A stretch of DNA of 64,000 nucleotides from Oscillospiraceae bacterium (GTDB taxonomy: Bacteria > Bacillota > Clostridia > Oscillospirales > Ruminococcaceae). The position numbers and the translations under genes were made by a program. Position 1 is the stretch's first letter. Every line of letters starts with the position of its first letter. This document shows, in pieces, positions 1-64,000 of this stretch. The notes below the pieces were generated by a model. It searched no databases. It was not told the DNA's origin and saw only the letters and a program-made list of their open reading frames with translations. The stretch spans positions 1 through 64,000 of the forward strand of contig JAEEIA010000094.1 in NCBI GenBank assembly GCA_016281125.1, written 5' to 3'.

Positions 1-120
1 CAGCAGCAGTCGCTGATGCTTTCTAGGATCAAGGCTTTGGCTAGCGGAAACGAATATCAGGCTGCAATGGAGCAGTCTGATAGTGCAGTCAACGCTGTCA
101 ACGACCAGTCCGATGAATAA
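1..120 (+). CDS. C-terminal end of an unidentified protein (5' partial)
   Basis: Frame 1 is open from the window edge for 39 codons and ends with TAA at 118-120, followed about 75 bases later by a clear intrinsic terminator. The visible tail is hydrophilic, rich in Gln, Ser, Ala and Asn and ends in an acidic stretch; it carries no recognisable motif. It could be a small cytoplasmic or mobile-element protein, since it lies in what appears to be the accessory stretch next to the tRNA-Gln gene. Reality of the frame is supported by the terminator and uninterrupted reading, but 39 codons is little evidence. Confidence 0.5.
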   Translation, partial: QQQSLMLSRIKALASGNEYQAAMEQSDSAVNAVNDQSDE

Positions 121-193
121 TTAAGACATTCCGGTAAAATTGCTACTAGTAGCAACCTACGAGCCATTCTATATTATGTTTTCATTTATCACT

Positions 194-222
194 GCCGGTG
201 ACGTTCTCACCGGCTTTCTTTT
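194..222 (+). terminator. Intrinsic terminator
   Basis: An 8-bp perfect stem (194-201 with 207-214), a 5-base loop and a TTTCTTTT tract follow the partial gene at the left edge. Confidence 0.8.
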
Positions 223-277
223 CCAGAAAGACACATCATAAAAAGAGTCCCCGTGAATCACACGAGGACTCCTGTAT

Positions 278-958
278 TTAACCCCATGAAATCGAAAGAA
301 TCCACATTATAACAATCCCGGCAAGTATAATTCCGAAAGTGATTGCAAGTCCAGCGAATACAATGCACAGGAAAGCTGCAAGTAATCCGAATAATGCACC
401 GATACCCGCGTTTGCAGCAATCAACAAACCGCCAGACACTAGGCATCTCCAAACACCGCCTTGAGTAAGCAGTACGACAAGCTGGGCGATAAAGGATAGT
501 CCAATCACAACGAGTAAAATCCAGTTAAGCACTTTTGCGTTTTCTGCAAAGGATTCCGGCTTGAACTCGGCATAAAAAATATTTATAACCGCTGCGATAC
601 CAATCAAAAAAGCGGGAACCAGCCGGGCTTTCATCGTCATTGGTTTGACGGTATCAGGATCGTAAATATGTCCAAGCGGAAGTTGAGAGAAAAGAAAGAT
701 CAGCGGCTTTGAAAAAAGGATTTCACACAAAAGCGCAGCCAAACCAAATATAAATAAGAAGGGATCAGAATCAACGCCGTTAGTCAAAAAACGATAAAAT
801 CCGTTGATAATGGTACTATCTGAGATTTGGAATCGTTCCGGCTCTATCGGAGCTGGCGTTTTGCTTACGGTATACGCAAATAGAACGATTACCGCTATGC
901 ACAGCAAGCAGCAAATTCCAGCACCTATTGATTTTGCGACATGTTTAGCATCATGCAT
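278..958 (-). CDS. Multi-pass membrane protein, unknown function
   Basis: A 226-residue protein with about six hydrophobic segments: one at residues 11-32, a pair around 65-95, then 110-130, 140-165 and a long Gly/Ala/Ile-rich run at the C-terminus. A short polar extracellular or cytoplasmic stretch separates segments one and two. I recognise no family. The start is supported by an AAAGGA site nine bases upstream of the ATG. The nearest strong promoter reading into it is the consensus minus-strand promoter at 1196-1224, which would give a leader of about 230 nt containing structured sequence. It is the only complete gene between the left edge and the tRNA and probably belongs to an accessory element. 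Confidence 0.7.
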   Translation of the reverse strand: MHDAKHVAKSIGAGICCLLCIAVIVLFAYTVSKTPAPIEPERFQISDSTIINGFYRFLTNGVDSDPFLFIFGLAALLCEILFSKPLIFLFSQLPLGHIYDPDTVKPMTMKARLVPAFLIGIAAVINIFYAEFKPESFAENAKVLNWILLVVIGLSFIAQLVVLLTQGGVWRCLVSGGLLIAANAGIGALFGLLAAFLCIVFAGLAITFGIILAGIVIMWILSISWG

Positions 959-1043
959 GGTTTCAATTCCTTTCTTTCAGAATATGAAAAAATCCTTTGA
1001 AGCCAAGTGGTTCAAAGGATGCAAAAAATTTTTCAATTTTCTA

Positions 1044-1072
1044 TTGACAAGCACCACAAATGGTGCTATAAT
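1044..1072 (+). promoter_or_regulatory. Consensus sigma-A promoter with overlapping dyad
   Basis: TTGACA (1044-1049), 17-bp spacer, TGC-TATAAT (extended -10, TATAAT at 1067-1072). The spacer is a near-perfect operator-like palindrome: AGCACCA, 4 bases, TGGTGCT (1050-1067). It reads rightward, where there is no ORF of substance, so its product is probably RNA. A repressor binding the dyad would block RNA polymerase directly. Confidence 0.8.
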
Positions 1073-1195
1073 AGATACAGTGCTAATAAAGCAATCCCAC
1101 GGGGCGCAGACGAATTGGCGTTCGGCTACACCCCATAATCAGAATGGTGATACAGACACCGACTGACTTAGTGAGACTGGCTATAGCGTGTTTCC

Positions 1196-1224
1196 ATTAT
1201 AACACGATTTAATAGTATTGTCAA
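1196..1224 (-). promoter_or_regulatory. Consensus sigma-A promoter facing left
   Basis: On the minus strand TTGACA (1219-1224), 17-bp spacer, TGT-TATAAT (1196-1201). It reads toward the membrane protein ending at 278. Its transcript and that from the promoter at 1044-1072 converge and overlap over roughly 1079-1189. Confidence 0.8.
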
Positions 1225-1342
1225 GCCCTTTCAGTTCGATGTTTGCAGCGTCCGGACTGATTGGGCTTGCTTTATACCCTAGCACGTTATACCGCTATGT
1301 TTTGACGGACAAACGGTATAAGGCACATTGACAACGGAATAT

Positions 1343-1517
1343 ATTTTGATTGATAGTTTTTCGATGTAGTCCATGCTGCTGTCATAGGGGTGTCCAGTAG
1401 GAACGTACCTATGAGGTGGCAATCCGCGATGACATAGCAGAAAACCTACGAGCGATGCTGCAAAGAGCTACAGAGCGATAAACCGTATCTGACACGCAAG
1501 TGGCTATCAATCAAAAT
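1343..1517 (+). ncRNA. Multibranched RNA domain closed by a 14-bp stem
   Basis: The segment opens with ATTTTGATTGATAG and closes with its exact reverse complement. Inside, CTGCTGTCAT (about 1376-1385) can pair with ATGACATAGCAG (about 1430-1441) with a two-base bulge, and smaller hairpins such as GTGG/CCGC nest within. A TTGACA lies just upstream at 1328-1333, though the matching -10 is poor. A perfect 14-bp long-range pairing is most unlikely by chance. Strand is inferred from the upstream promoter; a structured RNA of similar fold on the other strand is possible. Confidence 0.5.
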
Positions 1518-1598
1518 TCACCTTTTGGTGATTGCTGAATTCGCAAAACACAAAAACAGGCTACCGGGAATAACCCGATAACCCATTCCCGTGTGAGT

Positions 1599-1674
1599 TG
1601 GTTGGGGTGGAAGGATTTGAACCCTCGAAATAACGGAGTCAGAGTCCGCTGCCTTACCGCTTGGCGACACCCCA
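1599..1674 (-). tRNA. tRNA-Gln (CUG anticodon)
   Basis: The reverse strand folds into a full cloverleaf: 7-bp acceptor TGGGGTG/CACCCCA, D arm with GCC/GGC, anticodon stem GCGGA/TCCGT with loop CTCTGAC (anticodon CTG, reading CAG), and T arm GAGGG/CCTTC with TTCAAAT loop. The discriminator A and the CCA tail are encoded (1599-1602). The structured, gene-poor stretch 1-1598 lies directly at its 3' end, the usual side for integrating elements. Confidence 0.95.
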
Positions 1675-1704
1675 GTGTTTCGTCCTCTCGCTGACGACTT
1701 GTTT

Positions 1705-1733
1705 ATTATAGCATAAATTCAGACGTTTGTAAA
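1705..1733 (-). promoter_or_regulatory. tRNA-Gln promoter
   Basis: Minus-strand TTTACA (1728-1733), 17-bp spacer, TATAAT (1705-1710), about 30 bp before the tRNA 5' end. Confidence 0.75.
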
Positions 1734-1781
1734 GCCCTTTTTTCGAATTCTCTGAATTTTTTTGCTTTTCACAAAAAATGC

Positions 1782-1810
1782 TTGATTTTTTCGTGCAAAT
1801 TTGCTATAAT
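1782..1810 (+). promoter_or_regulatory. Promoter of the lipid kinase operon
   Basis: TTGATT (1782-1787), 17-bp spacer, TGC-TATAAT (1805-1810), giving a leader of about 125 nt before the ATG at 1942. Confidence 0.75.
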
Positions 1811-1941
1811 GTTGTTATGGGAATACAAGAAGGGTATTCTCATAAGCAGAGAGGATGCCTCAGCAGGCAGCGGCGGTTCAGCGTGAGATCCGCCTGCGGA
1901 CTGCCTGCGCATCCCAAGACCGGCATAAAGGAAATGAGAGA

Positions 1942-2916
1942 ATGAAGAAGCTGTATTTTATCACAAATCTCCGATCCGGAAAAAATGCCATGCGCGGAAA
2001 GCTCGCTGCCGTCATTGATATTTTTACGGCAGCAGGCTATGAGGTCACTGTTCGCACGACGCAGGGGCGCCGTGATGCAACGGCTGCTGCGGAATATGCC
2101 TGCCTGGTCGGCGGGTATGATCTGATCGTCTGCTCCGGCGGCGACGGGACGCTCAATGAGGTGGTGCAGGGACTGATGCACAGCCAGAAGCCGCTCCCGA
2201 TCGGATATATTCCCTGCGGTTCGACCAATGACTTTGGCAGATCGCTCAAAATTCCGACGGACATTGAAGAAGCTGCCCGTCAGATTGTGAACGGTCATCC
2301 GTTCCGCTGTGACATCGGACGGTTTAATTCATGTAATTTTCTTTATGTTGCAGCCTTCGGCGCATTTACCGAGACTGTTTACGAAACGCCGCAGAATGTC
2401 AAGAATGTCATCGGCCACATGGCATATCTGCTGCACGGACTGACCCGGATCCCTTCCATCCGCGCGCTGCATATGAAGATCGAGTATGACGGCAAGGTTG
2501 CGGAGGATGATTACCTCTTCGGCATGGTCAGCAATACTGCATCTGTGGGCGGTATGCTGAAGCTGAACAATTTCCGTCTGGATGACGGAATGTTTGAGGT
2601 CATGCTGATCCGCAAGCCGCCGAACGTGATGCAGCTGAACAAGATCATCACGCAGCTGATGGATATCAACATGGATATCGACGAGGAATATGTTTCTTAT
2701 TTCCGTGCAAGTCATCTGCGGTTTATCTCCAATGAGGAGATCCCGTGGACGCTGGACGGCGAATACGGCGGTGCCTCGTGCGATACCGATATCGGGATCT
2801 GCCATCACGCAGTTACATTCTGGGTCAGTGACGATGCGCCGTATCATGATGATGAAATCAGGAGGCTGTTTACAGAGGAACAGGAGGAGGCACCTCATTT
2901 TGAAAAGGAGGAATGA
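1942..2916 (+). CDS. Diacylglycerol kinase-family lipid kinase
   Basis: A 324-residue protein of the DagK/YegS/LCB5 family, which phosphorylates diacylglycerol or related lipids with ATP at the inner face of the membrane, often recycling diacylglycerol from envelope polymer synthesis. The nucleotide-binding signature GGDGTLNE is at residues 66-73 and the second conserved block GSTNDFGR at 93-100; the length is normal. A reading frame extends upstream to 1855, but the ATG at 1942 has an AAAGGA-type site and the protein then begins directly with the first beta strand, as in relatives. The stop codon overlaps an ATGA and the next gene follows within 31 bases, so they are probably co-transcribed. 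Substrate is not determinable here. Confidence 0.9.
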   Translation: MKKLYFITNLRSGKNAMRGKLAAVIDIFTAAGYEVTVRTTQGRRDATAAAEYACLVGGYDLIVCSGGDGTLNEVVQGLMHSQKPLPIGYIPCGSTNDFGRSLKIPTDIEEAARQIVNGHPFRCDIGRFNSCNFLYVAAFGAFTETVYETPQNVKNVIGHMAYLLHGLTRIPSIRALHMKIEYDGKVAEDDYLFGMVSNTASVGGMLKLNNFRLDDGMFEVMLIRKPPNVMQLNKIITQLMDINMDIDEEYVSYFRASHLRFISNEEIPWTLDGEYGGASCDTDIGICHHAVTFWVSDDAPYHDDEIRRLFTEEQEEAPHFEKEE

Positions 2917-2946
2917 GCACCCCCGTTTCCGGTGCTCATCAACACT

Positions 2947-3741
2947 ATGCGACTCTTTCTTATTGACTATGAAAATGTCAACTCGGCCGGTCTGCACGGA
3001 ATCGGGCAGGCAGAACAGGATGACCGGTTCATCCTGTTTTACAGCCGGGAGGCGAACACGCTGTCCTTCGAGATCATGGACGAGATGCTCGGCGCCAATA
3101 TCATGCCGGAGCGTGTCTGTCTGGAGCACAGCGGCAAAAACGCGCTGGATTTCCAGCTTGTGACATTCCTTGGTTATCTGATCGCAAAGGAAAAGGCAGA
3201 TACTTATTACATTATCAGCAAGGATTCAGGCTTTCAGTCTGCAATTCTATTCTGCCAGTCTTATTTCGGCGTCAAAGTGTATCTGAAGCCGTCCATTAAG
3301 GCAGCGATCGGTGCAAATTCCAGGAAGGCAAAGAAAAAAGAGTTACAGCAGGAGCCTGCTGTAACTGTTATGAAGCCGGCAAAAGCGCAGCCTGTACTGA
3401 AAAAGGCAAGAAAGGCGGACGCGCAGCCGGCGCAGAAGAAAAAGGGCAAGACCGCTTCGGTCAGTCTGCGGAAGAAAGCGACTGTGATTCAGGTGCAGCC
3501 CGTCAGCGGTCCGGTGTATGCACCGCCGCAGGAAGATTCAGTGCCGATTGATCTTGAAACTGTCCTCACGCTGGTACAGCCTGCGGTCAACATCGACACT
3601 GCAACGGAGATCCTGCACTGCTTGCAGGAGAGCCACAGCAAAACAGAGTTTCATAATGCGTTACAGCAGCATTTTGACAATGACAATGTCAAGCAGTATT
3701 ATCACTGCATGAAGCCTTGTTTTATTACTTTTGTAGAATAA
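2947..3741 (+). CDS. NYN/PIN-like domain protein with basic linker
   Basis: A 264-residue protein. The N-terminal 125 residues carry the NYN (PIN-like nuclease) pattern: a first strand ending in DYENVN, then SGKNALDFQL and ISKDSGF, giving the spaced acidic residues expected for metal-dependent RNA cleavage. Residues 125-195 are a Lys/Ala/Pro-rich, probably disordered linker, and the C-terminal 70 residues form a separate helical part. Role is likely RNA processing or decay (inference). The start is uncertain: ATG 2947 has no good ribosome site, GTG 2932 is in frame, and the AAGGAGG at 2906-2912 is too far from both, so translation may be coupled to the lipid kinase. Confidence 0.75.
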   Translation: MRLFLIDYENVNSAGLHGIGQAEQDDRFILFYSREANTLSFEIMDEMLGANIMPERVCLEHSGKNALDFQLVTFLGYLIAKEKADTYYIISKDSGFQSAILFCQSYFGVKVYLKPSIKAAIGANSRKAKKKELQQEPAVTVMKPAKAQPVLKKARKADAQPAQKKKGKTASVSLRKKATVIQVQPVSGPVYAPPQEDSVPIDLETVLTLVQPAVNIDTATEILHCLQESHSKTEFHNALQQHFDNDNVKQYYHCMKPCFITFVE

Positions 3742-3777
3742 CAGACAAAGCAAAACCGTGTTCAGTCCGCACGGTAA

Positions 3778-3823
3778 GGCAGCGCCCGCCTGGATTCCGA
3801 TTTCAGGCGGCGCTGCCTTTTTT
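3778..3823 (+). terminator. Strong intrinsic terminator
   Basis: GC-rich stem of about 14 bp (3778-3792 with 3804-3817) and a run of six T ends the lipid kinase-NYN unit. Confidence 0.9.
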
Positions 3824-3896
3824 GTTCTGACTGCAACAAATTTGGCTGTAAGGAGGCGTTGCTGCCTTCTTCTTTATCCTATGCAGCAAAGATGAT

Positions 3897-3947
3897 ATCT
3901 TTTCTTCTCTTCTCCCATTGCACTTTCCGGTAAAATATGCTATAATA
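3897..3947 (+). promoter_or_regulatory. Duplicated 51-bp promoter box, copy A
   Basis: Contains TTGCAC (3918-3923), 17-bp spacer and TATAAT (3941-3946) driving the dockerin esterase. The 51 bases match 48740-48790 upstream of ppk1 at 47 positions, including a pyrimidine-rich block upstream of the -35. Confidence 0.8.
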
Positions 3948-4001
3948 TCAATACAGCGAATCGCTGGAAAAGAGAAACGCATTCTGCGAAAGAGGTTACA
4001 G

Positions 4002-5351
4002 ATGAATCAACAAAAAAAGGTCATTGCCGGCGGGCTGGCCGTCTGTATCGGTGCGGCTGCGGTGCCGCAGCTGTCCGGGCAGGCATCAGCGGTGTATCTT
4101 CCGCTGAACCGCAACCGGACGGATGCCGTGTACTCTGACCTGCAAAGCACGGCGTATGCGTCCTGTAATGATGTGTACTACGATGCGTGGAACGGTTCGG
4201 TCGGCAGTTATCTCGCCTACGATCTTTCCGGCATCCCGGCGGAGCAGCGTGCTGTCATCAATCTTGCGTGGTATTCCGGTGCATGGAATAATTATGACTA
4301 TACCGTGCTGAACGAGTCGCCCGGTGCATCCTTGTCATCCTATCGCATCAGCGTCAATGCGGCTGCGGGCGGCAGTTATCCCGAATCCGGATGGGAAGAG
4401 ATTATCACCGTTTCGGATTATACCGCACATTCCGGAGAGAACAGCTTTCCGTTTGCGGGGTACAACTGGGTGCGGATTGAGGTGCTCGGTGTACAGAACG
4501 GCTGCAACAACGTCAGTCTGAATGTGGATATTCATTCTGTCATGAACGGCCTTGTTGACAGCTGGATGTTTTACGGCGACAGCATTACGGCCTGCGGTAT
4601 GGTGACGTTTTCTGCCGGGGACGGCAATTTTGCGGACTTTTTGCATGAGCTGGATCCGCGCTTTTATCCGGCACAGGAGAACGGCGGCATCGGCGGCGTG
4701 CTCAGTACACACGGCAAGGCCAATATCGACCGCTGGTTAAAACAGTTTCCGGGGCAGTATGTGAGCATTGCCTACGGCACGAACGACTGCTGGGGCGATC
4801 AAACCGGTGCGGAGCAGTATTATGAGAATCTGGTGTACATGATCCGTGCGATTCAGGCGGCGGGCAAAACCGCAGTTCTGCCGAAGATTCCGTTTTCTCT
4901 GGAAAAGGGAATCTCTGAGCATGTTGAACGCTATAATGAAAAGGTGGATCAGATATACGCGGAATATCCGGATGTGATTCCCGGACCGGATTTCTATGCC
5001 TGGTTCAAAGCGAATCCGGATATGCTGAGCGGCGACGGCGTTCACCCGAGCGATGCAGGCTATAATGCCATGCGGAAAATCTGGGCGGAAACAGTGCTGG
5101 AAGCCGTCTATCAGAAGCGCGGTACGGAACAGCCTTCCGGCGTTCAGCGCGGCGACGTCAACGCGGACGGCGATGTCGGTATTGCGGATGCCGTGCTGCT
5201 GACGAAATATCTTGCGCGGACGGAAACAAAGCTGCCGGAATGGCGCGCAGCGGATCTGAATGAAGACAGCACGCTGGATGCGTCTGATCTTTCGCTGTTG
5301 AAGCAAAGGCTTATAACCGGCAGCATCAATCCAAATGAGAAACAGAAGTGA
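4002..5351 (+). CDS. Secreted SGNH/GDSL hydrolase with C-terminal dockerin
   Basis: A 449-residue cellulosomal esterase candidate. A signal peptide covers about residues 1-30 (cleavage after AxA). Residues 32-180 form a beta-rich region of unknown type. The SGNH catalytic domain follows: block I FYGDSIT (Ser194), YGTND (Asn261) and DGVHPSDAGY (Asp345, His348). A type I dockerin at 383-437 has two calcium-binding repeats beginning GDVNADGDV and ADLNEDSTL. The dockerin predicts docking to a cohesin; the hydrolase probably removes acyl groups (acetyl or similar) from plant polysaccharides, but the substrate is not readable. The ATG at 4002 is preferred over upstream in-frame codons because it starts the signal peptide and has AAAGAGGT in front. 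Confidence 0.88.
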   Translation: MNQQKKVIAGGLAVCIGAAAVPQLSGQASAVYLPLNRNRTDAVYSDLQSTAYASCNDVYYDAWNGSVGSYLAYDLSGIPAEQRAVINLAWYSGAWNNYDYTVLNESPGASLSSYRISVNAAAGGSYPESGWEEIITVSDYTAHSGENSFPFAGYNWVRIEVLGVQNGCNNVSLNVDIHSVMNGLVDSWMFYGDSITACGMVTFSAGDGNFADFLHELDPRFYPAQENGGIGGVLSTHGKANIDRWLKQFPGQYVSIAYGTNDCWGDQTGAEQYYENLVYMIRAIQAAGKTAVLPKIPFSLEKGISEHVERYNEKVDQIYAEYPDVIPGPDFYAWFKANPDMLSGDGVHPSDAGYNAMRKIWAETVLEAVYQKRGTEQPSGVQRGDVNADGDVGIADAVLLTKYLARTETKLPEWRAADLNEDSTLDASDLSLLKQRLITGSINPNEKQK

Positions 5352-5358
5352 GGATCAT

Positions 5359-5784
5359 ATGAAACGGAAATTGATGATATTCCCGCTGTTGATTTGCGGC
5401 GCAATGCTGTTGAACGGCTGCGGAAATCCAGAAAACAGCAATTCAGAGTCTGAGATGATTTACGTGAAAAGCGTTTCGCTCTATGACACGATTGTGGATA
5501 TTTACGCCGATCCGGATGCCTATATCGGAAAAAGCTATCACATGGTCGGAACGCTGTATCCTTCGGAAGAGGACAACGGCGATAAGTTTTATTCCATTTA
5601 TGCAAAACCGCAGAGCGGGGGAGAGGGAACCGGTCTTGAACTGGACTGGAATGATTATAACGGCTTTTCGGATTATGATAAGGTCGCTGTCGAAGGAACC
5701 ATTGAAAAGCAGAAGCGTGTTCAACACGGCGTCAGAAATGATTATCTCGTTCTGAAGGTCAGCATGCTGGAAAAGCGCGACTGA
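5359..5784 (+). CDS. Small lipoprotein, unknown function
   Basis: A 141-residue predicted lipoprotein: the N-terminus has a basic pair, a hydrophobic core and the lipobox LLNGC, so the mature protein would be lipid-anchored on Cys. The mature part resembles small OB-like surface domains (a central block KSYHMVGTLYP and a later DKVAVEGTIEK), but I cannot name a family. It starts seven bases after the dockerin esterase stop, with GTGAGG as ribosome site, so the two are one transcript. An envelope role near the secreted esterase is inference from position only. Confidence 0.7.
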   Translation: MKRKLMIFPLLICGAMLLNGCGNPENSNSESEMIYVKSVSLYDTIVDIYADPDAYIGKSYHMVGTLYPSEEDNGDKFYSIYAKPQSGGEGTGLELDWNDYNGFSDYDKVAVEGTIEKQKRVQHGVRNDYLVLKVSMLEKRD

Positions 5785-5797
5785 CACGAATCCGGTG

Positions 5798-5826
5798 TTG
5801 ACAAAACTGCGTTTTTCTGGTAAAAT
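5798..5826 (+). promoter_or_regulatory. Aminotransferase promoter
   Basis: TTGACA (5798-5803), 17-bp spacer, TAAAAT (5821-5826), about 50 bp before the ATG at 5876. Confidence 0.75.
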
Positions 5827-5875
5827 ATTCTTATACAGCAATCACTGTAAAGCATAAAAGAAAAGAGGAATCATT

Positions 5876-7078
5876 ATGGAATATCAGCCTTTTCAGGCAT
5901 CTATGCTGGCGCTCGGACAGGCACCGTCCGTCATCCGTGAAACCTTTGAATACGGCCTGCGCCGTTCCAAGGAGATCGGCAGGGAGAATGTATTTGATTT
6001 CAGCCTCGGCAATCCGAGCGTTCCGGCGCCGGAGTCTGTTCACGCTTCGATCCGCCGTCTGATGGATGAGGTCGATTCTGTGCAGCTGCACGGCTATACC
6101 TCCGCAATCGGCGCGGAAGGTACCCGTCAGGCGATTGCTGACCGGATCAATGCGCAGTTTGCGACCAAAATCTCCGCAAGCGATATTTACATGACCTGCG
6201 GTGCGGCGGCTTCTCTGACGGTCACGCTCCACGCAATTTTGTGCCCGGGCGACACCTGCATGACCTTTGCGCCGTTTTTCCCGGAGTACCGCGTATTCGT
6301 TGAGGCTGCGAACGCCAAGCTGACGGTCGTGCCTGCTGACCTCGATAGCTTCCAGATGAATCTGGAGGCATTTGAGCAGCTCATTACGCCGGAAACCAAG
6401 GCTGTGATTATCAATACGCCGAACAATCCGACCGGTGTTGTTTACACGGAGGAGAATCTCCGAAAGTTCTGTGATATTCTCCGCGCAAAGGAAGCGGAGT
6501 ACGGCCACACGATCTATCTGCTGGCAGACGAGCCGTACCGCGAGCTGGTCTACGATGATACGACAAAAGTGCCTTATCTGCCGGATCTGTATGACGACAC
6601 CTTTGTGTGCTATTCATACAGCAAGTCGCTGTCTTTGCCGGGTGAGCGTATCGGTTACATCGTTGTTTCCCCGAAGATGAAGGACAATCGACTTGTGTAT
6701 GCGGCAGTCTGCGGCTCCGGCCGGGCGCTCGGCTTTGTCTGCGCGCCGAGCCTTGCGCAGCGCGTTGTTGCTGAGAATGTAGCGGAAACCTCGGATCTCT
6801 CGATCTATCAGAGAAACCGTGATCTGCTGTATAAGTCGCTGACGGAATACGGCTACCGCTGCATTTATCCGGACGGCGCATTCTATCTGTGGGTTCAGGC
6901 GCTTGAGCCGGATGCAAACGCATTCTGCCAGAAGGCGCGTGATTACGAGCTGCTGCTTGTCCCGTCGGATTCATTCGGCTGCAAGGGCTTCATCCGCATT
7001 GCGTATTGCGTCACAACGGAAATGATTGAGCGCAGCCTGCCTGCGTTCAAGAAGCTGGCGCAGGCTTACGGCAAATAA
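5876..7078 (+). CDS. PLP-dependent aminotransferase (class I/II)
   Basis: A 400-residue cytoplasmic aminotransferase of fold type I. Visible landmarks are the substrate/cofactor loop with LGNPS near residue 43, TCGAAASL around 105, the NTPNNPTG block near 182, ADEPYREL near 220 and the SYSKSLSLPGERIG block, whose Lys250 should form the Schiff base with PLP. Length is normal for aspartate/aromatic-type enzymes. The specific amino acid pair cannot be assigned from sequence. It has its own promoter and a strong terminator, so it is monocistronic. Confidence 0.88.
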   Translation: MEYQPFQASMLALGQAPSVIRETFEYGLRRSKEIGRENVFDFSLGNPSVPAPESVHASIRRLMDEVDSVQLHGYTSAIGAEGTRQAIADRINAQFATKISASDIYMTCGAAASLTVTLHAILCPGDTCMTFAPFFPEYRVFVEAANAKLTVVPADLDSFQMNLEAFEQLITPETKAVIINTPNNPTGVVYTEENLRKFCDILRAKEAEYGHTIYLLADEPYRELVYDDTTKVPYLPDLYDDTFVCYSYSKSLSLPGERIGYIVVSPKMKDNRLVYAAVCGSGRALGFVCAPSLAQRVVAENVAETSDLSIYQRNRDLLYKSLTEYGYRCIYPDGAFYLWVQALEPDANAFCQKARDYELLLVPSDSFGCKGFIRIAYCVTTEMIERSLPAFKKLAQAYGK

Positions 7079-7102
7079 TTCTGCGCGCTGTATCTCAAAA
7101 CA

Positions 7103-7145
7103 AATCCCGGAAACGATCTGTGATGACCGTTTCCGGGATTCTTTT
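7103..7145 (+). terminator. Intrinsic terminator, likely bidirectional
   Basis: A 13-bp perfect stem (7103-7115 with 7128-7140) followed by CTTTT. It sits between convergent genes (aminotransferase and CPBP protease). Confidence 0.85.
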
Positions 7146-7166
7146 CTGTTCTGCGTATCATTGCAG

Positions 7167-8189
7167 TTATTTGATATTGGCAACAATCTGCATGACAAAT
7201 TCCGCTGCACAAGCGATAAAAAGCGCGATAAAGCCGTAATTCAGAACAGCGACGGAAAACCGCTTTTTCTTCGGGACCTCTTCCTCCGCCAGTTTGAGCA
7301 CGATGCGTTTGCGGAATACGATGAACAGGATCAGACCTGTCAGCGCAAGTGCGTAATTGCAGAGGATGAGCATAACAAACGGAATAAATTTGCTGATATT
7401 GTTAAGCATCAAAGAATAATTCTGATTGATAAGCAGTTCTTTGATGGTGTTTTGGTCGATTCTGCGCAGCAGGATCATCGGCATGGCACTGCCCCAGAAA
7501 TTGATCATAAAATGCATGGCGATGGTATGGATGACTTTGCCGGTGCGAATGTATACCCACGCGAACAGAAGTCCGAGTCCGGCTGCATAGAAGAACTGTG
7601 TGAAATTGCCGTGGAACAAACCGAACATGATCCCGGAAATCAGAATTGCGGGCAGCTCGCCGTACTTGCGGACACGGTCAATCAGTATTTTCCGGAAGAT
7701 CATCTCCTCAACGACCGGTGCGCAGAATACTGCTGCAAAAACCATAACCAACGCACTGTTCCCGAACAGTGCCTCCGTCAGTGCTGTGGAGTCAGTCCGG
7801 ATCCCGAGCACCAGTGTAAGAATCAGATTGACTATCACACCAATCAGATTTCCGGCAATCGCAATGCATTCACAGCAGGGGAATGTCAGCAGAATCTGAC
7901 CGATATTCATGCGATGCTGTTCCGGCGGCGATGCCGGTATTTTTTTAGAGATAACCAGGTAAATCGGAAACGCAATCAGGTACATCGGTGCAAAGTTGAC
8001 GAGTGCAGTCACATATGCAGGCGCATCTTTGGGAATCAGCATTTTCAGTCCGAGCTGGAGTGCAACTGTGATTGCCCAGAAGATTGTGATGTTCAGCAGT
8101 GCATGTGCATAGGTTCTCCGCGCTTCGGGAACCCGTTCGTCAGTCGGTTCTGCCGGTTGAATGTCTGTCTGTCGGATATTTTGATCCAT
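7167..8189 (-). CDS. CPBP-family intramembrane metalloprotease
   Basis: A 340-residue integral membrane protein with about eight hydrophobic segments and the three motifs of the CPBP (CAAX protease and bacteriocin-processing/immunity) family: EEMIFRKILI (EExxxR), FGLFHGNFTQ (FxxxH) and HFMINFWG (HxxxN). Members cleave substrates within the membrane or act in peptide immunity; the target here is unknown. The start at 8189 is chosen because AGGAGG lies ten bases upstream; the frame continues upstream without another ribosome site. No bacteriocin gene is adjacent. Confidence 0.88.
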   Translation of the reverse strand: MDQNIRQTDIQPAEPTDERVPEARRTYAHALLNITIFWAITVALQLGLKMLIPKDAPAYVTALVNFAPMYLIAFPIYLVISKKIPASPPEQHRMNIGQILLTFPCCECIAIAGNLIGVIVNLILTLVLGIRTDSTALTEALFGNSALVMVFAAVFCAPVVEEMIFRKILIDRVRKYGELPAILISGIMFGLFHGNFTQFFYAAGLGLLFAWVYIRTGKVIHTIAMHFMINFWGSAMPMILLRRIDQNTIKELLINQNYSLMLNNISKFIPFVMLILCNYALALTGLILFIVFRKRIVLKLAEEEVPKKKRFSVAVLNYGFIALFIACAAEFVMQIVANIK

Positions 8190-8211
8190 GATGAAAAAAC
8201 CTCCTGTATGG

Positions 8212-8248
8212 ATAAGAAGCAGCGGCAAAAGCTGTCGCTGCTTCTTAT
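8212..8248. other. Perfect 13-bp hairpin between genes
   Basis: ATAAGAAGCAGCG (8212-8224) pairs exactly with 8236-8248. It lies between the stop at 8259 and the CPBP start at 8189, both on the minus strand. There is no following U tract, so it may be a weak terminator, a processing site or a leader hairpin. Confidence 0.6.
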
Positions 8249-8258
8249 ATAGATGTTA

Positions 8259-10100
8259 TTATTTTTTGCTGTCGAGAATGATGCCGCCTGTACGCGGATC
8301 GATGCCGCGGGAACGGAGCTGCTTTTCAAACTCCTTGTTGATCTTGTCAACCTTCTTGCGGCGCTTGGCCTCAGCTGCGGAAACCGGGCCGCCCATTGCC
8401 TCAAGCGTCGGCATCGGGGCAGGCTGTGCGGAGGCCGGGGTCTTCTTCTTGGACTTTTTCTCCGGAATCTTGTACTCCGTGTAATTGATCGGCTTGCCGG
8501 AATCCTGCTTCTGCTTTCTGACAGCAGGCGTTTCAATACCCATGGAAGCCATCAGCTCATCCATATCCAGCACCGGCCCGTTGTTCTGAATCGCATGATT
8601 CATCATCGCGCTTGCCTCAGCAGCAGGATTATATTTCGGCTGCTCAGGCGGTGCGCTGTAAACCGGCTCGGTAATCGGAATCGGGTTGCCAAGTGCATCG
8701 AAGTTCTGGAATACCTGGCGGCCGTCGGCGCTGTAACCGACAAACAGCGGCGTCGGCGTTTTCGGGTCGCGGGCGGGCATTCTGGAGGGAGCCGTAAACA
8801 GAGCGTTGTGAACCGGCTGCTGCTGAACCTGCGGCTGCATAAACGGAACGGCAGGCTGCTGTGATACAGGCGGTACCGGCATCTGCGGAACAGGCGGCGC
8901 AGGCGGAACGGGCGGCAGATCCAGCGACGGGACTGCTGCATTGGCGAAGCCTGCGGTCGGAACATTCGTCAGCTCCGGAATTGTATCGACAGTCGGAGAA
9001 ACCGGCTGGCTGAGCTGCGGAGCGCCGGAACCGGAAGGCATCAGCAGAAGATCGTTCAGGCTGTCCTCCACGCTTGCTGACGGCTGGACATCCGGAACCG
9101 GTGTCAGATCAACAGGCTTTTCGGGCTTGGCGAACGCATTGGCTGCGAGCGTTCTGAGCTCGTCGATTTCAGCATCGACGGACGGAATTTCCTCAACAGC
9201 AGGCTGTGCAGCAGGCGCGGAAGGCTGCCCGCCGGAGAACTGTGCAAGGATATCCTCCGGGGAATTCATAACGGAAGCAACTGCGCTGCTGGGTGTCGGC
9301 ATTGCAAATTGTGCAAGAATATCATTCTGTGCCGGAGCGGCAGGTGCGGAAGGTGCAGCCGGAGCGGACGGCAGTGCAAACTGCGCGAACACATCGTTGA
9401 TCGGCTTCGGCGCTGCGGGCTGCGGTGCCGGTGCGGAAGGCTGTGCCGGAATTGCAAACTGTGCAAGTACGTCATTAGCAGGAACCGGAGCTGCGGGCTG
9501 CGGTGCAGCAGGTGCAGACTGCGGGCCCGGTACTGCAAACTGCGACAGCACATCATTGGCCGGTGCAGTGCGCGGCATCATGCCCGGGATCGAGGTCGGA
9601 ACATTGAACTGCGAAAGTGCGTCCTCAGCGGTAGCGGCAGCCGGAGCAGTCGGTGCGACGTTCGGTGCCGGAATGCTGATCGGCGCAGGCGGCGGAGGCG
9701 GAGGCGTGTCAATCGGCTGCTGCTGCTGCGCCATGGACTTGCGCATGGAAGGCGGGATATAGCCGCCGCCGTTCTGCTGTTCCTGTGCAGGTGCCTGAAC
9801 AGGGGGCGGAGCGACCGGACGATGCTTGGAGTTTGCGCGCTCACGCTTCAGCATGCGCTGCTCTTCCTTCAGCTGTGCCGCCATCTCCTTGTTGGATTCA
9901 CGGATCAGGTGCTTTGCAATCACCGTTTTGCACTTCTCACAGGTGATCTGCATGACGTCGGTCATTTCACCGATCGTCGGGAAATTTTTCAGATTCTCAG
10001 GTCTGGTATAGTAGATCCCGCACGGTGTACGCTTCTGGTTTTCGGAAGCGTGAATCACTTTCGGATTGGATCTGCTATCAGAAATCAAGACAACATGCAT
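8259..10100 (-). CDS. Long Ala/Pro-rich protein with repeated D-x-L-x-QF motifs
   Basis: A 613-residue protein of unknown function. The first 75 residues look folded and contain a CEKC pair plus one more Cys. Most of the rest is low-complexity Pro/Ala/Gln sequence. Between about residues 170 and 310 a short motif recurs six times: DALSQF, DVLSQF, DVLAQF, DVFAQF, DILAQF, DILAQF, each followed by a hydrophobic-Pro step and spaced by 15-30 disordered residues. The C-terminal 100 residues are basic and may fold. No signal peptide or membrane segment is seen, so it is cytoplasmic. The pattern suggests a multivalent scaffold binding one partner several times (inference). Start supported by CGGAGG ten bases upstream and a good promoter. 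Confidence 0.8.
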   Translation of the reverse strand: MHVVLISDSRSNPKVIHASENQKRTPCGIYYTRPENLKNFPTIGEMTDVMQITCEKCKTVIAKHLIRESNKEMAAQLKEEQRMLKRERANSKHRPVAPPPVQAPAQEQQNGGGYIPPSMRKSMAQQQQPIDTPPPPPPAPISIPAPNVAPTAPAAATAEDALSQFNVPTSIPGMMPRTAPANDVLSQFAVPGPQSAPAAPQPAAPVPANDVLAQFAIPAQPSAPAPQPAAPKPINDVFAQFALPSAPAAPSAPAAPAQNDILAQFAMPTPSSAVASVMNSPEDILAQFSGGQPSAPAAQPAVEEIPSVDAEIDELRTLAANAFAKPEKPVDLTPVPDVQPSASVEDSLNDLLLMPSGSGAPQLSQPVSPTVDTIPELTNVPTAGFANAAVPSLDLPPVPPAPPVPQMPVPPVSQQPAVPFMQPQVQQQPVHNALFTAPSRMPARDPKTPTPLFVGYSADGRQVFQNFDALGNPIPITEPVYSAPPEQPKYNPAAEASAMMNHAIQNNGPVLDMDELMASMGIETPAVRKQKQDSGKPINYTEYKIPEKKSKKKTPASAQPAPMPTLEAMGGPVSAAEAKRRKKVDKINKEFEKQLRSRGIDPRTGGIILDSKK

Positions 10101-10143
10101 GTTACCGATACCTCCGGGTGGTGGTTATTTTTCTACGTATCCC

Positions 10144-10172
10144 ATTATACTACAATTCGAGAAAAAAATCAA
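10144..10172 (-). promoter_or_regulatory. Promoter of the D-x-L-x-QF repeat protein
   Basis: Minus-strand TTGATT (10167-10172), 17-bp spacer, TATAAT (10144-10149). Confidence 0.75.
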
Positions 10173-10272
10173 CACTTTTGCGAAGAAAGATGAATTTTTG
10201 TCTAAGTTTTTGTGCATTACAGAGGAAATGCTATCGTTTTTTGGTGCCTCTGACAGTTTTTTGTCAAAAGTG

Positions 10273-10303
10273 GCCGGATCCTGAACGGAAATCAGGATCC
10301 GGC
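10273..10303 (-). terminator. Terminator-like hairpin after the ABC operon
   Basis: A 12-bp perfect stem (10273-10284 with 10292-10303) lies just past the permease stop; on the minus strand it is followed by CACTTTTG. Confidence 0.65.
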
Positions 10304-10312
10304 GAATTTTAA

Positions 10313-12382
10313 TCATATCAATTCACTTTTGCAGCAAGACAAAACGTGCAGAAAATCGGGCATATGAAGGATGCCGCTTTCCGCCAGCGCCGTCGGCAGA
10401 ACGAGGATAACAAGCACCAGCAGAAGTGCGCGCTGCGGCGTTTTGCTCAGCCGGCTGACGAGCATGATCATGCCGCAGAGGAGCAATGCGGAAAGGTAAC
10501 GCTGAATCATCAGCAGGATGATGCAGCCGCGCAGGCTGATGCGGAACGGAATATCCCGGAACACAGCCAGATTCCGCATATCTGCATTCAGATGCGTAAA
10601 GCCCAGATCCGTTTGCAGCCGAAGCAGGAAGATGCCGTGGCAGACAAGGACGGCCGCTGCTGTCAGGATACAGCACCAGAGAATCTGCGCGCCGAGCTTT
10701 GCGCCCCTGCCTTTTTTGGTGCTGCGCAGAAGCAGCCTTGTGTCGTAGCGGTTATCATATGCGCCGATGCCGTAGAACGAGAAGATCAGAAAGAGCAGCA
10801 GCAGCATACAGCAGCGCCGTTCCGCGGCACTCTCCTCAATCATTTTCGTGTACGGATCATCGTCAATCAGATATGCAGTGAACCCGTGCTCCTGCGCAAA
10901 TTCCTTTGTTGTGACCATGGTTTCCAGGAAGTTTTCGTAACGCTCCAGATATACCCAGTCAAAATAAATGTGTGTCCGCAGCATATCTTTCATGTCTTCT
11001 GATGCTTCGTTGGCCATACACAGACGGAAGGACTGTCCGTCCCGCTCCAGTTTGTCTTCCTCGCCGATTTTCAGCTTTTCTGCTTTCGTGATGTTTTCCT
11101 GCGTGATCACGCCGGAGTATTTCGTATAGAATTTCTGCGTATCGGCCGGCTGTGCAAAGAATCTTGTATCCTTCCAGAGGGAAACGCCAAACACGGCGCA
11201 GACTGCAATCGTGAGAAGCGCGCGTTCTGCAATCAGCAGCTTCCAGCCCTCAAAGCCAAACAGCGAATATACCGGAAGATGCCGGTTCAGCTTTTTCACG
11301 ATTCTGTCCTTGACTGTTTCCAGCTGCTGTCCGACACGACCGGGACGCAGATAACCGATGAGCAGAACCGTCAGCAGAATGAGCACCATCAGTGCCAGAA
11401 TGAGCGCCAGGATGATATCTGTCAGGATTCCGGAGGGATGTCCGAACCAGTTGAGATTGCAGTATTGTGTAAAGTAGATATCAGATTCCAGCGCCGAAGC
11501 GAGATTGACAAATTTCAGGATGTTGGCAGCAGAGGTCGGAACAATGGCGGTGCTGAACAGATACTGGATTCCGAGCAGCGGAATTGCGATGCCCCAGCCA
11601 AGAAACGAATAAAAACGGCTGAACAGAATCCAGACGGTCAGTGCGATGACTGTCAGTGCGGCAATTTTCATCAGACAGCACCCTGCAAAGTATCCGCCGA
11701 CCGTGATGCGTGCTGTGCAGGACTGGAAATCCGGCACGGACTGAATGGCGCGCTGCAATCCGGGATTTCCGAAGAATCTGCCCGCATACAGGATGTTGCC
11801 GCCGTAGAGCAGCAGGACATCTGCGCTATTCAGCAGCGCAATCGCAAGAATGCGCATACAGCAGAGCGGTACGCGTCCGCGTTTCGTCGTTCTGGTCAGT
11901 GCGCCGATTGCCGTATCAGAATCTCCGGAGAGCTCCAGCACAAGCAGCAGCGGCGCAATCAGCAGCAGCAGATCCGTCACGCGGTAATCCATCACTGCGC
12001 GGATGCCGCGGTTTTCTCCCTTTGTCAGCTTTACGTCGTGCAGCTTTTTGTAATCCTTTGCGGTCTTTTCAAGGCTTCGCGTTACAAAGCTGCTGTTTTT
12101 GGACAGCTTGCCGAGCACACTTTGCCGGACAGACTGTTCCTCGACGTAGGTGAGATACTCATAGTATCCGGTTGTCAGATACGTCTGCTCCGCTTCCTCT
12201 GCCTGCTTCTCATAGTCGGCAGGCCGCTGGAGCAGAAACTCCGCCTGATATACGTCGCTTGCTGCCTGCTCCTCTTTTGCGGTCCGGCAATATCCGGAGA
12301 ACAGTGCAAGATTGATGACTGTGAGCATCAGGAGTGTAATCAGCTGCCGCGGACTGCAAAGCAATCTTCTCAGTTCAGCCAT
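10313..12382 (-). CDS. Large ABC transporter permease, ABC-2-like
   Basis: A 689-residue membrane protein with an N-terminal membrane segment near residues 15-30, an extracytoplasmic loop of about 110 residues, a block of five to six segments (about 140-340), a second large loop and a second block of segments (about 510-689), that is, two ABC-2-like halves fused. It pairs with the ATPase encoded immediately upstream; the frames overlap by eight bases, so translation is coupled. ATG 12382 is preferred to GTG 12388 because GGGAG lies at the right distance. The substrate is unknown; export of a peptide or envelope component, or a sensing role, would fit the linked sigma factor. Confidence 0.82.
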   Translation of the reverse strand: MAELRRLLCSPRQLITLLMLTVINLALFSGYCRTAKEEQAASDVYQAEFLLQRPADYEKQAEEAEQTYLTTGYYEYLTYVEEQSVRQSVLGKLSKNSSFVTRSLEKTAKDYKKLHDVKLTKGENRGIRAVMDYRVTDLLLLIAPLLLVLELSGDSDTAIGALTRTTKRGRVPLCCMRILAIALLNSADVLLLYGGNILYAGRFFGNPGLQRAIQSVPDFQSCTARITVGGYFAGCCLMKIAALTVIALTVWILFSRFYSFLGWGIAIPLLGIQYLFSTAIVPTSAANILKFVNLASALESDIYFTQYCNLNWFGHPSGILTDIILALILALMVLILLTVLLIGYLRPGRVGQQLETVKDRIVKKLNRHLPVYSLFGFEGWKLLIAERALLTIAVCAVFGVSLWKDTRFFAQPADTQKFYTKYSGVITQENITKAEKLKIGEEDKLERDGQSFRLCMANEASEDMKDMLRTHIYFDWVYLERYENFLETMVTTKEFAQEHGFTAYLIDDDPYTKMIEESAAERRCCMLLLLFLIFSFYGIGAYDNRYDTRLLLRSTKKGRGAKLGAQILWCCILTAAAVLVCHGIFLLRLQTDLGFTHLNADMRNLAVFRDIPFRISLRGCIILLMIQRYLSALLLCGMIMLVSRLSKTPQRALLLVLVILVLPTALAESGILHMPDFLHVLSCCKSELI

Positions 12383-13259
12383 AGTCACGATCTCCCTTGA
12401 GATACAGATGACAGACGTCCTCCAGTGTGATCAGGTCATGCACTGGCCGGAAGCCGTCCGGCAGCGGGTCAGCAGCGATGCGCAGCACAAAGCTCTCGCG
12501 GTACTGTGCAATCTCGCCGTTCGGATACTCCTTTTGCAGCGCACGGATTTCATCGTAAGTGCCGGTGAATTCCCCGATCTTTCCGTCAGCGTTTGCAATC
12601 ATTCCGGCAGGCGTGTCAAAGGCGATCACCTTGCCCTTCCGCATCAGCAGTACATTCTGTGCAATACAGGCGATATCGCTGACAACATGCGTGGCCAGCA
12701 ACACGATGCGATCTCTTGCGAGCTCTGCAATATCATTGCGGATCCGGATGCGCTCCTCCGGGTCAAGACCGGCTGTCGGCTCATCGAGGATCAGCACCTG
12801 CGGTTTGCCGAGCATACTCGATGCCAGCAGCACGCGCTGCCGCATGCCGCCGGAAAACGTGCCGATTTTTTTGTGCGCGGCGTCAGAGAGATTGACCGCC
12901 TCCAGCATCTGCTCGGTCTGCTCCCTGATGTCCTTTCGCTTCATCCCTTTCAGCGTTCCCATGTAGTACAGAAACCTTCTGGCGGTGAAATCGTCGTAAA
13001 CGCCCTGAAGCTGGGGGGTGTACCCGACCAGCTCGCGCCATTTGTATCCCATTTTCAGGATTTCGGTACCGTTCCATAAAATCTCGCCGCCGGAGCGCTT
13101 CATATAATCGGTCATCAGCTTCATCAGCGTCGATTTTCCCGCGCCGTTTGCACCGAGCAGTCCCGTGACGCCCGGCTCCAGCGTAAAACTGACCTGATCC
13201 AGCGCACGGAAATCCCCGTAGAGCTTTGTCAGATTCCTGATTTCAAGTTTATTCGGCAT
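12375..13259 (-). CDS. ABC transporter ATP-binding protein
   Basis: A 294-residue ATPase with Walker A GANGAGKST near residue 37, Q-loop region, signature FSGGMRQR near 139, Walker B LILDEPTAGLD and the H-loop in ATHVVSD. The C-terminal 75 residues form the extra domain common in ABC-2 exporters. It energises the permease encoded next. It lies 16 bases downstream of the sigma factor gene, so the four genes from 15604 to 10313 probably form one operon. Confidence 0.93.
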   Translation of the reverse strand: MPNKLEIRNLTKLYGDFRALDQVSFTLEPGVTGLLGANGAGKSTLMKLMTDYMKRSGGEILWNGTEILKMGYKWRELVGYTPQLQGVYDDFTARRFLYYMGTLKGMKRKDIREQTEQMLEAVNLSDAAHKKIGTFSGGMRQRVLLASSMLGKPQVLILDEPTAGLDPEERIRIRNDIAELARDRIVLLATHVVSDIACIAQNVLLMRKGKVIAFDTPAGMIANADGKIGEFTGTYDEIRALQKEYPNGEIAQYRESFVLRIAADPLPDGFRPVHDLITLEDVCHLYLKGDRDYG

Positions 13260-13275
13260 GCTGATTCACTTCTCC

Positions 13276-13782
13276 TTATAGAGAATAATATGTTGTCCCG
13301 GCTTCAAGAATCTCCATGCGCAGGCGTTCGTGTCCGCGCCGGAGCTGTGTACTGACTGTACTTTCCTTTTTTCCTGTCATTTCAGCGATCTCCCTGATCG
13401 TATAGCCCTCACAGTCGTGCAGATATACGACTGTGCTGTATGGCGCCGGCAGCGCGCGGATCATGTCAATGATCTCACGGACGCCGTCCGGCTGACCGGC
13501 TAATTCAGCTTCATTTACATCGTCCAGACTGATATGCATTCGGTAACGGATGCTTTTCCGCAGATTTTTGCAGCGATTGATCACAGCGCGCAGAATGAAC
13601 GCCTTTAAGTGCTCATCGTTTTTGAAAATCCGCGGTTCTCTGTGCAGAGCGAAGAACACCTCCTGCGTCATGTCCTCTGCATCAGCGAGGTTGCCGAGGC
13701 AGCAGAATGCAGTCCGCAGCGCTGTGTCGCCGTATTTCTGAAATGCATACAGTGCGATGTTTTCACATTGCATATCCTGCAT
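13276..13782 (-). CDS. ECF-type sigma-70 factor
   Basis: A 168-residue sigma factor. Region 2 covers about residues 10-75, with LADAEDMTQEVFFALH as the core-binding and -10 recognition part; region 4 (about 110-160) contains the helix-turn-helix GYTIREIAEMTGKKESTVSTQLRRG. The ATG at 13782 begins two bases after the stop of the preceding membrane protein, so expression is tightly linked; no strong ribosome site is visible, which points to coupling. The longer reading frame (to 14004) is overlap with that gene. It probably directs transcription in response to the upstream membrane protein, which would be its anti-sigma or sensor (inference). Confidence 0.88.
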   Translation of the reverse strand: MQDMQCENIALYAFQKYGDTALRTAFCCLGNLADAEDMTQEVFFALHREPRIFKNDEHLKAFILRAVINRCKNLRKSIRYRMHISLDDVNEAELAGQPDGVREIIDMIRALPAPYSTVVYLHDCEGYTIREIAEMTGKKESTVSTQLRRGHERLRMEILEAGTTYYSL

Positions 13783-13783
13783 A

Positions 13784-15604
13784 TCAATCACCGTTTGCGG
13801 AATCGGAAGAATAGACGATCTCATACACGGGATTCTTATTGGTTGCCAGCTCCCGGACGGATGCACATCTGAGCGAGAAATCTCCGCTGATTCCGAAGCT
13901 GCATTCAAAATCATCCACGTGGATGTTTTGAACATCCAGCAGATAGAGCTTGTCGCGGTACACGCAGACCGGGAGCGCAGCGCTCGCACCGTCAAGCGAG
14001 TCAATACTCGTATCCGTATTGTCGATATAGTCCGTATAGCTGATGCCGCCTTCCAGGATATTCAGAACATTGAAGTCGTGATCGAGAACGAATGTCGCGG
14101 TGATCTCACTTTCCTTATCGTCCGTCTGAACACCGTATGTTCTGTTGAGATAGGATTTCGGGTATCCGCTTGTAATAATATACTGATCTGTGAGGATGGT
14201 GTCGTTGACAAGCTGATATTCCGAACCGTCAAATTCGTAATCCTGCGAGAAAGCCGGCACGGATACGCTCTTTTCACCGGTATCAAGATCATAGATATAG
14301 GTGTTGATGACGGTTCTGCTGTTGACCGTGCGCTGCTCCTTGCACATGATTTTGTGCTGTGTGAGCGGAAACGCGACGACATCGCTTCTCAGGACGGTTT
14401 CCTCCTTGCCGGTCAGCAAAGAAAAACGGTTCAGTGCGCCCTGGGAACCGGACCAGTCGATGCCGATGCGGCTGAAATAGATGTAATCGCCAACCGGTGT
14501 CAGATAGGACGGAGAGGCGTTGATCTGGTTGATGTCTTCTCTGGGCATTCCGTTGAACAGGCAGACTGTTTTTCCGGTTGCGAGCTCATAACCCCAGAGC
14601 TGCCAGCCGCCGTTTACGAACACGGTGCTGACATTGGCAAGCTCATTCTCAAGGCTTTCGCCGGAGTTCTGGAGCTGTACGACACACCAGAGATACCCGC
14701 GGTGATAAAAGCAGTTGCTGACGCCCTTTCCGTTTCCGAAATCGTGCAGTTCCTCGATCTTCGTGCCGTCCGGGGAATAGCGGATCAGAACCTGTCTGCA
14801 CTCCTCCGGCGGAATATATTTAATAGTGGATGTTTTGTTACTGTGATTGCTGTCCTCGTCCGTATAACCGCTGAGATCAAAATCACATTCATTCATGTTG
14901 CGGTGCTCCGGATGCAGGAACTTGGTCGTCATGGAATAGAGATACCCGTCGTAATATTCCAGATGCGACGGCGCATATACGTCTGTTGAAGCTGTGCAGT
15001 ACTCGCTGCCGTCATGCTTGCAGTTCGCGCGTGCGCACACCGGAACGGCCTGTCCGGATTCGTTGTCCTTATACATCAGGATATAGCGCTTTTTCCCGGT
15101 GCTGTGGTCGCGTTCCTCTTTATAATAGAAACAGCCGGAATCTGTCACTGTAAAATTGACGGAGGGGTTTCTCCAGACGCTGTTTCCGCCGTAATATACC
15201 TGATGCAGGTAATTGACGTCTGTACTGTAATTGTAAAAGTCACATTCCTCGTCTGTGAGATTCAGCTTGGTGCCGTTGTCCCATGTAATCTCCTGCTTTT
15301 TGTTGTGATGCTTTGCAGCATAGCCGGCGACAGCCGCAATCGCGCCGCCTGTTGCGAGAATGGCTGCTGCAAGGCCGACCAGCAGAAACCGCCTTGTCCT
15401 GATCTGCTTCATTTCAAATGCCTCCGTTCGTTTGACTGTTTCATGTGTGACCTCTACGGTGTGCGCCTGTGTTTGTTCCGGCCACTCCTCCGCCGCAATG
15501 GCCGCAGCGGGCGCTTTTTCTTTGAGTGCAGCTTCGACGGCCGCGCGTTTTTCATCTGACCAGCGGATCAGCTTTATTGCCTGCCGGTACTCCTGTGCGT
15601 TCAT
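13784..15604 (-). CDS. Single-pass membrane protein with large extracellular domain, likely sigma regulator
   Basis: A 606-residue protein. Residues 1-70 are cytoplasmic (a conserved-looking helical start with YRQAIKLIRWS), one membrane segment spans about 73-95, and about 500 residues lie outside. The outer part has repeated short blocks such as YDGYLYSM, GDYIYFSRIG and YRDKLYLLD, typical of beta-propeller (DUF5050-like) repeats. The organisation N-in/propeller-out, and the sigma gene beginning two bases after its stop, suggest it holds or releases the sigma factor. No zinc-binding anti-sigma motif is present, so this would be an atypical anti-sigma. ATG 15604 has AGGAGG six bases upstream. 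Confidence 0.75.
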   Translation of the reverse strand: MNAQEYRQAIKLIRWSDEKRAAVEAALKEKAPAAAIAAEEWPEQTQAHTVEVTHETVKRTEAFEMKQIRTRRFLLVGLAAAILATGGAIAAVAGYAAKHHNKKQEITWDNGTKLNLTDEECDFYNYSTDVNYLHQVYYGGNSVWRNPSVNFTVTDSGCFYYKEERDHSTGKKRYILMYKDNESGQAVPVCARANCKHDGSEYCTASTDVYAPSHLEYYDGYLYSMTTKFLHPEHRNMNECDFDLSGYTDEDSNHSNKTSTIKYIPPEECRQVLIRYSPDGTKIEELHDFGNGKGVSNCFYHRGYLWCVVQLQNSGESLENELANVSTVFVNGGWQLWGYELATGKTVCLFNGMPREDINQINASPSYLTPVGDYIYFSRIGIDWSGSQGALNRFSLLTGKEETVLRSDVVAFPLTQHKIMCKEQRTVNSRTVINTYIYDLDTGEKSVSVPAFSQDYEFDGSEYQLVNDTILTDQYIITSGYPKSYLNRTYGVQTDDKESEITATFVLDHDFNVLNILEGGISYTDYIDNTDTSIDSLDGASAALPVCVYRDKLYLLDVQNIHVDDFECSFGISGDFSLRCASVRELATNKNPVYEIVYSSDSANGD

Positions 15605-16048
15605 TCGGTACCTCCTGTCTTGTGTACTGGCATTTGAATGCCCCTTCACTTTATAAACAACCCGGGACGCGGTTTTCATTCAACGTATAATAAAAATTTA
15701 TATTCTAACAATTAAATATTGCTGTGCGCGAAAGAAGTATGCATAAAATGCGAAAGATGTTCGTACAGCATTGCGCGAGCAGTAGTGCAATTTTGTATAA
15801 ATGACTGTAATTGTTCCGAACGATTTTGCGGAGTATCGCTTTTTTTTAGGTAAAACCATGCAAAATATGAGGATTGTACAGTAAATCAGCATTTTATATA
15901 CTTGACAGGCTGTCTGAAAAGGATTATACTGAAAAGGTAAAAGCTGTGTACATATTCCGGATTTCCGTATCAAAAGCTGTACGCAGCAACCGGACATGGG
16001 GGACTTCAGTACGGCAATGCGAATGCCGTGAAACAAAGGGAGGTTTCT
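15605..16048. other. Intergenic region between divergent operons
   Basis: About 440 bases without a gene. The left part upstream of the sigma operon holds a TGAATGAAAAC motif (minus strand, 15672-15682); the middle is A+T-rich with no clear ORF; the right part holds the esterase promoter at 15902-15930. Confidence 0.7.
15902..15930 (+). promoter_or_regulatory. Promoter of the CBM-dockerin-SGNH gene
   Basis: TTGACA (15902-15907), 17-bp spacer, TATACT (15925-15930); leader of about 110 nt. Confidence 0.8.
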
Positions 16049-17887
16049 ATGAAAAGACTGAAAGCCAAAGGAAAAAGACTGCTGGCACTGACGATGAGCG
16101 TTGTTTCGGCGATTTCAACTGCGGCAATGCTGCCTGCACTGCCGTCATCGGCAGCCAAGCTGCTGTACGCGGACTTTGAAACCACAAACGACAGCTTCAC
16201 CGGCAGAGGCGGCGCAGAGGTGCAATGGACATCTGACCAGCACAACACCACAAACTGTGCACTGTTTGTCAGTAACCGCACGGATAAATGGAACGGCGCC
16301 AGCCGCGATGTGTCAACTTTGATGAATGCAGGCCAAACCTACACCGTTTCGGCGGCTGTGTATCAGGAAACCGGTTCGCCGGTTGAGATGAAATTCTCGA
16401 TGCAGTGCTCGGTCGGCGGATCGGCCAAGTATGTTGATATTGCTGTTGCGACGGTCGAAAGCGGCGAATGGGGCAAGCTGGAGAATACCGCATTCACGGT
16501 TCCGGACGGCGCAACCGATATGAGCATCTACGTTGAAACAACCGAATCCCTCTGCGATTTCTACATTGATTCTGTTGGCGTGTACGGTTCCCCCGCATCG
16601 GTCAAAAAGGGCGATGCCAACGGCGACCTTTCTGTCGATGTTGCGGACGCCGTCAGCCTGGCGAAATATCTTTCCGGTGAATCGGAAGAGATTGAGGAAG
16701 GCGCAGATATGGACGGCAACCAGGTTATCAATGCCGTTGACCTGTCCCTGCTGAAAAACTTTATACTGTTCCCGCCTGCACCGCCTCCGACCGAAATCAG
16801 CGGCGACTGGGACAACTATCAGGAAAAGGCAACCGGCAATGATCTGAAGGCACTTCAGGGCAGTCTGCTCCGCCTCGGCAACACCGCCCGCATCCGCGAG
16901 AAGATCTCGAAGGCGCAGAAGGGCGAAAAGGTGACAATCGGCTATATCGGCGGCTCGATTACAGAGGGCGGTTCCTCCAGCTCGCCGGACAAGAGCTTTG
17001 TCAACATTTCCGGCAACTACTTTAAGAATACGTTCGGCACCGGCAATAATGTGTCGTTTGTCAACGCCGGCCTTGCAGGCACGTCTTCGGTCGTCGGCAA
17101 TATGCGTGTGGATAATGATATTTTCTCTAAGGGCTGCGAGATTATCTTCATTGAGTTTGCGGTCAATGACCAGGGCAGCGAACGGTTCCAGAAATCCTAT
17201 GAGGCGCTTGTCAAGAAATGCCTCATGCAGGAGAATGAACCCGCCGTCGTTCTGATTACACTCTGCCAGAAGGGCTACGATACCAATGAGGACTGGATGG
17301 CAAAGGTCGGTGAAAACTATGACCTTCCGGTGATCAGCGGCAGAAACGCGCTCCGGAGCGGCAGCGTCAACTGGGATTCCCAGTACGGCAGCGGCGATAA
17401 TATCCATCCTGGCAACGGCGGCCACCAGATGATCGCAGACTGGATCGGCTACTATTACCGTCAGGCACTCCGCAGCGAGAACGCCAGCGATGAATACACG
17501 ATTCCGTCCAAGGAGGTCTACGGCGCCGAGTATGCGAACAACCACCTGGTTGATTTCAGCAAGCTCCAGAACTTCAATGCAGGTTCCTGGACCCGCGGCA
17601 ACGACGGCAGCTACAATTACAGCAAGAACGGCAATACCCCGATGACCTTCACGATTGAGGGTAAGGGTATCCTGCTGCTGTTCAAGTCGAATTCCAGCGG
17701 CATGGGCGCTGTCAATGTTTCCGCGAACGGCAAGACCAACAAGGTTTCGTCGAATCTCCAGTGGACATGGGGCGGCAAGGACGGCGATGTCGGCTACTAT
17801 CAGCCGAATTCCGAAAAAATGGAGATTTCCATTTCCAGTGCGGATAACGGCACCTTTGTGCTGTACGGTATCGCTGTGATTGAGTAA
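16049..17887 (+). CDS. Secreted esterase: CBM-like, internal dockerin, SGNH hydrolase
   Basis: A 612-residue cellulosomal protein. Signal peptide about 1-36; a beta-sandwich carbohydrate-binding module resembling CBM4/9/22 at 38-180; a complete type I dockerin at 187-240 (repeats GDANGDLSVD and ADMDGNQVIN) placed in the middle rather than at an end; a Pro-rich linker; then an SGNH hydrolase from about 295 to 485 with GGSITEG (Ser303), FAVND (Asn373) and a DNIHPGNGGH block; and a C-terminal beta-rich domain of about 110 residues. It probably deacylates hemicellulose while bound to the cellulosome. GGGAGG precedes the ATG at 16049. Confidence 0.87.
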   Translation: MKRLKAKGKRLLALTMSVVSAISTAAMLPALPSSAAKLLYADFETTNDSFTGRGGAEVQWTSDQHNTTNCALFVSNRTDKWNGASRDVSTLMNAGQTYTVSAAVYQETGSPVEMKFSMQCSVGGSAKYVDIAVATVESGEWGKLENTAFTVPDGATDMSIYVETTESLCDFYIDSVGVYGSPASVKKGDANGDLSVDVADAVSLAKYLSGESEEIEEGADMDGNQVINAVDLSLLKNFILFPPAPPPTEISGDWDNYQEKATGNDLKALQGSLLRLGNTARIREKISKAQKGEKVTIGYIGGSITEGGSSSSPDKSFVNISGNYFKNTFGTGNNVSFVNAGLAGTSSVVGNMRVDNDIFSKGCEIIFIEFAVNDQGSERFQKSYEALVKKCLMQENEPAVVLITLCQKGYDTNEDWMAKVGENYDLPVISGRNALRSGSVNWDSQYGSGDNIHPGNGGHQMIADWIGYYYRQALRSENASDEYTIPSKEVYGAEYANNHLVDFSKLQNFNAGSWTRGNDGSYNYSKNGNTPMTFTIEGKGILLLFKSNSSGMGAVNVSANGKTNKVSSNLQWTWGGKDGDVGYYQPNSEKMEISISSADNGTFVLYGIAVIE

Positions 17888-17912
17888 TCCGGTATTTTCC
17901 TGTGCGGAAGCA

Positions 17913-17941
17913 TTGACAAAACCGCGTAAATCTGTTAAACT
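17913..17941 (+). promoter_or_regulatory. Promoter of the second esterase
   Basis: TTGACA (17913-17918), 17-bp spacer, TAAACT (17936-17941); it separates the two adjacent esterase genes. Confidence 0.7.
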
Positions 17942-17999
17942 GTACTCATGCAGCTGATGCTGTGTGAGTACAGTTTTTATATGCAGGAGGGCATACCAA

Positions 18000-19208
18000 A
18001 TGAAGAAAACAATACTGAAAAAACAGACTGCGCTGGCGGCTGCCGGGCTTGTGATGCTGGCTGCGATGCCGGTTGTTCCGGCTGCTGCGGCAGACGCACC
18101 GTCTGTGCTGATTCTCGGGGACAGTATCTCCGCAGGCGACGGTCTGGCAGAGGGCGAATACGGCTACTATGACTATATCGCAGACTGCACCGGCGGCAAT
18201 CTGACGAATCTTGCCGTTTCCGGTATGACAACCGGTGATGTCATCTCTGTGATTGACAACGCTGCCAACAAGGATACGATTGCGGATGCGGAAATCATCT
18301 GCATCAGTGCAGGCGGCAATGATCTGATGCAGCCCGCGAAAGCCTATTTTGAAACCAAGGCCAATGAGGGCGAAAATCTCATTGATACGGCAAAGCGCAT
18401 TGCGAAGGAAGGCGATTCGACGACCATTATCACCGAATTGACCCGCGCACTCAGGACGCCGCGGAATACGGCAGTTGCCAATTATTCGGTGATCGTTGAG
18501 AAAATCCGCGCGCTGAATCCGGATGCACAGATCGTGTTCCAGACAACGTATAATCCGTTTGAAATGCCGCAGGAGGAATTGAAAGCCAGCGGGTATTCCG
18601 AGGATACGCTGAAAAAGTACAATACGCTGATGACCTATGTCAACAGTAATGAGCAGCAGCTGAACAAAGCGATGGCAGCTTTGACTGAAAAGGATTCTGC
18701 CGTGAAGGTCGCGGACGTTTCCGCAGCATTTGCCGGAAACGGCTGGCTGTATGACCGCATTCTGGAAAAGGACGTTCACCCGACACCGCTCGGACATGCG
18801 CTGATTGCAGCGACCGTTATGGATCAGCTGAACGGCATCAATGCGAAATCTGCCCGCATGGGACAGACCGTGGAGAATCTGAAATATGCGGTCTACATGC
18901 AGATTCCCGCAGATGACAAGAACTGCATCGGGAAATATGCGCTGGATGTGAAGCACCTGACCGGTGATTTCGACAATAACGGCGAGGTGAGTGTCGAGGA
19001 TGCGCAGAATGTTCTGAAAATCTATACGGCGGGCGTATCCGGCAAGCCGATTCCGGAGGCTGTGACGGCGCTTCAGTTTGTGACCGGCAATGTCAACGGG
19101 GACAAGGAGCTTTCCGTGGACGATGCACAGTATATTCTGATTTACTATGTGCGTCACAAGGTATCCGGCCAGGATATCACCTGGGACGATGTTCTGAAGA
19201 AAAAGTAA
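18000..19208 (+). CDS. Secreted GDSL-type esterase with C-terminal dockerin
   Basis: A 402-residue protein. Signal peptide about 1-31, then a GDSL/SGNH domain beginning LILGDSISAGDG (Ser42), with SAGGND (Asn107) and DVHPTPLGH supplying the Asp-His pair at about 265. A type I dockerin fills the last 80 residues with two calcium loops, GDFDNNGEV and GNVNGDKEL, separated by an unusually long linker that includes an Ala/Thr/Pro stretch. The enzyme should be recruited to a cohesin and act on acyl esters; the substrate is unknown. AGGAGG lies just upstream of the ATG at 18000. Confidence 0.88.
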   Translation: MKKTILKKQTALAAAGLVMLAAMPVVPAAAADAPSVLILGDSISAGDGLAEGEYGYYDYIADCTGGNLTNLAVSGMTTGDVISVIDNAANKDTIADAEIICISAGGNDLMQPAKAYFETKANEGENLIDTAKRIAKEGDSTTIITELTRALRTPRNTAVANYSVIVEKIRALNPDAQIVFQTTYNPFEMPQEELKASGYSEDTLKKYNTLMTYVNSNEQQLNKAMAALTEKDSAVKVADVSAAFAGNGWLYDRILEKDVHPTPLGHALIAATVMDQLNGINAKSARMGQTVENLKYAVYMQIPADDKNCIGKYALDVKHLTGDFDNNGEVSVEDAQNVLKIYTAGVSGKPIPEAVTALQFVTGNVNGDKELSVDDAQYILIYYVRHKVSGQDITWDDVLKKK

Positions 19209-19229
19209 TCCAGAATCACAGATTGCAGC

Positions 19230-19266
19230 AGCGGATGCGCTTTTCGGGCGGCATCCGCTGTTTGTT
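19230..19266 (+). terminator. Intrinsic terminator
   Basis: AGCGGATGC (19230-19238) pairs with 19251-19259 and is followed by GTTTGTT. Confidence 0.75.
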
Positions 19267-19301
19267 ATGAAACAAAAAAATGCGCTTTTTCTCTCGTTTC
19301 A

Positions 19302-19330
19302 TTGACATTTTCGTTTCAGTGTGATATAAT
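19302..19330 (+). promoter_or_regulatory. Promoter of the leader ORF-mgtE unit
   Basis: TTGACA (19302-19307), 17-bp spacer, TATAAT (19325-19330); transcription should start near 19337, giving a leader of about 240 nt before mgtE. Confidence 0.85.
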
Positions 19331-19363
19331 ATGGACAGATTATGAATTCCGGAGGTGAAAAAA

Positions 19364-19462
19364 GTGGCAAACGGCGATTGTAGCGGGTCAGACGGACGAT
19401 TACGGAATTGTTGTATGACAAGAAAAAAAGCCGGTATCTGTTTGCCGCTTTCTTTTTTGTGA
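19364..19462 (+). CDS. Candidate Cys-rich leader peptide ahead of mgtE
   Basis: A 32-codon ORF starting at GTG with an excellent GGAGGTG site seven bases upstream. It encodes four Cys (positions 6, 16, 17, 26) and a basic middle. Its 3' end runs straight through a terminator-like hairpin and T run (19427-19458), the arrangement of leader-peptide attenuators. Ribosome stalling or completion could decide whether transcription reaches the Mg2+ transporter gene. Function and translation are inference. Confidence 0.45.
   Translation: MANGDCSGSDGRLRNCCMTRKKAGICLPLSFL
19427..19458 (+). terminator. Attenuator-like hairpin inside the leader ORF
   Basis: AAAGC-GG (19427-19434, one bulged C) pairs with CCGCTTT (19445-19451), followed by C and six T. 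It lies between the promoter and the mgtE start. A second hairpin, CCCGTG/CACGGG (19477-19482 with 19499-19504) followed by TTTATT, lies downstream. Confidence 0.55.
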
Positions 19463-19579
19463 TATAATCATTTCTGCCCGTGCTGTCCTTTTGTGCAACA
19501 CGGGTTTATTATGCCCATTTGTCCCTCACGCCAGTTTTACGGGGCTTTGCTCCGATCAAATGAAACGGAGGACGAACCA

Positions 19580-21007
19580 ATGGAAAACAAGGATATGCTT
19601 CAAATGGCGGAAACTGCCGCCATGAAGCCAGATTACAGTGCGGAGATTGCCGCGATCATCCGGAGCAGCGATGCCCCGAAAACCATCATGAACAAGCTCG
19701 AGGACTATCACGGCAGCGATATCGCCAATGTGGTCGGCACGCTTTCCACGCAGGAGCGAAAGCGCTTTTACCGCGTTTGCTCGGCGGATGCGGTTGCAGA
19801 GGTCTTTGAGTTCCTCGATGAGGAAGAAGCAGGCACGTACCTCAATGAAATGGATATCCGTAAGGCCGCGGCGATTGTGTCAAAGCTGGACACGGATACT
19901 GCTGTGGAGATTCTGCGCAGCATCAACAAGGAGAAGCGCTCGCTGATTATTTCCATGCTCTCATCTGACGTCAAAAAGGAAATCCGGCTGATTGCCTCCT
20001 TTGACGAGGACGAAATCGGCAGCCGCATGACCACGAACTGTATCATCATTCACGAGGATATGACGATCAAGCAGGCGATGAACGAGCTGATCCGTCAGGC
20101 TGAGGAAAATGATAATATTGCGACGCTTTTTGTCGTGGACGATGATGACGAATTCTGCGGTGCGGTCGATCTCAAGGATCTGATCACTGCGCGGAGCAGC
20201 CGTCCGCTTGAGGAACTGATTGCAGCATCGTTTCCGTATGTTTACGCGAACGAGCAGACTGCGGACTGTATCGAAAAGCTGAAGGATTATTCCGAAAATA
20301 TCATTCCGGTGCTGGATGACGCGAACAAGCTGCTCGGTGTCATTACCGCACAGAATATCATCGAAGCAGTTGACGATGAGATGGGCGAGGACTATGCGCG
20401 TTTTGCAGGTCTGACCGCAGAGGAGGATCTCAACGAAACATTGCTCCAGAGCATGAAAAAGCGGATGCCGTGGCTGCTTGTTCTGCTGGGGCTTGGCATT
20501 GTGGTTTCGACGGTTGTCGGCGTATTTGAAAAGGTTGTGGCACAGCTGACGCTCATCATGGCGTTTCAGTCGCTGATTCTGGACATGGCAGGTAATGTCG
20601 GCACACAGTCGCTGGCGGTCACAATCCGCGTGCTGACCGATGAGAACTTGAGTGCGGCGCAGAAATGCCGCTTAGTTTACAAGGAAATGCGCGTCGGACT
20701 GTTCAACGGACTGATGCTCGGATCTATTTCCTTTTTGCTGATCGGGCTGTATATCATGCTGATCAAGCATAAGACGCTTGTCTTTGCGTTTTCGGTATCA
20801 GGCTGTATCGGGCTTTCACTGGTGCTGGCGATGCTGGTTTCCAGCGCAGTCGGTACGCTGATTCCGCTGTTCTTCAAGAAGATCAAGGTCGATCCGGCTG
20901 TTGCGTCCGGGCCGCTGATTACGACGGTGAATGACCTTGTGGCTGTTGTGGCATATTACGGTCTTAGCTGGCTGTTCCTGCTGAATATGCTGCATCTGGA
21001 CGCGTAA
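19580..21007 (+). CDS. mgtE: Magnesium transporter MgtE
   Basis: A 475-residue MgtE-type Mg2+ channel. An N-terminal helical domain (about 35-140) precedes two CBS domains (about 145-270), the cytoplasmic Mg2+ sensors that gate the pore, and five membrane helices occupy about 295-475. Landmarks include the DMAGNVGTQSLAV block, the conserved pore region, and the C-terminal TTVNDLVAVVAYYG helix. CGGAGG precedes ATG 19580; the frame is open further upstream to 19493 but without a start signal. No M-box sequence is recognised; control may instead be by the leader ORF and hairpins just upstream. Confidence 0.95.
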   Translation: MENKDMLQMAETAAMKPDYSAEIAAIIRSSDAPKTIMNKLEDYHGSDIANVVGTLSTQERKRFYRVCSADAVAEVFEFLDEEEAGTYLNEMDIRKAAAIVSKLDTDTAVEILRSINKEKRSLIISMLSSDVKKEIRLIASFDEDEIGSRMTTNCIIIHEDMTIKQAMNELIRQAEENDNIATLFVVDDDDEFCGAVDLKDLITARSSRPLEELIAASFPYVYANEQTADCIEKLKDYSENIIPVLDDANKLLGVITAQNIIEAVDDEMGEDYARFAGLTAEEDLNETLLQSMKKRMPWLLVLLGLGIVVSTVVGVFEKVVAQLTLIMAFQSLILDMAGNVGTQSLAVTIRVLTDENLSAAQKCRLVYKEMRVGLFNGLMLGSISFLLIGLYIMLIKHKTLVFAFSVSGCIGLSLVLAMLVSSAVGTLIPLFFKKIKVDPAVASGPLITTVNDLVAVVAYYGLSWLFLLNMLHLDA

Positions 21008-21044
21008 TCAGGAAAGCTGTTTAGCAGATGAAATATATATAAAG

Positions 21045-21072
21045 AATCCCAGTCGGTTGGCTGGGATTTTTT
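21045..21072 (+). terminator. Intrinsic terminator after mgtE
   Basis: AATCCCAG (21045-21052) pairs with CTGGGATT (21061-21068) and runs into a T tract. Confidence 0.9.
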
Positions 21073-21105
21073 ATATTGGCATTATGCATCGTGAGAGGTG
21101 GCCGG

Positions 21106-22275
21106 TCAGCGTTCCAGCAGGCAGACGGTTTCGATCCCTGTGGTATGCGGGAACATATCAACAGGCTGGATTTTGGTGACGCGGTAGCCTTCCTTTTTCA
21201 GCAGCATCAGATCGCGTTCCAGCGTTTCGATCTTGCAGGACACATAGACAATCCGATCCGGTTTCAGCTTACCGGCGCTGCGGATAAATGCCGGGCTTGC
21301 ACCCGCGCGCGGCGGATCCATCATCAGAACGTCGCAGTGTGCGCGGTCTGCGGCGAGCTTCTGCATGAACGCGCCTGCATCGTCCTGATAAAAACGGATA
21401 TTAGTCAGACCGTTGCGCTTTGCGTTATAGACCGCATCGCGGACAGCAGCACGGTTTTGCTCCACGCCGGTCACATCCGCGCCCGCCTTTGCTGCAATCA
21501 TGCCGATGGTTCCGGTTCCGCAGTAGGCGTCAATGACCGTCACGCCCTCAGTAATCCGTGCGAATTTGATCGCGCAGGAATAAAGCCGTTCCGTCTGCTG
21601 CGGATTGACCTGATAAAAGGAAGCAGGGGAGATGCGGAAACGGCATCCGCACAGAACATCCTCAATCCTGCCGTTCCCGTACAGTGTGACGCTTCTGGTT
21701 CCGAGCGTCAGCGGGAGTCCGTCCGGACAGATATTCTGGACGATGGTCGTCAGCTCAGGGTGTGTCTTAATCAGCGCTTTGACAAAATTGTTTTTGGACG
21801 GCAGCATGGATGAGGCCGTCACGAGCACCAGCATGATTTCATCGGTTGCCGCGGAGGTGCGGATCAGCGTGTGCCGGAGCAGTCCGGTTCCGGTTCTGAG
21901 ATCATACGGCGCAATCTTCATGTCCCGCATCAGCTTTTTGACGGTCTGCACGATCGGTGCGGCATGGACGTCCTCCAGCATACAGTCATCGACGGTGACC
22001 ATCTTCTGTCCGGTAGACTGATAAATGCCGGAAATAATCTGCCGGTTTTTGTCTGTGCCGTAGATATTCTGCACCTTGTTGCGGTAATGGTACGGCTTTG
22101 CCATGCCGATGATCGGCTGAACTGGCGCAAATTTTGAGAGCATCCGGTCTGCTTTATCCTGCTTGCGGCTGAGCTGCTCCGCATAGGTTTCCTGAAGCTG
22201 ACAGCCGCCGCAGCGTTTGAAGCATTTGCAGATTTTCTCTCCGGACTGCGGGTCAGTGATAATCTGTCTGTGCAT
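21106..22275 (-). CDS. rlmD: 23S rRNA (uracil-5-)-methyltransferase, RlmD/RumA family
   Basis: A 389-residue SAM-dependent methyltransferase of the TrmA/RumA family, which makes m5U in RNA. The N-terminus has a Cys cluster (CKCFKRCGGCQLQ) typical of the [4Fe-4S] site. The Rossmann part carries DAYCGTGTIGM and DVTGVE for SAM binding, MDPPRAG, and VYVSCK, whose Cys is the catalytic nucleophile. The separate N-terminal TRAM domain of longer homologues is absent. It is the last of four genes in the operon, starting four bases after the DUF1667 stop. The exact modified base could be in rRNA or tRNA. Confidence 0.88.
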   Translation of the reverse strand: MHRQIITDPQSGEKICKCFKRCGGCQLQETYAEQLSRKQDKADRMLSKFAPVQPIIGMAKPYHYRNKVQNIYGTDKNRQIISGIYQSTGQKMVTVDDCMLEDVHAAPIVQTVKKLMRDMKIAPYDLRTGTGLLRHTLIRTSAATDEIMLVLVTASSMLPSKNNFVKALIKTHPELTTIVQNICPDGLPLTLGTRSVTLYGNGRIEDVLCGCRFRISPASFYQVNPQQTERLYSCAIKFARITEGVTVIDAYCGTGTIGMIAAKAGADVTGVEQNRAAVRDAVYNAKRNGLTNIRFYQDDAGAFMQKLAADRAHCDVLMMDPPRAGASPAFIRSAGKLKPDRIVYVSCKIETLERDLMLLKKEGYRVTKIQPVDMFPHTTGIETVCLLER

Positions 22276-22278
22276 CGT

Positions 22279-22641
22279 TCAGACGCTTTCCATAGAGCGG
22301 GATGCGACGATATTGACACCGGTGCCGAGGATGTTTTCTACAATGACATCTCCGACCTTGACAGGTGCCTGTATCTGCACGCTGCGCACGGCTTCCATTG
22401 CGTCCATGATCAGATCCAGCGGAATATCATGCTCGGAAATGACCGGCAGAACACGGTGAACGCCGCCCAGAATGCGGACGGTTGTTGTCAGGATGCGCGC
22501 GGGACGGATACATTCGGTTTCTGCATATGCTTTTCCGCGCGGGCAGCTGTTGCCCGTGACAGAGGTCACGGTATCGTTTTCAACGGTCACGGTCAGTCTG
22601 CACCCGACCGGACAGTTGACGCAAATCAGTTCTTTTTCCAT
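22279..22641 (-). CDS. DUF1667 protein, flavoprotein partner
   Basis: A 120-residue protein with the DUF1667 pattern: an N-terminal CVNCPVGC and a later CPRG, giving clustered Cys that could bind a metal or FeS centre, followed by a small alpha/beta region. In many Firmicutes DUF1667 genes follow two FAD-dependent oxidoreductases related to GlpA and GlpB, as here. It is therefore likely a small subunit of an anaerobic glycerol-3-phosphate dehydrogenase-like complex. The gene starts one base past the preceding stop. Confidence 0.85.
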   Translation of the reverse strand: MEKELICVNCPVGCRLTVTVENDTVTSVTGNSCPRGKAYAETECIRPARILTTTVRILGGVHRVLPVISEHDIPLDLIMDAMEAVRSVQIQAPVKVGDVIVENILGTGVNIVASRSMESV

Positions 22642-22642
22642 A

Positions 22643-23899
22643 TTATGCTTCCTCAGCGATCTCGATTGTAATTTGCTCCGTGCAGCCCTCCAGATCCTTG
22701 CGGAGCAGTACGGCCTCTTCCATGACGGAGGGAATCAGCTTGCGCTTTTTCACGGTACGGATAACGCGCTCGCCGGAGCGGATGACCATGGTGCCGCCGT
22801 CCATCGGAGTGCGGACACGGAAATAGACTGTCAGCTTCTCGACCGGCTCCGCAGGATAGAACTGCGACGGAACACAGTAGCTGACCTGATTCCCGTTCAC
22901 GATGCGCAGCGGATCACCTGCGGGCTTTCCGTTTTTCAGATAGGCTGCGGCACCCTCTGCGGCCCGGGCAGCCTGAAGCGAAACATAATCCACCAGGTCA
23001 TGCACATGCAGACCGTTTCCGCATGCGAAAATTCCTTCCGCGCTGGTCATATAGCGATCATCGACAACCGGCCCCTTTGTGGACGGATCCATGCGGATGC
23101 CTGCTTCCTCAGCCAGATGATTCTCCGGAATCAGGCCGCAGGAGAGCAACAGCGTGTCCACCTCAAAATACTGCTCGCTGCCGGGAATCGGGTTCTTGTT
23201 TTCATCGACCTCGACAACCTCAATCTTCTCCAGCCTGTCCTTGCCGAACACTTTTGTAACAGTGTGCGACAGGTAAAGCGGAATCTCAAAATCTTCAAGG
23301 CACTGCTTCATATTGCGTGGCAGGCCGTTGGAATACGGCATGATCTCAGCAACGCCGATGACCTTTGCGCCCTCCAGTGTCATGCGTCTTGCCATAATCA
23401 GTCCGATGTCGCCGGAGCCGAGGATAAACACACGCTTGCCGACCAGATAACCGTCAATGTTCAGGTAGCGCTGCGCCTGACCTGCTGTATAGACGCCGGC
23501 AGGTCTGGTTCCCGTGATATTGATTGCGCCGCGCGGACGCTCATAGCAGCCGACCGCAAGGATAACGGCATCAGCCTGCACCTGCACAGTGCCTTCCTCT
23601 GCGTTGACATATTCCACGATGCGGTCAGCGGTCAGCCTTGTGACCATGGTGTTCAGCAGGATTTTTACGTTTTCTGCCTCTGCCATACGCAGAAAGCGCT
23701 CCGCGTATGCAGGGCCGGAAAGCTGTTCCTTGAAGGTCTGCAAGCCGAATCCGTTGTGGATGCACTGCTCCAGAATGCCGCCCGGTTCCTCATCCTTTTC
23801 AATAACAAGGATATCGGAAATGCCGTTTTTCTTTAATGTGACAGCTGCGGACAGACCTGCGCTGCCGCCGCCGATGATAACTGCCTGTACTCTTTTCAT
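22643..23899 (-). CDS. FAD/NAD(P)-dependent oxidoreductase (GlpB-like partner)
   Basis: A 418-residue flavoprotein of the pyridine nucleotide-disulfide reductase superfamily. GGGSAGLSAAV near residue 10 binds FAD; ILGSGDIGLIMARR near 165 is a second dinucleotide fold; ACGNGLHVHDLVD near 285 is the late FAD motif. No redox-active CxxC is seen. The start overlaps the stop of the upstream GlpA-like gene by four bases (ATGA), so the products are probably made in equal amount and act together. Confidence 0.85.
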   Translation of the reverse strand: MKRVQAVIIGGGSAGLSAAVTLKKNGISDILVIEKDEEPGGILEQCIHNGFGLQTFKEQLSGPAYAERFLRMAEAENVKILLNTMVTRLTADRIVEYVNAEEGTVQVQADAVILAVGCYERPRGAINITGTRPAGVYTAGQAQRYLNIDGYLVGKRVFILGSGDIGLIMARRMTLEGAKVIGVAEIMPYSNGLPRNMKQCLEDFEIPLYLSHTVTKVFGKDRLEKIEVVEVDENKNPIPGSEQYFEVDTLLLSCGLIPENHLAEEAGIRMDPSTKGPVVDDRYMTSAEGIFACGNGLHVHDLVDYVSLQAARAAEGAAAYLKNGKPAGDPLRIVNGNQVSYCVPSQFYPAEPVEKLTVYFRVRTPMDGGTMVIRSGERVIRTVKKRKLIPSVMEEAVLLRKDLEGCTEQITIEIAEEA

Positions 23900-25323
23900 A
23901 CCCGATTTTCACTTTCCAGAATGATAGATTTTTCGCTGTCATAGACAACATCCAGCGGCGAAATGCCGAGTTCTTCTGCAAGAATATGCACGACCTTCGG
24001 CTCGCAGAAGCCGCCCTGACATCTGCCCATGCCCGGACGGACGCGCTTTTTGATGCCTTTGACGGTACGCGCACCGCAGGGACGGCGGATGCAGTCGAGA
24101 ATTTCGCCCTCAGAGATCTGTTCGCAGCGACAGATGATTCTGCCGTAAGCCGGTTCTTTGGCAATCAGCGCATTGCGTTCCTCTGCAGTCATATCAGCAA
24201 GCACAACCGGCTTGCGGCGGGACAGATCAGCGTCCGGATTCTCCGTCAGCGTCAGTGATTCTGCAAGAATCGAAATGATTTTGTCCGCAATGGCAGGGGA
24301 GGATGCGAGTCCCGGCGATTCGATGGAAACTGCATCAATGAAGTGCGGCGCGTCGGCAAGCTCCTCAACGATGAAATCCGAAGAAGTCGTCGTCGGGCGG
24401 ATACCCGCAAAGGTTCGGATAGAACGGTTCAGCGGAATATTATTCAGCGTTTTGCTGATGCTGGCGCGGACATATGCAAGCCCGTCCACGGTGGTGCCGT
24501 TATCGTCGGGATCGTCCAGGAAATCGCTGTTCGGCCCGATCAGTGTGTTGCCGTACACGGTCGGGATTGCGAGGACGCCCTTGCCCTTTTCCTTGGACGG
24601 TACCGGGAAGATGATGTGCCGGATCGGGGAAACGTCCTGATCCAGTACATAGTATTCGCCCTTGCGCGGTGTTGCGTGCCAGTCGGCTTTGGCGACCATG
24701 CTGTGAATCTCCTCTGCATGGACGCCCGCCGCATTGATCACATACCGCGTGCGTAATGTGCCGTTCGGCGTTTTAATCAGGTAGCAGTCGCCGTCTTTGG
24801 TGATGCCCCGGCAAGGCGTATTCAGATGCAGCTCGGTGCCATTCTGACATGCGGATTCCATGCACGCTGTTGCAACCTCCCACGGATAAATGACCGCTGT
24901 CGTATAAAAATCAAGCACCTGTGTGACATTTTCCGAAAGGTTCGGTTCTTCCTTCAATGCCTCGTCACGGGACAGCAGTCGATAGGGAACCCCTCTCGCA
25001 TCTGCGCGGGCAGCAAGAACGCGGAGCTGCTGCTCCTCCTCAGCACCGCAGGCGGCGATATACGCCCCGACAGTTTTGTATGCGCAGAACAGCTGCTTGC
25101 AGATTCCCTCATACTGCTGTGCGCCCTTTACGTTCAGCTCTGCCTTCAGCGTGCCGTCCTCCGGATCGTATCCGACATGGACGATTGCAGAATTGGCCAT
25201 GGTTGCACCCTCTGCGATGTCGTTTTCCTTTTCCAGTACCGCGACCTTTAAGCGGTAGCGGGAGAGCTTCCAGCTCAGCATGGTGCCGGTGATTCCGGCG
25301 CCGATAATCACAATATCATACAT
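23896..25323 (-). CDS. FAD-dependent oxidoreductase with [2Fe-2S] BFD domain (GlpA-like)
   Basis: A 475-residue protein. The N-terminal DAO-type FAD domain begins IVIIGAGITGTMLSWKLSR; the C-terminal domain has CRCEQISEGEILDCIRR and MGRCQGGFC, the four-Cys BFD-like [2Fe-2S] motif. This combination is that of anaerobic glycerol-3-phosphate dehydrogenase A-type proteins, which oxidise glycerol-3-phosphate to dihydroxyacetone phosphate, though related oxidases act on other hydroxy acids. First gene of the operon with a consensus promoter. ATG 25323 is taken as start; a TTG two codons upstream is possible. Confidence 0.87.
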   Translation of the reverse strand: MYDIVIIGAGITGTMLSWKLSRYRLKVAVLEKENDIAEGATMANSAIVHVGYDPEDGTLKAELNVKGAQQYEGICKQLFCAYKTVGAYIAACGAEEEQQLRVLAARADARGVPYRLLSRDEALKEEPNLSENVTQVLDFYTTAVIYPWEVATACMESACQNGTELHLNTPCRGITKDGDCYLIKTPNGTLRTRYVINAAGVHAEEIHSMVAKADWHATPRKGEYYVLDQDVSPIRHIIFPVPSKEKGKGVLAIPTVYGNTLIGPNSDFLDDPDDNGTTVDGLAYVRASISKTLNNIPLNRSIRTFAGIRPTTTSSDFIVEELADAPHFIDAVSIESPGLASSPAIADKIISILAESLTLTENPDADLSRRKPVVLADMTAEERNALIAKEPAYGRIICRCEQISEGEILDCIRRPCGARTVKGIKKRVRPGMGRCQGGFCEPKVVHILAEELGISPLDVVYDSEKSIILESENRV

Positions 25324-25373
25324 ACGCAATTCTCTTTTCGGTTTTATTTGCAGGGTATGGCGTGCATGGTACT

Positions 25374-25402
25374 ATTATACTGTTTTCAGCAGATATTGTC
25401 AA
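25374..25402 (-). promoter_or_regulatory. Promoter of the flavoprotein operon
   Basis: Minus-strand TTGACA (25397-25402), 17-bp spacer, TATAAT (25374-25379). Confidence 0.85.
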
Positions 25403-25466
25403 GTGGTATGAAAAGCCCCGGCATCAAAATGCAGTGTACCCATTCCGGCTGTCTGTACAGTAAACA

Positions 25467-25494
25467 CAGGGAGAATGCCGCAGCATTCTCCCTG
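25467..25494 (-). terminator. Hairpin ending the pilus operon
   Basis: A 12-bp perfect stem (25467-25478 with 25483-25494) immediately after the last sortase stop. The T tract is weak (TGTTTACTG on the minus strand). Confidence 0.7.
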
Positions 25495-25497
25495 AAT

Positions 25498-26163
25498 TCA
25501 ATCTGTTTCTTTGTTCTGATTCTTTGCATATGCGCATCGCACCGTAACGCGTTCAGTACCGGAATAGGTACAGGTATAAAGCGTCAGCGGCCAGTTGCTT
25601 TCTGTCATCTGTGCGACAGCGTCAGGCCGGAGTATTTCGATTTCCCCGACGGTATAGCGGATGATGTGCCCGTCCGCATCGGTCAGACTGACGGCATCGC
25701 CGGGGCTGAGGCTTTGCAGTCTGCCGAATACACTGGTATAATTATGTCCGGCAATCACCAGATCATGCGTTCCCGTTGTACCGTAATAGCGGCAGGGGCC
25801 GGATCGCAGTCTGCTGTAATCCCACTCTGCAAAGACAGGCAGCTTCAGTCCGAGTGCGGGAACAGTCAGAATCCCGATGTAATTATCGCCGTTCCATGAG
25901 AGAACCTTCATCTCATGGTCGCTTGTCAAGAAATCGGTTTCGCTGAGCGTCTGCTGTTTGCTCTGACGGTACAGCTCCGGAAGCTGAATGGTTTCAGGCT
26001 GTTCCGGTATCTGTTCTGCGAGTGCGGCCAGGGCAGCTGCGGCGTTTACAGCTGCATCATCACTTTCCTGCATATTCTTCCGGATCAAAAGGATACATCC
26101 GGCCAGCATTGCCGTTCCTGCGAGAATCAGCAGCAGTCCGTACGCTTTTCGTTTACTTTTCAT
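25498..26163 (-). CDS. Sortase, second of the pilus locus
   Basis: A 221-residue sortase with an N-terminal membrane anchor (about 8-27). The core has the conserved His in VIAGHNYTSVFGRL, the catalytic Cys in LTLYTCTYSG and an Arg in VTVRCAYA. It lacks the C-terminal membrane helix and lid typical of the class C pilus polymerase, so it more likely attaches pilins to the wall or handles a distinct signal; the class is not certain. The gene overlaps the minor pilin frame by 11 bases and is last in the operon. Confidence 0.85.
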   Translation of the reverse strand: MKSKRKAYGLLLILAGTAMLAGCILLIRKNMQESDDAAVNAAAALAALAEQIPEQPETIQLPELYRQSKQQTLSETDFLTSDHEMKVLSWNGDNYIGILTVPALGLKLPVFAEWDYSRLRSGPCRYYGTTGTHDLVIAGHNYTSVFGRLQSLSPGDAVSLTDADGHIIRYTVGEIEILRPDAVAQMTESNWPLTLYTCTYSGTERVTVRCAYAKNQNKETD

Positions 26164-27052
26164 TGCGCCTGCTCTTTCCGCTGATGCAGAGCGCCGTTCC
26201 GATCAGGATCAGCAGCGTGCCGGAGCCGGCCAGCACCGGGATCGGCCATTTCAACTGCCCGGTCTGAATGAGCGCCGGTGTATTGCGAATGGTGAAGGCG
26301 ACGGAATTATGTTCGTAAGACACGGTATACCCTTTCGGAATATGGATTTCCCGGACATCCCAATCGTCATCCTTCTTGAGCACCTTCCAGGCATATCGCC
26401 AGCGATTCTCCTCGGAAAGCGTGACGGTTTCGATCGGTGTTCCGTTTTTCAGCAGCTCGACGGTAATACTTTGCGGACGGTCTTTTCCGTCATCGTTCCA
26501 GACTTTTCGTACCGCCAGGTATGTTTCCTCTATGTCGCCCATTTTCGGTTTGGCGGTGAGATCGTATTTGATTTCACCGTCCTCAGTGACGGGAAGTGCC
26601 GTGAGAAACGGAATAAATGAAGAATAACCGGGAGGCGTTTTTGTTTCTGCTGCCAGATACAACCCGGCCTGTAAGCCTGAAAACGTAACCTGACCCATGT
26701 CATCCGTCAGTGCGGCTGCTCCGGAGATGCTGTTTTCTGCAGCGTAGGTATACAGCGCACCGGCAAGTGCGGGGCTGTCCGTTTCGTCCAGCGGGAATGC
26801 GCAGTCCGTAAATGCTTCGGCGTAGCTGTAAATATAGCCCTCGCCGGTGAATTGCAGATTCGCAACATGATAGAGTGTGATTTCAGCGCCGGATTCCGGT
26901 TCTGTACGGCGATGATCTTCCAGAGAAATCTGAAGGATGCACGGTTGCTGCAAATCTGCAGCAGGCAGCGTGTCGGCAGCGGACGGAACCGCAAAGGATG
27001 TCATCATCAGCAGCATCAAGGCTGCGGCGTATTCTTTTCTGATTCGGTGCAT
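26153..27052 (-). CDS. Minor (basal) pilin with variant LIQTG sorting signal
   Basis: A 299-residue surface protein. Signal peptide about 1-27; a first domain (30-150) resembling pilin Cna-B-type folds, with an E-containing block near AETKTPPGY; a Cna-B-like domain at about 165-255 with KVWNDDGKDRP; then LIQTG, a hydrophobic stretch of about 20 residues and a basic tail. LIQTG deviates from LPxTG at the Pro, which may make it a substrate of only one of the two sortases. It likely ends or anchors the pilus. The start overlaps the class C sortase gene by 37 bases. Confidence 0.8.
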   Translation of the reverse strand: MHRIRKEYAAALMLLMMTSFAVPSAADTLPAADLQQPCILQISLEDHRRTEPESGAEITLYHVANLQFTGEGYIYSYAEAFTDCAFPLDETDSPALAGALYTYAAENSISGAAALTDDMGQVTFSGLQAGLYLAAETKTPPGYSSFIPFLTALPVTEDGEIKYDLTAKPKMGDIEETYLAVRKVWNDDGKDRPQSITVELLKNGTPIETVTLSEENRWRYAWKVLKKDDDWDVREIHIPKGYTVSYEHNSVAFTIRNTPALIQTGQLKWPIPVLAGSGTLLILIGTALCISGKSRRNEK

Positions 27053-27909
27053 TCCTGCGGTTTCCCTCCTTTCTGACCGTAGTCAGCTTGTTTTTGTCGG
27101 CTGTATTGCAGCAGAAGCAGAAGCATCAGGATCAGCATGGTCGGTGCTCCGACGACGGATGCAACGAGGAGCGTATGGATCCGGAATGCTTCGTTTGCAA
27201 CGTAAACACCTGCTTTTTGCACGGTGTCAGGATCCGGGACACGGATGCCGCGCACGAGCATTCTGTGGCTGTTGATGCCGTAGGGCGTGCAGGTGAGAAG
27301 CGTGCAGTAGTCATGCCCTTTTTTCCGCAGCAGATCTTCACTTTCGCTCGGTTTGACGATTTTGACCTGATCGACTTCATAGGTCAGTACACGGTTCAGA
27401 ACCGTAACGCTAAACCGATCCCCGATACCGAGCTGATCGAGATCGGTAAACAGCTTGGCGCTGGGGAGCCCGCGGTGCCCGGAGAGCACGCTGTGGACGG
27501 ATTCTCCGCCGATCGGAAGATCAGAGCCTTCTAGATGTCCGGCGCCGATTTGCAGCACGCCCTCATCAATGCCGTGATACAGCGGCAACTCAACTTTGAT
27601 TTTCGGGATTGTGACATATCCCATGATGCCGGTGCCGGTAATGTCCAGTATGTCACGATAGCCTGAAACGGTGGACGGATTGTAAAACGAACCGGGCTTA
27701 TTTTGCAGCCGTTCGTTATAGGCTTCGGCCGCCTCAAAAAGACGATCCAGCTCTGTATCTGAGGTATTGCTGATCCGGTCGTTGTATCCGGCTACCAGCC
27801 GGGAGGCGTGTTTTTCGTTGATATAGGCACTGAATGCTGGGTACAGCAGCACGGACAATCCAACCGAAAACAACGCCGCAACTATGATTCCGTAAAGATG
27901 CTTTTTCAT
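27016..27909 (-). CDS. Class C (pilin-polymerising) sortase
   Basis: A 297-residue sortase with membrane segments at both ends (about 6-26 and 255-275), the class C arrangement. Catalytic landmarks are SGHRGLPSAKLFTDL (His), TLLTCTPYGINSHRMLVRG (Cys and Arg). A lid region with ISNTSD lies before the core. It should link pilin subunits by isopeptide bonds. GGGAGAG precedes ATG 27909; the longer frame to 27954 lacks a start signal. It follows the major pilin gene directly. Confidence 0.9.
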   Translation of the reverse strand: MKKHLYGIIVAALFSVGLSVLLYPAFSAYINEKHASRLVAGYNDRISNTSDTELDRLFEAAEAYNERLQNKPGSFYNPSTVSGYRDILDITGTGIMGYVTIPKIKVELPLYHGIDEGVLQIGAGHLEGSDLPIGGESVHSVLSGHRGLPSAKLFTDLDQLGIGDRFSVTVLNRVLTYEVDQVKIVKPSESEDLLRKKGHDYCTLLTCTPYGINSHRMLVRGIRVPDPDTVQKAGVYVANEAFRIHTLLVASVVGAPTMLILMLLLLLQYSRQKQADYGQKGGKPQECTESEKNTPQP

Positions 27910-27999
27910 TGGACTCTCCCTGCCGCAGTGCCCATATGCGGCGGGAAATAGCATGCATTTCCCGCCGTTTCATATGTTCCTGCTGGTTTTTCATCAGAA

Positions 28000-29748
28000 T
28001 TACTTTTCAGTGACTTTGTTCTTTCTGATCTTGACAACAACCATCACGATTGCTGCCGCAATCATCAGGATACCGATGACATAGAAGATTACGGTACCGA
28101 TGCCGCCGGTGCCCGGAAGGATGATGCCCTTGTTGTTCTCGACTGTTACGGTGAATACGCCGTCCTTCTTGAAATTATCGTTATCAATATCCCAGGTGCA
28201 GCCTTCCAGCGACGGAACTGCGGTCAGCGTGAAGCTGATCGGATCTGCCAGGCCGTTGTATCCGGTCGGAGGCGTGGTTTCTTTCAGCGTATAATTGCCT
28301 GCATTCAGGCCGCCGAAGATGATTTCGCCGTCTGCGTTGGTGGTGGCGGTAATCGCATTATTCTCATCCTTGGTTTTCTTTTCGGTCATGGTTGTCGTTC
28401 TGACGTACTTGTCTTCCGAATCATACTGCTCAGCAGTTGCTTCGGTCGGAGCGACTGTGGTGTAGGTGCCGTCCGCCAGCTTGTAGTAGGTACCTTTTTC
28501 GTTATCAACGGCAAAGCTCTCGGTGCAGATCAGCACAGTATTGACGCCTTCGCCCTTCAGCTCAAACTCAGCGCCTGCCAGGCGGGTATCATCATAGCCG
28601 TCAATCTTGATCAGCTTGATTTCGGTGGTGTAGGTCACGGTGCGGACAGGCGGGGTGGTGCCGGTCACATCTTCATCATCCGGTCCCGGCTCATTCTCGC
28701 CGGTCGGAACGATATTCGGATTGTTGGAGTAGGTGAGGTCAACGGTATTGGGGTTGCCGGTGCTGGTGAGATCGGCATTTTCATTCAGGGTCGCTGTGTA
28801 TTCGACAGTAATGTCATCGCCGGCATTATATTGTTTGAAGTTATTGAACACGAGCTTGAAGCTGTGTTCACTTGCATCCAGGGAATAATCTTTCGGATCG
28901 GTTTCGGCTTGAAGCGTTTTCGAGCCGACAGTAATGTGGAACGAGTCTTCATTTAAGGTCAGACCGTTGCAGAGCGTATCGGTGAAATAGAAGTAATACT
29001 TTTCGTAGCCGTCCATATTCGGCACCTTCGACGTAATCTTGTAAGGGATGACGTCGCCGACGCTTGCCGTGTTGAACTTGACACCGCCTTCCGCATCAAT
29101 GTTCTTATCGAGTGTCGGAAAATCGGATTTTGCTTCGACGGTCACATCACCGACAACCTGGAGGATGAAATCGGTGTAAGCGCCGTCCGGCTCAATGCTG
29201 TTGTCCTCGTCCTTGAACAGGTAATAACCGGCTTTGGTCTTGTCAATGCCGAATTCCACGGGCAGAACCTGAGCCGTTTCACCGCTGGTAACTGGCGTAC
29301 CCGTTTTGACGCTGTACGCAATATCTGCAAATGTTTCGGCAAAGTGCTTGTTGTCCTTGTACTTTTCCAGCAGACGTGCAACTGCTTCCGCGCTGTCTGC
29401 GGCAGCAATCTCAGCAGCAGCTTTTGCCTTGTCGGTGTCGTTCATTTCACTGGTCAGCTCGGATGCCTTTGCATGGAAAGCGGTGAGGAGCGCTGTGCCG
29501 TTGACATTGTCGCCCCAGTCGATGTCATTGAGCACCATTACGCCGTCCTTTTCGGACACTTTGCCCTTGAAGATCTGATAACCTTCATACTTGTGTTCTT
29601 TCGTATCCTCAACGGTGGAGGATGCGGGCTTCTGGATGGTTATCTTGTACTGGGTTTCGGGATCAACATCTGCGAATGCAGAGAACCCGATGGTAAAGAT
29701 CATTGCCACCACAAGAGCCATTGAAGTGAGAATTCTGAACTTTTTCAT
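28000..29748 (-). CDS. Major pilin, isopeptide-forming, LPGTG-anchored
   Basis: A 582-residue surface protein. Signal peptide about 1-26 ending in FADV; an N-terminal domain with a pilin-motif-like Lys in FPTLDKNI near residue 200, the expected site of inter-subunit bonding; a fimbrial D2-type domain (about 210-340); and a Cna-B domain near 370-530 with the E-box GNYTLKETTPPTGYN. The C-terminus has LPGTG, a hydrophobic helix and a KIRKNK tail. Sequence is consistent with shaft pilins of the SpaA type. AAAGGA lies ahead of ATG 29748. Confidence 0.9.
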   Translation of the reverse strand: MKKFRILTSMALVVAMIFTIGFSAFADVDPETQYKITIQKPASSTVEDTKEHKYEGYQIFKGKVSEKDGVMVLNDIDWGDNVNGTALLTAFHAKASELTSEMNDTDKAKAAAEIAAADSAEAVARLLEKYKDNKHFAETFADIAYSVKTGTPVTSGETAQVLPVEFGIDKTKAGYYLFKDEDNSIEPDGAYTDFILQVVGDVTVEAKSDFPTLDKNIDAEGGVKFNTASVGDVIPYKITSKVPNMDGYEKYYFYFTDTLCNGLTLNEDSFHITVGSKTLQAETDPKDYSLDASEHSFKLVFNNFKQYNAGDDITVEYTATLNENADLTSTGNPNTVDLTYSNNPNIVPTGENEPGPDDEDVTGTTPPVRTVTYTTEIKLIKIDGYDDTRLAGAEFELKGEGVNTVLICTESFAVDNEKGTYYKLADGTYTTVAPTEATAEQYDSEDKYVRTTTMTEKKTKDENNAITATTNADGEIIFGGLNAGNYTLKETTPPTGYNGLADPISFTLTAVPSLEGCTWDIDNDNFKKDGVFTVTVENNKGIILPGTGGIGTVIFYVIGILMIAAAIVMVVVKIRKNKVTEK

Positions 29749-29807
29749 GCTTTCAATTCCTTTCTGTATTGGATTTAGATTTATGGATACTGTTTGTACG
29801 CAGGAGA

Positions 29808-32800
29808 TCATGGTCTGTCAGACACCTCTTTTCTTCTGCGGGATAGCAACAGTATAAAAGACAAGGCGATGAAGCCTGTGCCAACAATAAGATAGGGGAG
29901 GATACCGGTTCCTCCGGTTGCGGGAAGTTCATAGTAGATATTGTTGCTGAATTCCAGCTGTTCCTCATACTCTTCATATTCCTCGCTGTCAGGAGCCTTT
30001 CGTTCAATTTGGGTCACTTCTGCAAGCGTGATCGGGTTGCCGCCCGCGTCATAGTATTCAGATACCTTGATTGTCAGCCGGTATTTTGTCTGGTCGTACA
30101 GCATATGCTCGGTTCTGTCATCCGGCCCCGGAATTTTTTCCGAAAGCTCGTAAATATACGTGCCTTCCTTCTCGAACCGAAGATTGTCAAAACGGATATT
30201 GCCGTCTTCGTCATTGTATGCAGTTGCAACCTTCATGCCTGTTGCAGTATCCGTGACATCGAAGCAGTAATCATTTGCATTCAGCGGAACGCCGGTTACA
30301 TGCTTGCTCGCATTGATCTGCAGCATCGCGGCCTTTGCGATGACGGTAAAGTCCAGGCCGTTTGTGAACGGGCACTTGTTCATCGCATCAATGATATCCT
30401 GTTTTCCAAGATTGAAGATCGCTTCGTTAATGTCAATCCAGCCGGAGTGATCGTCCGGATCGCTCGGTGCCACGGAATAGTCCGGGTCGCTGATGACGTC
30501 ACCGTTGATCGTATACTTATAATTGGGAACGAGCGACAGTTTGACATTGAACACGACGTGGTCTGTCAGATATCCTTTCCATCCCTTTTCATCTTCTGAT
30601 CCATGAAGAAAACCGTAAAATGCACTGGTGTACTCATATTGTCCTTTGCCGGGTACTCCGATCTGCATATATTCACCGTTATCAGAGGAGAACTGCTTGA
30701 GCAGCTGATCGTTTGCGTCATAGACCTTGGACCAGTTTACATAACTGATATAAGCATTATATACGGTAACTTCAGTGATTTTTTCATCACCGTTCTGGAT
30801 CGTTTTGGAGATGGTATAGCGTCCGCCGTCTGCAATTTCCATATCTGAATGGTTGAGCAGCTTATCGGGGTTATGCACACGGATATACATGATGTCATGG
30901 GTTTGCGGATTGTATATCCTTACATCTCCCGGCGCAGTGGCACGGAAGGTGCGGGAATTGGGGTGCTCGGGATCCGGCTGGTTCAGATCCGTCAGAATAT
31001 TCTGTCCCTGCGCCCAGTTGAAATTGTCCCAATCCTGCAGCTCCGGCGGTGAACCGTTGTTTTCGGAGAGAATCAGCGGGAACAGTGTCACTTCCTGCCC
31101 GACCAGCATCATATACGGTTCGTTGATCGTGTTATTGGCTTCTGGACCGTTGGGGATATATCCATCCTGATTCGCAGTGTAGATCCAGAAATAATTGCCG
31201 TGTGCAAAGCCGTCAAAGCTGAGTGATTCTTTGATATGATGGTAGCCTTTTCCGTCCGGTTCAAAATGGGTTTTGACCAGAATGGAATCCTGGTAAACGA
31301 CCTTGATGAAGAAGCGTTCATACCGTACTTCACCGTTCGGGCCGATCTGTTCCAGCGACACCGAGGTGTTTCCGACGCTGTTTGCGATAAATATCGCTTC
31401 AGACTTAAATGTTCCGTCGTCCAAACGACGGTTCGTGATCCATTGATCCGGGTCACCGTCCTTTGAAACGATGTCCGGATTGTTCGGATACAGATACCGG
31501 TCGCCGTTATAATCGTTCTCAGGAGTTGGCTGCACATTAGAATATCCAGCAAGCTGAATTCTGTCGCCGACGCGCATGATATAAGGATTGTCCGCCGAAT
31601 TACTGCCCTCACCGACGGTGTGCAGATCATCGACGGCAAGATGTTCGCTTCCGCCGGATACAATGTAGATGGAAAAAGAATCCGCTTCAAACGCCACTGC
31701 ATCCGAAGTGATTTCCGCATCAGGGATATTCTCGACGGAGCCGTCATCCGTCTGATGCAGCAGGGAGAAGGAATCTCCGCGCAGCTGACCGGATTCCGGC
31801 AGTGTAAGCCGGATACTGACCTTCTGCCCGTTCGCAGGCTCCAGCTCCTGACCGTTTTCATCGCGGAAGGTAATATCAACAGCGACAGCTGAAAGAATGA
31901 TTTGATGTTCTTCTGCGGATACAGAAGCGATTTGTAAGGCGTCCTCCTGCGCAATATCCGAAACGGACATCACGGTTCCGGCCGGAAACGTATCCTGATC
32001 CGCAGACGCATAAACAATGATGCCGGATTCCGATACCGAACAGTATTCCAGTGCCGGGCATGTTTCCGGATCCTCCGGTGAAACAAATCCGAGGATTTCC
32101 CGGGCGTCGCTGAAATAGCACTGTTCCGCGGTTGTGCCGTCACAATCGCCCTCAGCAGCTGCAACGACAAGGCGGCTGCCGTCATTCTGAAGCATTGTGA
32201 CGATGCCTGTCCGGTCTGCCTTGCCATCGGAATCTGTATCCAGCAGGAGAATATCTCCGCGGACAGGCGTGCCGTTTCCGGCATTTCGGATCAGTCCGGC
32301 ATCTTCGAGCCTTGCAGCCCATGCACGGGAGCTGCCGCCGATAAGGAGCCTTTCCGGCGGGACACCTGCATGGTCAAGGCAGTAATACACAAACATCGGA
32401 TTCCAGTCCCCGCAGGGATCGCCGTACCATTCGCCGTACAGCGTATGTCCGTGTTTATGTTCCGCAGCCTGTTCCGGGCTGCGTTCATGCTCCTGATACC
32501 CAAGCTGAGATTCCGCTGTCCGTGCGAGCTTTTCCCGGAGCGTCAGCCCGGTGCCGTCCGGCAGTGCTGCAATCCATTCCTGATCTGTCCTGTCTGTCGC
32601 GGCTGATTCCGGGGCGCGGATACCGGGAAGCTGATATGCAGCATTGCTGCTGTTATCCGCGGCATCCTGACTGCTGACTGTTTCAAGCGGTATCGCTGCG
32701 CCTGCTATACGGAATGCCGAAGCATTGCCGGCGGTTACAAAGCAGGACGCTGCCAGCAGAAGTGCTGCGTTTTTTCGCCGTCTTGTCCGGTGCGAATGAA

Positions 32801-32834
32801 ACCCCAAGACGGTTTTCGTTTGCTTTCTGTTCAA
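29808..32834 (-). CDS. Large LPATG-anchored tip adhesin with a degenerate CHAP-like domain
   Basis: A 1008-residue surface protein: basic N-terminus and signal peptide (about 20-46), a CHAP/amidase-like domain at about 95-215, a region with a hydrophilic beta-rich fold (250-400), several further beta domains, Cna-B-like repeats in the last 200 residues and C-terminal LPATG plus helix. In the CHAP-like part the usual WC(A)MFV is WNPMFV (Asn145) and the usual ADHVGIV is ADRTGIV (Arg208), so both catalytic residues are missing and it should bind rather than cut peptidoglycan or peptide. The start is TTG, with GGGGTG ten bases upstream. Probable pilus tip (inference from size and position). Confidence 0.85.
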   Translation of the reverse strand: MNRKQTKTVLGFHSHRTRRRKNAALLLAASCFVTAGNASAFRIAGAAIPLETVSSQDAADNSSNAAYQLPGIRAPESAATDRTDQEWIAALPDGTGLTLREKLARTAESQLGYQEHERSPEQAAEHKHGHTLYGEWYGDPCGDWNPMFVYYCLDHAGVPPERLLIGGSSRAWAARLEDAGLIRNAGNGTPVRGDILLLDTDSDGKADRTGIVTMLQNDGSRLVVAAAEGDCDGTTAEQCYFSDAREILGFVSPEDPETCPALEYCSVSESGIIVYASADQDTFPAGTVMSVSDIAQEDALQIASVSAEEHQIILSAVAVDITFRDENGQELEPANGQKVSIRLTLPESGQLRGDSFSLLHQTDDGSVENIPDAEITSDAVAFEADSFSIYIVSGGSEHLAVDDLHTVGEGSNSADNPYIMRVGDRIQLAGYSNVQPTPENDYNGDRYLYPNNPDIVSKDGDPDQWITNRRLDDGTFKSEAIFIANSVGNTSVSLEQIGPNGEVRYERFFIKVVYQDSILVKTHFEPDGKGYHHIKESLSFDGFAHGNYFWIYTANQDGYIPNGPEANNTINEPYMMLVGQEVTLFPLILSENNGSPPELQDWDNFNWAQGQNILTDLNQPDPEHPNSRTFRATAPGDVRIYNPQTHDIMYIRVHNPDKLLNHSDMEIADGGRYTISKTIQNGDEKITEVTVYNAYISYVNWSKVYDANDQLLKQFSSDNGEYMQIGVPGKGQYEYTSAFYGFLHGSEDEKGWKGYLTDHVVFNVKLSLVPNYKYTINGDVISDPDYSVAPSDPDDHSGWIDINEAIFNLGKQDIIDAMNKCPFTNGLDFTVIAKAAMLQINASKHVTGVPLNANDYCFDVTDTATGMKVATAYNDEDGNIRFDNLRFEKEGTYIYELSEKIPGPDDRTEHMLYDQTKYRLTIKVSEYYDAGGNPITLAEVTQIERKAPDSEEYEEYEEQLEFSNNIYYELPATGGTGILPYLIVGTGFIALSFILLLSRRRKEVSDRP

Positions 32835-32879
32835 TCCGGTATCTCACCCCTTTCATTAGAATCGTATTATGTGATGCAA

Positions 32880-33446
32880 TCAGAGCGGCCAGACCCGGAA
32901 AAGAACACGGCCGATGATTTGTTCATCCGTGACGCAGCCGATGACGGAGCTGCGGCTGTCAATGGAAGATTCCCGGTTGTCGCCGAGCATAAAAAGGCGG
33001 TTCTGCGGAACCGTATACGGGAATGAAATGTCACATTCACCGAGGCTCTTTTCCGTCAGATACGGTTCGTCCAGCATGGTGCCGTTGATATAGACATTGC
33101 CGCTGTCATCCATATCGACGGTTTCGCCGCCCGTTGCGATGACACGCTTGATCAGCAGCTTGTTCTGCCAGGATATGCAGCAGAGCTGCCCGGCATCGTA
33201 ATGCTTTGACCGCCACAGCACGAGAATATCCCCGTCATGCAGTGCAGGCTCCATGCTGCTGCCGGAAATCTGAATGACCGGCAGGAACAGCGATGAAAGC
33301 AGAACTGCCAATGCAGCGGCAATGATGATGACGGCGGCCGCACTTTGGATGGCATGCCGTCTGCGCGGTTTGGCTGATCGTTTTTTCTCCCCCGTTTCCG
33401 CCGGAGATTCCTGCTCTGACGGAGGAGCAATATGATTCTTTTTCAT
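32880..33446 (-). CDS. lepB: Signal peptidase I of the pilus locus
   Basis: A 188-residue type I signal peptidase with one membrane segment (about 34-54). SGSSMEP carries the catalytic Ser, LIKRVIATGG the general-base Lys and GDNRESSIDSR the C-terminal box. Pilus loci of Gram-positive bacteria often encode a dedicated signal peptidase that is needed for efficient pilin export or assembly; its first position in the operon supports that role. A general secretory role cannot be excluded. Confidence 0.9.
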   Translation of the reverse strand: MKKNHIAPPSEQESPAETGEKKRSAKPRRRHAIQSAAAVIIIAAALAVLLSSLFLPVIQISGSSMEPALHDGDILVLWRSKHYDAGQLCCISWQNKLLIKRVIATGGETVDMDDSGNVYINGTMLDEPYLTEKSLGECDISFPYTVPQNRLFMLGDNRESSIDSRSSVIGCVTDEQIIGRVLFRVWPL

Positions 33447-33787
33447 CCGTAAATCTCCTGTTACGGTCTGTATTCTGTAAATGCGAAAAAGATATGTATA
33501 TACACTATATTATTTAAGTGTAACACTTTGTATCATTGAAATCACTGTATAAAACGTATATTTTCAGCACAAAATGAATATTGAAGTATTTCCTGTGCAA
33601 TAATTATATAAACATAGAGATATATAATTTAAATGAAATTGCTGAGAAACAGCAGGCTTTTTGACTTTCTTGTTTAGTTTTTTGCGAGCAATAATATTAT
33701 AATTGCGGTGTACATCCTGATTCTGACGCTTTGGTATCGTTTTCAGAATGATACTTTGTTTCTGGCATGAGATATATGAAAACTAAA
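33447..33787. other. A+T-rich region upstream of the pilus operon
   Basis: About 340 bases with no ORF, markedly richer in A and T than the flanks. It contains several TATAAT-like and TATACA-like segments (for example around 33700) but no clean -35/-10 pair at 17-bp spacing. It is the only non-coding space upstream of the pilus genes and probably holds their promoter and regulator sites. Confidence 0.55.
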
Positions 33788-33818
33788 GCACCGTCTGTAT
33801 TGGGTTGACAGACGGTGC
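33788..33818. terminator. Bidirectional terminator-like hairpin
   Basis: GCACCGTCTGT (33788-33798) pairs with 33808-33818. On the plus side GGTTTTTATTT follows; on the minus side TTTAGTTTTC. It ends the GlsB-like gene on the minus strand. Confidence 0.8.
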
Positions 33819-33823
33819 GGTTT

Positions 33824-34063
33824 TTATTTCATCTTGCCGATGATAAAGATAACCAGACAGGAGCCGACGATGGCGAGAATCAGACCTGAGAGCCATCCGC
33901 CGCCGATATGCAGCAGATTCCCGATCAGTCCGCCTACAAAACCGCCGATGATGCCAAGCACCGCGTTCACGGTAAAGCCCTGCTTTTCCTTGCCCATGAT
34001 CTTTCCGGCCAGAGAACCGACGATCGCACCGACGATAATTTCCACAATCAGTTTCAGAAGCAT
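33824..34063 (-). CDS. GlsB/YeaQ/YmgE-family stress membrane protein
   Basis: A 79-residue hydrophobic protein with three Gly-rich membrane segments and the family pattern GAIVGSLAGKIMG, LGIIGGFVGGLIG and GLILAIVGSCLVIFI. Relatives (transglycosylase-associated protein family) are small inner-membrane proteins linked to envelope stress in Gram-positive bacteria. The start ATG has a GGGAGG site upstream. It stands alone between the pilus operon and a divergently transcribed gene. Confidence 0.9.
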   Translation of the reverse strand: MLLKLIVEIIVGAIVGSLAGKIMGKEKQGFTVNAVLGIIGGFVGGLIGNLLHIGGGWLSGLILAIVGSCLVIFIIGKMK

Positions 34064-34181
34064 AATGAACCTCCCTCTTCCGCGTAAGCGGATGCAGATT
34101 CCGGATGACTCCGGTTACTTGTATTATAGCACAGCTTTTCCGATTTTTCAAGAGTGTTTTTAAGAACTTTTTTAATTTCTA

Positions 34182-34210
34182 TTGCATTTTGTGTTAGAAT
34201 GTGATATAAT
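34182..34210 (+). promoter_or_regulatory. Promoter of the phosphoribosyltransferase-like gene
   Basis: TTGCAT (34182-34187), 17-bp spacer, TGA-TATAAT (34205-34210). Confidence 0.8.
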
Positions 34211-34257
34211 ATATACATATTTTGGGCAGATTACTGCCGTCAGGAGGTCACTTTTTT

Positions 34258-34887
34258 ATGGAAGACAGAATGCAAACAGTCACATCAAGAAAAAACTCGC
34301 ATGTTTCCATCGGGATTATTCCCGGACATTACGCCACCAACCACTCGCATGTCAACTACTATCTGGACATGACGTCAATCAAGACCAGCCTGAAAATGGC
34401 GCATGACGGCGCCCTTGATCTCGGTGCTGAGTTTTACAATGTCTATATTGATACGATCATCTGCCTGGAGGGTACCGAGATGCTTGGCGCATTTCTGGCG
34501 GAGTTCCTGTCCGGCAACGGCATCAACCTCGGCAAGGATATCAATATTATCACGCCGGAGATGAATGCTGTCAACCAGATGATCTTCCGTGACAACACGC
34601 AGAAGAAGATTTGGGGAAAGCGCGTGCTGATCCTTGTCAGCTCGGCGTCTACCGGTCAGACGATCAACCGCGCGATTGACTGCCTCCAGTATTACAGCGG
34701 CGAGATGGTCGCAATCGGTGCGATTTTCTCCGCGATTGAAGCCGTCAACGGTATTGAGATCAAGGCGCTGTTCAAGGAAACGGATCTGCCGAATTACGAC
34801 ACCTACGCTTCTGATGAATGCCCGCTCTGCAAGAAGGGCATCAAGGTTGATGCGCTGATTAACAGCTTCGGTTATTCCAAGCTCTGA
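34258..34887 (+). CDS. Phosphoribosyltransferase-like protein
   Basis: A 209-residue protein resembling orotate/purine-type phosphoribosyltransferases. The stretch KRVLILVSSASTGQTINRAI (residues 121-140) fits the PRPP-binding loop, but the usual paired acidic residues (DD or ED) ahead of the Thr-Gly are replaced by Ser-Ser, which suggests altered or lost PRPP chemistry. A CPLCKKG motif lies near the C-terminus and may bind metal. ATG 34258 has AGGAGG upstream. Clear promoter and terminator make it monocistronic. A regulatory rather than biosynthetic role is possible. Confidence 0.7.
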   Translation: MEDRMQTVTSRKNSHVSIGIIPGHYATNHSHVNYYLDMTSIKTSLKMAHDGALDLGAEFYNVYIDTIICLEGTEMLGAFLAEFLSGNGINLGKDINIITPEMNAVNQMIFRDNTQKKIWGKRVLILVSSASTGQTINRAIDCLQYYSGEMVAIGAIFSAIEAVNGIEIKALFKETDLPNYDTYASDECPLCKKGIKVDALINSFGYSKL

Positions 34888-34900
34888 TGCATAAACAGGA

Positions 34901-34934
34901 AACGGGATCCCGCGTTGAACGGGATCCCGTTTTT
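34901..34934 (+). terminator. Intrinsic terminator
   Basis: AACGGGATCCCG (34901-34912) pairs with 34920-34931 and ends in TTTTT. Confidence 0.9.
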
Positions 34935-34935
34935 G

Positions 34936-35232
34936 TTATGCATCTTCTGTCAGATCCTCGCGTGATACGCAGAAAACGGTTCTGCCCATTGTGGATTCCA
35001 CGCCGTCCGGCAGCGCGGTATCCACTTCGACGAACAGCGGCATCTCACGCAGTACTGTGCAGCGAATCACGCCGTCCCCGGGAATCATCGGATTGCTCTC
35101 CGACGAAAAGACCGTGAGCTTGTCCTCAAAGAAATGCGTCTGTCCTTCGTAGTCTGTCATAAAGCATTCCACGCGTTCAGGATATACGTCAGGCTCTGTC
35201 ACCCGCCGTATTCTGACCTTCAGACCGTACAT
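34936..35232 (-). CDS. Small hypothetical protein after the subtilase gene
   Basis: A 98-residue soluble protein, no signal peptide, no membrane segment and no motif I recognise; predicted mostly beta with acidic surface. It follows the large subtilase by 21 bases with an AGGAGG site nine bases before the ATG, so it is co-transcribed. Whether it acts with the protease is unknown. Confidence 0.7.
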   Translation of the reverse strand: MYGLKVRIRRVTEPDVYPERVECFMTDYEGQTHFFEDKLTVFSSESNPMIPGDGVIRCTVLREMPLFVEVDTALPDGVESTMGRTVFCVSREDLTEDA

Positions 35233-35253
35233 GTCCGTCCTCCTTTTATCTTA

Positions 35254-38200
35254 TCAATAATCCAGATCTCCGGTGACCCTGCGGTAAACAGCGTACAGAT
35301 CGAAGGGCTGCTGCGGCTGCTCGATCAGCTTCAGCAAAAGCCGGAGGTCATCGAATCCGACCATTTCGTCCGCATTGAGGTCGGCATTGCCGAGCAGAAG
35401 CCGATCCGGGGTCATACCGTTGAATTCGGTCAGATACTGTTGCAGAATCAGCACGTCATGGTAATCGGTGATGCCGTTTCCGCTGATATCGCCTTGCAGC
35501 GTCGAGTCAGAATTCATAATGATGTAATTGTAATCCGCTTTCTTGCAGATTTCAGCAACCGTACTGCCTTTTTCTGTGATGATCGTGATGTTTCTCGACA
35601 TGGGGACAAATGCAGCTTCGTCAATCGCAGTGACAGGAATCTTCTCTCCGGTTTCGGGATCCGTGACTGTATCCGGAATGAACAGTGCGCTGTTGATGTA
35701 ATTGACATCGAAAACTGTGGCTGTTCCGTTCTGAACCCGGTAGCTGATGCCGTCAACGAAAAGCTCTCTTGGTTCTTCCTCGTTCGAGATCAGGACGAAA
35801 TACGGTTTGATGCCGTCGAAAATCGGGAACATTCGCAGATAATTTCGTATGAGCAGAATTCTGATACTGTCGTTCTTTTTCAGATCGGTCACGTACTTCG
35901 TTTCTTTCATCAGCTTCGGGATATCCTCGTTGACATATAGCAGAATTGTAACGTCATTATCGTCAATGTCCGGAAGCGTCATCGTATAGCAGCCGTCTTC
36001 GGGCACCGTGAACAGATAGTTCTCAGCAAGCCCCGGATAAGGAATGATTGCCTCATTATATTCTGACGGTACATTGAGCTGAAGTGTCACCGGTGCCGGA
36101 TTTCCGTCAACCGGAACATTTGGTGTCTGTTCCGGATCAATCGGCGCATACCAGTAAAACAGATCCATTTCACCGACATATTTTCCGACACCGCGTACAG
36201 TGAGGCCGGCCTTTCCGATATATTTATCGCCGGACTTACAGAGCACGATGTAATCCTCGCCTTCGGTCAACTGCGTTTCGCCTGCTCTGAGTGTGATCTG
36301 CGGCTTCTCGCCGAACATGACAAGCTCTGTGATTTCTGCTTCAACGTCTTCTTCTAACAGGCAGAAATCGTCAATCAGGCTGAAAGTCACAGCAGTCGGT
36401 TCCTGGGCGTAATAATTTGTGACTGCAATCCGGTATTCCTCACCGGGCTTGACATCCAGAACGCTGTGTTGATCATACAGGCCGGAAACGCTTCCCGCAA
36501 TGCTGCCGTCTGCGCCCATGATACTGACCGTGGCAATCGGCAGACTGGTTTTGTGCAGGCAGTACCGATCTTTCTCCGGCTTCCATGTGAGCACAACCGG
36601 CTGTCCGGAGCTATCCGGAAGAACAGTGCAATCTCCTCCGGTATACGCGCTGCCTGTGGCTGTTTCCTTCGGCAGAATACAGAATGTCCGCCAGATTTCG
36701 CCGTAGAATGCGCCGATGCCCCTGATGCAGATATGATACTGTCCCGGCTCGGTCAGTGTTTCATCGCAGCAGATTTCATAATCCGTGCCCTCTGTCAGTT
36801 CCTGCTCGTCCATTGTAATCCGGAATGCTGGCTTGACCGGTTGGCCGGTATAGATCGCGTCACAGCTTATTACTTCGGTTCCTTCCATGGCATCTTTTAC
36901 TTTTTCCAGTGAGAAGAGCAGCGGCATTTTGAAGACATCCTGGTTGATACCGTTCAGCTTTCTGAGCGTATAGAATCCGGGATACAGCTCTGTTGTTTCC
37001 GTATCGGAAAGAAAAGTGACGCCGTACTGTTCAGAGTAAATTCCAGCGGAAAGATGTACGTTCCGATTGTCCGTGCGCAGTCTGACAGCGCATTCTTTAT
37101 CAATATAGATCGGATATTGAGCTACGTCGTTTTCAAATAAAATGACGTCACCGAGCCGGTATACCTGTGTCGGGTCTTTGCGCGAAGTGTCCGTTATGGT
37201 ATAATTCAGCGAATTTTTCGTTGTTTGCGGCGGTGTATCCAATGACCCCTCCGTAACCGTAAGGGTAAAGTCCTTGTTTTCGATGCGTTTATCGCCTTCA
37301 AACAGAACAGCGCGGAAAGTGAATGTGCCTGCTTCGTAATAATAGTCTGTCAGAGAACTGATATTGACGTCGCAGTATGCGCCGCTGTTTGTGACAATGG
37401 ACGGATCTACTTCCTGTTCGGCGCCGTTGACAATCTGGTACCATTTGATGGAGATGTCCGGATCCGCTACATATGCGCAGTAAAAAATGCACTCCTGCAT
37501 TGTGGGCGTTTTGATGTTCAGATTCTCAGTATAGAGCTTTTTCGTTTCAAAGTACGGAATTTCGGCTTTTTCAGCTGCCGTTCGGGCAGGGGAGTATTCC
37601 GGTCCGATGATATATCCGGCAGCCTTCCGTGTCCGGAACTCCGCTGATTTGAGCAATTCGGATACACGGAGGCAGCGGTTATCGTCGCTGCCCTGCACAA
37701 TCCTTTCTGCGTTCGGCAGCCAGATCATCGCTTCGTTGCTGTAAATGGTTTCCGGTTCCAGCACCTTGATATTCGGGAATACAAGCGGGCAGTTGGCGGA
37801 ATTGTATTTGACGGATTCGATCGTTGCCTCTTTCAGCCCGTTAAAAGTGAATTCTCGTTCGTCAGACTGTTCATCTTTATGAAAATCGCAGCAAAAGATC
37901 CCGTCTATGCCGATTTCAGTGACATTTGCAAGGAAATCAGCGGATTCCGGTTTACAGTTTATCATTGCACCCCGTTTGATCGCTGTAATGCCCGGTGCAA
38001 TGATCCGTTTCAGAGAAAGGCACTCACTGAAAACCGACTCCGGCAGAACTGTGACGGACAGCGGCATTGAGATCTCTTCGATGAAGCATTGAGTGAAAGC
38101 GAACGCGTCCAGTTCTTCCAGCTTTGGGAAGTCCACGACACCGCCGAGTCCTGAACGTGCAAATGCGTATTTTCCGATGCGGCGGACATTGTCGAAATTT

Positions 38201-40389
38201 CCTTCGTACATTGCAAGTCCTTGACAAGCTTCAAATGCGTGATCCGGAATCTCCGTGATTGTTTCGCCAAGACTCGGGATCCATGTCAATTTTGTACATT
38301 CGCAGAAGGTTCCGACGCCGATTTTTGTTAGAGTGCTGCTCAGATTCAGATTTGAAATGTCAGAATTCGCAAATGTGTAATCACTGAGCTCTGTGACGCC
38401 GTCAGCTCTCAGATAGAAAACACTGCACTGTGCAAACGCGTATGCGCCGAGCTTCGTGACGGAATCCGGAAGTATGACGGAGAAGATTCTGTTATTATTC
38501 TGAAATGCTCTGTCCCCGACTGCAAGAAGCGAACCGTCCGGGAATTCCGACGTCAGATCCAGCTTATGCAGAACGCCCCTGTATTCTGTCAGGACGCCGT
38601 CTATCACAGTGTAAGGATCGTCAATATCCTTTTCTCCGATACAGATATAGACGGATTCACTCTGACCGGACTCGCCGTTCATAAAAGCAGCCGCACGGAT
38701 AACTGCGCTCTCCGAAACAGTGAACGGATTCTGATAAAGCAAACCGTTTTCCGCAGTAGGTTCAGTGCCGTCAGTGGTGTACCGGATTTCCGCGTCCGGG
38801 ACATCTGTCCGGATCGAAACAGTCAGGGATTCCTCTGCCTGCCAGGTGTTATACTCGTATTCGCCGCCGGTGATAGTAACGGACGGTGCGGGAATAAACG
38901 TTTTTTGCTCGATCAGACCGCGCAGATTGATCATTCCGGCACCGTAGCAGTCGGCAGCAGTGACATTGTTCATTTCTTGGGGCGGATCCAGCTTCATTGC
39001 GGAATCGGAAAGCAGCTTGTGGATTTCGTCCATCTTCATATCCGGATTCGCAGAAAGCACGTCGCAGCATGCTGCGGTCGCAAACGGCGCAGCCATACTG
39101 GTGCCGCTCATTAAGACCAGATCTTCCGGTCCGCTGACAGCTGCGCTGAGGATATCAAACCCCGGTGCGGCAAAATCGACGAAAGGACCGATATTGCTGA
39201 ATACCGCCAGAGAATACAGATTCGGATCAGAATAATCCAGGTAGGACGGATCAGCAGATTCATTGTCAAGGTATGTGGCTGTAATGCAGAACGACTCTTC
39301 CAAACTGCCGGGGTTCGCATAATCTGCCTGATAGGATTCGTTTCCGCTGGATACACAGCAGGGGATATCGGCCGCAACTGCTTCGAGCATCGCTTCCCGC
39401 AGCAGCGGGGAATCGCCGTCGCCGCCAAGACTCATGCTGATGACGTCCGTCTTCTGTTCGATCGCGTGCATCATACCGCAGTAGAGCATCAGGTCAGAGC
39501 CGGTTCCTCTGTCTGAGATGACCTTGACCGGCATGATCTTGACCTGCTCCGGCGTGTTCTGGCAGATGATACCGGAGCAGTGCGTACCGTGCCCGAAAAC
39601 GTCGCGCAGCGGGATTTCACCCTCGGTGCAGTCAAGACCGTTTTCTGCGATACGCCCTTCAAACCAGCTGTGCTCCGCATAAATGCCCGTATCCAGAACC
39701 GCAGCCGTGATTTCCGGCAGCTCTTTGCGGTTCGCTTTGAGCCAGCTCAGATATTCCTCTGAGCCGATTGCATGATAGCCCCATGACTTGGTATTGTCAG
39801 ATTGTACGGTTTCTTGCTCCGGAACGGCGGACAAATCCGCACAGTAGTAACGGTCGGGCGCGGCATATTGGATCCGGCTGTCCTGCTGATAGGCGCAGTA
39901 TGCCGCATACGCTTCCGCCGTGCTGCTGTACTGAATGACGTGCAGATCGTGATAGCCCTCTGCGGTAACCGTGCCGCCCATCGGGTCGACACTTGTGCTG
40001 CTTCGTACAATCAGTCTGGCGGACTGGAACGGCGATTGCAGCTCGATGCTGCCGTCTGCGTTCTCATGTACCTCGTATCCGGATGCCTGATTTGCAGTCA
40101 CAGGGACACCGTCAGCGCAGACGGTGCCGCCGCTGACCGTAAAGCCTGCGTAGCTTTTGCCGACAGGCTTTCCATCCTGATAGAGCTGATCTGTTTTGGC
40201 ATCATAGCGCAGCGTTTCAAAAACTTCCTCCGGCTGATACGACGCGGAAGCGAGCAGCTCTGCGAAATCTGACGCGCTTCGTACCGTATCTGCTGCGCGC
40301 AGTCTGGATACGGGCAATCCGCCGCAGACGGACTGTGTCAGCAGTACAGCGGATGCGAGTGCTGCTGTGTGTTTATGCCTGAATGTCAT
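35254..40389 (-). CDS. Giant secreted subtilase with LRR and dockerin domains
   Basis: A 1711-residue protein. Signal peptide about 1-33; a propeptide-like region to about 190; a subtilisin-type (S8) domain at about 205-470 with the triad AVLDTG (Asp233), GHGTHCSG (His267) and SGTSMAAP (Ser431); a CHB_HEX-like beta domain around 505-590 (DGTEPT); BspA-type leucine-rich repeats around 640-960; several Ig-like or MBG-like beta domains; and a C-terminal type I dockerin (about 1628-1700) with GDISGNGIT and ADLNADEMV. This would be a cellulosome-attached protease or a protease-inhibitor-resistant binding protein. The ATG at 40389 has AGGAG at nine bases; a frame upstream to 40422 lacks one. Confidence 0.88.
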   Translation of the reverse strand: MTFRHKHTAALASAVLLTQSVCGGLPVSRLRAADTVRSASDFAELLASASYQPEEVFETLRYDAKTDQLYQDGKPVGKSYAGFTVSGGTVCADGVPVTANQASGYEVHENADGSIELQSPFQSARLIVRSSTSVDPMGGTVTAEGYHDLHVIQYSSTAEAYAAYCAYQQDSRIQYAAPDRYYCADLSAVPEQETVQSDNTKSWGYHAIGSEEYLSWLKANRKELPEITAAVLDTGIYAEHSWFEGRIAENGLDCTEGEIPLRDVFGHGTHCSGIICQNTPEQVKIMPVKVISDRGTGSDLMLYCGMMHAIEQKTDVISMSLGGDGDSPLLREAMLEAVAADIPCCVSSGNESYQADYANPGSLEESFCITATYLDNESADPSYLDYSDPNLYSLAVFSNIGPFVDFAAPGFDILSAAVSGPEDLVLMSGTSMAAPFATAACCDVLSANPDMKMDEIHKLLSDSAMKLDPPQEMNNVTAADCYGAGMINLRGLIEQKTFIPAPSVTITGGEYEYNTWQAEESLTVSIRTDVPDAEIRYTTDGTEPTAENGLLYQNPFTVSESAVIRAAAFMNGESGQSESVYICIGEKDIDDPYTVIDGVLTEYRGVLHKLDLTSEFPDGSLLAVGDRAFQNNNRIFSVILPDSVTKLGAYAFAQCSVFYLRADGVTELSDYTFANSDISNLNLSSTLTKIGVGTFCECTKLTWIPSLGETITEIPDHAFEACQGLAMYEGNFDNVRRIGKYAFARSGLGGVVDFPKLEELDAFAFTQCFIEEISMPLSVTVLPESVFSECLSLKRIIAPGITAIKRGAMINCKPESADFLANVTEIGIDGIFCCDFHKDEQSDEREFTFNGLKEATIESVKYNSANCPLVFPNIKVLEPETIYSNEAMIWLPNAERIVQGSDDNRCLRVSELLKSAEFRTRKAAGYIIGPEYSPARTAAEKAEIPYFETKKLYTENLNIKTPTMQECIFYCAYVADPDISIKWYQIVNGAEQEVDPSIVTNSGAYCDVNISSLTDYYYEAGTFTFRAVLFEGDKRIENKDFTLTVTEGSLDTPPQTTKNSLNYTITDTSRKDPTQVYRLGDVILFENDVAQYPIYIDKECAVRLRTDNRNVHLSAGIYSEQYGVTFLSDTETTELYPGFYTLRKLNGINQDVFKMPLLFSLEKVKDAMEGTEVISCDAIYTGQPVKPAFRITMDEQELTEGTDYEICCDETLTEPGQYHICIRGIGAFYGEIWRTFCILPKETATGSAYTGGDCTVLPDSSGQPVVLTWKPEKDRYCLHKTSLPIATVSIMGADGSIAGSVSGLYDQHSVLDVKPGEEYRIAVTNYYAQEPTAVTFSLIDDFCLLEEDVEAEITELVMFGEKPQITLRAGETQLTEGEDYIVLCKSGDKYIGKAGLTVRGVGKYVGEMDLFYWYAPIDPEQTPNVPVDGNPAPVTLQLNVPSEYNEAIIPYPGLAENYLFTVPEDGCYTMTLPDIDDNDVTILLYVNEDIPKLMKETKYVTDLKKNDSIRILLIRNYLRMFPIFDGIKPYFVLISNEEEPRELFVDGISYRVQNGTATVFDVNYINSALFIPDTVTDPETGEKIPVTAIDEAAFVPMSRNITIITEKGSTVAEICKKADYNYIIMNSDSTLQGDISGNGITDYHDVLILQQYLTEFNGMTPDRLLLGNADLNADEMVGFDDLRLLLKLIEQPQQPFDLYAVYRRVTGDLDY

Positions 40390-40453
40390 TTGAATCATCT
40401 CCTGTTCCATGAATATTGTCAATGTCAGATATGCTTAAAACGGGTGCTTACAG

Positions 40454-40485
40454 CAACAGCCCGCGACTTTGAGCACGGGCTGTTG
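40454..40485 (-). terminator. Hairpin after pta
   Basis: CAACAGCCCG (40454-40463) pairs with 40476-40485 just beyond the pta stop. No U run directly follows on the minus strand, so its termination strength is unclear. Confidence 0.55.
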
Positions 40486-40503
40486 AATCTGAAAAGGAGG
40501 CAA

Positions 40504-41520
40504 TCAGGCCATACCGGCAGTGATGATTGCCATTTTGTAGACCTCGTCAGCGTTACAGCCGCGGGAGAGGTCGTTGATCGGTGCATTCAGACCCTGGAGG
40601 ATCGGGCCGTAGGCCTCAAAGCCGCCGAGCCGCTGCGCGATCTTGTAGCCGATGTTTCCGGCTTCGATCAGCGGGAAGATAAAGGTATTTGCCTGACCGG
40701 CCACCTTGGAATCCGGGCACTTGGTCTTTGCGACTTCCGCAGAAACCGCAGCGTCAAACTGGAACTCACCGTCAATGGTCAGCTCCGGATCAATCTTTCT
40801 TGCTTCGATCACGGCGTCATGGCTCAGCTGAACCGTTGCGCCCTTGCCGGAGCCGTAGGTAGAGAAACTCAGCACAGCGACCTTCGGATCAATGCCGAAG
40901 TACGCAGCAGTGCGGGCAGTTTCAACAGCGACCTCAGCGAGCTGCTGTGCAGCAGTCAGGGTCACGTTGCCGTCCTTGTCGACGCGGTCGGAATAGCTGA
41001 TGTTGATTGCGCAGTCGCCCATTGCGATCTTTTCCTCAGCGCCGTCCTTTTCACGGAACAGGATGAAGGAGGAGCTCACCAGATTGGAGCCTTTCTTGGT
41101 CTTGATGATCTGAAGCGCCGGGCGGACGGTATCCGCAGTGGAGTAAGTTGCACCGCCGAGCAGCGCATCAGCCTTGCCTGCTTTCACGAGCATCGTGCCG
41201 AAGTAGTTGGACTTCTGAAGCAGCGTGCGGCACTCTTCTTCGGTCATCTTGCCCTTGCGCAGTTCAACCATCTGTGTAACGAGCGCATCCATCTCCGGAT
41301 AGGTCAGCGGATCGAGCACCGTTGCCTTTGCGACGTCAAAGCCGCCGGCCTTTGCAGCAGCAGCAACCTCTTCTGCATTGCCGCAGAGGATGACGCCCAT
41401 CAGATTCTCTTTCAGCAGTCTGTCCGCAGCAGAAAGGATTCTGGCATCTGTGCCTTCCGTGAAAACGATTGTTTTTTTGCTTGCTTTCAGATTCGCAAGC
41501 AGCTTGTCAAACATGCCCAT
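40504..41520 (-). CDS. pta: Phosphate acetyltransferase
   Basis: A 338-residue Pta of the short, single-domain type: it interconverts acetyl-CoA and acetyl phosphate in the fermentative acetate pathway. Recognisable blocks are VFTEGTDARILSAADRL near residue 20, LGGATYSTADTVRPALQIIKT and VLSFSTYGSGKGA, and the late GQANTFIFPLIEAGNIGYKI. The length matches bacterial Pta. No ackA is adjacent in this window. Confidence 0.93.
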   Translation of the reverse strand: MGMFDKLLANLKASKKTIVFTEGTDARILSAADRLLKENLMGVILCGNAEEVAAAAKAGGFDVAKATVLDPLTYPEMDALVTQMVELRKGKMTEEECRTLLQKSNYFGTMLVKAGKADALLGGATYSTADTVRPALQIIKTKKGSNLVSSSFILFREKDGAEEKIAMGDCAINISYSDRVDKDGNVTLTAAQQLAEVAVETARTAAYFGIDPKVAVLSFSTYGSGKGATVQLSHDAVIEARKIDPELTIDGEFQFDAAVSAEVAKTKCPDSKVAGQANTFIFPLIEAGNIGYKIAQRLGGFEAYGPILQGLNAPINDLSRGCNADEVYKMAIITAGMA

Positions 41521-41585
41521 AATTAGCCTCCAAGAAAAAAGATTAGTACCCGCACCGTATGCCGGTACGGAGAACCGACAGAAAT

Positions 41586-41614
41586 ATTATACCATATTAT
41601 CATAAAAAAAGCAA
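41586..41614 (-). promoter_or_regulatory. pta promoter
   Basis: Minus-strand TTGCTT (41609-41614), 17-bp spacer, TATAAT (41586-41591); leader of about 60 nt with AGGAGG-like GGAGGC before the ATG. Confidence 0.8.
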
Positions 41615-41649
41615 GTGATACGAACGGAAAAGCCGTCAGAAAACAGCTT

Positions 41650-42906
41650 TTAGAGCTCCGGATCCCGTACCTCAAATTCTGCGGCTCTTTTCTGCCACTT
41701 TACATCGACCGTCAGATCGACCAGCGTCCCGTCCGGCGTAAATTCCTCGGAAAAGATTTTGCCCTCCTCGCGCAGAAGCTGCAAAAAGCTACCCTCTGTA
41801 TAGGGGATGCAGAGCCGCATGCGCTTTGCAGTCTGCGGCAGATGCGTACAGATTGCACGCAGCAGTTCCTCCGTCCCGGTGCCGTTTTTGGCGCTGATCC
41901 ATACCGTATCCGCATCATTATGCTGATTGAGGTCTACAAGATCTGCCTTATTTAGCACATGAATCTGAGGAAATTCCGCGCAGCCGAGGTCGTTGAGCAG
42001 ATCCTGTGTAATCTGCATCCGCTCGCGGATATCCGGTTCCGATGCATCCATCACATGCAGAATCAGGTCGGCCTGTGCTGTTTCCTCCAGCGTGGATCGG
42101 AACGCCTCCACCAGATGATGCGGCAGGCGTCGGATTAGTCCGACCGTATCCGAAAGCAGAACGCTGCGTCCGTCCGGCAGCTCCAGTGCCCGTGCCGTGA
42201 CGTCCAGTGTCGCAAATAATTTGTTTTCCGCAAGAACCCCCGCATCCGTCAGCATGTTGAACAGTGTGGATTTTCCGGCATTTGTATATCCGACAATCGC
42301 AACGGTCAGAATGCCGTCCTTTTTTCTGCGGCTCCCGAGAAATGTCCGGTGCTGTTCCATATCCTTAAGCGCATGCTCCAGTGTTGCAATCCGCGTGCGG
42401 ATATGCCGCCGGTCGGTTTCCAGCTTGGTTTCGCCCGGGCCGCGCGTGCCGATGCCGCCGCCGAGTCTGGAAAGTGCCGTGCCGCTGCCGGTCAGTCTGC
42501 TAAGCCGGTATTTATACTGTGCCAGCGAAACCTGCACCTTGCCTTCGGCAGTCCGGGCGCGTCCGGCAAAAATGTCAAGAATCAGCATGGTGCGGTCAAT
42601 GACCTTGCAGTCTGTGGCATCCGTCAGATTGCGCAGCTGAATTCCGGTCAGCTCGGTGTCAAAGATCAGCATGTCGGCTTCAAGTGCTTTCGCCAGCTCG
42701 GTGACCTCTTCCAGCTTGCCGCTGCCGATGCAGGTTGCCGCCTCGGGATTGCTCCGGGCCTGAATCACACTGCGCAGCACCTCGCACCCGGCTGTTTCAG
42801 CAAGCGCGGCCAGCTCATCTATCGAAATCTGCGCGTCATATTCTCCGGTATCCAGGCCGACCAGAATGACCTTTGGCGCGGACACCTCCTGTAAGTTATC
42901 GTGCAT
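41650..42906 (-). CDS. hflX: Ribosome-associated GTPase HflX
   Basis: A 418-residue GTPase: HflX N-terminal domain (about 1-195, with RSNPEAATCIGSGKLEE and the GGIGTRGPGETKLE linker), then the G domain with GYTNAGKST (G1), DTVG (G3) and NKADL (G4). HflX splits stalled or stressed ribosomes. It starts 12 bases past the stop of the radical SAM gene with an AAAGGCGG site, so it is the third gene of that operon. The family normally stands alone or beside hfq; its coupling to a peptide-maturation pair is unusual. Confidence 0.93.
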   Translation of the reverse strand: MHDNLQEVSAPKVILVGLDTGEYDAQISIDELAALAETAGCEVLRSVIQARSNPEAATCIGSGKLEEVTELAKALEADMLIFDTELTGIQLRNLTDATDCKVIDRTMLILDIFAGRARTAEGKVQVSLAQYKYRLSRLTGSGTALSRLGGGIGTRGPGETKLETDRRHIRTRIATLEHALKDMEQHRTFLGSRRKKDGILTVAIVGYTNAGKSTLFNMLTDAGVLAENKLFATLDVTARALELPDGRSVLLSDTVGLIRRLPHHLVEAFRSTLEETAQADLILHVMDASEPDIRERMQITQDLLNDLGCAEFPQIHVLNKADLVDLNQHNDADTVWISAKNGTGTEELLRAICTHLPQTAKRMRLCIPYTEGSFLQLLREEGKIFSEEFTPDGTLVDLTVDVKWQKRAAEFEVRDPEL

Positions 42907-42918
42907 ACAGCACCGCCT

Positions 42919-44118
42919 TTATTCAGATTCTTTGAGCAGTGCGGAAATGAATGCATCCGGATCTTGCCAGATGCCGCGCTGTTCGTCATAGGTACAGTAA
43001 TACGGTTTTTCACTAGGAGAGTCAGAAAGCGAATCCGGGCGGCAGTCGGGACAGGCGTACCGGAATTCACAGTCCCTGCACCCGCTGACCTGATCCTTAT
43101 TCAGCCCGAGTACAGCAGGGGAGAGCACCTCTGCAAGCGACCTGTTTCGCAGATTGCCGTGCCGGAGCCGCCGTTCCATCACGCACGGATACACGTTCAG
43201 ATCTGCCGCAACATAGATCTTTCGGGAGAAGCAGGGATTCCCGCTGACAGCAGATGCAACGCGTCGGGGATGCAGTGGGCGGAGGAATATATCTTTTGTG
43301 ATGCATTTCTCGCGCAGCAGAGCGCTGTCCAGCAGCGAAAGGCATCCCCTGCCCGACATCCGGACAATATCTGCGCGTGTATCCAGCTGATACGGCTTGG
43401 AGCCGCGCGCGCCGATCCGGATATTTTTCATCCGGACGGCATTTGTATGATACGGGATTCCGTATTGCCGCAGCAGGGAGAGCGCCTGTTCGGTTTTCCG
43501 GTGTGAGCCGCCGATTCCCGTGACAGTATCATGCATATCGCTTTCGTAGGAGTACACAGAAAGCGAAACGGACGCATCAGCTTTTTTTAGCGCCTTGCAG
43601 ACAGGATCTGTCAGCAGCGTGCCGTTGGTGTATAACGAAACCGAATCGAAATGATCGGCGGCCGTTTTCAGCAGCAGCTCACATTCCGGGTGGCAGAGCG
43701 GTTCACCGCCGATCAGCTGCACGGAACGGATACCGTAATCAGCCATCTTTTCGCAGACCAGTTTGAAATCCGGTTCAGATATGAAAATCTGTTGCTGTGT
43801 ACCGTTATAGCAGTGAATGCAGCGTAGATTGCAGACCGTGCAGACCTCAATCCATGCGGAATACGGTTTCGGAATATACCGGAGCGTACCGATATCAGGG
43901 ATTTCGCCGCATCCTTCGGTAAGCAGCTCCGCCTGTGTCAGCTGCGCGATGACAGCCTGCTCGCCTTTTGTAAAAGAGGCACCCGGCTCGGTGATACAGC
44001 GGCGGATCAGCGCAGACGTATCCTTTCCGATGTGCCAGAGCTTTTGGCGCCTGAGATCGTACAGGCAGTCCTTTGCCTTCCCGCTGACAGGATAAACACC
44101 GTCATTCAGCCGGAGCAT
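42919..44118 (-). CDS. Radical SAM/SPASM peptide-modifying enzyme
   Basis: A 399-residue radical SAM protein. The first 85 residues resemble a peptide-binding (RRE-like) segment. Cys96, Cys100 and Cys103 (CNLRCIHC) form the SAM-cleaving cluster motif, and LIGGEPL follows as the SAM-binding block. The C-terminal SPASM part holds NVYPC, then GCRDCEFRYACPDC, supplying ligands for auxiliary clusters. This architecture is that of RiPP maturases that install thioether or C-C links. The gene begins inside the end of the six-Cys peptide frame (17-base overlap at ATG 44118), which argues for that peptide being its substrate. Earlier in-frame ATGs (44136, 44160) have weaker ribosome sites. Confidence 0.87.
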   Translation of the reverse strand: MLRLNDGVYPVSGKAKDCLYDLRRQKLWHIGKDTSALIRRCITEPGASFTKGEQAVIAQLTQAELLTEGCGEIPDIGTLRYIPKPYSAWIEVCTVCNLRCIHCYNGTQQQIFISEPDFKLVCEKMADYGIRSVQLIGGEPLCHPECELLLKTAADHFDSVSLYTNGTLLTDPVCKALKKADASVSLSVYSYESDMHDTVTGIGGSHRKTEQALSLLRQYGIPYHTNAVRMKNIRIGARGSKPYQLDTRADIVRMSGRGCLSLLDSALLREKCITKDIFLRPLHPRRVASAVSGNPCFSRKIYVAADLNVYPCVMERRLRHGNLRNRSLAEVLSPAVLGLNKDQVSGCRDCEFRYACPDCRPDSLSDSPSEKPYYCTYDEQRGIWQDPDAFISALLKESE

Positions 44119-44257
44119 CGCCGCTTTCCGGTTCATCGACAAAATAAGGCCAGCATTCATTTTCCCGCTGATCCGGCTGGCAGGGGCAGTCCGGAACACA
44201 GGTTCCCGCAGCAGTACACTGCACTGCGGAATCGGTCAGGCATTCCAGTTCAAACAT
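44102..44257 (-). CDS. Six-cysteine peptide, candidate radical SAM substrate
   Basis: A 51-residue peptide starting at an ATG with a strong GAGGAG site seven bases upstream, preceded by its own promoter. Six Cys lie at 6, 14, 20, 24, 26 and 35, inside a 30-residue span; the tail (36-51) is acidic and Cys-free. It overlaps the radical SAM gene by 17 bases. The Cys spacing differs from the SCIFF peptide family, so it may be a new type. The likely product is a ranthipeptide/sactipeptide-like crosslinked peptide, or a peptide carrying an unrelated modification. No transporter or protease gene is adjacent. The leader-core boundary is not evident. Confidence 0.72.
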   Translation of the reverse strand: MFELECLTDSAVQCTAAGTCVPDCPCQPDQRENECWPYFVDEPESGDAPAE

Positions 44258-44299
44258 GGTATTCTCCTCTCTGACTGTGACAGATTGCTTTCGCTTTTC

Positions 44300-44328
44300 A
44301 GTATAGCATATTTTCCGAAAAAAAGCAA
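44300..44328 (-). promoter_or_regulatory. Promoter of the peptide-radical SAM-hflX operon
   Basis: Minus-strand TTGCTT (44323-44328), 17-bp spacer, TGC-TATACT (44300-44305). Confidence 0.78.
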
Positions 44329-44345
44329 CGGATTCCAAAAAACAC

Positions 44346-44374
44346 TTGCAGCGGAGGGAATATCGTGATATAAT
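44346..44374 (+). promoter_or_regulatory. Promoter of the cohesin-dockerin gene
   Basis: TTGCAG (44346-44351), 17-bp spacer, TGA-TATAAT (44369-44374). It is back to back with the promoter at 44300-44328: the two -35 elements lie 17 bp apart. Confidence 0.8.
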
Positions 44375-44431
44375 AAAGAATGTCGGTACGGGCGGCAAAC
44401 AGAACGTATAGAAACGACAGGAGGAATTTGC

Positions 44432-45310
44432 ATGAAAAAGAACATCAGAAAACTGATCGGGATGCTGAGTGCGGCGCTCACAGGCTGCGCAATGTGTTTA
44501 TCCGTGATGGCTGAGGCAGATTATAAGCTGATCGGATATAATGACGGCGAACTGGATCGCAGCTGTGTCAATATTGCAGGCGTCAGATACAGCAGCGTGA
44601 ATCCGCGCCTTGATAATACCGTTGAATACAGAGTGGATATTCTGAATAATCTGTCAGGATTCGCGGACATCAAGGTTGCACTGTACTATCCGGAAGGACT
44701 TGAAGTCATATTGAATGAGGATGGAGAGCCTGCAAGCGGAGGCGACATAACCTTACGCTGGCAAACGGAATCTGTCCTTGATACTGAGGAACGGTGTGTC
44801 GTTTTCAGCTGTAACTGTGAAAAAAACAATAAGTATGAAGGTACACTTTTTTCTGTGAAGTTTCAGGTGCCGTTTGATGCCAAAACATTCGACAAGTATT
44901 ACCTGAAGCCCGAAGTGCTTACATTGAACAATCTCAGCGGTGACCTGCCGTACAATATTATAGACGGCTATATTGAGGTTGGGGCATATCACGATGATTT
45001 CAGCTTTGACAAGGGTGACATGAACTTCTCGCATGGTGTTGATGTCAGTGATGCACAGATGATTCTCAAGGAATACGTCAAAACCTTGTCCGGTCAGGAA
45101 TCAACTTTGCATGCTGATCACAGGCAGCTGGCCGATATCGACGAAAACGGAACGGTTGATGTTGTGGATGCACAGCTCTTGCTGAAATACTGCACGGAAA
45201 GAACAGCGCTGAACGATATTACATGGAAGCAGATTCTCGGGAAAAAGCCCCAATATCCATCTGTACACATTTCCAGCGATACGTTTAATTATATATGGGG
45301 AATCAGATAA
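44432..45310 (+). CDS. Cohesin-like plus dockerin adaptor scaffoldin
   Basis: A 292-residue secreted protein. Signal peptide about 1-28; residues 60-185 fit a cohesin fold (VEYRVDILNNLSGFADIKVALYY start, EGTLFSVKF middle, IIDGYIEV end), and residues 195-255 a type I dockerin with GDMNFSHGVDVSD and ADIDENGTVDVVD. In Ruminococcus cellulosomes small cohesin-dockerin proteins act as adaptors that change which enzymes join the scaffold, so an adaptor function is likely. The cohesin is a diverged match; the dockerin is firm. AGGAGG precedes the ATG. Confidence 0.78.
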   Translation: MKKNIRKLIGMLSAALTGCAMCLSVMAEADYKLIGYNDGELDRSCVNIAGVRYSSVNPRLDNTVEYRVDILNNLSGFADIKVALYYPEGLEVILNEDGEPASGGDITLRWQTESVLDTEERCVVFSCNCEKNNKYEGTLFSVKFQVPFDAKTFDKYYLKPEVLTLNNLSGDLPYNIIDGYIEVGAYHDDFSFDKGDMNFSHGVDVSDAQMILKEYVKTLSGQESTLHADHRQLADIDENGTVDVVDAQLLLKYCTERTALNDITWKQILGKKPQYPSVHISSDTFNYIWGIR

Positions 45311-45332
45311 TAATCGACCCAAAAGCGATGAA

Positions 45333-45373
45333 ACAGCGCGGCGCTTCTGAGAAAGTGCCGTGCTGTCTTTTTT
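45333..45373 (+). terminator. Intrinsic terminator
   Basis: ACAGCGCGGC (45333-45342) pairs with 45357-45366, one G-U pair, then CTTTTTT. Confidence 0.85.
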
Positions 45374-45394
45374 GAAAGAATCGCAAGAATCCTA

Positions 45395-45423
45395 TTGACA
45401 AAGCGCTGACGATGCTGTACAAT
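45395..45423 (+). promoter_or_regulatory. Cellulase promoter
   Basis: TTGACA (45395-45400), 17-bp spacer, TACAAT (45418-45423). Confidence 0.75.
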
Positions 45424-45473
45424 GAATAATGTCACCAAACGGTGACGATCCGGGGGAGAAAGGATGATTTTAC

Positions 45474-47807
45474 ATGAAAAAGAAACGGCTTACGGCGCTG
45501 CTGCTGAGTGCCGCTGCTGCTGCATCGTCTATGCAGCTCGGTGCATTGGCGGCGGCAACACCGAATAAGGCGGACTATGAAGAAACAGATAAGAATTTTG
45601 CGAAGCTCCTGCAATATTCACTGTATTTCTACGATGCGAACATGTGCGGTACGGAAGTTACGGAGAAAAGCAGGCTGCCCTGGCGCGGTGACTGTCATAT
45701 CTATGACGCCAAGGTGCCGATGCAGCCGATCAGTGACCTGACAGGCACGAATATGAGCAAGTCGTTCATGGAGGCAAACAAGGATATACTGGATCCGGAC
45801 GGCGACGGCTATATTGATGTATCCGGCGGTTTCCACGATGCCGGCGACCATGTTAAATTCGGTATGCCGGAAACCTATGCAGGTTCGATTGTTTCATGGG
45901 GATACTACGAGTTCCGCGATTCTTACGAGAAAATCGGTGAGGCGGCTCATACCGAAACGATTATCCGGCACTTCTGCGATTATTTCATGCGCAGCACTTT
46001 TCGGAAAGAGGACGGCGAGGTCATCGCGTTCTGTCATCAGGTCGGCGACGGCGCCGAAGATCACAGATACTGGCAATCCCCGGAGATTGACGCGATGCAC
46101 CGTCCGGCGTTTTTTGTCACGGCGGATAAGCCCGCGACCTGTGTGGTTTCCGAGGCGGCTGCCTGTCTTGCAATCAACTACTGCAATTTCAAAGAAACCG
46201 ATCCTGACTATGCCGAAAAATGCCTTGACTATGCGAAAGCGCTGTATCAGTTTGCCTCTGACTGCGAAAAAGCGGTACTGAAATCAGATGACGGCCCTGC
46301 GGCGTTCTACGAATCCAAAAAGTGGGAGGACGACTACTGCTTTGCCGGAGGCTGGCTGTATCTCATCACCAAGGATCACAAATATCTGGATCTGTGCCTG
46401 AAATACGACGATTATTATGCGCCGCCCGGATATGTCCTTTGCTGGAACGATATGTGGAACGGCGTGTCGATTATCTTCGGCCGCATTCAGGACGAGTATC
46501 CGGAAATCTGCGAGGAGGCACGTGTTGCAACCGGAAGAGGGCAGTATGAAAAGCTGAATTTCTGGGAGCAATCCGCGAAGGCTCTGGACTTTTATGCATC
46601 CGGCTCCAAGGATACCCCCGGCGGCTTCTTCTTCATGGATGAATGGGGCTCGGCAAGATACAATGCCGCTGCGCAGTTCTGTGCGCTTGTGTATGACAAA
46701 TACAAAGACGGCATAGATGTCTATGACCCGGATCAGAAGGACTATCATTTTTCCGACTGGGCGCTTGGACAGATGGAGTATCTGCTCGGCGACAATCCGA
46801 TCAACCGCTGTTATGTAGTCGGCTATGGCGAGAATTCTGCGAAGTATCCGCATCACCGAGCCGCATCCGGCCTGACCATGGCAGAGGATCCAGGCACGCA
46901 TAAGCATGTGCTCTGGGGCGCACTGGTCGGCGGCCCGCGTAAAACAGATCAGCATAGTGATACCACGAACGACTGGGTTGATAACGAGGTGACGATCGAC
47001 TACAATGCGGCGTTTGTCGGTGCAGCTGCAGGACTGTACGCCCTTTACGGTAACGAATCCATGAAGCCGGTCGTGGACTTTCCGCCGGAGGAAAAGCAGG
47101 ATGATACCACACTGTTTTCCGGCAATGACTTCTGGGTATCCGGTTATTATATGGATGCGCCGGAAAGCACCGGTGCCGGTACAACCAAGCTGACGTTCTT
47201 TGTGAATACCGATGCACTGGAGCCGCATACTGACCTTTCGATCCGCTACTATTTTGACATCAGTGAAATGAACAACAGCGACGGCATTCCAGGCAGCTTC
47301 GTGCTGCAATGCCCGTACGATCAGGTGCAGACTGAGGTCAGCGGCAAAAAGGCCGTCATTTCCGAGGTGCAGCATTATAAGGATAAGATTTATTATGTGG
47401 AAATCTCCTGGCCGGAATATGCGATTGCGAATTCCAACAAAAAGGTTCAGCTGATTCTCGGCATGTTCTACGGAGATAATTTTGATCCGTCAAATGACTG
47501 GAGCCTTAAAGGCATGAAGGAACTCGGTGAGGAATACGACACACTGGTCAGCGGCGTGGAGGTTGCAGAACGCTGCCCGAATGTCTGCGTATATGCAAGC
47601 GGCAAGCTGGTCGGCGGAACGGAACCGGACGGCACCAAGCCCGCGAAGGTCTATACCAAGGCACAGCTGACGCGGCTGATGAAGCATCTCACGACGGAGA
47701 AACCGTTTGAGGATGCAGAAACCGCGGCACTGTTTGATTTCAACGGTGACAGCAAGCTCGATGCAAAGGACGCGACCTGCCTGAAACGGCTGATCGCAGG
47801 GTCCTGA
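45474..47807 (+). CDS. GH9 endoglucanase with CBM3c-like module and partial dockerin
   Basis: A 777-residue cellulase. Signal peptide about 1-27; GH9 catalytic domain about 33-525, with HDAGDHVKFGMP (Asp pair near 122-125), PHHRAASG and the ENSAKYP and NEVTIDYNAAFVG blocks, the last carrying the acid Glu. Residues about 540-690 resemble a family 3c module, which in such enzymes feeds cellulose chains to the active site. The last 55 residues hold one good calcium-binding dockerin repeat (FDFNGDSKLDAKD); the first repeat is degenerate, with TKAQLTRLMKHL as the matching helix but no DxNxD loop. AAAGGA precedes the ATG. Confidence 0.92.
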   Translation: MKKKRLTALLLSAAAAASSMQLGALAAATPNKADYEETDKNFAKLLQYSLYFYDANMCGTEVTEKSRLPWRGDCHIYDAKVPMQPISDLTGTNMSKSFMEANKDILDPDGDGYIDVSGGFHDAGDHVKFGMPETYAGSIVSWGYYEFRDSYEKIGEAAHTETIIRHFCDYFMRSTFRKEDGEVIAFCHQVGDGAEDHRYWQSPEIDAMHRPAFFVTADKPATCVVSEAAACLAINYCNFKETDPDYAEKCLDYAKALYQFASDCEKAVLKSDDGPAAFYESKKWEDDYCFAGGWLYLITKDHKYLDLCLKYDDYYAPPGYVLCWNDMWNGVSIIFGRIQDEYPEICEEARVATGRGQYEKLNFWEQSAKALDFYASGSKDTPGGFFFMDEWGSARYNAAAQFCALVYDKYKDGIDVYDPDQKDYHFSDWALGQMEYLLGDNPINRCYVVGYGENSAKYPHHRAASGLTMAEDPGTHKHVLWGALVGGPRKTDQHSDTTNDWVDNEVTIDYNAAFVGAAAGLYALYGNESMKPVVDFPPEEKQDDTTLFSGNDFWVSGYYMDAPESTGAGTTKLTFFVNTDALEPHTDLSIRYYFDISEMNNSDGIPGSFVLQCPYDQVQTEVSGKKAVISEVQHYKDKIYYVEISWPEYAIANSNKKVQLILGMFYGDNFDPSNDWSLKGMKELGEEYDTLVSGVEVAERCPNVCVYASGKLVGGTEPDGTKPAKVYTKAQLTRLMKHLTTEKPFEDAETAALFDFNGDSKLDAKDATCLKRLIAGS

Positions 47808-47836
47808 TGTTTTTATGATTAAAGGAGGATAATCTT

Positions 47837-48178
47837 ATGCCGTTTATCAATGTTAAAACCAACGCAAAGCTGACTGCCGGACTGGCAGAGCAGATCAAAA
47901 CACAGCTGGGACAGGCGATTACTGCTATTCCCGGCAAGTCTGAAGGCTGGCTCATGGTCGGTATCGACGGAGATCAGACGCTTTATTTCCGCGGCACAGC
48001 AGACCCGGCAGCTATGGTTTCTGTCAGCCTGTACGGCTCTGCATCCGGCAATGCAATGGATACGCTTACCGCGCATATCACAGGAATCCTGACCGATACG
48101 CTGGGGATTGCGTCCGACCGGATCTATGTCAGCTATATGTGTACCGAACACTGGGGCTGGAACGGCTCAAACTTCTGA
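47837..48178 (+). CDS. Tautomerase/MIF-like small protein
   Basis: A 113-residue protein of the macrophage migration inhibitory factor/4-oxalocrotonate tautomerase superfamily. It begins MPFINV, so after removal of Met the N-terminal Pro would be the catalytic base. Two beta-alpha-beta halves can be followed (blocks KLTAGLAEQIKTQLGQAI and DTLTAHITGILTDTLGI). Likely a keto-enol tautomerase of unknown substrate. It lies 29 bases after the cellulase with AAAGGAGG, so it may be read from the same transcript. Confidence 0.85.
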   Translation: MPFINVKTNAKLTAGLAEQIKTQLGQAITAIPGKSEGWLMVGIDGDQTLYFRGTADPAAMVSVSLYGSASGNAMDTLTAHITGILTDTLGIASDRIYVSYMCTEHWGWNGSNF

Positions 48179-48188
48179 TGCGTCTGAT

Positions 48189-48237
48189 ACGGTCATCCGG
48201 GTGCCGTGAGTGCGACCTGCCGGATGACCGTGTTTAT
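48189..48237 (+). terminator. Intrinsic terminator
   Basis: ACGGTCATCCGG (48189-48200) pairs with 48220-48231, followed by GTTTATCTT. Confidence 0.75.
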
Positions 48238-48253
48238 CTTATGAACTTTTTGC

Positions 48254-48286
48254 AGCAGACATCCTGGAAAGGGTGTCTGCTTTTTT
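48254..48286 (+). terminator. Second intrinsic terminator
   Basis: AGCAGACATCC (48254-48264) pairs with 48271-48281 and ends in TTTTTT. Two terminators in 100 bp isolate the cellulase transcript from ppk1. Confidence 0.85.
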
Positions 48287-48739
48287 CTGATGTTCACAGG
48301 AAGAAAGCGTCCGCTGGCATATCCTTGTCGCGGCTTCTTTCACCCTCTCAGAACTGCAAAAAGCCCGCGTATCCCACATAAACGAATCCTTTTCAAAGGA
48401 TAGAGAACGTAGCACAAACAGAGCAGGTTTGGCAAGTCATCAGGATGAAACATGGTATTTTACTTTTTCAGAGTACGGAATACATACTTATGACGACGGA
48501 AAAGACGGATCATGGAATGAGAAAAGACATGGATCAGGAGAGCTACGATTACAAACTGTATCAAAGGATCTTCATCGAGGTCGCTGCGCAGATGACTGAA
48601 TTCGACAGCGCAAATCGCTAAGGAATCGCAAAGTAAATAAGCCATGATGATTTGGCAGAATAATGTCACAGAGCAACAGCCGCCGGTGTGTTCAGGTACA
48701 TCGTCGGCTGTTTGATTATATCCGGGGAGCAGAGATATC
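48287..48739. other. Intergenic stretch upstream of ppk1
   Basis: About 450 bases between the second terminator and the ppk1 promoter box. It contains a 93-codon minus-strand frame (48460-48741) with hydrophobic segments but no proper ribosome site, and a GC-rich imperfect hairpin around 48674-48714. I see no convincing gene; it may be a decayed one. Confidence 0.5.
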
Positions 48740-48790
48740 ATCTTTTCTTCACTTCTCCCATTGCACTTTTCAGTATAATATGCTATAATA
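48740..48790 (+). promoter_or_regulatory. Duplicated 51-bp promoter box, copy B
   Basis: TTGCAC (48761-48766), 17-bp spacer, TGC-TATAAT (48784-48789). 47 of 51 bases are identical to copy A at 3897-3947. Confidence 0.8.
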
Positions 48791-48824
48791 AAAAGGAAAT
48801 AAATACCTGAAGGGGCGTGACGCA

Positions 48825-50891
48825 ATGAAAAACGAGTGCTTTGAAAACCGCGAGCTTTCCTGGCTGCGTTTTAACGCGCGTGTATTGGAGGAGGCTCGTG
48901 CAGAGAGCAATCCGCTGCTTGAACGGCTTTGCTTTACCGCCATTTTCCAGAGCAATCTTGACGAATTCTTCCGGGTTCGCGTCGGCAATCTGCTCCGCAA
49001 ACAAGCGGAGGATCCGAAAAAGACCGATGCGGTTTCCAATATGAAGCCGAAGGCGCAGCTCAAGGCCATCTATGAGCAGGTGAGATCCCTGACACCTGTC
49101 CGTGATTCCGCTTACCATGAAATCATGTCGGCGCTGCGCAGTGAGGGACTGGAACAGGTCAGCGCAGCCTCTGCGACCGCCGCAGAGCAGCTGATGCTCT
49201 CGGACTGGTTCAAGCGGGAGATTCGCCCGCTGTCCATGCCGGTGATTATTGATAAGGGCAAGCCGTTTCCGTTTCTGCGCGACCGTGCGCTGTATATCGT
49301 CCTGCGTCTGGAATCCAAATCCGGCATTCGCATGGGAATTCTGCCCGTTTCCGACCAGTGCCAGCGGATGATCCGGCTTGGCAGCAGCGGCAGGTTTGTA
49401 CTTGCCGAGGACGTCATTCTGTCCTATGCGCATACCGTATTCGGCAACTCCCATGTCATTGACCGCACGATTATGCGTGTGACCCGCTCCGCCAGTATCT
49501 CGCCGGAGGATATCGGAAATATGCGTTCCGGCGATACCAGGGCAGATATGGAACTGATGCTCCAGGAGCGAAAGCGCCTGCCTGTTGTGCGTCTGGAGCT
49601 GTCTGAAACATTTTATCAGCCCGCGCTGGATTATCTTTGCAGAAAGCTGGAGATTACGCCGGAGCAGGTCTTTTATGCCAAAGCACCGCTGGATTTGTCA
49701 TTTGCATATGAGTGCAGAAATCTCGCGCCGGATCCGAAGCTCCAGTATGTGCGCATGGTGCCGCAGAAATCTGTCATGATAGCGGAGCACGGCTCCATGT
49801 TCCCGCAGATCCGCAAAAAGGATATTCTGCTGAGCTACCCTTATGAAAGTATCCGTCCGTTTCTGCGGCTGCTGGATGAGGCCGCGGATGATCCTGCTGT
49901 TCTGAGCATTCAGATTACGCTGTACCGCATGGCGCGTGACAGCCGTGTGATTGCGGCGCTCTGCGAGGCGGCTGGCCGCGGCAAGGAGGTAACCGCACTG
50001 ACAGAGCTGCGCGCCCGCTTCGACGAGGAAGGCAATATCAAATGGTCAAAGGCTCTGGAACGCGCCGGTGTCCGTGTGATTTACGGGCCTGAAAACTATA
50101 AGGTGCATTCCAAGCTGCTGCTGATTACGCGCAAAACCCGCGGCAAGATCGAGTCGTTTACGCAGATCGGCACAGGCAACTACAACGAGAAAACCGCTGC
50201 AATGTATACCGATTACTGCCTGATTACGGCAGATAAGCAGATTGCACAGGATGCAGCCAATATCTTTGATGCTCTGCGCGAGAACAGACTGCCGGAACCG
50301 CAGACCGATCTGCTGGCTGCACCGCACGGCCTGCTGGAGCCTGTTTTGCAAATGATTGACGATGAAATCGCACATGCGGAGCGCGGCGAGGATGCCTATA
50401 TTGCGCTGCGGATGAACGGCCTCTGCGATAAGACAATCATGAAAAAGCTGATTGCCGCTTCCTGTGCCGGTGTGCGGATCGAGCTGCTTGTGCGCGGCAT
50501 CTGCTGCCTGATTCCGCGGATCCCGGAATGCACCGAGCATATTGAGGTGCGGAGCATTGTCGGCCGTTATCTGGAGCACGGCCGTGTCTATTTCTTCGGT
50601 ACACCCGACCGGATGCGTGTCTATCTTGGCTCCGCCGACTTCATGCCGCGCAACACGGTCAAGCGCGTGGAAATCTGCGCACCGGTCAAGGATGCGGCAC
50701 TTCGGAAACGCCTCTACGACGAATTCCGGCTTCAGTTTGACGATCCGGTCAAGGCGCGCTACCGTACAGCGGACGGGGACTATCATCTGCCGGAGGGCGG
50801 TGATCCTGCTGAGAATTCGCAGGAGGTGCTCCACCGTGCCGCCTATGAACGCGCGCATAAAATGGAACACAGTACTAAAACAGAAGGATGA
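48825..50891 (+). CDS. ppk1: Polyphosphate kinase 1
   Basis: A 688-residue Ppk1, which makes polyphosphate from ATP and can run in reverse. The N domain begins ENRELSWLRFNARVLEEA, followed by the head domain; the two phospholipase-D-like catalytic domains contain YRMARDSRVIAALCEAA, LTELRARFDEE and VHSKLLLI, whose His is the phosphorylated residue. Length fits the family. AGGGGC precedes the ATG. It is followed, with coupled overlap, by an AI-2E-family permease. Driven by promoter copy B. Confidence 0.95.
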   Translation: MKNECFENRELSWLRFNARVLEEARAESNPLLERLCFTAIFQSNLDEFFRVRVGNLLRKQAEDPKKTDAVSNMKPKAQLKAIYEQVRSLTPVRDSAYHEIMSALRSEGLEQVSAASATAAEQLMLSDWFKREIRPLSMPVIIDKGKPFPFLRDRALYIVLRLESKSGIRMGILPVSDQCQRMIRLGSSGRFVLAEDVILSYAHTVFGNSHVIDRTIMRVTRSASISPEDIGNMRSGDTRADMELMLQERKRLPVVRLELSETFYQPALDYLCRKLEITPEQVFYAKAPLDLSFAYECRNLAPDPKLQYVRMVPQKSVMIAEHGSMFPQIRKKDILLSYPYESIRPFLRLLDEAADDPAVLSIQITLYRMARDSRVIAALCEAAGRGKEVTALTELRARFDEEGNIKWSKALERAGVRVIYGPENYKVHSKLLLITRKTRGKIESFTQIGTGNYNEKTAAMYTDYCLITADKQIAQDAANIFDALRENRLPEPQTDLLAAPHGLLEPVLQMIDDEIAHAERGEDAYIALRMNGLCDKTIMKKLIAASCAGVRIELLVRGICCLIPRIPECTEHIEVRSIVGRYLEHGRVYFFGTPDRMRVYLGSADFMPRNTVKRVEICAPVKDAALRKRLYDEFRLQFDDPVKARYRTADGDYHLPEGGDPAENSQEVLHRAAYERAHKMEHSTKTEG

Positions 50892-50905
50892 TGAAAGGGA
50901 AAGTC

Positions 50906-52291
50906 ATGGACAAGGAACGTCGCCCGCGTATCAAATCATCATTTATGCTCGTGACCTACGGCATTCTGCTGTATCTCGGGCTGACGAATTTTTCAACAAT
51001 CAAAAGTGCGTTTGTCTGGCTCTTTGCGATCATCCGGCCTGTCGCATACGGAATCTGTATTGCATTTGTGATCAATCTGGTTATGGATCTGTTCCGCAGC
51101 AAAATTTTCCGGAATATGTCCGCATCGCGTCATGCACTGGAACGCAAGCTGGCACCGATACTGAGTGCGGTCTGTACTGTTCTGGTTTTTATCATCCTGC
51201 TTGCGATGATTATATTCCTGATTATTCCGCAGGTGACAACCGCTGTCAATATGCTGATTGAAAAGGTACCCCGCAGTCAGGATCAGCTCTGGGAGATTGC
51301 GGAAAAGCAGCTGATCGCATGGCACACGCCGGATTTCATTATGCAGAAGCTGCGCGAATTTGACATTGACTGGGATACTGCATATTCGTACATCACGAAT
51401 TTTCTGGACGGCAAAGTGGAAATCACGACGGTGCTCGGCACAGCCTTTTCTGCGACCGCGTCCGTGCTGTCCACCATGACAAATCTGCTGCTCGGCCTCA
51501 TCATTGCGATTTATCTGCTGGCGCAGAAGGAACGCGTGCTGTATGTTTTCCACAAGTTTGTGCAGCTGATTTCCCCGAAGCGGTATCATAACCGGATTGT
51601 CCGCATTCTGCATCTTGCAAACACATCCTTTGCCAACTTCCTGACCGGTCAGATTGTGGAAGCGGTCATCATCGGTTCACTCTGCACAATCGGCCTGTAT
51701 ATCTTCCGTTTCCCGTATGCAGCGACCATCGGCATTCTGACGGGCATTACCGCCCTGCTCCCGATCATCGGCGCATGGATCGGCGGCGGTGTCGGCGCAC
51801 TGCTGATTCTGGTTGAGGCACCCGAGCGTGTGATCTGGTTCCTGGTATTTATCCTTGCGCTCCAGCAGATTGAAGGCCAGTTTATCTATCCGCGTGTGGT
51901 CGGCAATTCGATCGGCCTGCCGGGGCTCCTTGTGCTGGTTGCCGTGATTCTCGGCGGCGGCTTCGGCGGCATCATGGGCATCATCTTTGCCGTGCCGCTG
52001 TTTGCGATTCTTTATCAGCTGCTGAAAGAGGCCATAGATACCATGGAGGAAGCAGAACGCCTTTCCGTTCCGGAACCCGAGCCGGAAACCGGACTGCGTG
52101 TCGTTGACAGACCGCTGAACGTGCCGACGATGGATGCGCTTTCTGATACAATACCTGATGTTCCGCTTGAAACGGAGATTCCGGCTTCTGAGATACCGGC
52201 TGAGAACCCGGTTCCGCAGGAGCCGGCACCAGCGGCACCGACAGCGGCTCCGCGCCCGAACCGTGCCCGCAAAAAGAGAAAGCGCAGATAA
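50906..52291 (+). CDS. AI-2E family membrane transporter
   Basis: A 461-residue permease with about eight membrane segments in the first 355 residues and the family's late block IEGQFIYPRVVGNSIGLPGLLVL. Relatives include the E. coli TqsA autoinducer exporter, but most family members have unknown or ion-linked substrates. The last 100 residues are a Pro/Glu/Ala-rich, likely cytoplasmic tail ending in a basic patch (RARKKRKRR). The GGGAAAG site favours ATG 50906; an ATG at 50888 overlaps the ppk1 stop. Confidence 0.87.
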   Translation: MDKERRPRIKSSFMLVTYGILLYLGLTNFSTIKSAFVWLFAIIRPVAYGICIAFVINLVMDLFRSKIFRNMSASRHALERKLAPILSAVCTVLVFIILLAMIIFLIIPQVTTAVNMLIEKVPRSQDQLWEIAEKQLIAWHTPDFIMQKLREFDIDWDTAYSYITNFLDGKVEITTVLGTAFSATASVLSTMTNLLLGLIIAIYLLAQKERVLYVFHKFVQLISPKRYHNRIVRILHLANTSFANFLTGQIVEAVIIGSLCTIGLYIFRFPYAATIGILTGITALLPIIGAWIGGGVGALLILVEAPERVIWFLVFILALQQIEGQFIYPRVVGNSIGLPGLLVLVAVILGGGFGGIMGIIFAVPLFAILYQLLKEAIDTMEEAERLSVPEPEPETGLRVVDRPLNVPTMDALSDTIPDVPLETEIPASEIPAENPVPQEPAPAAPTAAPRPNRARKKRKRR

Positions 52292-52297
52292 TATGAT

Positions 52298-52338
52298 ACA
52301 GGCAGCCGGAAAAAAGATCCTGCTGCCTGTTTTTTTTG
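52298..52338 (+). terminator. Intrinsic terminator
   Basis: ACAGGCAGC (52298-52306) pairs with 52322-52330 and runs into eight T. Confidence 0.9.
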
Positions 52339-52345
52339 TAAATGC

Positions 52346-52374
52346 TTGACAATATTGACAAAATGTGCTATACT
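52346..52374 (+). promoter_or_regulatory. Promoter of the S-component-coaX operon
   Basis: TTGACA (52346-52351), 17-bp spacer, TGC-TATACT (52369-52374). Confidence 0.8.
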
Positions 52375-52380
52375 GAGTCT

Positions 52381-52509
52381 GGCATATCATGTGCTGATAC
52401 AGATACGCAGCTGCGGTCTGATTGAAGCGTTCCGCAGGATATGCTGCCCGGACATGTCCGTGCTTGTATTGTATCCCGCAGGGAATAATAACAGGAGGAG
52501 GCATTTATA
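52381..52509 (+). promoter_or_regulatory. Structured 5' leader, candidate riboswitch
   Basis: The roughly 129-nt leader can form nested pairing GCAGC/GCTGC (52407-52411 with 52443-52447) and CTGCGG/CCGCAG (52411-52416 with 52432-52437), followed by the self-complementary CGGACATGTCCG (52449-52460). No TPP, cobalamin or pan-motif signature is recognised. Ligand and function are unknown; its position ahead of a vitamin transporter makes regulation by a vitamin plausible. Confidence 0.4.
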
Positions 52510-53112
52510 ATGTCAAAGGAAATCAATGAAACGAAATGGAATGTGAAGACCATCGTCGGCATGGGCGTTCTGACTGCCCTTGTCATCGTGCTTCAGGCTA
52601 TCGGCAGTGTGATCCGGTTCGGAACATTCAGCATTACGCTGGTGCTTGCGCCGATCATCATCGGTGCCGCGCTTTACGGCTGGAAAGCCGGTGCATGGCT
52701 CGGCTTTGTGTTCGGTGTGATGGTACTTGCAACTGACGCCGCCACGTTCCTTGCAATCAATGTTCCGGGAACGGTTATTACCTGTCTGCTGAAAGGTATT
52801 CTTGCCGGTGCGGCCGCAGGTGCTGTCTACCGCCTGATGGAGAAAAAGACCAAGCTCGGCGCTGTCATCGGGGCAGGCATTGTGTGTCCGATCGTCAATA
52901 CCGGTGTGTTTCTGCTCGGCTGTCTGGTGTTCTTCCTGGATACCGTCAAGCAGTGGGGCGCCGCTGCCGGATTTGAAAATGTCGGCGCATTTTTCCTGTT
53001 CGGCTTTGTCGGACTGAATTTTGTCGTTGAGCTTGCAATCAATCTGGTGCTGAGCACGGCGATTGTCCGTATTCTGAATATCGTGAATAAGCCCGCTGCG
53101 GCTGCATCATAA
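52510..53112 (+). CDS. ECF transporter S component, probably for pantothenate
   Basis: A 200-residue membrane protein with six hydrophobic segments, including the early AIGSVIRFGTFSITLVLAP and the later GLNFVVELAINLVL, the layout of energy-coupling-factor S components that bind vitamins. Its stop lies 18 bases from the pantothenate kinase start, so pantothenate is the most likely substrate (inference from context, by analogy with PanT). No ECF ATPases are adjacent; the shared ECF module is probably elsewhere. AGGAGGAGG precedes the ATG. Confidence 0.82.
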   Translation: MSKEINETKWNVKTIVGMGVLTALVIVLQAIGSVIRFGTFSITLVLAPIIIGAALYGWKAGAWLGFVFGVMVLATDAATFLAINVPGTVITCLLKGILAGAAAGAVYRLMEKKTKLGAVIGAGIVCPIVNTGVFLLGCLVFFLDTVKQWGAAAGFENVGAFFLFGFVGLNFVVELAINLVLSTAIVRILNIVNKPAAAAS

Positions 53113-53130
53113 AAACGAAAGGCTGTACTT

Positions 53131-53898
53131 ATGAAAATACTGACCGTTGACATCGGCAACTCAAATATCTGCATCGGCTGCGTAAATGATCACAAGGTCG
53201 AGTTTGTGGAGCGGATGCACTCTGACCGCAACAAGACCGATCTGGAATATGCCGTACTTGTCAGAATGGTGCTTGATCTGCATGAGGTTGACGTCACCGA
53301 GCTGCACGGCGGAATCATCTCGTCCGTCGTTCCGCCGCTGACGGATCTGCTTGCGAACGCAACGGAAAAGCTGACCGGCTTCCGTCCTCTGATTGTCGGC
53401 CCCGGCATGAAAACCGGCATCAACATTCTCCCGCAGGGTGTCGGTGCCGATCTGGTTGTCGGCGCAGTTGCTGCCATCGAGGATTACGGCGCACCGTGCA
53501 TCATCATTGATATGGGCACCGCAACAACCATGACCGTTGTGGACGAGAAAAAGCACTTTATCGGCGGCATTATCTTTCCGGGTGTTGCGATTGCCCTGCA
53601 ATCTCTGGAATCCGGAACGGCACAGCTGCCGCATATCCAGCTGAAAGCACCGGCCAAGGTCATCAATATGGATACGATTGACTCGATGCAGGCGGGTGTT
53701 GTCTACGGCAACGCAGGCGCTATGGATGCACTGATTGACCGGATGATCGCGGAACTCGGGTATCCCGCAACGGTGATTGCGAGCGGCGGGCTTGCGCCGC
53801 TGATTGTCCCGCACTGCAAGCATGACATCATCATTGATGATGAACTGCTGCTCAAGGGACTGGATACGCTGTTCTACAAGAACTATAAACCGAACTGA
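53131..53898 (+). CDS. coaX: Type III pantothenate kinase
   Basis: A 255-residue CoaX, which phosphorylates pantothenate in the first step of coenzyme A synthesis. VDIGNSNICIG at the N-terminus is the phosphate-binding loop, GADLVVGAVAA and IIDMGTATT follow, and GGIIFPGV and SGGLAP are the family's later blocks. Length is normal. Overlapping-like spacing with the S component implies one operon for uptake and activation of the vitamin. Confidence 0.93.
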   Translation: MKILTVDIGNSNICIGCVNDHKVEFVERMHSDRNKTDLEYAVLVRMVLDLHEVDVTELHGGIISSVVPPLTDLLANATEKLTGFRPLIVGPGMKTGINILPQGVGADLVVGAVAAIEDYGAPCIIIDMGTATTMTVVDEKKHFIGGIIFPGVAIALQSLESGTAQLPHIQLKAPAKVINMDTIDSMQAGVVYGNAGAMDALIDRMIAELGYPATVIASGGLAPLIVPHCKHDIIIDDELLLKGLDTLFYKNYKPN

Positions 53899-53903
53899 CA
53901 AAG

Positions 53904-53938
53904 AACCGAGCCGATGAACTGTCGGCTCGGTTTTCGCT
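53904..53938. terminator. Bidirectional terminator
   Basis: AACCGAGCCGA (53904-53914) pairs exactly with 53922-53932. It sits between the converging coaX and anti-sigma genes. Confidence 0.85.
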
Positions 53939-53941
53939 TTA

Positions 53942-54859
53942 TTATACTTTGATCCATTCTATTTCATAATATGAGCCGCCGTAAAGAACATTCTTTTCGA
54001 CTGCTTGCATGCGGTAGAGTACATTGCCGTTCTGATCCAGCGCCTCGCCTTCGGTCAGGATTTCATTCGGCGCTTTCTCGGTTGCATCATTTTCCGTATC
54101 AGGAATCCGGAATGCGGCAAAATGCCTTTCGTCCAGCGTAAGCGTATTCTCCTTGCCGTTTGCTGTCACACGGATTGTCGTCACGGCCGGATCCGAAGAA
54201 TAGAAGCCGACTGTCCAGAGAAATTTCGTGTGATTCTTATATGGACTCATATTGAAAACAGAATAGACGCCCATGTCTTTGACAATATCTCCAGCTTCAT
54301 CGCCGGTGCAGTTCCATATACCGAATGCAAGCGGATCTGAACGGTCAGCTGTCAATGTCATAAGAAATGTATCGTCAGTAGACGGGAGGTATATACGGCA
54401 ATAAGCAGCCGCAGCCTTGCCGTCTGCACTTTTGACATCTCCGAGATAAGTGATTTTTGCCGGGGAAGCATTTTTGTAAGCCTCACGCGTTTCATATCGG
54501 TCTGCTTCCGAGGCACGGGCATATTTAGTAATCATACCCTTCAGTGTGATATGCCCGTGCGGTGCATGAACAAGTATAAGTGCTGCCGGGATCGTGAGCA
54601 GCATGAAGCCGAACACAAAAAATCTTACAAGTCTGTTGTGCTTGCGAATCCGTTTTGCTGTTTCAGCATATTTGACGGTGCTTTCCGGAACAGGTTCCTC
54701 GTCCGTTTTCGGTTCGCCATGCTGCATTCCGGCCCATTCCGCAGCGCATGCTTCGCATTCAGCAATATGCTCCTTCACGATTGCTTCGCTTTTTTCCGAA
54801 GCAATGCCGTCCACACAGAGCGGCATCAGATCACGGATGACTTCATGATCATATTTCAT
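53942..54859 (-). CDS. Zinc-finger anti-sigma factor
   Basis: A 305-residue membrane protein. The first 45 residues carry the zf-HC2 pattern (CVDG, then HIAECEACAAEW), the ZAS zinc-binding fold that holds ECF sigma factors. One membrane segment (about 79-101) leads to an extracellular domain of about 200 residues, partly beta, of unknown type. The gene overlaps the sigma gene by 11 bases, so the two are co-translated. It should release the sigma factor on an envelope signal. Confidence 0.9.
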   Translation of the reverse strand: MKYDHEVIRDLMPLCVDGIASEKSEAIVKEHIAECEACAAEWAGMQHGEPKTDEEPVPESTVKYAETAKRIRKHNRLVRFFVFGFMLLTIPAALILVHAPHGHITLKGMITKYARASEADRYETREAYKNASPAKITYLGDVKSADGKAAAAYCRIYLPSTDDTFLMTLTADRSDPLAFGIWNCTGDEAGDIVKDMGVYSVFNMSPYKNHTKFLWTVGFYSSDPAVTTIRVTANGKENTLTLDERHFAAFRIPDTENDATEKAPNEILTEGEALDQNGNVLYRMQAVEKNVLYGGSYYEIEWIKV

Positions 54860-55355
54860 AATCGTATCTCTCCTTTAATACTTTGCGCAGTTTTGCTACG
54901 GTGCGGTTATAGATCACGGCTGCTGTATTCGGTTTGATATGCAGCAGACGCGCGATTTCTGCGTACCCAGTGCCGGAATATAACCGGTACTGCACAACAG
55001 ATTTTGCAGGCTCATCCAGCTCCAGAATCAGCTGCCGCATGATTTCCAGCATTTCGTTCTGCTCAAGCGCTTCGCCGGGCGGGGGGAGTGCTTCGGGATT
55101 CTGCTTTTCCGCAATCCCGCGCTGCCGCATTTCCCTGCGGAGATATTTGCCACAGACATTTTTCGCAATCTGAAACAGCCAGGTACGCATGGCGCATTCG
55201 CCGCGAAACTTACCGAATGAAAGGAATGCCTGATAAAAGGTTTCCTGCGTCAGTTCTTCGGCAGTCAGCTTCTCGTAACCGGTCAGCCGGAGCAGAAACC
55301 GGTATACATCCGGCTGAAAGCGATGATAGATTTCTTCAAATTCATCCAATCGCAT
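54849..55355 (-). CDS. ECF sigma factor
   Basis: A 168-residue sigma factor with region 2 (YEKLTAEELTQETFYQAFLSF and WLFQIAKN) and a region 4 helix-turn-helix near the C-terminus (GTGYAEIARLLHIKPNTAAV). The gene has AAAGGAG ahead of the ATG. It probably activates its own promoter and others; the sequence TGAATGAAAC about 45 bp upstream is shared with the other sigma operon and is a candidate -35 box. Confidence 0.92.
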   Translation of the reverse strand: MRLDEFEEIYHRFQPDVYRFLLRLTGYEKLTAEELTQETFYQAFLSFGKFRGECAMRTWLFQIAKNVCGKYLRREMRQRGIAEKQNPEALPPPGEALEQNEMLEIMRQLILELDEPAKSVVQYRLYSGTGYAEIARLLHIKPNTAAVIYNRTVAKLRKVLKERYDYEI

Positions 55356-55429
55356 TCATCTCCTTTTTCCTGATTTGATGCATCTGTATATTAGTACCCG
55401 TTTCATTCAGAATATGACAAAGGGAGCAA

Positions 55430-55457
55430 AAAAAAACCGCAGCGTATGCGGCTGCGG
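55430..55457 (-). terminator. Intrinsic terminator after the GH130 gene
   Basis: On the minus strand CCGCAGC (55451-55457) pairs with 55437-55443, followed by about nine T. Confidence 0.9.
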
Positions 55458-55464
55458 AATCATA

Positions 55465-56454
55465 TCAGATCTGTGAATGCGTATCGAGCCACGCCAGGAC
55501 GTCATCGGCGGTCGTGAAGCAAAGTCCGGTGCAGGTATCGGCACAGCCGTAATAGATCGCAATACGGCCGGTGTCGGCATCTGCGAGCGCAGCACAGGGA
55601 AATACTACATTCGGCACATCTCCGACGCACTCATAGAGCTTCTGTGGGCTCAGCAAATACTCTCTTCCGCGCTTCAACACCTTCCAAGGCTCGTCGCGGT
55701 CAAGCAGCGCCGCAGAAAAGCTGTAAACAAAGCCGTTACAGGACGTCAGGACACCGTGATAGAAGAGCAGCCAGCCGCGGTCTGTTTCAATCGGCACAGG
55801 ACCGGCGCCGATTTTGGTGGATTCCCAGCTCATCGAAGGTGCCATGACATGCCGGTGCTTTCCCCAGTAGATCAGATCCGGTGACTGTGACAGAAAAATA
55901 TCACCGAACGGCGTATGTCCGCTGTCCGACGGGCGGCTCAGCATCATGTAGTTTCCGCCGATCTTCCGCGGGAACAGCACCCCGTTGCGGTTGAACGGCA
56001 GAAATGCGTTCTCGGTCTGATAAAAGGTTTTGAAGTCAAAGGTGTAGGCCATGCCGATGGTCGGCTTCCAATCCATGGCATTGCACCATGTTACATAATA
56101 ACGTTCTTCAATGAAGCAGACACGCGGGTCATAGCCGTACTGAAACGGCTGGAGCGACGAATCGCTGCGTACAAATTCAATGCGCTCCGGCGCGATTTGC
56201 CAGTGAATGCCGTCGTCGGAAAAACCGGCGTGCAGCTGCATATTCCGTGCTTTGTCATCCACCCGGAACACACCGGCAAAGCCGCTGCCGAACGGTACGG
56301 CTGCGCTGTTGAAGATGCTGTTGGAACAGGGAATCTGATCCCGCCGGATGACCGGGTTTTCTGTATAGCGCCAGAGGACGTCACTGCAATCAGTAGGTTT
56401 ATCCTGCCAGGGCATATTGGGAAGCGGTGTTCCGCCGATGATTTTCACATTCAT
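55465..56454 (-). CDS. GH130 mannoside phosphorylase
   Basis: A 329-residue cytoplasmic enzyme of glycoside hydrolase family 130, a five-bladed propeller that phosphorolyses beta-mannosides. Landmarks are [35 protein letters not shown], the conserved [11 protein letters not shown] block, and [20 protein letters not shown]. Length and pattern fit the subgroup acting on beta-1,4-manno-oligosaccharides, as described in Ruminococcus albus. It would take in products of the secreted GH26 mannanase encoded upstream. It has its own promoter. Confidence 0.9.
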
Positions 56455-56498
56455 GATACTGTCCGCCTTTCCGCCGCGCGGGCGCGGCCTTTGTTCAT

Positions 56499-56527
56499 AT
56501 TATATCATGAACGGCGCTGCTTTGCAA
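56499..56527 (-). promoter_or_regulatory. GH130 promoter
   Basis: Minus-strand TTGCAA (56522-56527), 17-bp spacer, TGA-TATAAT (56499-56504). The leader contains a GC-rich inverted repeat. Confidence 0.75.
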
Positions 56528-56531
56528 CGGA

Positions 56532-58142
56532 TTATTTGTAAATTGACAGAAAATCATTGAGCGATAAAGTTAATTCAGAGTTGTACAGGTTATACAAATC
56601 CATGCTTGTATAATTCGCATCATTGAAGGTGCCGTCCGGTTTCATCAGATAATCGCCGTACCACAGACCGAAAAATGACCAGACGGATGTATCCAGCTGC
56701 ATCATTTCCGGAGAGGGGAGCGCGCTGCATTCGCTCAGTGCCAGCAGCTTTCTGCCGTTGGTGAGTCGTGCCAGCGAGATATATTGCTCATAACGGCTTC
56801 CGAATTCCATGCGCGGCTGGAGATATACGTCTACCGATGCGATATCGTATGTCTGCTCCGGAACAAGATATGCGGCGCTCTGGCCGTTCCAGATCCAGAT
56901 TAGATTGTGCAGTCCGTGATAGTCGGTCAGACGATGCCACAGGAGCATCCAGAGATTCTGGTATGCTTCACGTCCGGATGCGCCCCACCAGAACCAGCCG
57001 CCGCCCGCTTCATGGAGGGGACGCCACAGCACAGGAATATGCATATGATCGAGCTTTTTGAGCGCTCCCGCAATGCTGTCAATGTCTTGCAGAAGCAGAC
57101 GTGCTTCCTCGGAGAGCGTTCCGTTTTTGACAGCATGATCCGCCTGCTCCGGCGTCAGCTTTGCGACGGATTCCGGATCCTTCCGGTACAAAGCATGATA
57201 GAATCTGAAATCTGAGCCGTCCGCGTATACAGATTCGGTTCCGGGCGCATTCCACTGCCACATCAGCCCGACAATGCCGTGCGTGTATACATTCCAGTCA
57301 ATCGCAGCCTGAATCTGCTCGTTGTCACTGCCGGTGCCGAGCGTGCCGAAGCGGATTGCAGGCAGCTGTCCGGTGAGCTGATAAATCAGGTTCAGCTCAC
57401 GGTTGCTGTTGTCCGATACATATTGACCAGTCAGCACGGTTTTGCCCCACTGTTCGCGCAGAAAAGTATAGAGCTGCTGCGCCTCCTTTTCAGCATCCGG
57501 GTCGCAGAGCTTCTCTGTCACAGAAAAATCCGGGCGGTATTCCGTATTGTCATTGCGGAGCATGATATAATCGAGATCCAGTCCGCCGTCCAGGCCGTCC
57601 AGCTTTAGCTGAACGTCACCTTCTTCCAGAAAGATTCCGTAAAACGTGATTTTCGTGAACTGACCTGTTCCGTCCAGCGTAAAGCGTGAGATCATCGTGT
57701 CGTCGATGCTGAGTGCGTTTTCGCAGGTCTGATCCGCAGCGGCACAGACTGTAATATCGTAATGCTGTGTTGCTTTGATGTGCAGCGGTATGATCATCGC
57801 CGCATCGGTATCGGCAGGCAAAGCTCCGACATATCCGTCTCCGCTGAACCCCTCGCGTTCAGCGCGCTGACACATCGGATTTTTCAGGTGCAGCGTTTCC
57901 GCTTCAATCGTGACCGATACCGGTGTCTGCCGGATATCCGGAATACTGATTTCCTTATTTACCGGTTCTTTGTCCGCGCCCGAAGCCGTGCCGGAAAGAT
58001 ACTGCTCATAGAGCGATTTTTCGCCGGTTGGCTGAATCGCACGGTCAAACGGCGTAAACAGAAACATGGCGGAAATCATCACAACAGACAGTAGAGTAAT
58101 CAGAAAGCGTGAAAGGCTGCCTGTTCTGCGGGGCTCGTTCAA
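56532..58142 (-). CDS. GH26 beta-mannanase with CBM35-like module
   Basis: A 536-residue extracellular mannanase. The N-terminus has a hydrophobic segment (about 12-30) that lacks an obvious cleavage site, so it may be a membrane anchor rather than a signal peptide. Residues about 70-200 resemble CBM35/CBM6 modules (TIEAETLHL start, DLDYIMLR end). The GH26 domain covers about 215-530, with WRPLHEAGGGWFWWG supplying the acid Glu and LALSECS the nucleophile. No dockerin is present, unlike the other polysaccharidases here. The start is TTG without a strong ribosome site, so the exact N-terminus is uncertain. Confidence 0.87.
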   Translation of the reverse strand: MNEPRRTGSLSRFLITLLSVVMISAMFLFTPFDRAIQPTGEKSLYEQYLSGTASGADKEPVNKEISIPDIRQTPVSVTIEAETLHLKNPMCQRAEREGFSGDGYVGALPADTDAAMIIPLHIKATQHYDITVCAAADQTCENALSIDDTMISRFTLDGTGQFTKITFYGIFLEEGDVQLKLDGLDGGLDLDYIMLRNDNTEYRPDFSVTEKLCDPDAEKEAQQLYTFLREQWGKTVLTGQYVSDNSNRELNLIYQLTGQLPAIRFGTLGTGSDNEQIQAAIDWNVYTHGIVGLMWQWNAPGTESVYADGSDFRFYHALYRKDPESVAKLTPEQADHAVKNGTLSEEARLLLQDIDSIAGALKKLDHMHIPVLWRPLHEAGGGWFWWGASGREAYQNLWMLLWHRLTDYHGLHNLIWIWNGQSAAYLVPEQTYDIASVDVYLQPRMEFGSRYEQYISLARLTNGRKLLALSECSALPSPEMMQLDTSVWSFFGLWYGDYLMKPDGTFNDANYTSMDLYNLYNSELTLSLNDFLSIYK

Positions 58143-58224
58143 GTGCGGATCCGGTTTGCCTTACCGTACCGAAAAGCAATCTGTTTCAAGAAGCCTTTCG
58201 CCTCCTTTCAGTGTTTTTGTGTGA

Positions 58225-59409
58225 TTATGCGGCTTTTTCCGTATTGATTTTTTCCAGCAGCGCGTTCTGCGCGGCCTCAAGCTGTGTATCCGTTTCGGAT
58301 TCGGGATCGTATACGCTGAGCACATCCGGTTCCAGTCCGATTTCGTGATAGCAGGAGGTAATGCCTGTTTCATAGGTTGCCGTTGTCAGCGTGACGCCGC
58401 CGTCAGAAAGCGGGAGCGTTGCCTGCATGATGCCCTTTCCGAAGGTTTTTTCTCCGACGAGAATCGCACCTGCGTAATCGCGGAGCAGGCATGCAAACAG
58501 CTCGGACGCACTCGCCGTACCGCCGTCCACAAGCACGGCATATGGCATTTCGGTGCAGTTTGCATCCGAGGTGATAATCGTTTCGCGCGTACCGTCTTTT
58601 GCTGTGGAAAAAGCAAGCTCTCCCTCCGGCAGCAGGGGATCGGCCAGCTGCTCTAACGCGGAAAGCACGCCGCCGCCGTTTTGCCGCACATCGAAGATGA
58701 AGCCGACAGCGCCGTCCTTGATCAGCTGCTGGCGGGCAGATTCAAACTGCCCGACGGTAACGCTGCGGAATTTGGAGATGTAGATATATCCGATTTTGTG
58801 CTCCAGCATCTTCCCCATGACAGTCACCTCGTCAATGTGAACGCGTTTGAGCGAGAGCTTTTTCTGGCGGCCGGATTCCTTTTCCTGAATCCGCAGATTC
58901 ACTGAGGTGCCGAATTCACCGGAAATCTGGTCGATTGCCTCAGAATAATTCTCTTTGACCGAGATGCCCTCGACCTCAATCAGCAGGTCGCCCGGCTTGA
59001 TGCCGGCCTGCTCTGCGGAACCGCCCTCACTGACCTCCATAATCTCAATATCACCGTTTTCGTTCTGTGCAATGGATATGCCGATGCCGGTATACACACC
59101 GGCATTGATGTCCTCGTAGTCGTTCAGCTCTCTTGCACTTCGGTAAACGCTGTACCGGTCGCCGAGTCCTTCCACATAGCCTGCGAGAATGCCGTCCATG
59201 ACATCGTCCTCCGGCACATCGCGGTAGAAATTCTCCCGCACGGCAGCATCCAGTTCATTGAGCCTGCTGTATTTTTCGGCAAGGCGGTCAACCTCTGTCA
59301 CTTTGCCGTTGAAGGCCTTTCTGCTCATGGAAAGCGTGATGACAAAGGTTGCGGCTGCCGTCAGGGTCATCAGACTGATGACAGTACCGAGGGTAATTCG
59401 CTTTTTCAA
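58225..59409 (-). CDS. S41 C-terminal processing peptidase
   Basis: A 394-residue Ctp-type serine protease with one membrane segment (about 8-28), a PDZ domain (about 95-185; GIGISIAQNENG, IKPGDLLIEV) and the catalytic part with DVRQNGGG, VDGGTASASELFA (Ser) and GEKTFGKG (Lys). In Gram-positive bacteria such proteases regulate wall hydrolases and signalling. The start is TTG with AAGGAG nine bases upstream. Follows the two M23 genes and is probably co-transcribed. Confidence 0.92.
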   Translation of the reverse strand: MKKRITLGTVISLMTLTAAATFVITLSMSRKAFNGKVTEVDRLAEKYSRLNELDAAVRENFYRDVPEDDVMDGILAGYVEGLGDRYSVYRSARELNDYEDINAGVYTGIGISIAQNENGDIEIMEVSEGGSAEQAGIKPGDLLIEVEGISVKENYSEAIDQISGEFGTSVNLRIQEKESGRQKKLSLKRVHIDEVTVMGKMLEHKIGYIYISKFRSVTVGQFESARQQLIKDGAVGFIFDVRQNGGGVLSALEQLADPLLPEGELAFSTAKDGTRETIITSDANCTEMPYAVLVDGGTASASELFACLLRDYAGAILVGEKTFGKGIMQATLPLSDGGVTLTTATYETGITSCYHEIGLEPDVLSVYDPESETDTQLEAAQNALLEKINTEKAA

Positions 59410-59535
59410 GTCCAGATGCTCCTTCCGGAAAATACCGGAAACGGCAAGAGAACTGTCCGCCTCCTGCCGTTTATCCGCTTTTTTGAGATTTTGCTTTCTT
59501 TTTGTTCTATCCCTGTTTGACTGACCCGTATGGAA

Positions 59536-61101
59536 TCAGGGCAGATAGTTTTGTGGGTTCACGCGGTTTCCAGAGCCGCTTCCGCCGGCGCGCACCTCAA
59601 AGTGCAGATGCGGCCCGGTGGAATGGCCGGTCGTACCGATGACACCAACCTGCTGCCCGACGGTTACGGACTGTCCGTCTGCAACCGAAATAGAAGCAAG
59701 ATGGGCATACAGCGTATATAAGCCGTTGCCATGATCAAGAATCAGATAATTTCCGTAGCCGCCATTGCAGCCACAGTTATTATTCTCTTTTTTATAATTA
59801 TGCGTGCAGAATGTCGGGCCATGCATCAGCACAGTTCCTGATGCGGCTGCACAGGCAGCCGTACCGTTGATACTGCCGTCACTGATATCAATACCGCCGT
59901 GGAAACTGGTCTTGCCTTCAAACGTACGGTATCCGTAAGAACTGCTGATATGATAATGTCCCGGCGCAGGCCATTGCAGCTTACTGCTGCTCTGCTGCGG
60001 CGCCGGCGTTGTCGTCGGTGCCGGGGTTGTCTGCGGTGCTGCGGTTACCGGCGCTTTGGTCGTGACGGGTGCAGCTGTCGAAGCAGGGGAAACGGGGTTC
60101 GCTGTTGTCACAGTTGTCTGGCTTTGCTGCTGACTGACAGGCGCCTGCGTGACCGCTGCCTGCCGCTGTGCTTCTTCCGCAGCTTTGCGTTCTGCTTCTT
60201 CCCGTGCTTTTCTGTCCGCTTCTTCTTTTGCCTTGCGTTCCGCTTCGGCCTTTGCCTTCTTTTCGGCTTCCTCTTTCGCCTTGCGTTCTGCCTCAGCCTT
60301 GGCGATTGCCTCGGCAATAAGTTTTTCCTGCTCCGCATCCAGTTCTTCGATGACCGCTTTGTATCCGGCAATCTGATCCTGAACCTGCGACTGCTGTCCG
60401 CGAATCGTCTGCATTTCGGCGCTGTTTTGTGCAGCCGCCTGATTCAGCTCCTCCTGTGATGCCTTGAACTCATCGCAGAGCACATTCATCTCAGTTTCCT
60501 GAATATTCAGCGTCTGCAAGCTGTCTGTAAGCTCCTGCTCACTTTCGCTCAGTTCGCGGATTTCGCTGCGCAGACGCTCAATAATGTCATTGTCATGTTT
60601 CGTGATCCGCTTGATAATGTCGATGCGGGAGAGAATATCGTAGAAGCTCCTTGCACCGACAAGTGCAGATAGAATCCCATCGTTGCCATGGACATACAGC
60701 GTGCGGATTCGCTTCTTGAACATATCCATGTCTTTGGCGACCTGTTCTTTCTGCTCCGCAATCTGGATTTCCAGTGTACCGATTTTATCTTCTGTATCTT
60801 CCATATTGACATGGAGATCCTGAAGCTGAGAGTCAATAAGTGTCAGCTTGTCGGTGATGAGCACGATCTGCTCGTTGAGCGTCTGCTCATACTGCGCTTT
60901 CTTGCTGAGATCGTCAGAGAGCGCTGCAAGCTGCTCTTTCTTTCTGTTAATCTGCTCCTGCTTTTCCTTTTTCTCCTGATTGATCTGTTCGATTGTTTTT
61001 GCCGCAGCCGAAACCGGCACAGATGACCAGACAGAGAGGGGAGCGGCCGCAGCCGTTACAGCAAGGAGTATTGCGGTGATGCGTTTTATTTTTCTGTTCA
61101 T
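59536..61101 (-). CDS. EnvC/PcsB-like murein hydrolase activator, M23 (copy 1)
   Basis: A 521-residue secreted protein: signal peptide about 1-34, a long coiled coil (35-285) with AERKAKEE-type 8-residue repeats near its end, a Thr/Pro/Ala-rich linker and a C-terminal M23 peptidase domain (about 390-521) with HGGIDIS and HLHFEV as zinc-ligand motifs. Lies downstream of ftsE and ftsX with an identical domain plan to the next gene, so FtsEX probably controls it at the division site. GGAAAGGAAG precedes ATG 61101. Confidence 0.9.
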   Translation of the reverse strand: MNRKIKRITAILLAVTAAAAPLSVWSSVPVSAAAKTIEQINQEKKEKQEQINRKKEQLAALSDDLSKKAQYEQTLNEQIVLITDKLTLIDSQLQDLHVNMEDTEDKIGTLEIQIAEQKEQVAKDMDMFKKRIRTLYVHGNDGILSALVGARSFYDILSRIDIIKRITKHDNDIIERLRSEIRELSESEQELTDSLQTLNIQETEMNVLCDEFKASQEELNQAAAQNSAEMQTIRGQQSQVQDQIAGYKAVIEELDAEQEKLIAEAIAKAEAERKAKEEAEKKAKAEAERKAKEEADRKAREEAERKAAEEAQRQAAVTQAPVSQQQSQTTVTTANPVSPASTAAPVTTKAPVTAAPQTTPAPTTTPAPQQSSSKLQWPAPGHYHISSSYGYRTFEGKTSFHGGIDISDGSINGTAACAAASGTVLMHGPTFCTHNYKKENNNCGCNGGYGNYLILDHGNGLYTLYAHLASISVADGQSVTVGQQVGVIGTTGHSTGPHLHFEVRAGGSGSGNRVNPQNYLP

Positions 61102-61171
61102 TTCAGGCTTCCTTTCCTGATGCGGACGGTTCACTTTATACTATGCAGGAACCGTCTGCGCTGTCCGGAGA

Positions 61172-62818
61172 TCAGAACAGATACGCCTCCGGATCCACAC
61201 GGTTGCTGGTCGAGTTTCCGCCGATACGCACCTCAAAATGCAGGTGCGGACCCGTGGAGTGACCGGTCGAGCCGATTACGCCGATCTGCTGACCGACGGT
61301 CACGGACTGACCTGACGAAACAGTCGGCTTGGCAAGATGCGCATAGAGCGTATACATGCCGTTGCCGTGGCTGAGAATCACATAATTGCCGTAGCCGCCG
61401 TTGCAGCCACAGTTGTAAGTCTTGCCGAAATTGTGTCCGCAGCCGGTCTTGACGAGAATGACCGTACCGGACGCTGCTGCGCAGGCGGCAGCACCGTTGA
61501 TCGGGCTGGTCGTGCCGATAATGTCGATGCCGCTGTGATGCGTACCCCAGCGCGGACCGAATCCGCTGGAGATTTTATAATAGCCCGGTGCCGGCCAGGA
61601 GAGCTTTCCACCCTGATAATCCGGCTGCGGGTTGGTCTGTGTCGCCTGGGTTGCCTGTGTGGCCTGCGTCGCCTGTGTAGAAGGTTGTGTCGCCTTGGTG
61701 GTAGACTGGGTGGCCTGCGTTGCCTGCGTCACGGTCGTAGGATTCTGCTGCTGATTGGCAGGCGCCTGTGTGACTGCATTGTTCTTTTTAGCGTCCTCGG
61801 CAGACTTTCTGTCGGCTTCCTCCTGCGCCTTTCTGGCAGCCTCTTCCTTCGCTTTCCGTTCGGCTTCTTCCTTGGCCTTGCGTTCCGCCTCGATTTTCGC
61901 CTTACGCTCCGCTTCTTCCTTTGCTTTGCGCTCAGCCTCTTCTTTCGCCTTGCGTTCCGCTTCTTCTTTTGCTTTGCGCTCGGCTTCCTCCTTGGCTTTG
62001 CGTTCAGCCTCGGCCTTGGCGATTGCCTCTGCGATAATCCTTTCTTCTTCCTCTGCCAGTTCGTCCATGGTTTTCTGATCCGCAGCGATCTGAACCTTGA
62101 CATCCTCCTGCCGGTCCATGATCTGCTGCATTTCGGTGCCGTTCTGCGCAGAAGCCTCGCTCAGTTCATCCTGCGAGGACTTGAATTCACCGTAGAGCAC
62201 GCCCATTTCCGTTTCCTGAATATTGAGCGACTGCAAATTCGCAGTGAGATCCTGTTCACTCTTGGTCAGGTCGCGGATTTCATCGCGCAGACGGTCAATG
62301 ATCTCATTGTCATGCTTGGAAATGCGCTTGACAATATCGACGCGGGAGAGAACGTCATAAAAACTCGTGGCGCCGACCAGAGCAGACAGAATGCCGTCGT
62401 TGCCGTGAACATACATGGCACGAATACGCTTCTTGAAAAGCTCCCGGTCCTTATCGACCTGCTTTTTCTGCTTTTCAATCTGCTCCTCCAGCTCAGCGAT
62501 CTGCTGTTCCGTATCCTCCATATCAACATGGAGATTCTGGAGTTGCGTATCAATGAGCAGCATTTTTCCGCTGATCAGATCAATCTGCTCTTTCAGCGTC
62601 TGCTCATACTGTGCCTTTTTGCTGAGGTCGTCAGCAAGCACAGCGAGCTGCTCTTTTTTCTTATTGATCTGCTCCTGCTTTTCCTTTTTTTCTTTCTCGA
62701 TTTCCTCAAGCGTTTTTGCTTCTGCGGGAACCGGGATATTCTGCCAGGCGGAGAATGAGGCAGCAGCCGTGGTCACTGCGAACAGCATCGCAAGTGTCCG
62801 TTTGATTCTGATATCCAT
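61172..62818 (-). CDS. EnvC/PcsB-like murein hydrolase activator, M23 (copy 2)
   Basis: A 548-residue paralogue of the preceding gene. Signal peptide about 1-34, coiled coil to about 265, nine 8-residue AERKAKEE repeats (271-342), a Thr/Gln-rich linker (364-399, TQA repeats) and an M23 domain with HSGID (His428, Asp432) and HLHFEV (525-530). The catalytic Zn ligands are intact. It lies 13 bases after ftsX. The TQA linker and longer repeat array distinguish it from copy 1, so the two may reach different distances through the wall. Confidence 0.9.
   Translation of the reverse strand: MDIRIKRTLAMLFAVTTAAASFSAWQNIPVPAEAKTLEEIEKEKKEKQEQINKKKEQLAVLADDLSKKAQYEQTLKEQIDLISGKMLLIDTQLQNLHVDMEDTEQQIAELEEQIEKQKKQVDKDRELFKKRIRAMYVHGNDGILSALVGATSFYDVLSRVDIVKRISKHDNEIIDRLRDEIRDLTKSEQDLTANLQSLNIQETEMGVLYGEFKSSQDELSEASAQNGTEMQQIMDRQEDVKVQIAADQKTMDELAEEEERIIAEAIAKAEAERKAKEEAERKAKEEAERKAKEEAERKAKEEAERKAKIEAERKAKEEAERKAKEEAARKAQEEADRKSAEDAKKNNAVTQAPANQQQNPTTVTQATQATQSTTKATQPSTQATQATQATQATQTNPQPDYQGGKLSWPAPGYYKISSGFGPRWGTHHSGIDIIGTTSPINGAAACAAASGTVILVKTGCGHNFGKTYNCGCNGGYGNYVILSHGNGMYTLYAHLAKPTVSSGQSVTVGQQIGVIGSTGHSTGPHLHFEVRIGGNSTSNRVDPEAYLF
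61793..62008 (-). repeat. Tandem 24-bp repeats coding for AERKAKEE
   Basis: Nine consecutive 24-bp units in the coiled coil of the second M23 gene, each encoding AERKAKEE or a close variant (KIE, AQEE, KSAED at the end). The paralogue at 59536 has five. Copy-number change by slippage would alter the coiled-coil length in register. Confidence 0.85.
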
Positions 62819-62830
62819 TTGAAAGGCTCC

Positions 62831-63748
62831 TTACATATTAGCAGCGCGGTATTTGAGGTGTACGCGTGTCGAAAGTACACTTCCGATTGCGCCAATCAGC
62901 GAACCGGCAACCACATACGCAAGCGTCACCAAAGTGCCGATTTTGCTGTACGGAATCACATTGCCGAGGCCGATTGTGCTCAGAACGTCAAATCGTCCGA
63001 GCAGATCCACAAGGCTGTCATAGGAGAACCATGTCATCAGTGTTGCACAGCACCCCGCGAGGAAGCCTGTGATCATGCCCTCGATAAAGAACGGGAACCG
63101 GATAAAGCCCTTGGTTGCGCCGACGCTCTGCATGATGCTGATTTCACGGCGGCGGGAGAACACGCTGGCGCGCGTCGTATTCGAGATTATCACGACGGAA
63201 ACGATCAGCAGTGCAATGATAATCGCAGATGCGACAATCGTGACGATGCGGCGCGCTTCTGTCAGCAGCTCAACAAAGGAGTCCGGAGAACTGACGGAAT
63301 CGACGTCTGCGATCTGTTTGACCGCTTTGACGGTATCGTCCATCTTGGTGATGTCCGCAACCCGGATGCGGTAAGCATCCGGCAGAATCTGTTCATCCTC
63401 GTAGGAATCAAAGACCTCCGTATAATCCTGCATATTGGTCTTGAGGTTTTCCAGCGCTTCCTCACCGGTATAAAGCGTCACGGAGCTGACATTGTCCATT
63501 TGCTCCAATGTTTCCCCGATTTCCGCGATCCGTTCATCAGAGGTATCATCCAGCAGGAAAATGACAGCTTCGTTTTTATCCTCGATACCGCCGATAATCG
63601 CATTGATATTGATGTAAAACAGAACGGAGATGCCGACAAGCAGAAGGCTGACCAGCAGCACGCAGAAGGAGGCAAACGCCATTACGCGGTTCTTCCACAC
63701 ATTGTCGAAGCCCTGCTTTACAAGATACCGAAAACTACTGAGCTTCAA
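62831..63748 (-). CDS. ftsX: Cell division protein FtsX
   Basis: A 305-residue FtsX with a first membrane segment (about 22-44), an extracellular loop of about 110 residues, and three C-terminal helices (about 160-290), the FtsX layout. It anchors FtsE and relays signals to the wall hydrolases encoded downstream. I take the TTG at 63748 as start because GGAGGC lies at the right distance; a TTG at 63763 is also in frame. The frame overlaps the ftsE stop by 14 bases. Confidence 0.9.
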   Translation of the reverse strand: MKLSSFRYLVKQGFDNVWKNRVMAFASFCVLLVSLLLVGISVLFYININAIIGGIEDKNEAVIFLLDDTSDERIAEIGETLEQMDNVSSVTLYTGEEALENLKTNMQDYTEVFDSYEDEQILPDAYRIRVADITKMDDTVKAVKQIADVDSVSSPDSFVELLTEARRIVTIVASAIIIALLIVSVVIISNTTRASVFSRRREISIMQSVGATKGFIRFPFFIEGMITGFLAGCCATLMTWFSYDSLVDLLGRFDVLSTIGLGNVIPYSKIGTLVTLAYVVAGSLIGAIGSVLSTRVHLKYRAANM

Positions 63749-64000
63749 CTTCTGCGCCTCCAATCACTTCGTCAAATACAACTTCGCCTTCGCTGATATT
63801 GATAATGCGGCCGCCGAAATGGCGCACCATTTCATGAGCGTGCGTGACCATGAGAATCGTGGTGCCGCATGCATTGATGCCCTGAAGCAGTTCTACGAGC
63901 TCATAGGCCAGCTCCGGATCAACATTACCGGTTGGCTCGTCTGCAATGAGCAGAGCCGGATCGTTGACAAGCGCTCTTGCCAATGCACAGCGCTGTTGCT
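63735..64000 (-). CDS. ftsE: Cell division ATP-binding protein FtsE (5' partial)
   Basis: The frame is open to the right edge and gives the C-terminal 87 residues of an ABC ATPase: CALARALVNDP, the Walker B LLIADEPTGNVDPE and the H-loop ILMVTHAHEMV. The pairing with ftsX identifies it as FtsE. The Walker A region lies outside the window. Confidence 0.92.
   Translation of the reverse strand, partial: QQRCALARALVNDPALLIADEPTGNVDPELAYELVELLQGINACGTTILMVTHAHEMVRHFGGRIINISEGEVVFDEVIGGAEVEAQ

Follow-up and report, generated by a model that had tools for sequence, protein, structure and literature searches.

A short cysteine-rich reading frame that runs into the start of a radical SAM gene raises the question of whether the two genes encode a precursor peptide and its maturase and, if so, what the enzyme does to the peptide. 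One such pair lies in a 64,000-nucleotide stretch of DNA from an Oscillospiraceae bacterium (contig JAEEIA010000094.1, positions 1 to 64,000; referred to here as the window), where a first-pass annotation had described it as a six-cysteine RiPP precursor overlapping a radical SAM/SPASM enzyme. The reading that we favor, with a probability of about 0.55, is that the maturase is guided by a leader and would form thioether bonds from the Cys residues of Cys-x-Pro (CxP) motifs in the peptide, perhaps to Asp at position +3.

Both genes are on the minus strand. The peptide gene (44105-44257, ATG at 44257, stop codon at 44102-44104) encodes 51 residues with Cys at positions 6, 14, 20, 24, 26 and 35, as the open reading frame had been read originally, and the strong ribosome binding site claimed for it is present as the Shine-Dalgarno sequence AGAGGAG, 6 nucleotides 5' of the ATG (44264-44270). 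The end of the peptide gene, stop codon included, shares 17 bases (44102-44118) with the start of the gene for the 399-residue maturase (42922-44118, ATG at 44118, stop codon at 42919-42921). This overlap holds up in comparison with relatives, since the N-termini of most related enzymes align with the Met at 44118 and the same 17-base overlap is found in four of the eight loci known from the genus. Within the peptide, we distinguish a leader (residues 1-19; 44201-44257) that carries the E-x-L-T motif common to the family peptides, here ECLT, from a core (residues 20-39; 44141-44200; CVPDCPCQPDQRENECWPYF) that has three CxP motifs and four conserved Cys residues. The peptide gene likely has its own promoter, as had been proposed, given that all eight genus loci align at an extended -10 element (TGnTATAmT). 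In the window, the probable promoter (44300-44328) consists of TTGCTT (44328-44323), 17 nucleotides, and TATACT (44305-44300), with the extended -10 TG upstream. The proposal gains nothing from a promoter pattern scan of the window, however, which returned one site against 1.4 expected, and not at the peptide gene.

We searched 30 genomes of the genus for the two genes. The maturase was found in eight of them (search threshold E <= 1e-40, matches at E <= 2.8e-72), and the peptide was found in the same eight (E <= 1.7e-14), the next-best peptide match in the 30 genomes having an E value of 0.034. In all eight loci the peptide is encoded directly upstream of the maturase; the first small-ORF screen missed the G024 peptide owing to a long upstream open frame, and this locus was then read from stop to stop. 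The core consensus for the genus is CVPDCPCQPDQRE(N/S)EC(W/F)PYF. Lack of conservation of the small ORF in related strains, which had been named as grounds for doubting the pair, was not seen: the window core differs from those of the seven relatives by zero to two amino acids, including one, two and one differences from G001, G028 and G002, respectively. Compared with either G020 or G025, the core shows six synonymous and no non-synonymous codon changes. That every one of the changed codons is synonymous in these two comparisons indicates that the peptide ORF is coding beyond chance.

The enzyme behaves differently. Maturase identity between the window and G020, G024 and G025 is 53-63%, while that of the adjoining HflX is 86-91%, which suggests that the enzyme drifts while the peptide core stays nearly frozen. 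At the relative loci L036 and L037, the Pta and GH9 proteins are 98% and 94% identical, respectively. The six Cys residues do not fare as well as the core. Cys 20, 24, 26 and 35 are kept in all eight genus peptides, but C6 is absent from two of the eight and C14 is present in the window peptide only. We have therefore dropped the six-Cys pattern as a defining trait; the conserved feature of the peptides is CxP.

The pair extends well beyond the genus. Scanning 84,980 species at one genome per species yielded 13 loci, from which a Woesearchaeota match (L048; 23% identity over part of the enzyme) was dropped as non-family. Searches at E <= 1e-60, with the own or query genome counted, matched one genome in the order (394 genomes), two in the phylum (398), one in the family of G554 (20), one in the family of the Phocaeicola locus (251), three in the order of L038 (249) and six in the family of the Synergistaceae locus (81). 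Family members can be missed by searches at this threshold, since few candidates were scored per genome (about four in the order and phylum searches, about seven in the Phocaeicola-family and L038-order searches). With L039 and L061, which come from one genome, counted once, there are 24 distinct loci: eight from the genus, ten more from the species scan, one from the phylum search and five more from the Synergistaceae-family search. Their distribution is patchy and covers Bacillota, Synergistota, Lentisphaerota and Bacteroidota. Our tree has weak deep forks and carries a long-branch warning, so we draw no claim of transfer between phyla from it. A mobile-element reading was discarded, as the enzyme has no match in plasmids at 1e-30 or in phages at 1e-20.

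At 21 of the 24 loci, a peptide with at least three CxP motifs is encoded within 500 bp of the enzyme gene on the same strand, either upstream or downstream, and these peptides span three phyla. By comparison, when 27 non-family radical SAM loci were searched over their full length on both strands, one had an ORF with at least three CxP motifs. The two Bacteroidota loci each encode a basic peptide in which CxP occurs once (CCPGEC), and no CxP peptide was found at L066, a locus with 190 bp upstream. When the two single-CxP loci are counted, a linked small peptide is present at 23 of the 24 loci.

In the 26 peptides of the family, which are not independent since several are near copies, CxP holds 118 of the 135 Cys residues found after residue 15, against 22.9 expected from shuffled sequences. 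Likewise, 23 of the 26 peptides have a leader motif, [EK]x[LFM][TS], within their first 12 residues, against 1.5 expected from shuffles. For 12 of these peptides (window, G002, G020, G024, G025, G028, L038, L041, L061, L062, L064a and L065b), we chose as the start an internal ATG that precedes the leader motif; with those 12 left out, CxP is found at 65 of 72 Cys residues and the leader motif in 11 of 14 peptides. The leader motif is absent from the two Bacteroidota peptides and from the peptide of L044 (Lachnospiraceae), a locus whose enzyme has stops or frame breaks and entered the alignments as the part open in one frame. The 24 acidic peptides have net charges of -6 to -18, three to nine CxP sites each, and a first CxP at residues 16-21. 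Two different CxP peptides, with up to nine CxP motifs each, precede a single maturase at L064 and L065 (both from the Synergistaceae-family search) and at L050 (G554). The basic peptides of the Bacteroidota loci L045 and L046 have CCPGECIAGPGSPITR in place of CxP repeats and are perhaps a separate subtype.

Taken together, the co-occurrence of peptide and maturase, their adjacency, the nearly frozen core, and the leader and core motifs shared across phyla strongly support the original assignment of this locus as a RiPP precursor with its radical SAM/SPASM maturase, and the maturase very probably modifies the peptide whose gene it overlaps. The same observations make it very unlikely that the peptide is instead a small metal- or cluster-binding protein or a regulator, with the enzyme acting on some other substrate. 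Acidic, Cys-rich peptides with no exporter recognized beside them and a core frozen like a binding site would suit that reading, but it does not anticipate that the same eight of the 30 genus genomes would have peptide and maturase, side by side, nor that CxP peptides would adjoin 21 of 24 enzymes in three phyla on either side of the enzyme gene.

We examined the maturase sequence for features that bear on its chemistry. Pfam identifies a Radical_SAM domain (E 1.4e-19) and, at 21.3 bits (E 3.3e-4), a SPASM domain that falls just below the cut-off of 21.5; the SPASM assignment, made earlier from sequence, is sustained by seven Cys residues. The CX3CX2C radical SAM cluster motif (C96, C100 and C103; 43810-43833) has its Cys residues in 17 of 17 aligned enzymes. 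In the SPASM domain (42994-43233), which contains C296, C312, C347, C350, C356, C359 and C375, six Cys residues are kept in all 17 enzymes and the seventh in all 16 rows without a gap, and the alignment of 17 enzymes has no eighth conserved SPASM Cys. The motif here, CX2CX5CX2C, is one residue shorter than the one printed in PMC6231123. An AlphaFold model of the maturase (mean pLDDT 88.7, pTM 0.85) places a strand-helix domain at the N-terminus, followed by the barrel and then SPASM. The N-terminal segment (approximately residues 1-75; 43894-44118), earlier likened to peptide-binding domains, has no Pfam or NCBIfam profile match, but the order of its strands and helices in the model (block pLDDT 88-96) suggests an RRE-like fold, and it is predicted to bind the leader. 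The best fold matches include SkfB, SuiB, CteB, anSME and TigE, the last of which we take to be a RiPP enzyme. With TM-scores of 0.46-0.55 and rmsd values of approximately 7-15 A, the kinship with these proteins is one of architecture. Sequence matches to the thioether synthases AlbA, StsB and SkfB reflect general radical SAM similarity, mostly in the core domain, and predicting fold or function from similarity networks is difficult in these enzymes (PMC6231123).

These features suggest the following course of events. The short acidic precursor would be translated first, and translation of the maturase would be coupled to it through the gene overlap, a layout that is conserved. The leader would consist of the first 16-20 residues, E-x-L-T motif included, and be bound by the predicted RRE-like domain, as the model and the motif suggest. 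The radical SAM cluster would then generate a 5'-deoxyadenosyl radical, and the seven SPASM Cys residues would hold two auxiliary clusters, as in AlbA, which has seven conserved SPASM Cys residues where anSME has eight (PMC5682303). An open auxiliary-cluster site may hold the thiolate of a substrate Cys, as does the open Aux I site of CteB (PMC6231123); seven Cys residues are no proof of such a site, since other enzymes use a non-Cys ligand (PMC6231123). Finally, small thioether rings would be closed by bonding the sulfur of each CxP Cys to a neighboring residue through one of its carbons; where the peptide has Asp at +3, that residue is the most likely acceptor. For the window peptide, we predict two to four links, each of which would lower the mass by 2.016 Da.

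We favor thioether formation because the Cys residues are conserved, the cluster count is like that of AlbA, Asp or Glu is found at +3 (62 of 118 CxP motifs) or +4 (after 32 Cys residues of the family peptides), and PapB accepts zero to six intervening residues in its Cys-Asp spacing (PMC9413430). At the other 56 of the 118 sites, CxP is followed by a residue other than Asp or Glu, so that the peptides show no fixed acceptor. This runs against the thioether reading, as do the main spacing, which is CX2D and not the CX3D of PapB, and the two Bacteroidota peptides, which are basic, with one CxP and without the leader motif.

The CxP motif itself provides a clean rival, as it recalls the sulfatase code (C/S)XPXR. 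The maturase might act like anSME, also a SPASM-class enzyme whose substrate motif contains Cys-x-Pro, and convert each CxP Cys to formylglycine (or a thioaldehyde), yielding a multi-aldehyde peptide. The invariant Cys with Pro two positions on agrees with the sulfatase signature (PMC8746622), and the best fold matches include structures of anSME. However, Arg is present at +4 in only 1 of the 118 CxP motifs, and the eight SPASM Cys residues used by anSME (PMC5682303) compare with seven conserved here; the near absence of Arg and the lack of an eighth Cys lower the odds of formylglycine, and on the same two counts we do not place the maturase among the anSMEs. On the SPASM piece, the TIGR03942 sulfatase-maturase model reaches 12.1 of 349.45 bits. 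In addition, anSME is not known to have a leader-binding domain. We therefore consider conversion to formylglycine quite improbable. The two readings are separable by mass, as formylglycine would cost 17.99 Da per site and a thioether 2.016 Da, and the CxP family raises the question of whether a sulfatase-like Cys-x-Pro motif has been reused in RiPPs.

A modification that leaves the Cys sulfur aside is possible but unlikely. SPASM enzymes perform several non-sulfur reactions, and the maturase could form a C-C cross-link of the cyclophane type, for instance with the aromatic residues of CWPY or CFPY, or carry out epimerization or another reaction, with the Cys residues later forming disulfides or binding metal. 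The top fold matches include SuiB, an enzyme that joins two side chains by a cross-link (PMC6231123), and 19 of the 118 CxP motifs have Tyr or Trp as the next residue. What is kept across phyla, however, is Cys and Pro and not the aromatic residues, and the match to the cyclophane model NF041707 reaches 38 of 445 bits.

No NCBIfam model names either the peptide or the enzyme. The peptide has no NCBIfam match at E <= 10, and the best score of the window enzyme is approximately 71.5-71.8 bits against a cut-off of 500. The pair resembles the SCIFF/CteB/Tte1186 type (TIGR03973) in that a short Cys-rich precursor accompanies a radical SAM-SPASM enzyme, with an RRE that is predicted in the present case, and CteB is a top fold match, but it differs from the SCIFF ranthipeptides in having CxP repeats in place of the SCIFF pattern. 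The one locus that TIGR03973 detects in the same genome (E <= 0.001) is on a different contig and encodes a SCIFF peptide (L077; G000:C16:125797-125925) that scores 78.5 bits against a cut-off of 50. The earlier judgment that the window peptide is not SCIFF is therefore correct, and this genome holds at least two Cys-rich precursor systems. The ranthipeptide rule TIGR03973, as listed in PMC13289728, would miss the CxP family.

Freyrasin (PapA/PapB; NF047865) shares repeated Cys residues with Asp a few residues on and several sites per peptide, but its spacing is CX3D (PMC9413430), in contrast to the mainly CX2D spacing and obligate Pro seen here, and the family enzymes reach 66.0 bits at best against a cut-off of 340. 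CcpM (TIGR04068) is partially similar to some relatives over the N-terminal and radical SAM parts; these relatives score 48.8-63.8 bits against a cut-off of 500, and CcpM is not among the best 25 of the 65 NCBIfam matches of the window enzyme. The C-terminal piece is matched best by the grasp-with-SPASM maturase model (TIGR04193; E 4.4e-14), but that model scores 52.7 of 175 bits and there is no ATP-grasp gene among the two neighbors of the pair. The other families among the best 25 of 65 matches fall away by score.

FibroRumin, which the first-pass annotation had singled out for comparison, is a Cys-rich peptide and radical SAM pair. Matches were read by name, with no accession, and the name is absent from all matches of the peptide, the N-terminal piece and the SPASM piece and from the best 25 of 65 enzyme matches; the word is likewise absent from the literature searched, a body of text with most subscription papers outside its scope. 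SCIFF, CcpM and PapB are also pairs of this general kind, and the N-terminal two thirds of three relatives partly resemble CcpM (60-64 bits), which might point to a divergent member of one of these four families. Given scores this far below the CcpM and PapB cut-offs, a peptide that matches nothing in NCBIfam, and a SCIFF that sits elsewhere in the genome, NCBIfam membership is refuted for SCIFF, CcpM and PapB, and we regard a divergent member of any of the four as extremely unlikely.

Among published pathways, a likeness is seen in Cluster 59 of Kostenko et al. 2022 (PMC9062424), who list 22 unreported pathways; it pairs an uncharacterized radical SAM enzyme with a peptide whose Asp-Cys motif is repeated up to six times. 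Its locus differs in also having a recombinase, and the available text names no Pro; the Asp-Cys repeat pathway could overlap the CxP family. Six peptide strings of the family occur in no paper of the literature searched, and no description of CxP or Cys-Xaa-Pro radical SAM systems, of their Cys-rich targets, or of Synergistaceae radical SAM RiPPs is found among the matches listed, most subscription papers being outside both searches. The CxP-repeat peptides constitute a scattered family without a name, and the pair represents a modified-peptide family for which NCBIfam holds no model of either partner.

We named neighboring genes by family search (two window neighbors and nine genes of relatives, then three more of the window and one of a relative). 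The gene 12 bases after the maturase stop is hflX (41650-42906, minus strand; TIGR03156, 456.6 bits), which has the same order in three relatives. It adjoins the pair in four species and not in three others with a visible downstream side, so the link is probably positional; hflX is perhaps a co-transcribed neighbor but is not thought to be part of the system, and HflX was rejected as a functional partner. Beyond hflX lie the phosphate acetyltransferase gene pta and then a gene for a subtilase with leucine-rich repeats. This 1722-residue protein (35254-40422, minus strand) has repeats of the BspA type and, by eye, a dockerin-like end, and L036 and L037 have a homologue at the corresponding place in the gene order. 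On its other side, the pair is flanked by a gene for a divergent dockerin protein of 292 residues (44432-45310, plus strand; Pfam dockerin) with a start that resembles a signal peptide by eye. With hflX and the dockerin gene as its flanks, the window pair has no directly adjoining exporter or protease, as the annotation had it, and among the genes named by family search no exporter was recognized directly beside the pair in any locus.

A link between the dockerin protein and the system is possible. The protein is 24% identical over most of its length to a cohesin-dockerin protein of G028, but itself has no Pfam cohesin match. A GH9 enzyme is also encoded on this side of the pair. In G024, an ORF that looks by eye like a lipoprotein lies between the pair and the dockerin gene, and G025 has no homologue of the dockerin gene within 1.5 kb. 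In G001, G028 and G011, a cohesin-dockerin gene overlaps the end of the maturase gene by 4 bases (L067:8989-9750, L068:2222-2983 and L069:8009-8824). Pfam finds cohesin in all three proteins and dockerin above the cut-off in two, with the dockerin of G001 below it. This arrangement is possibly a combined RiPP and cellulosome operon. In a more speculative and improbable proposal, CxP would be a recognition code of its own and one maturase family would modify every CxP Cys, at three to nine sites, by chemistry new to RiPPs (formylglycine or thioaldehyde, or a sulfur-carbon ring over Pro). Under this proposal, the product in cellulosome-bearing Ruminococcus might attach to the cellulosome or be sensed there, given the three species in which the end of the maturase gene is overlapped by a cohesin-dockerin gene.

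For the thioether product that we favor, the pattern of conservation suggests a function in the producing cell. Eight related species share a core that has hardly changed, which argues for a conserved role of the peptide and against a bacteriocin arms race. Because the core barely varies between species and no exporter is recognized beside the pair, the product probably serves the physiology of its producer, as a signal or in a redox or metal function, and not attack. SCIFF ranthipeptides have a reported connection with quorum sensing and sporulation in clostridia (PMC8102284). With three to nine CxP repeats per acidic peptide and a clear leader, the family also offers a test bed for the action of one enzyme at many sites.

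Some loci carry further genes after the maturase. The next gene found after the maturase in Phocaeicola (L045:7355-9241) encodes a GNAT-radical SAM fusion, and a GNAT protein is encoded after the maturase in Avimuribaculum (L046:7197-7736). In Blautia (L043:7203-8192), a second radical SAM gene directly follows the maturase gene, overlapping it if the first start is used, and the Blautia peptide, which has seven CxP motifs, may therefore receive two modifications.
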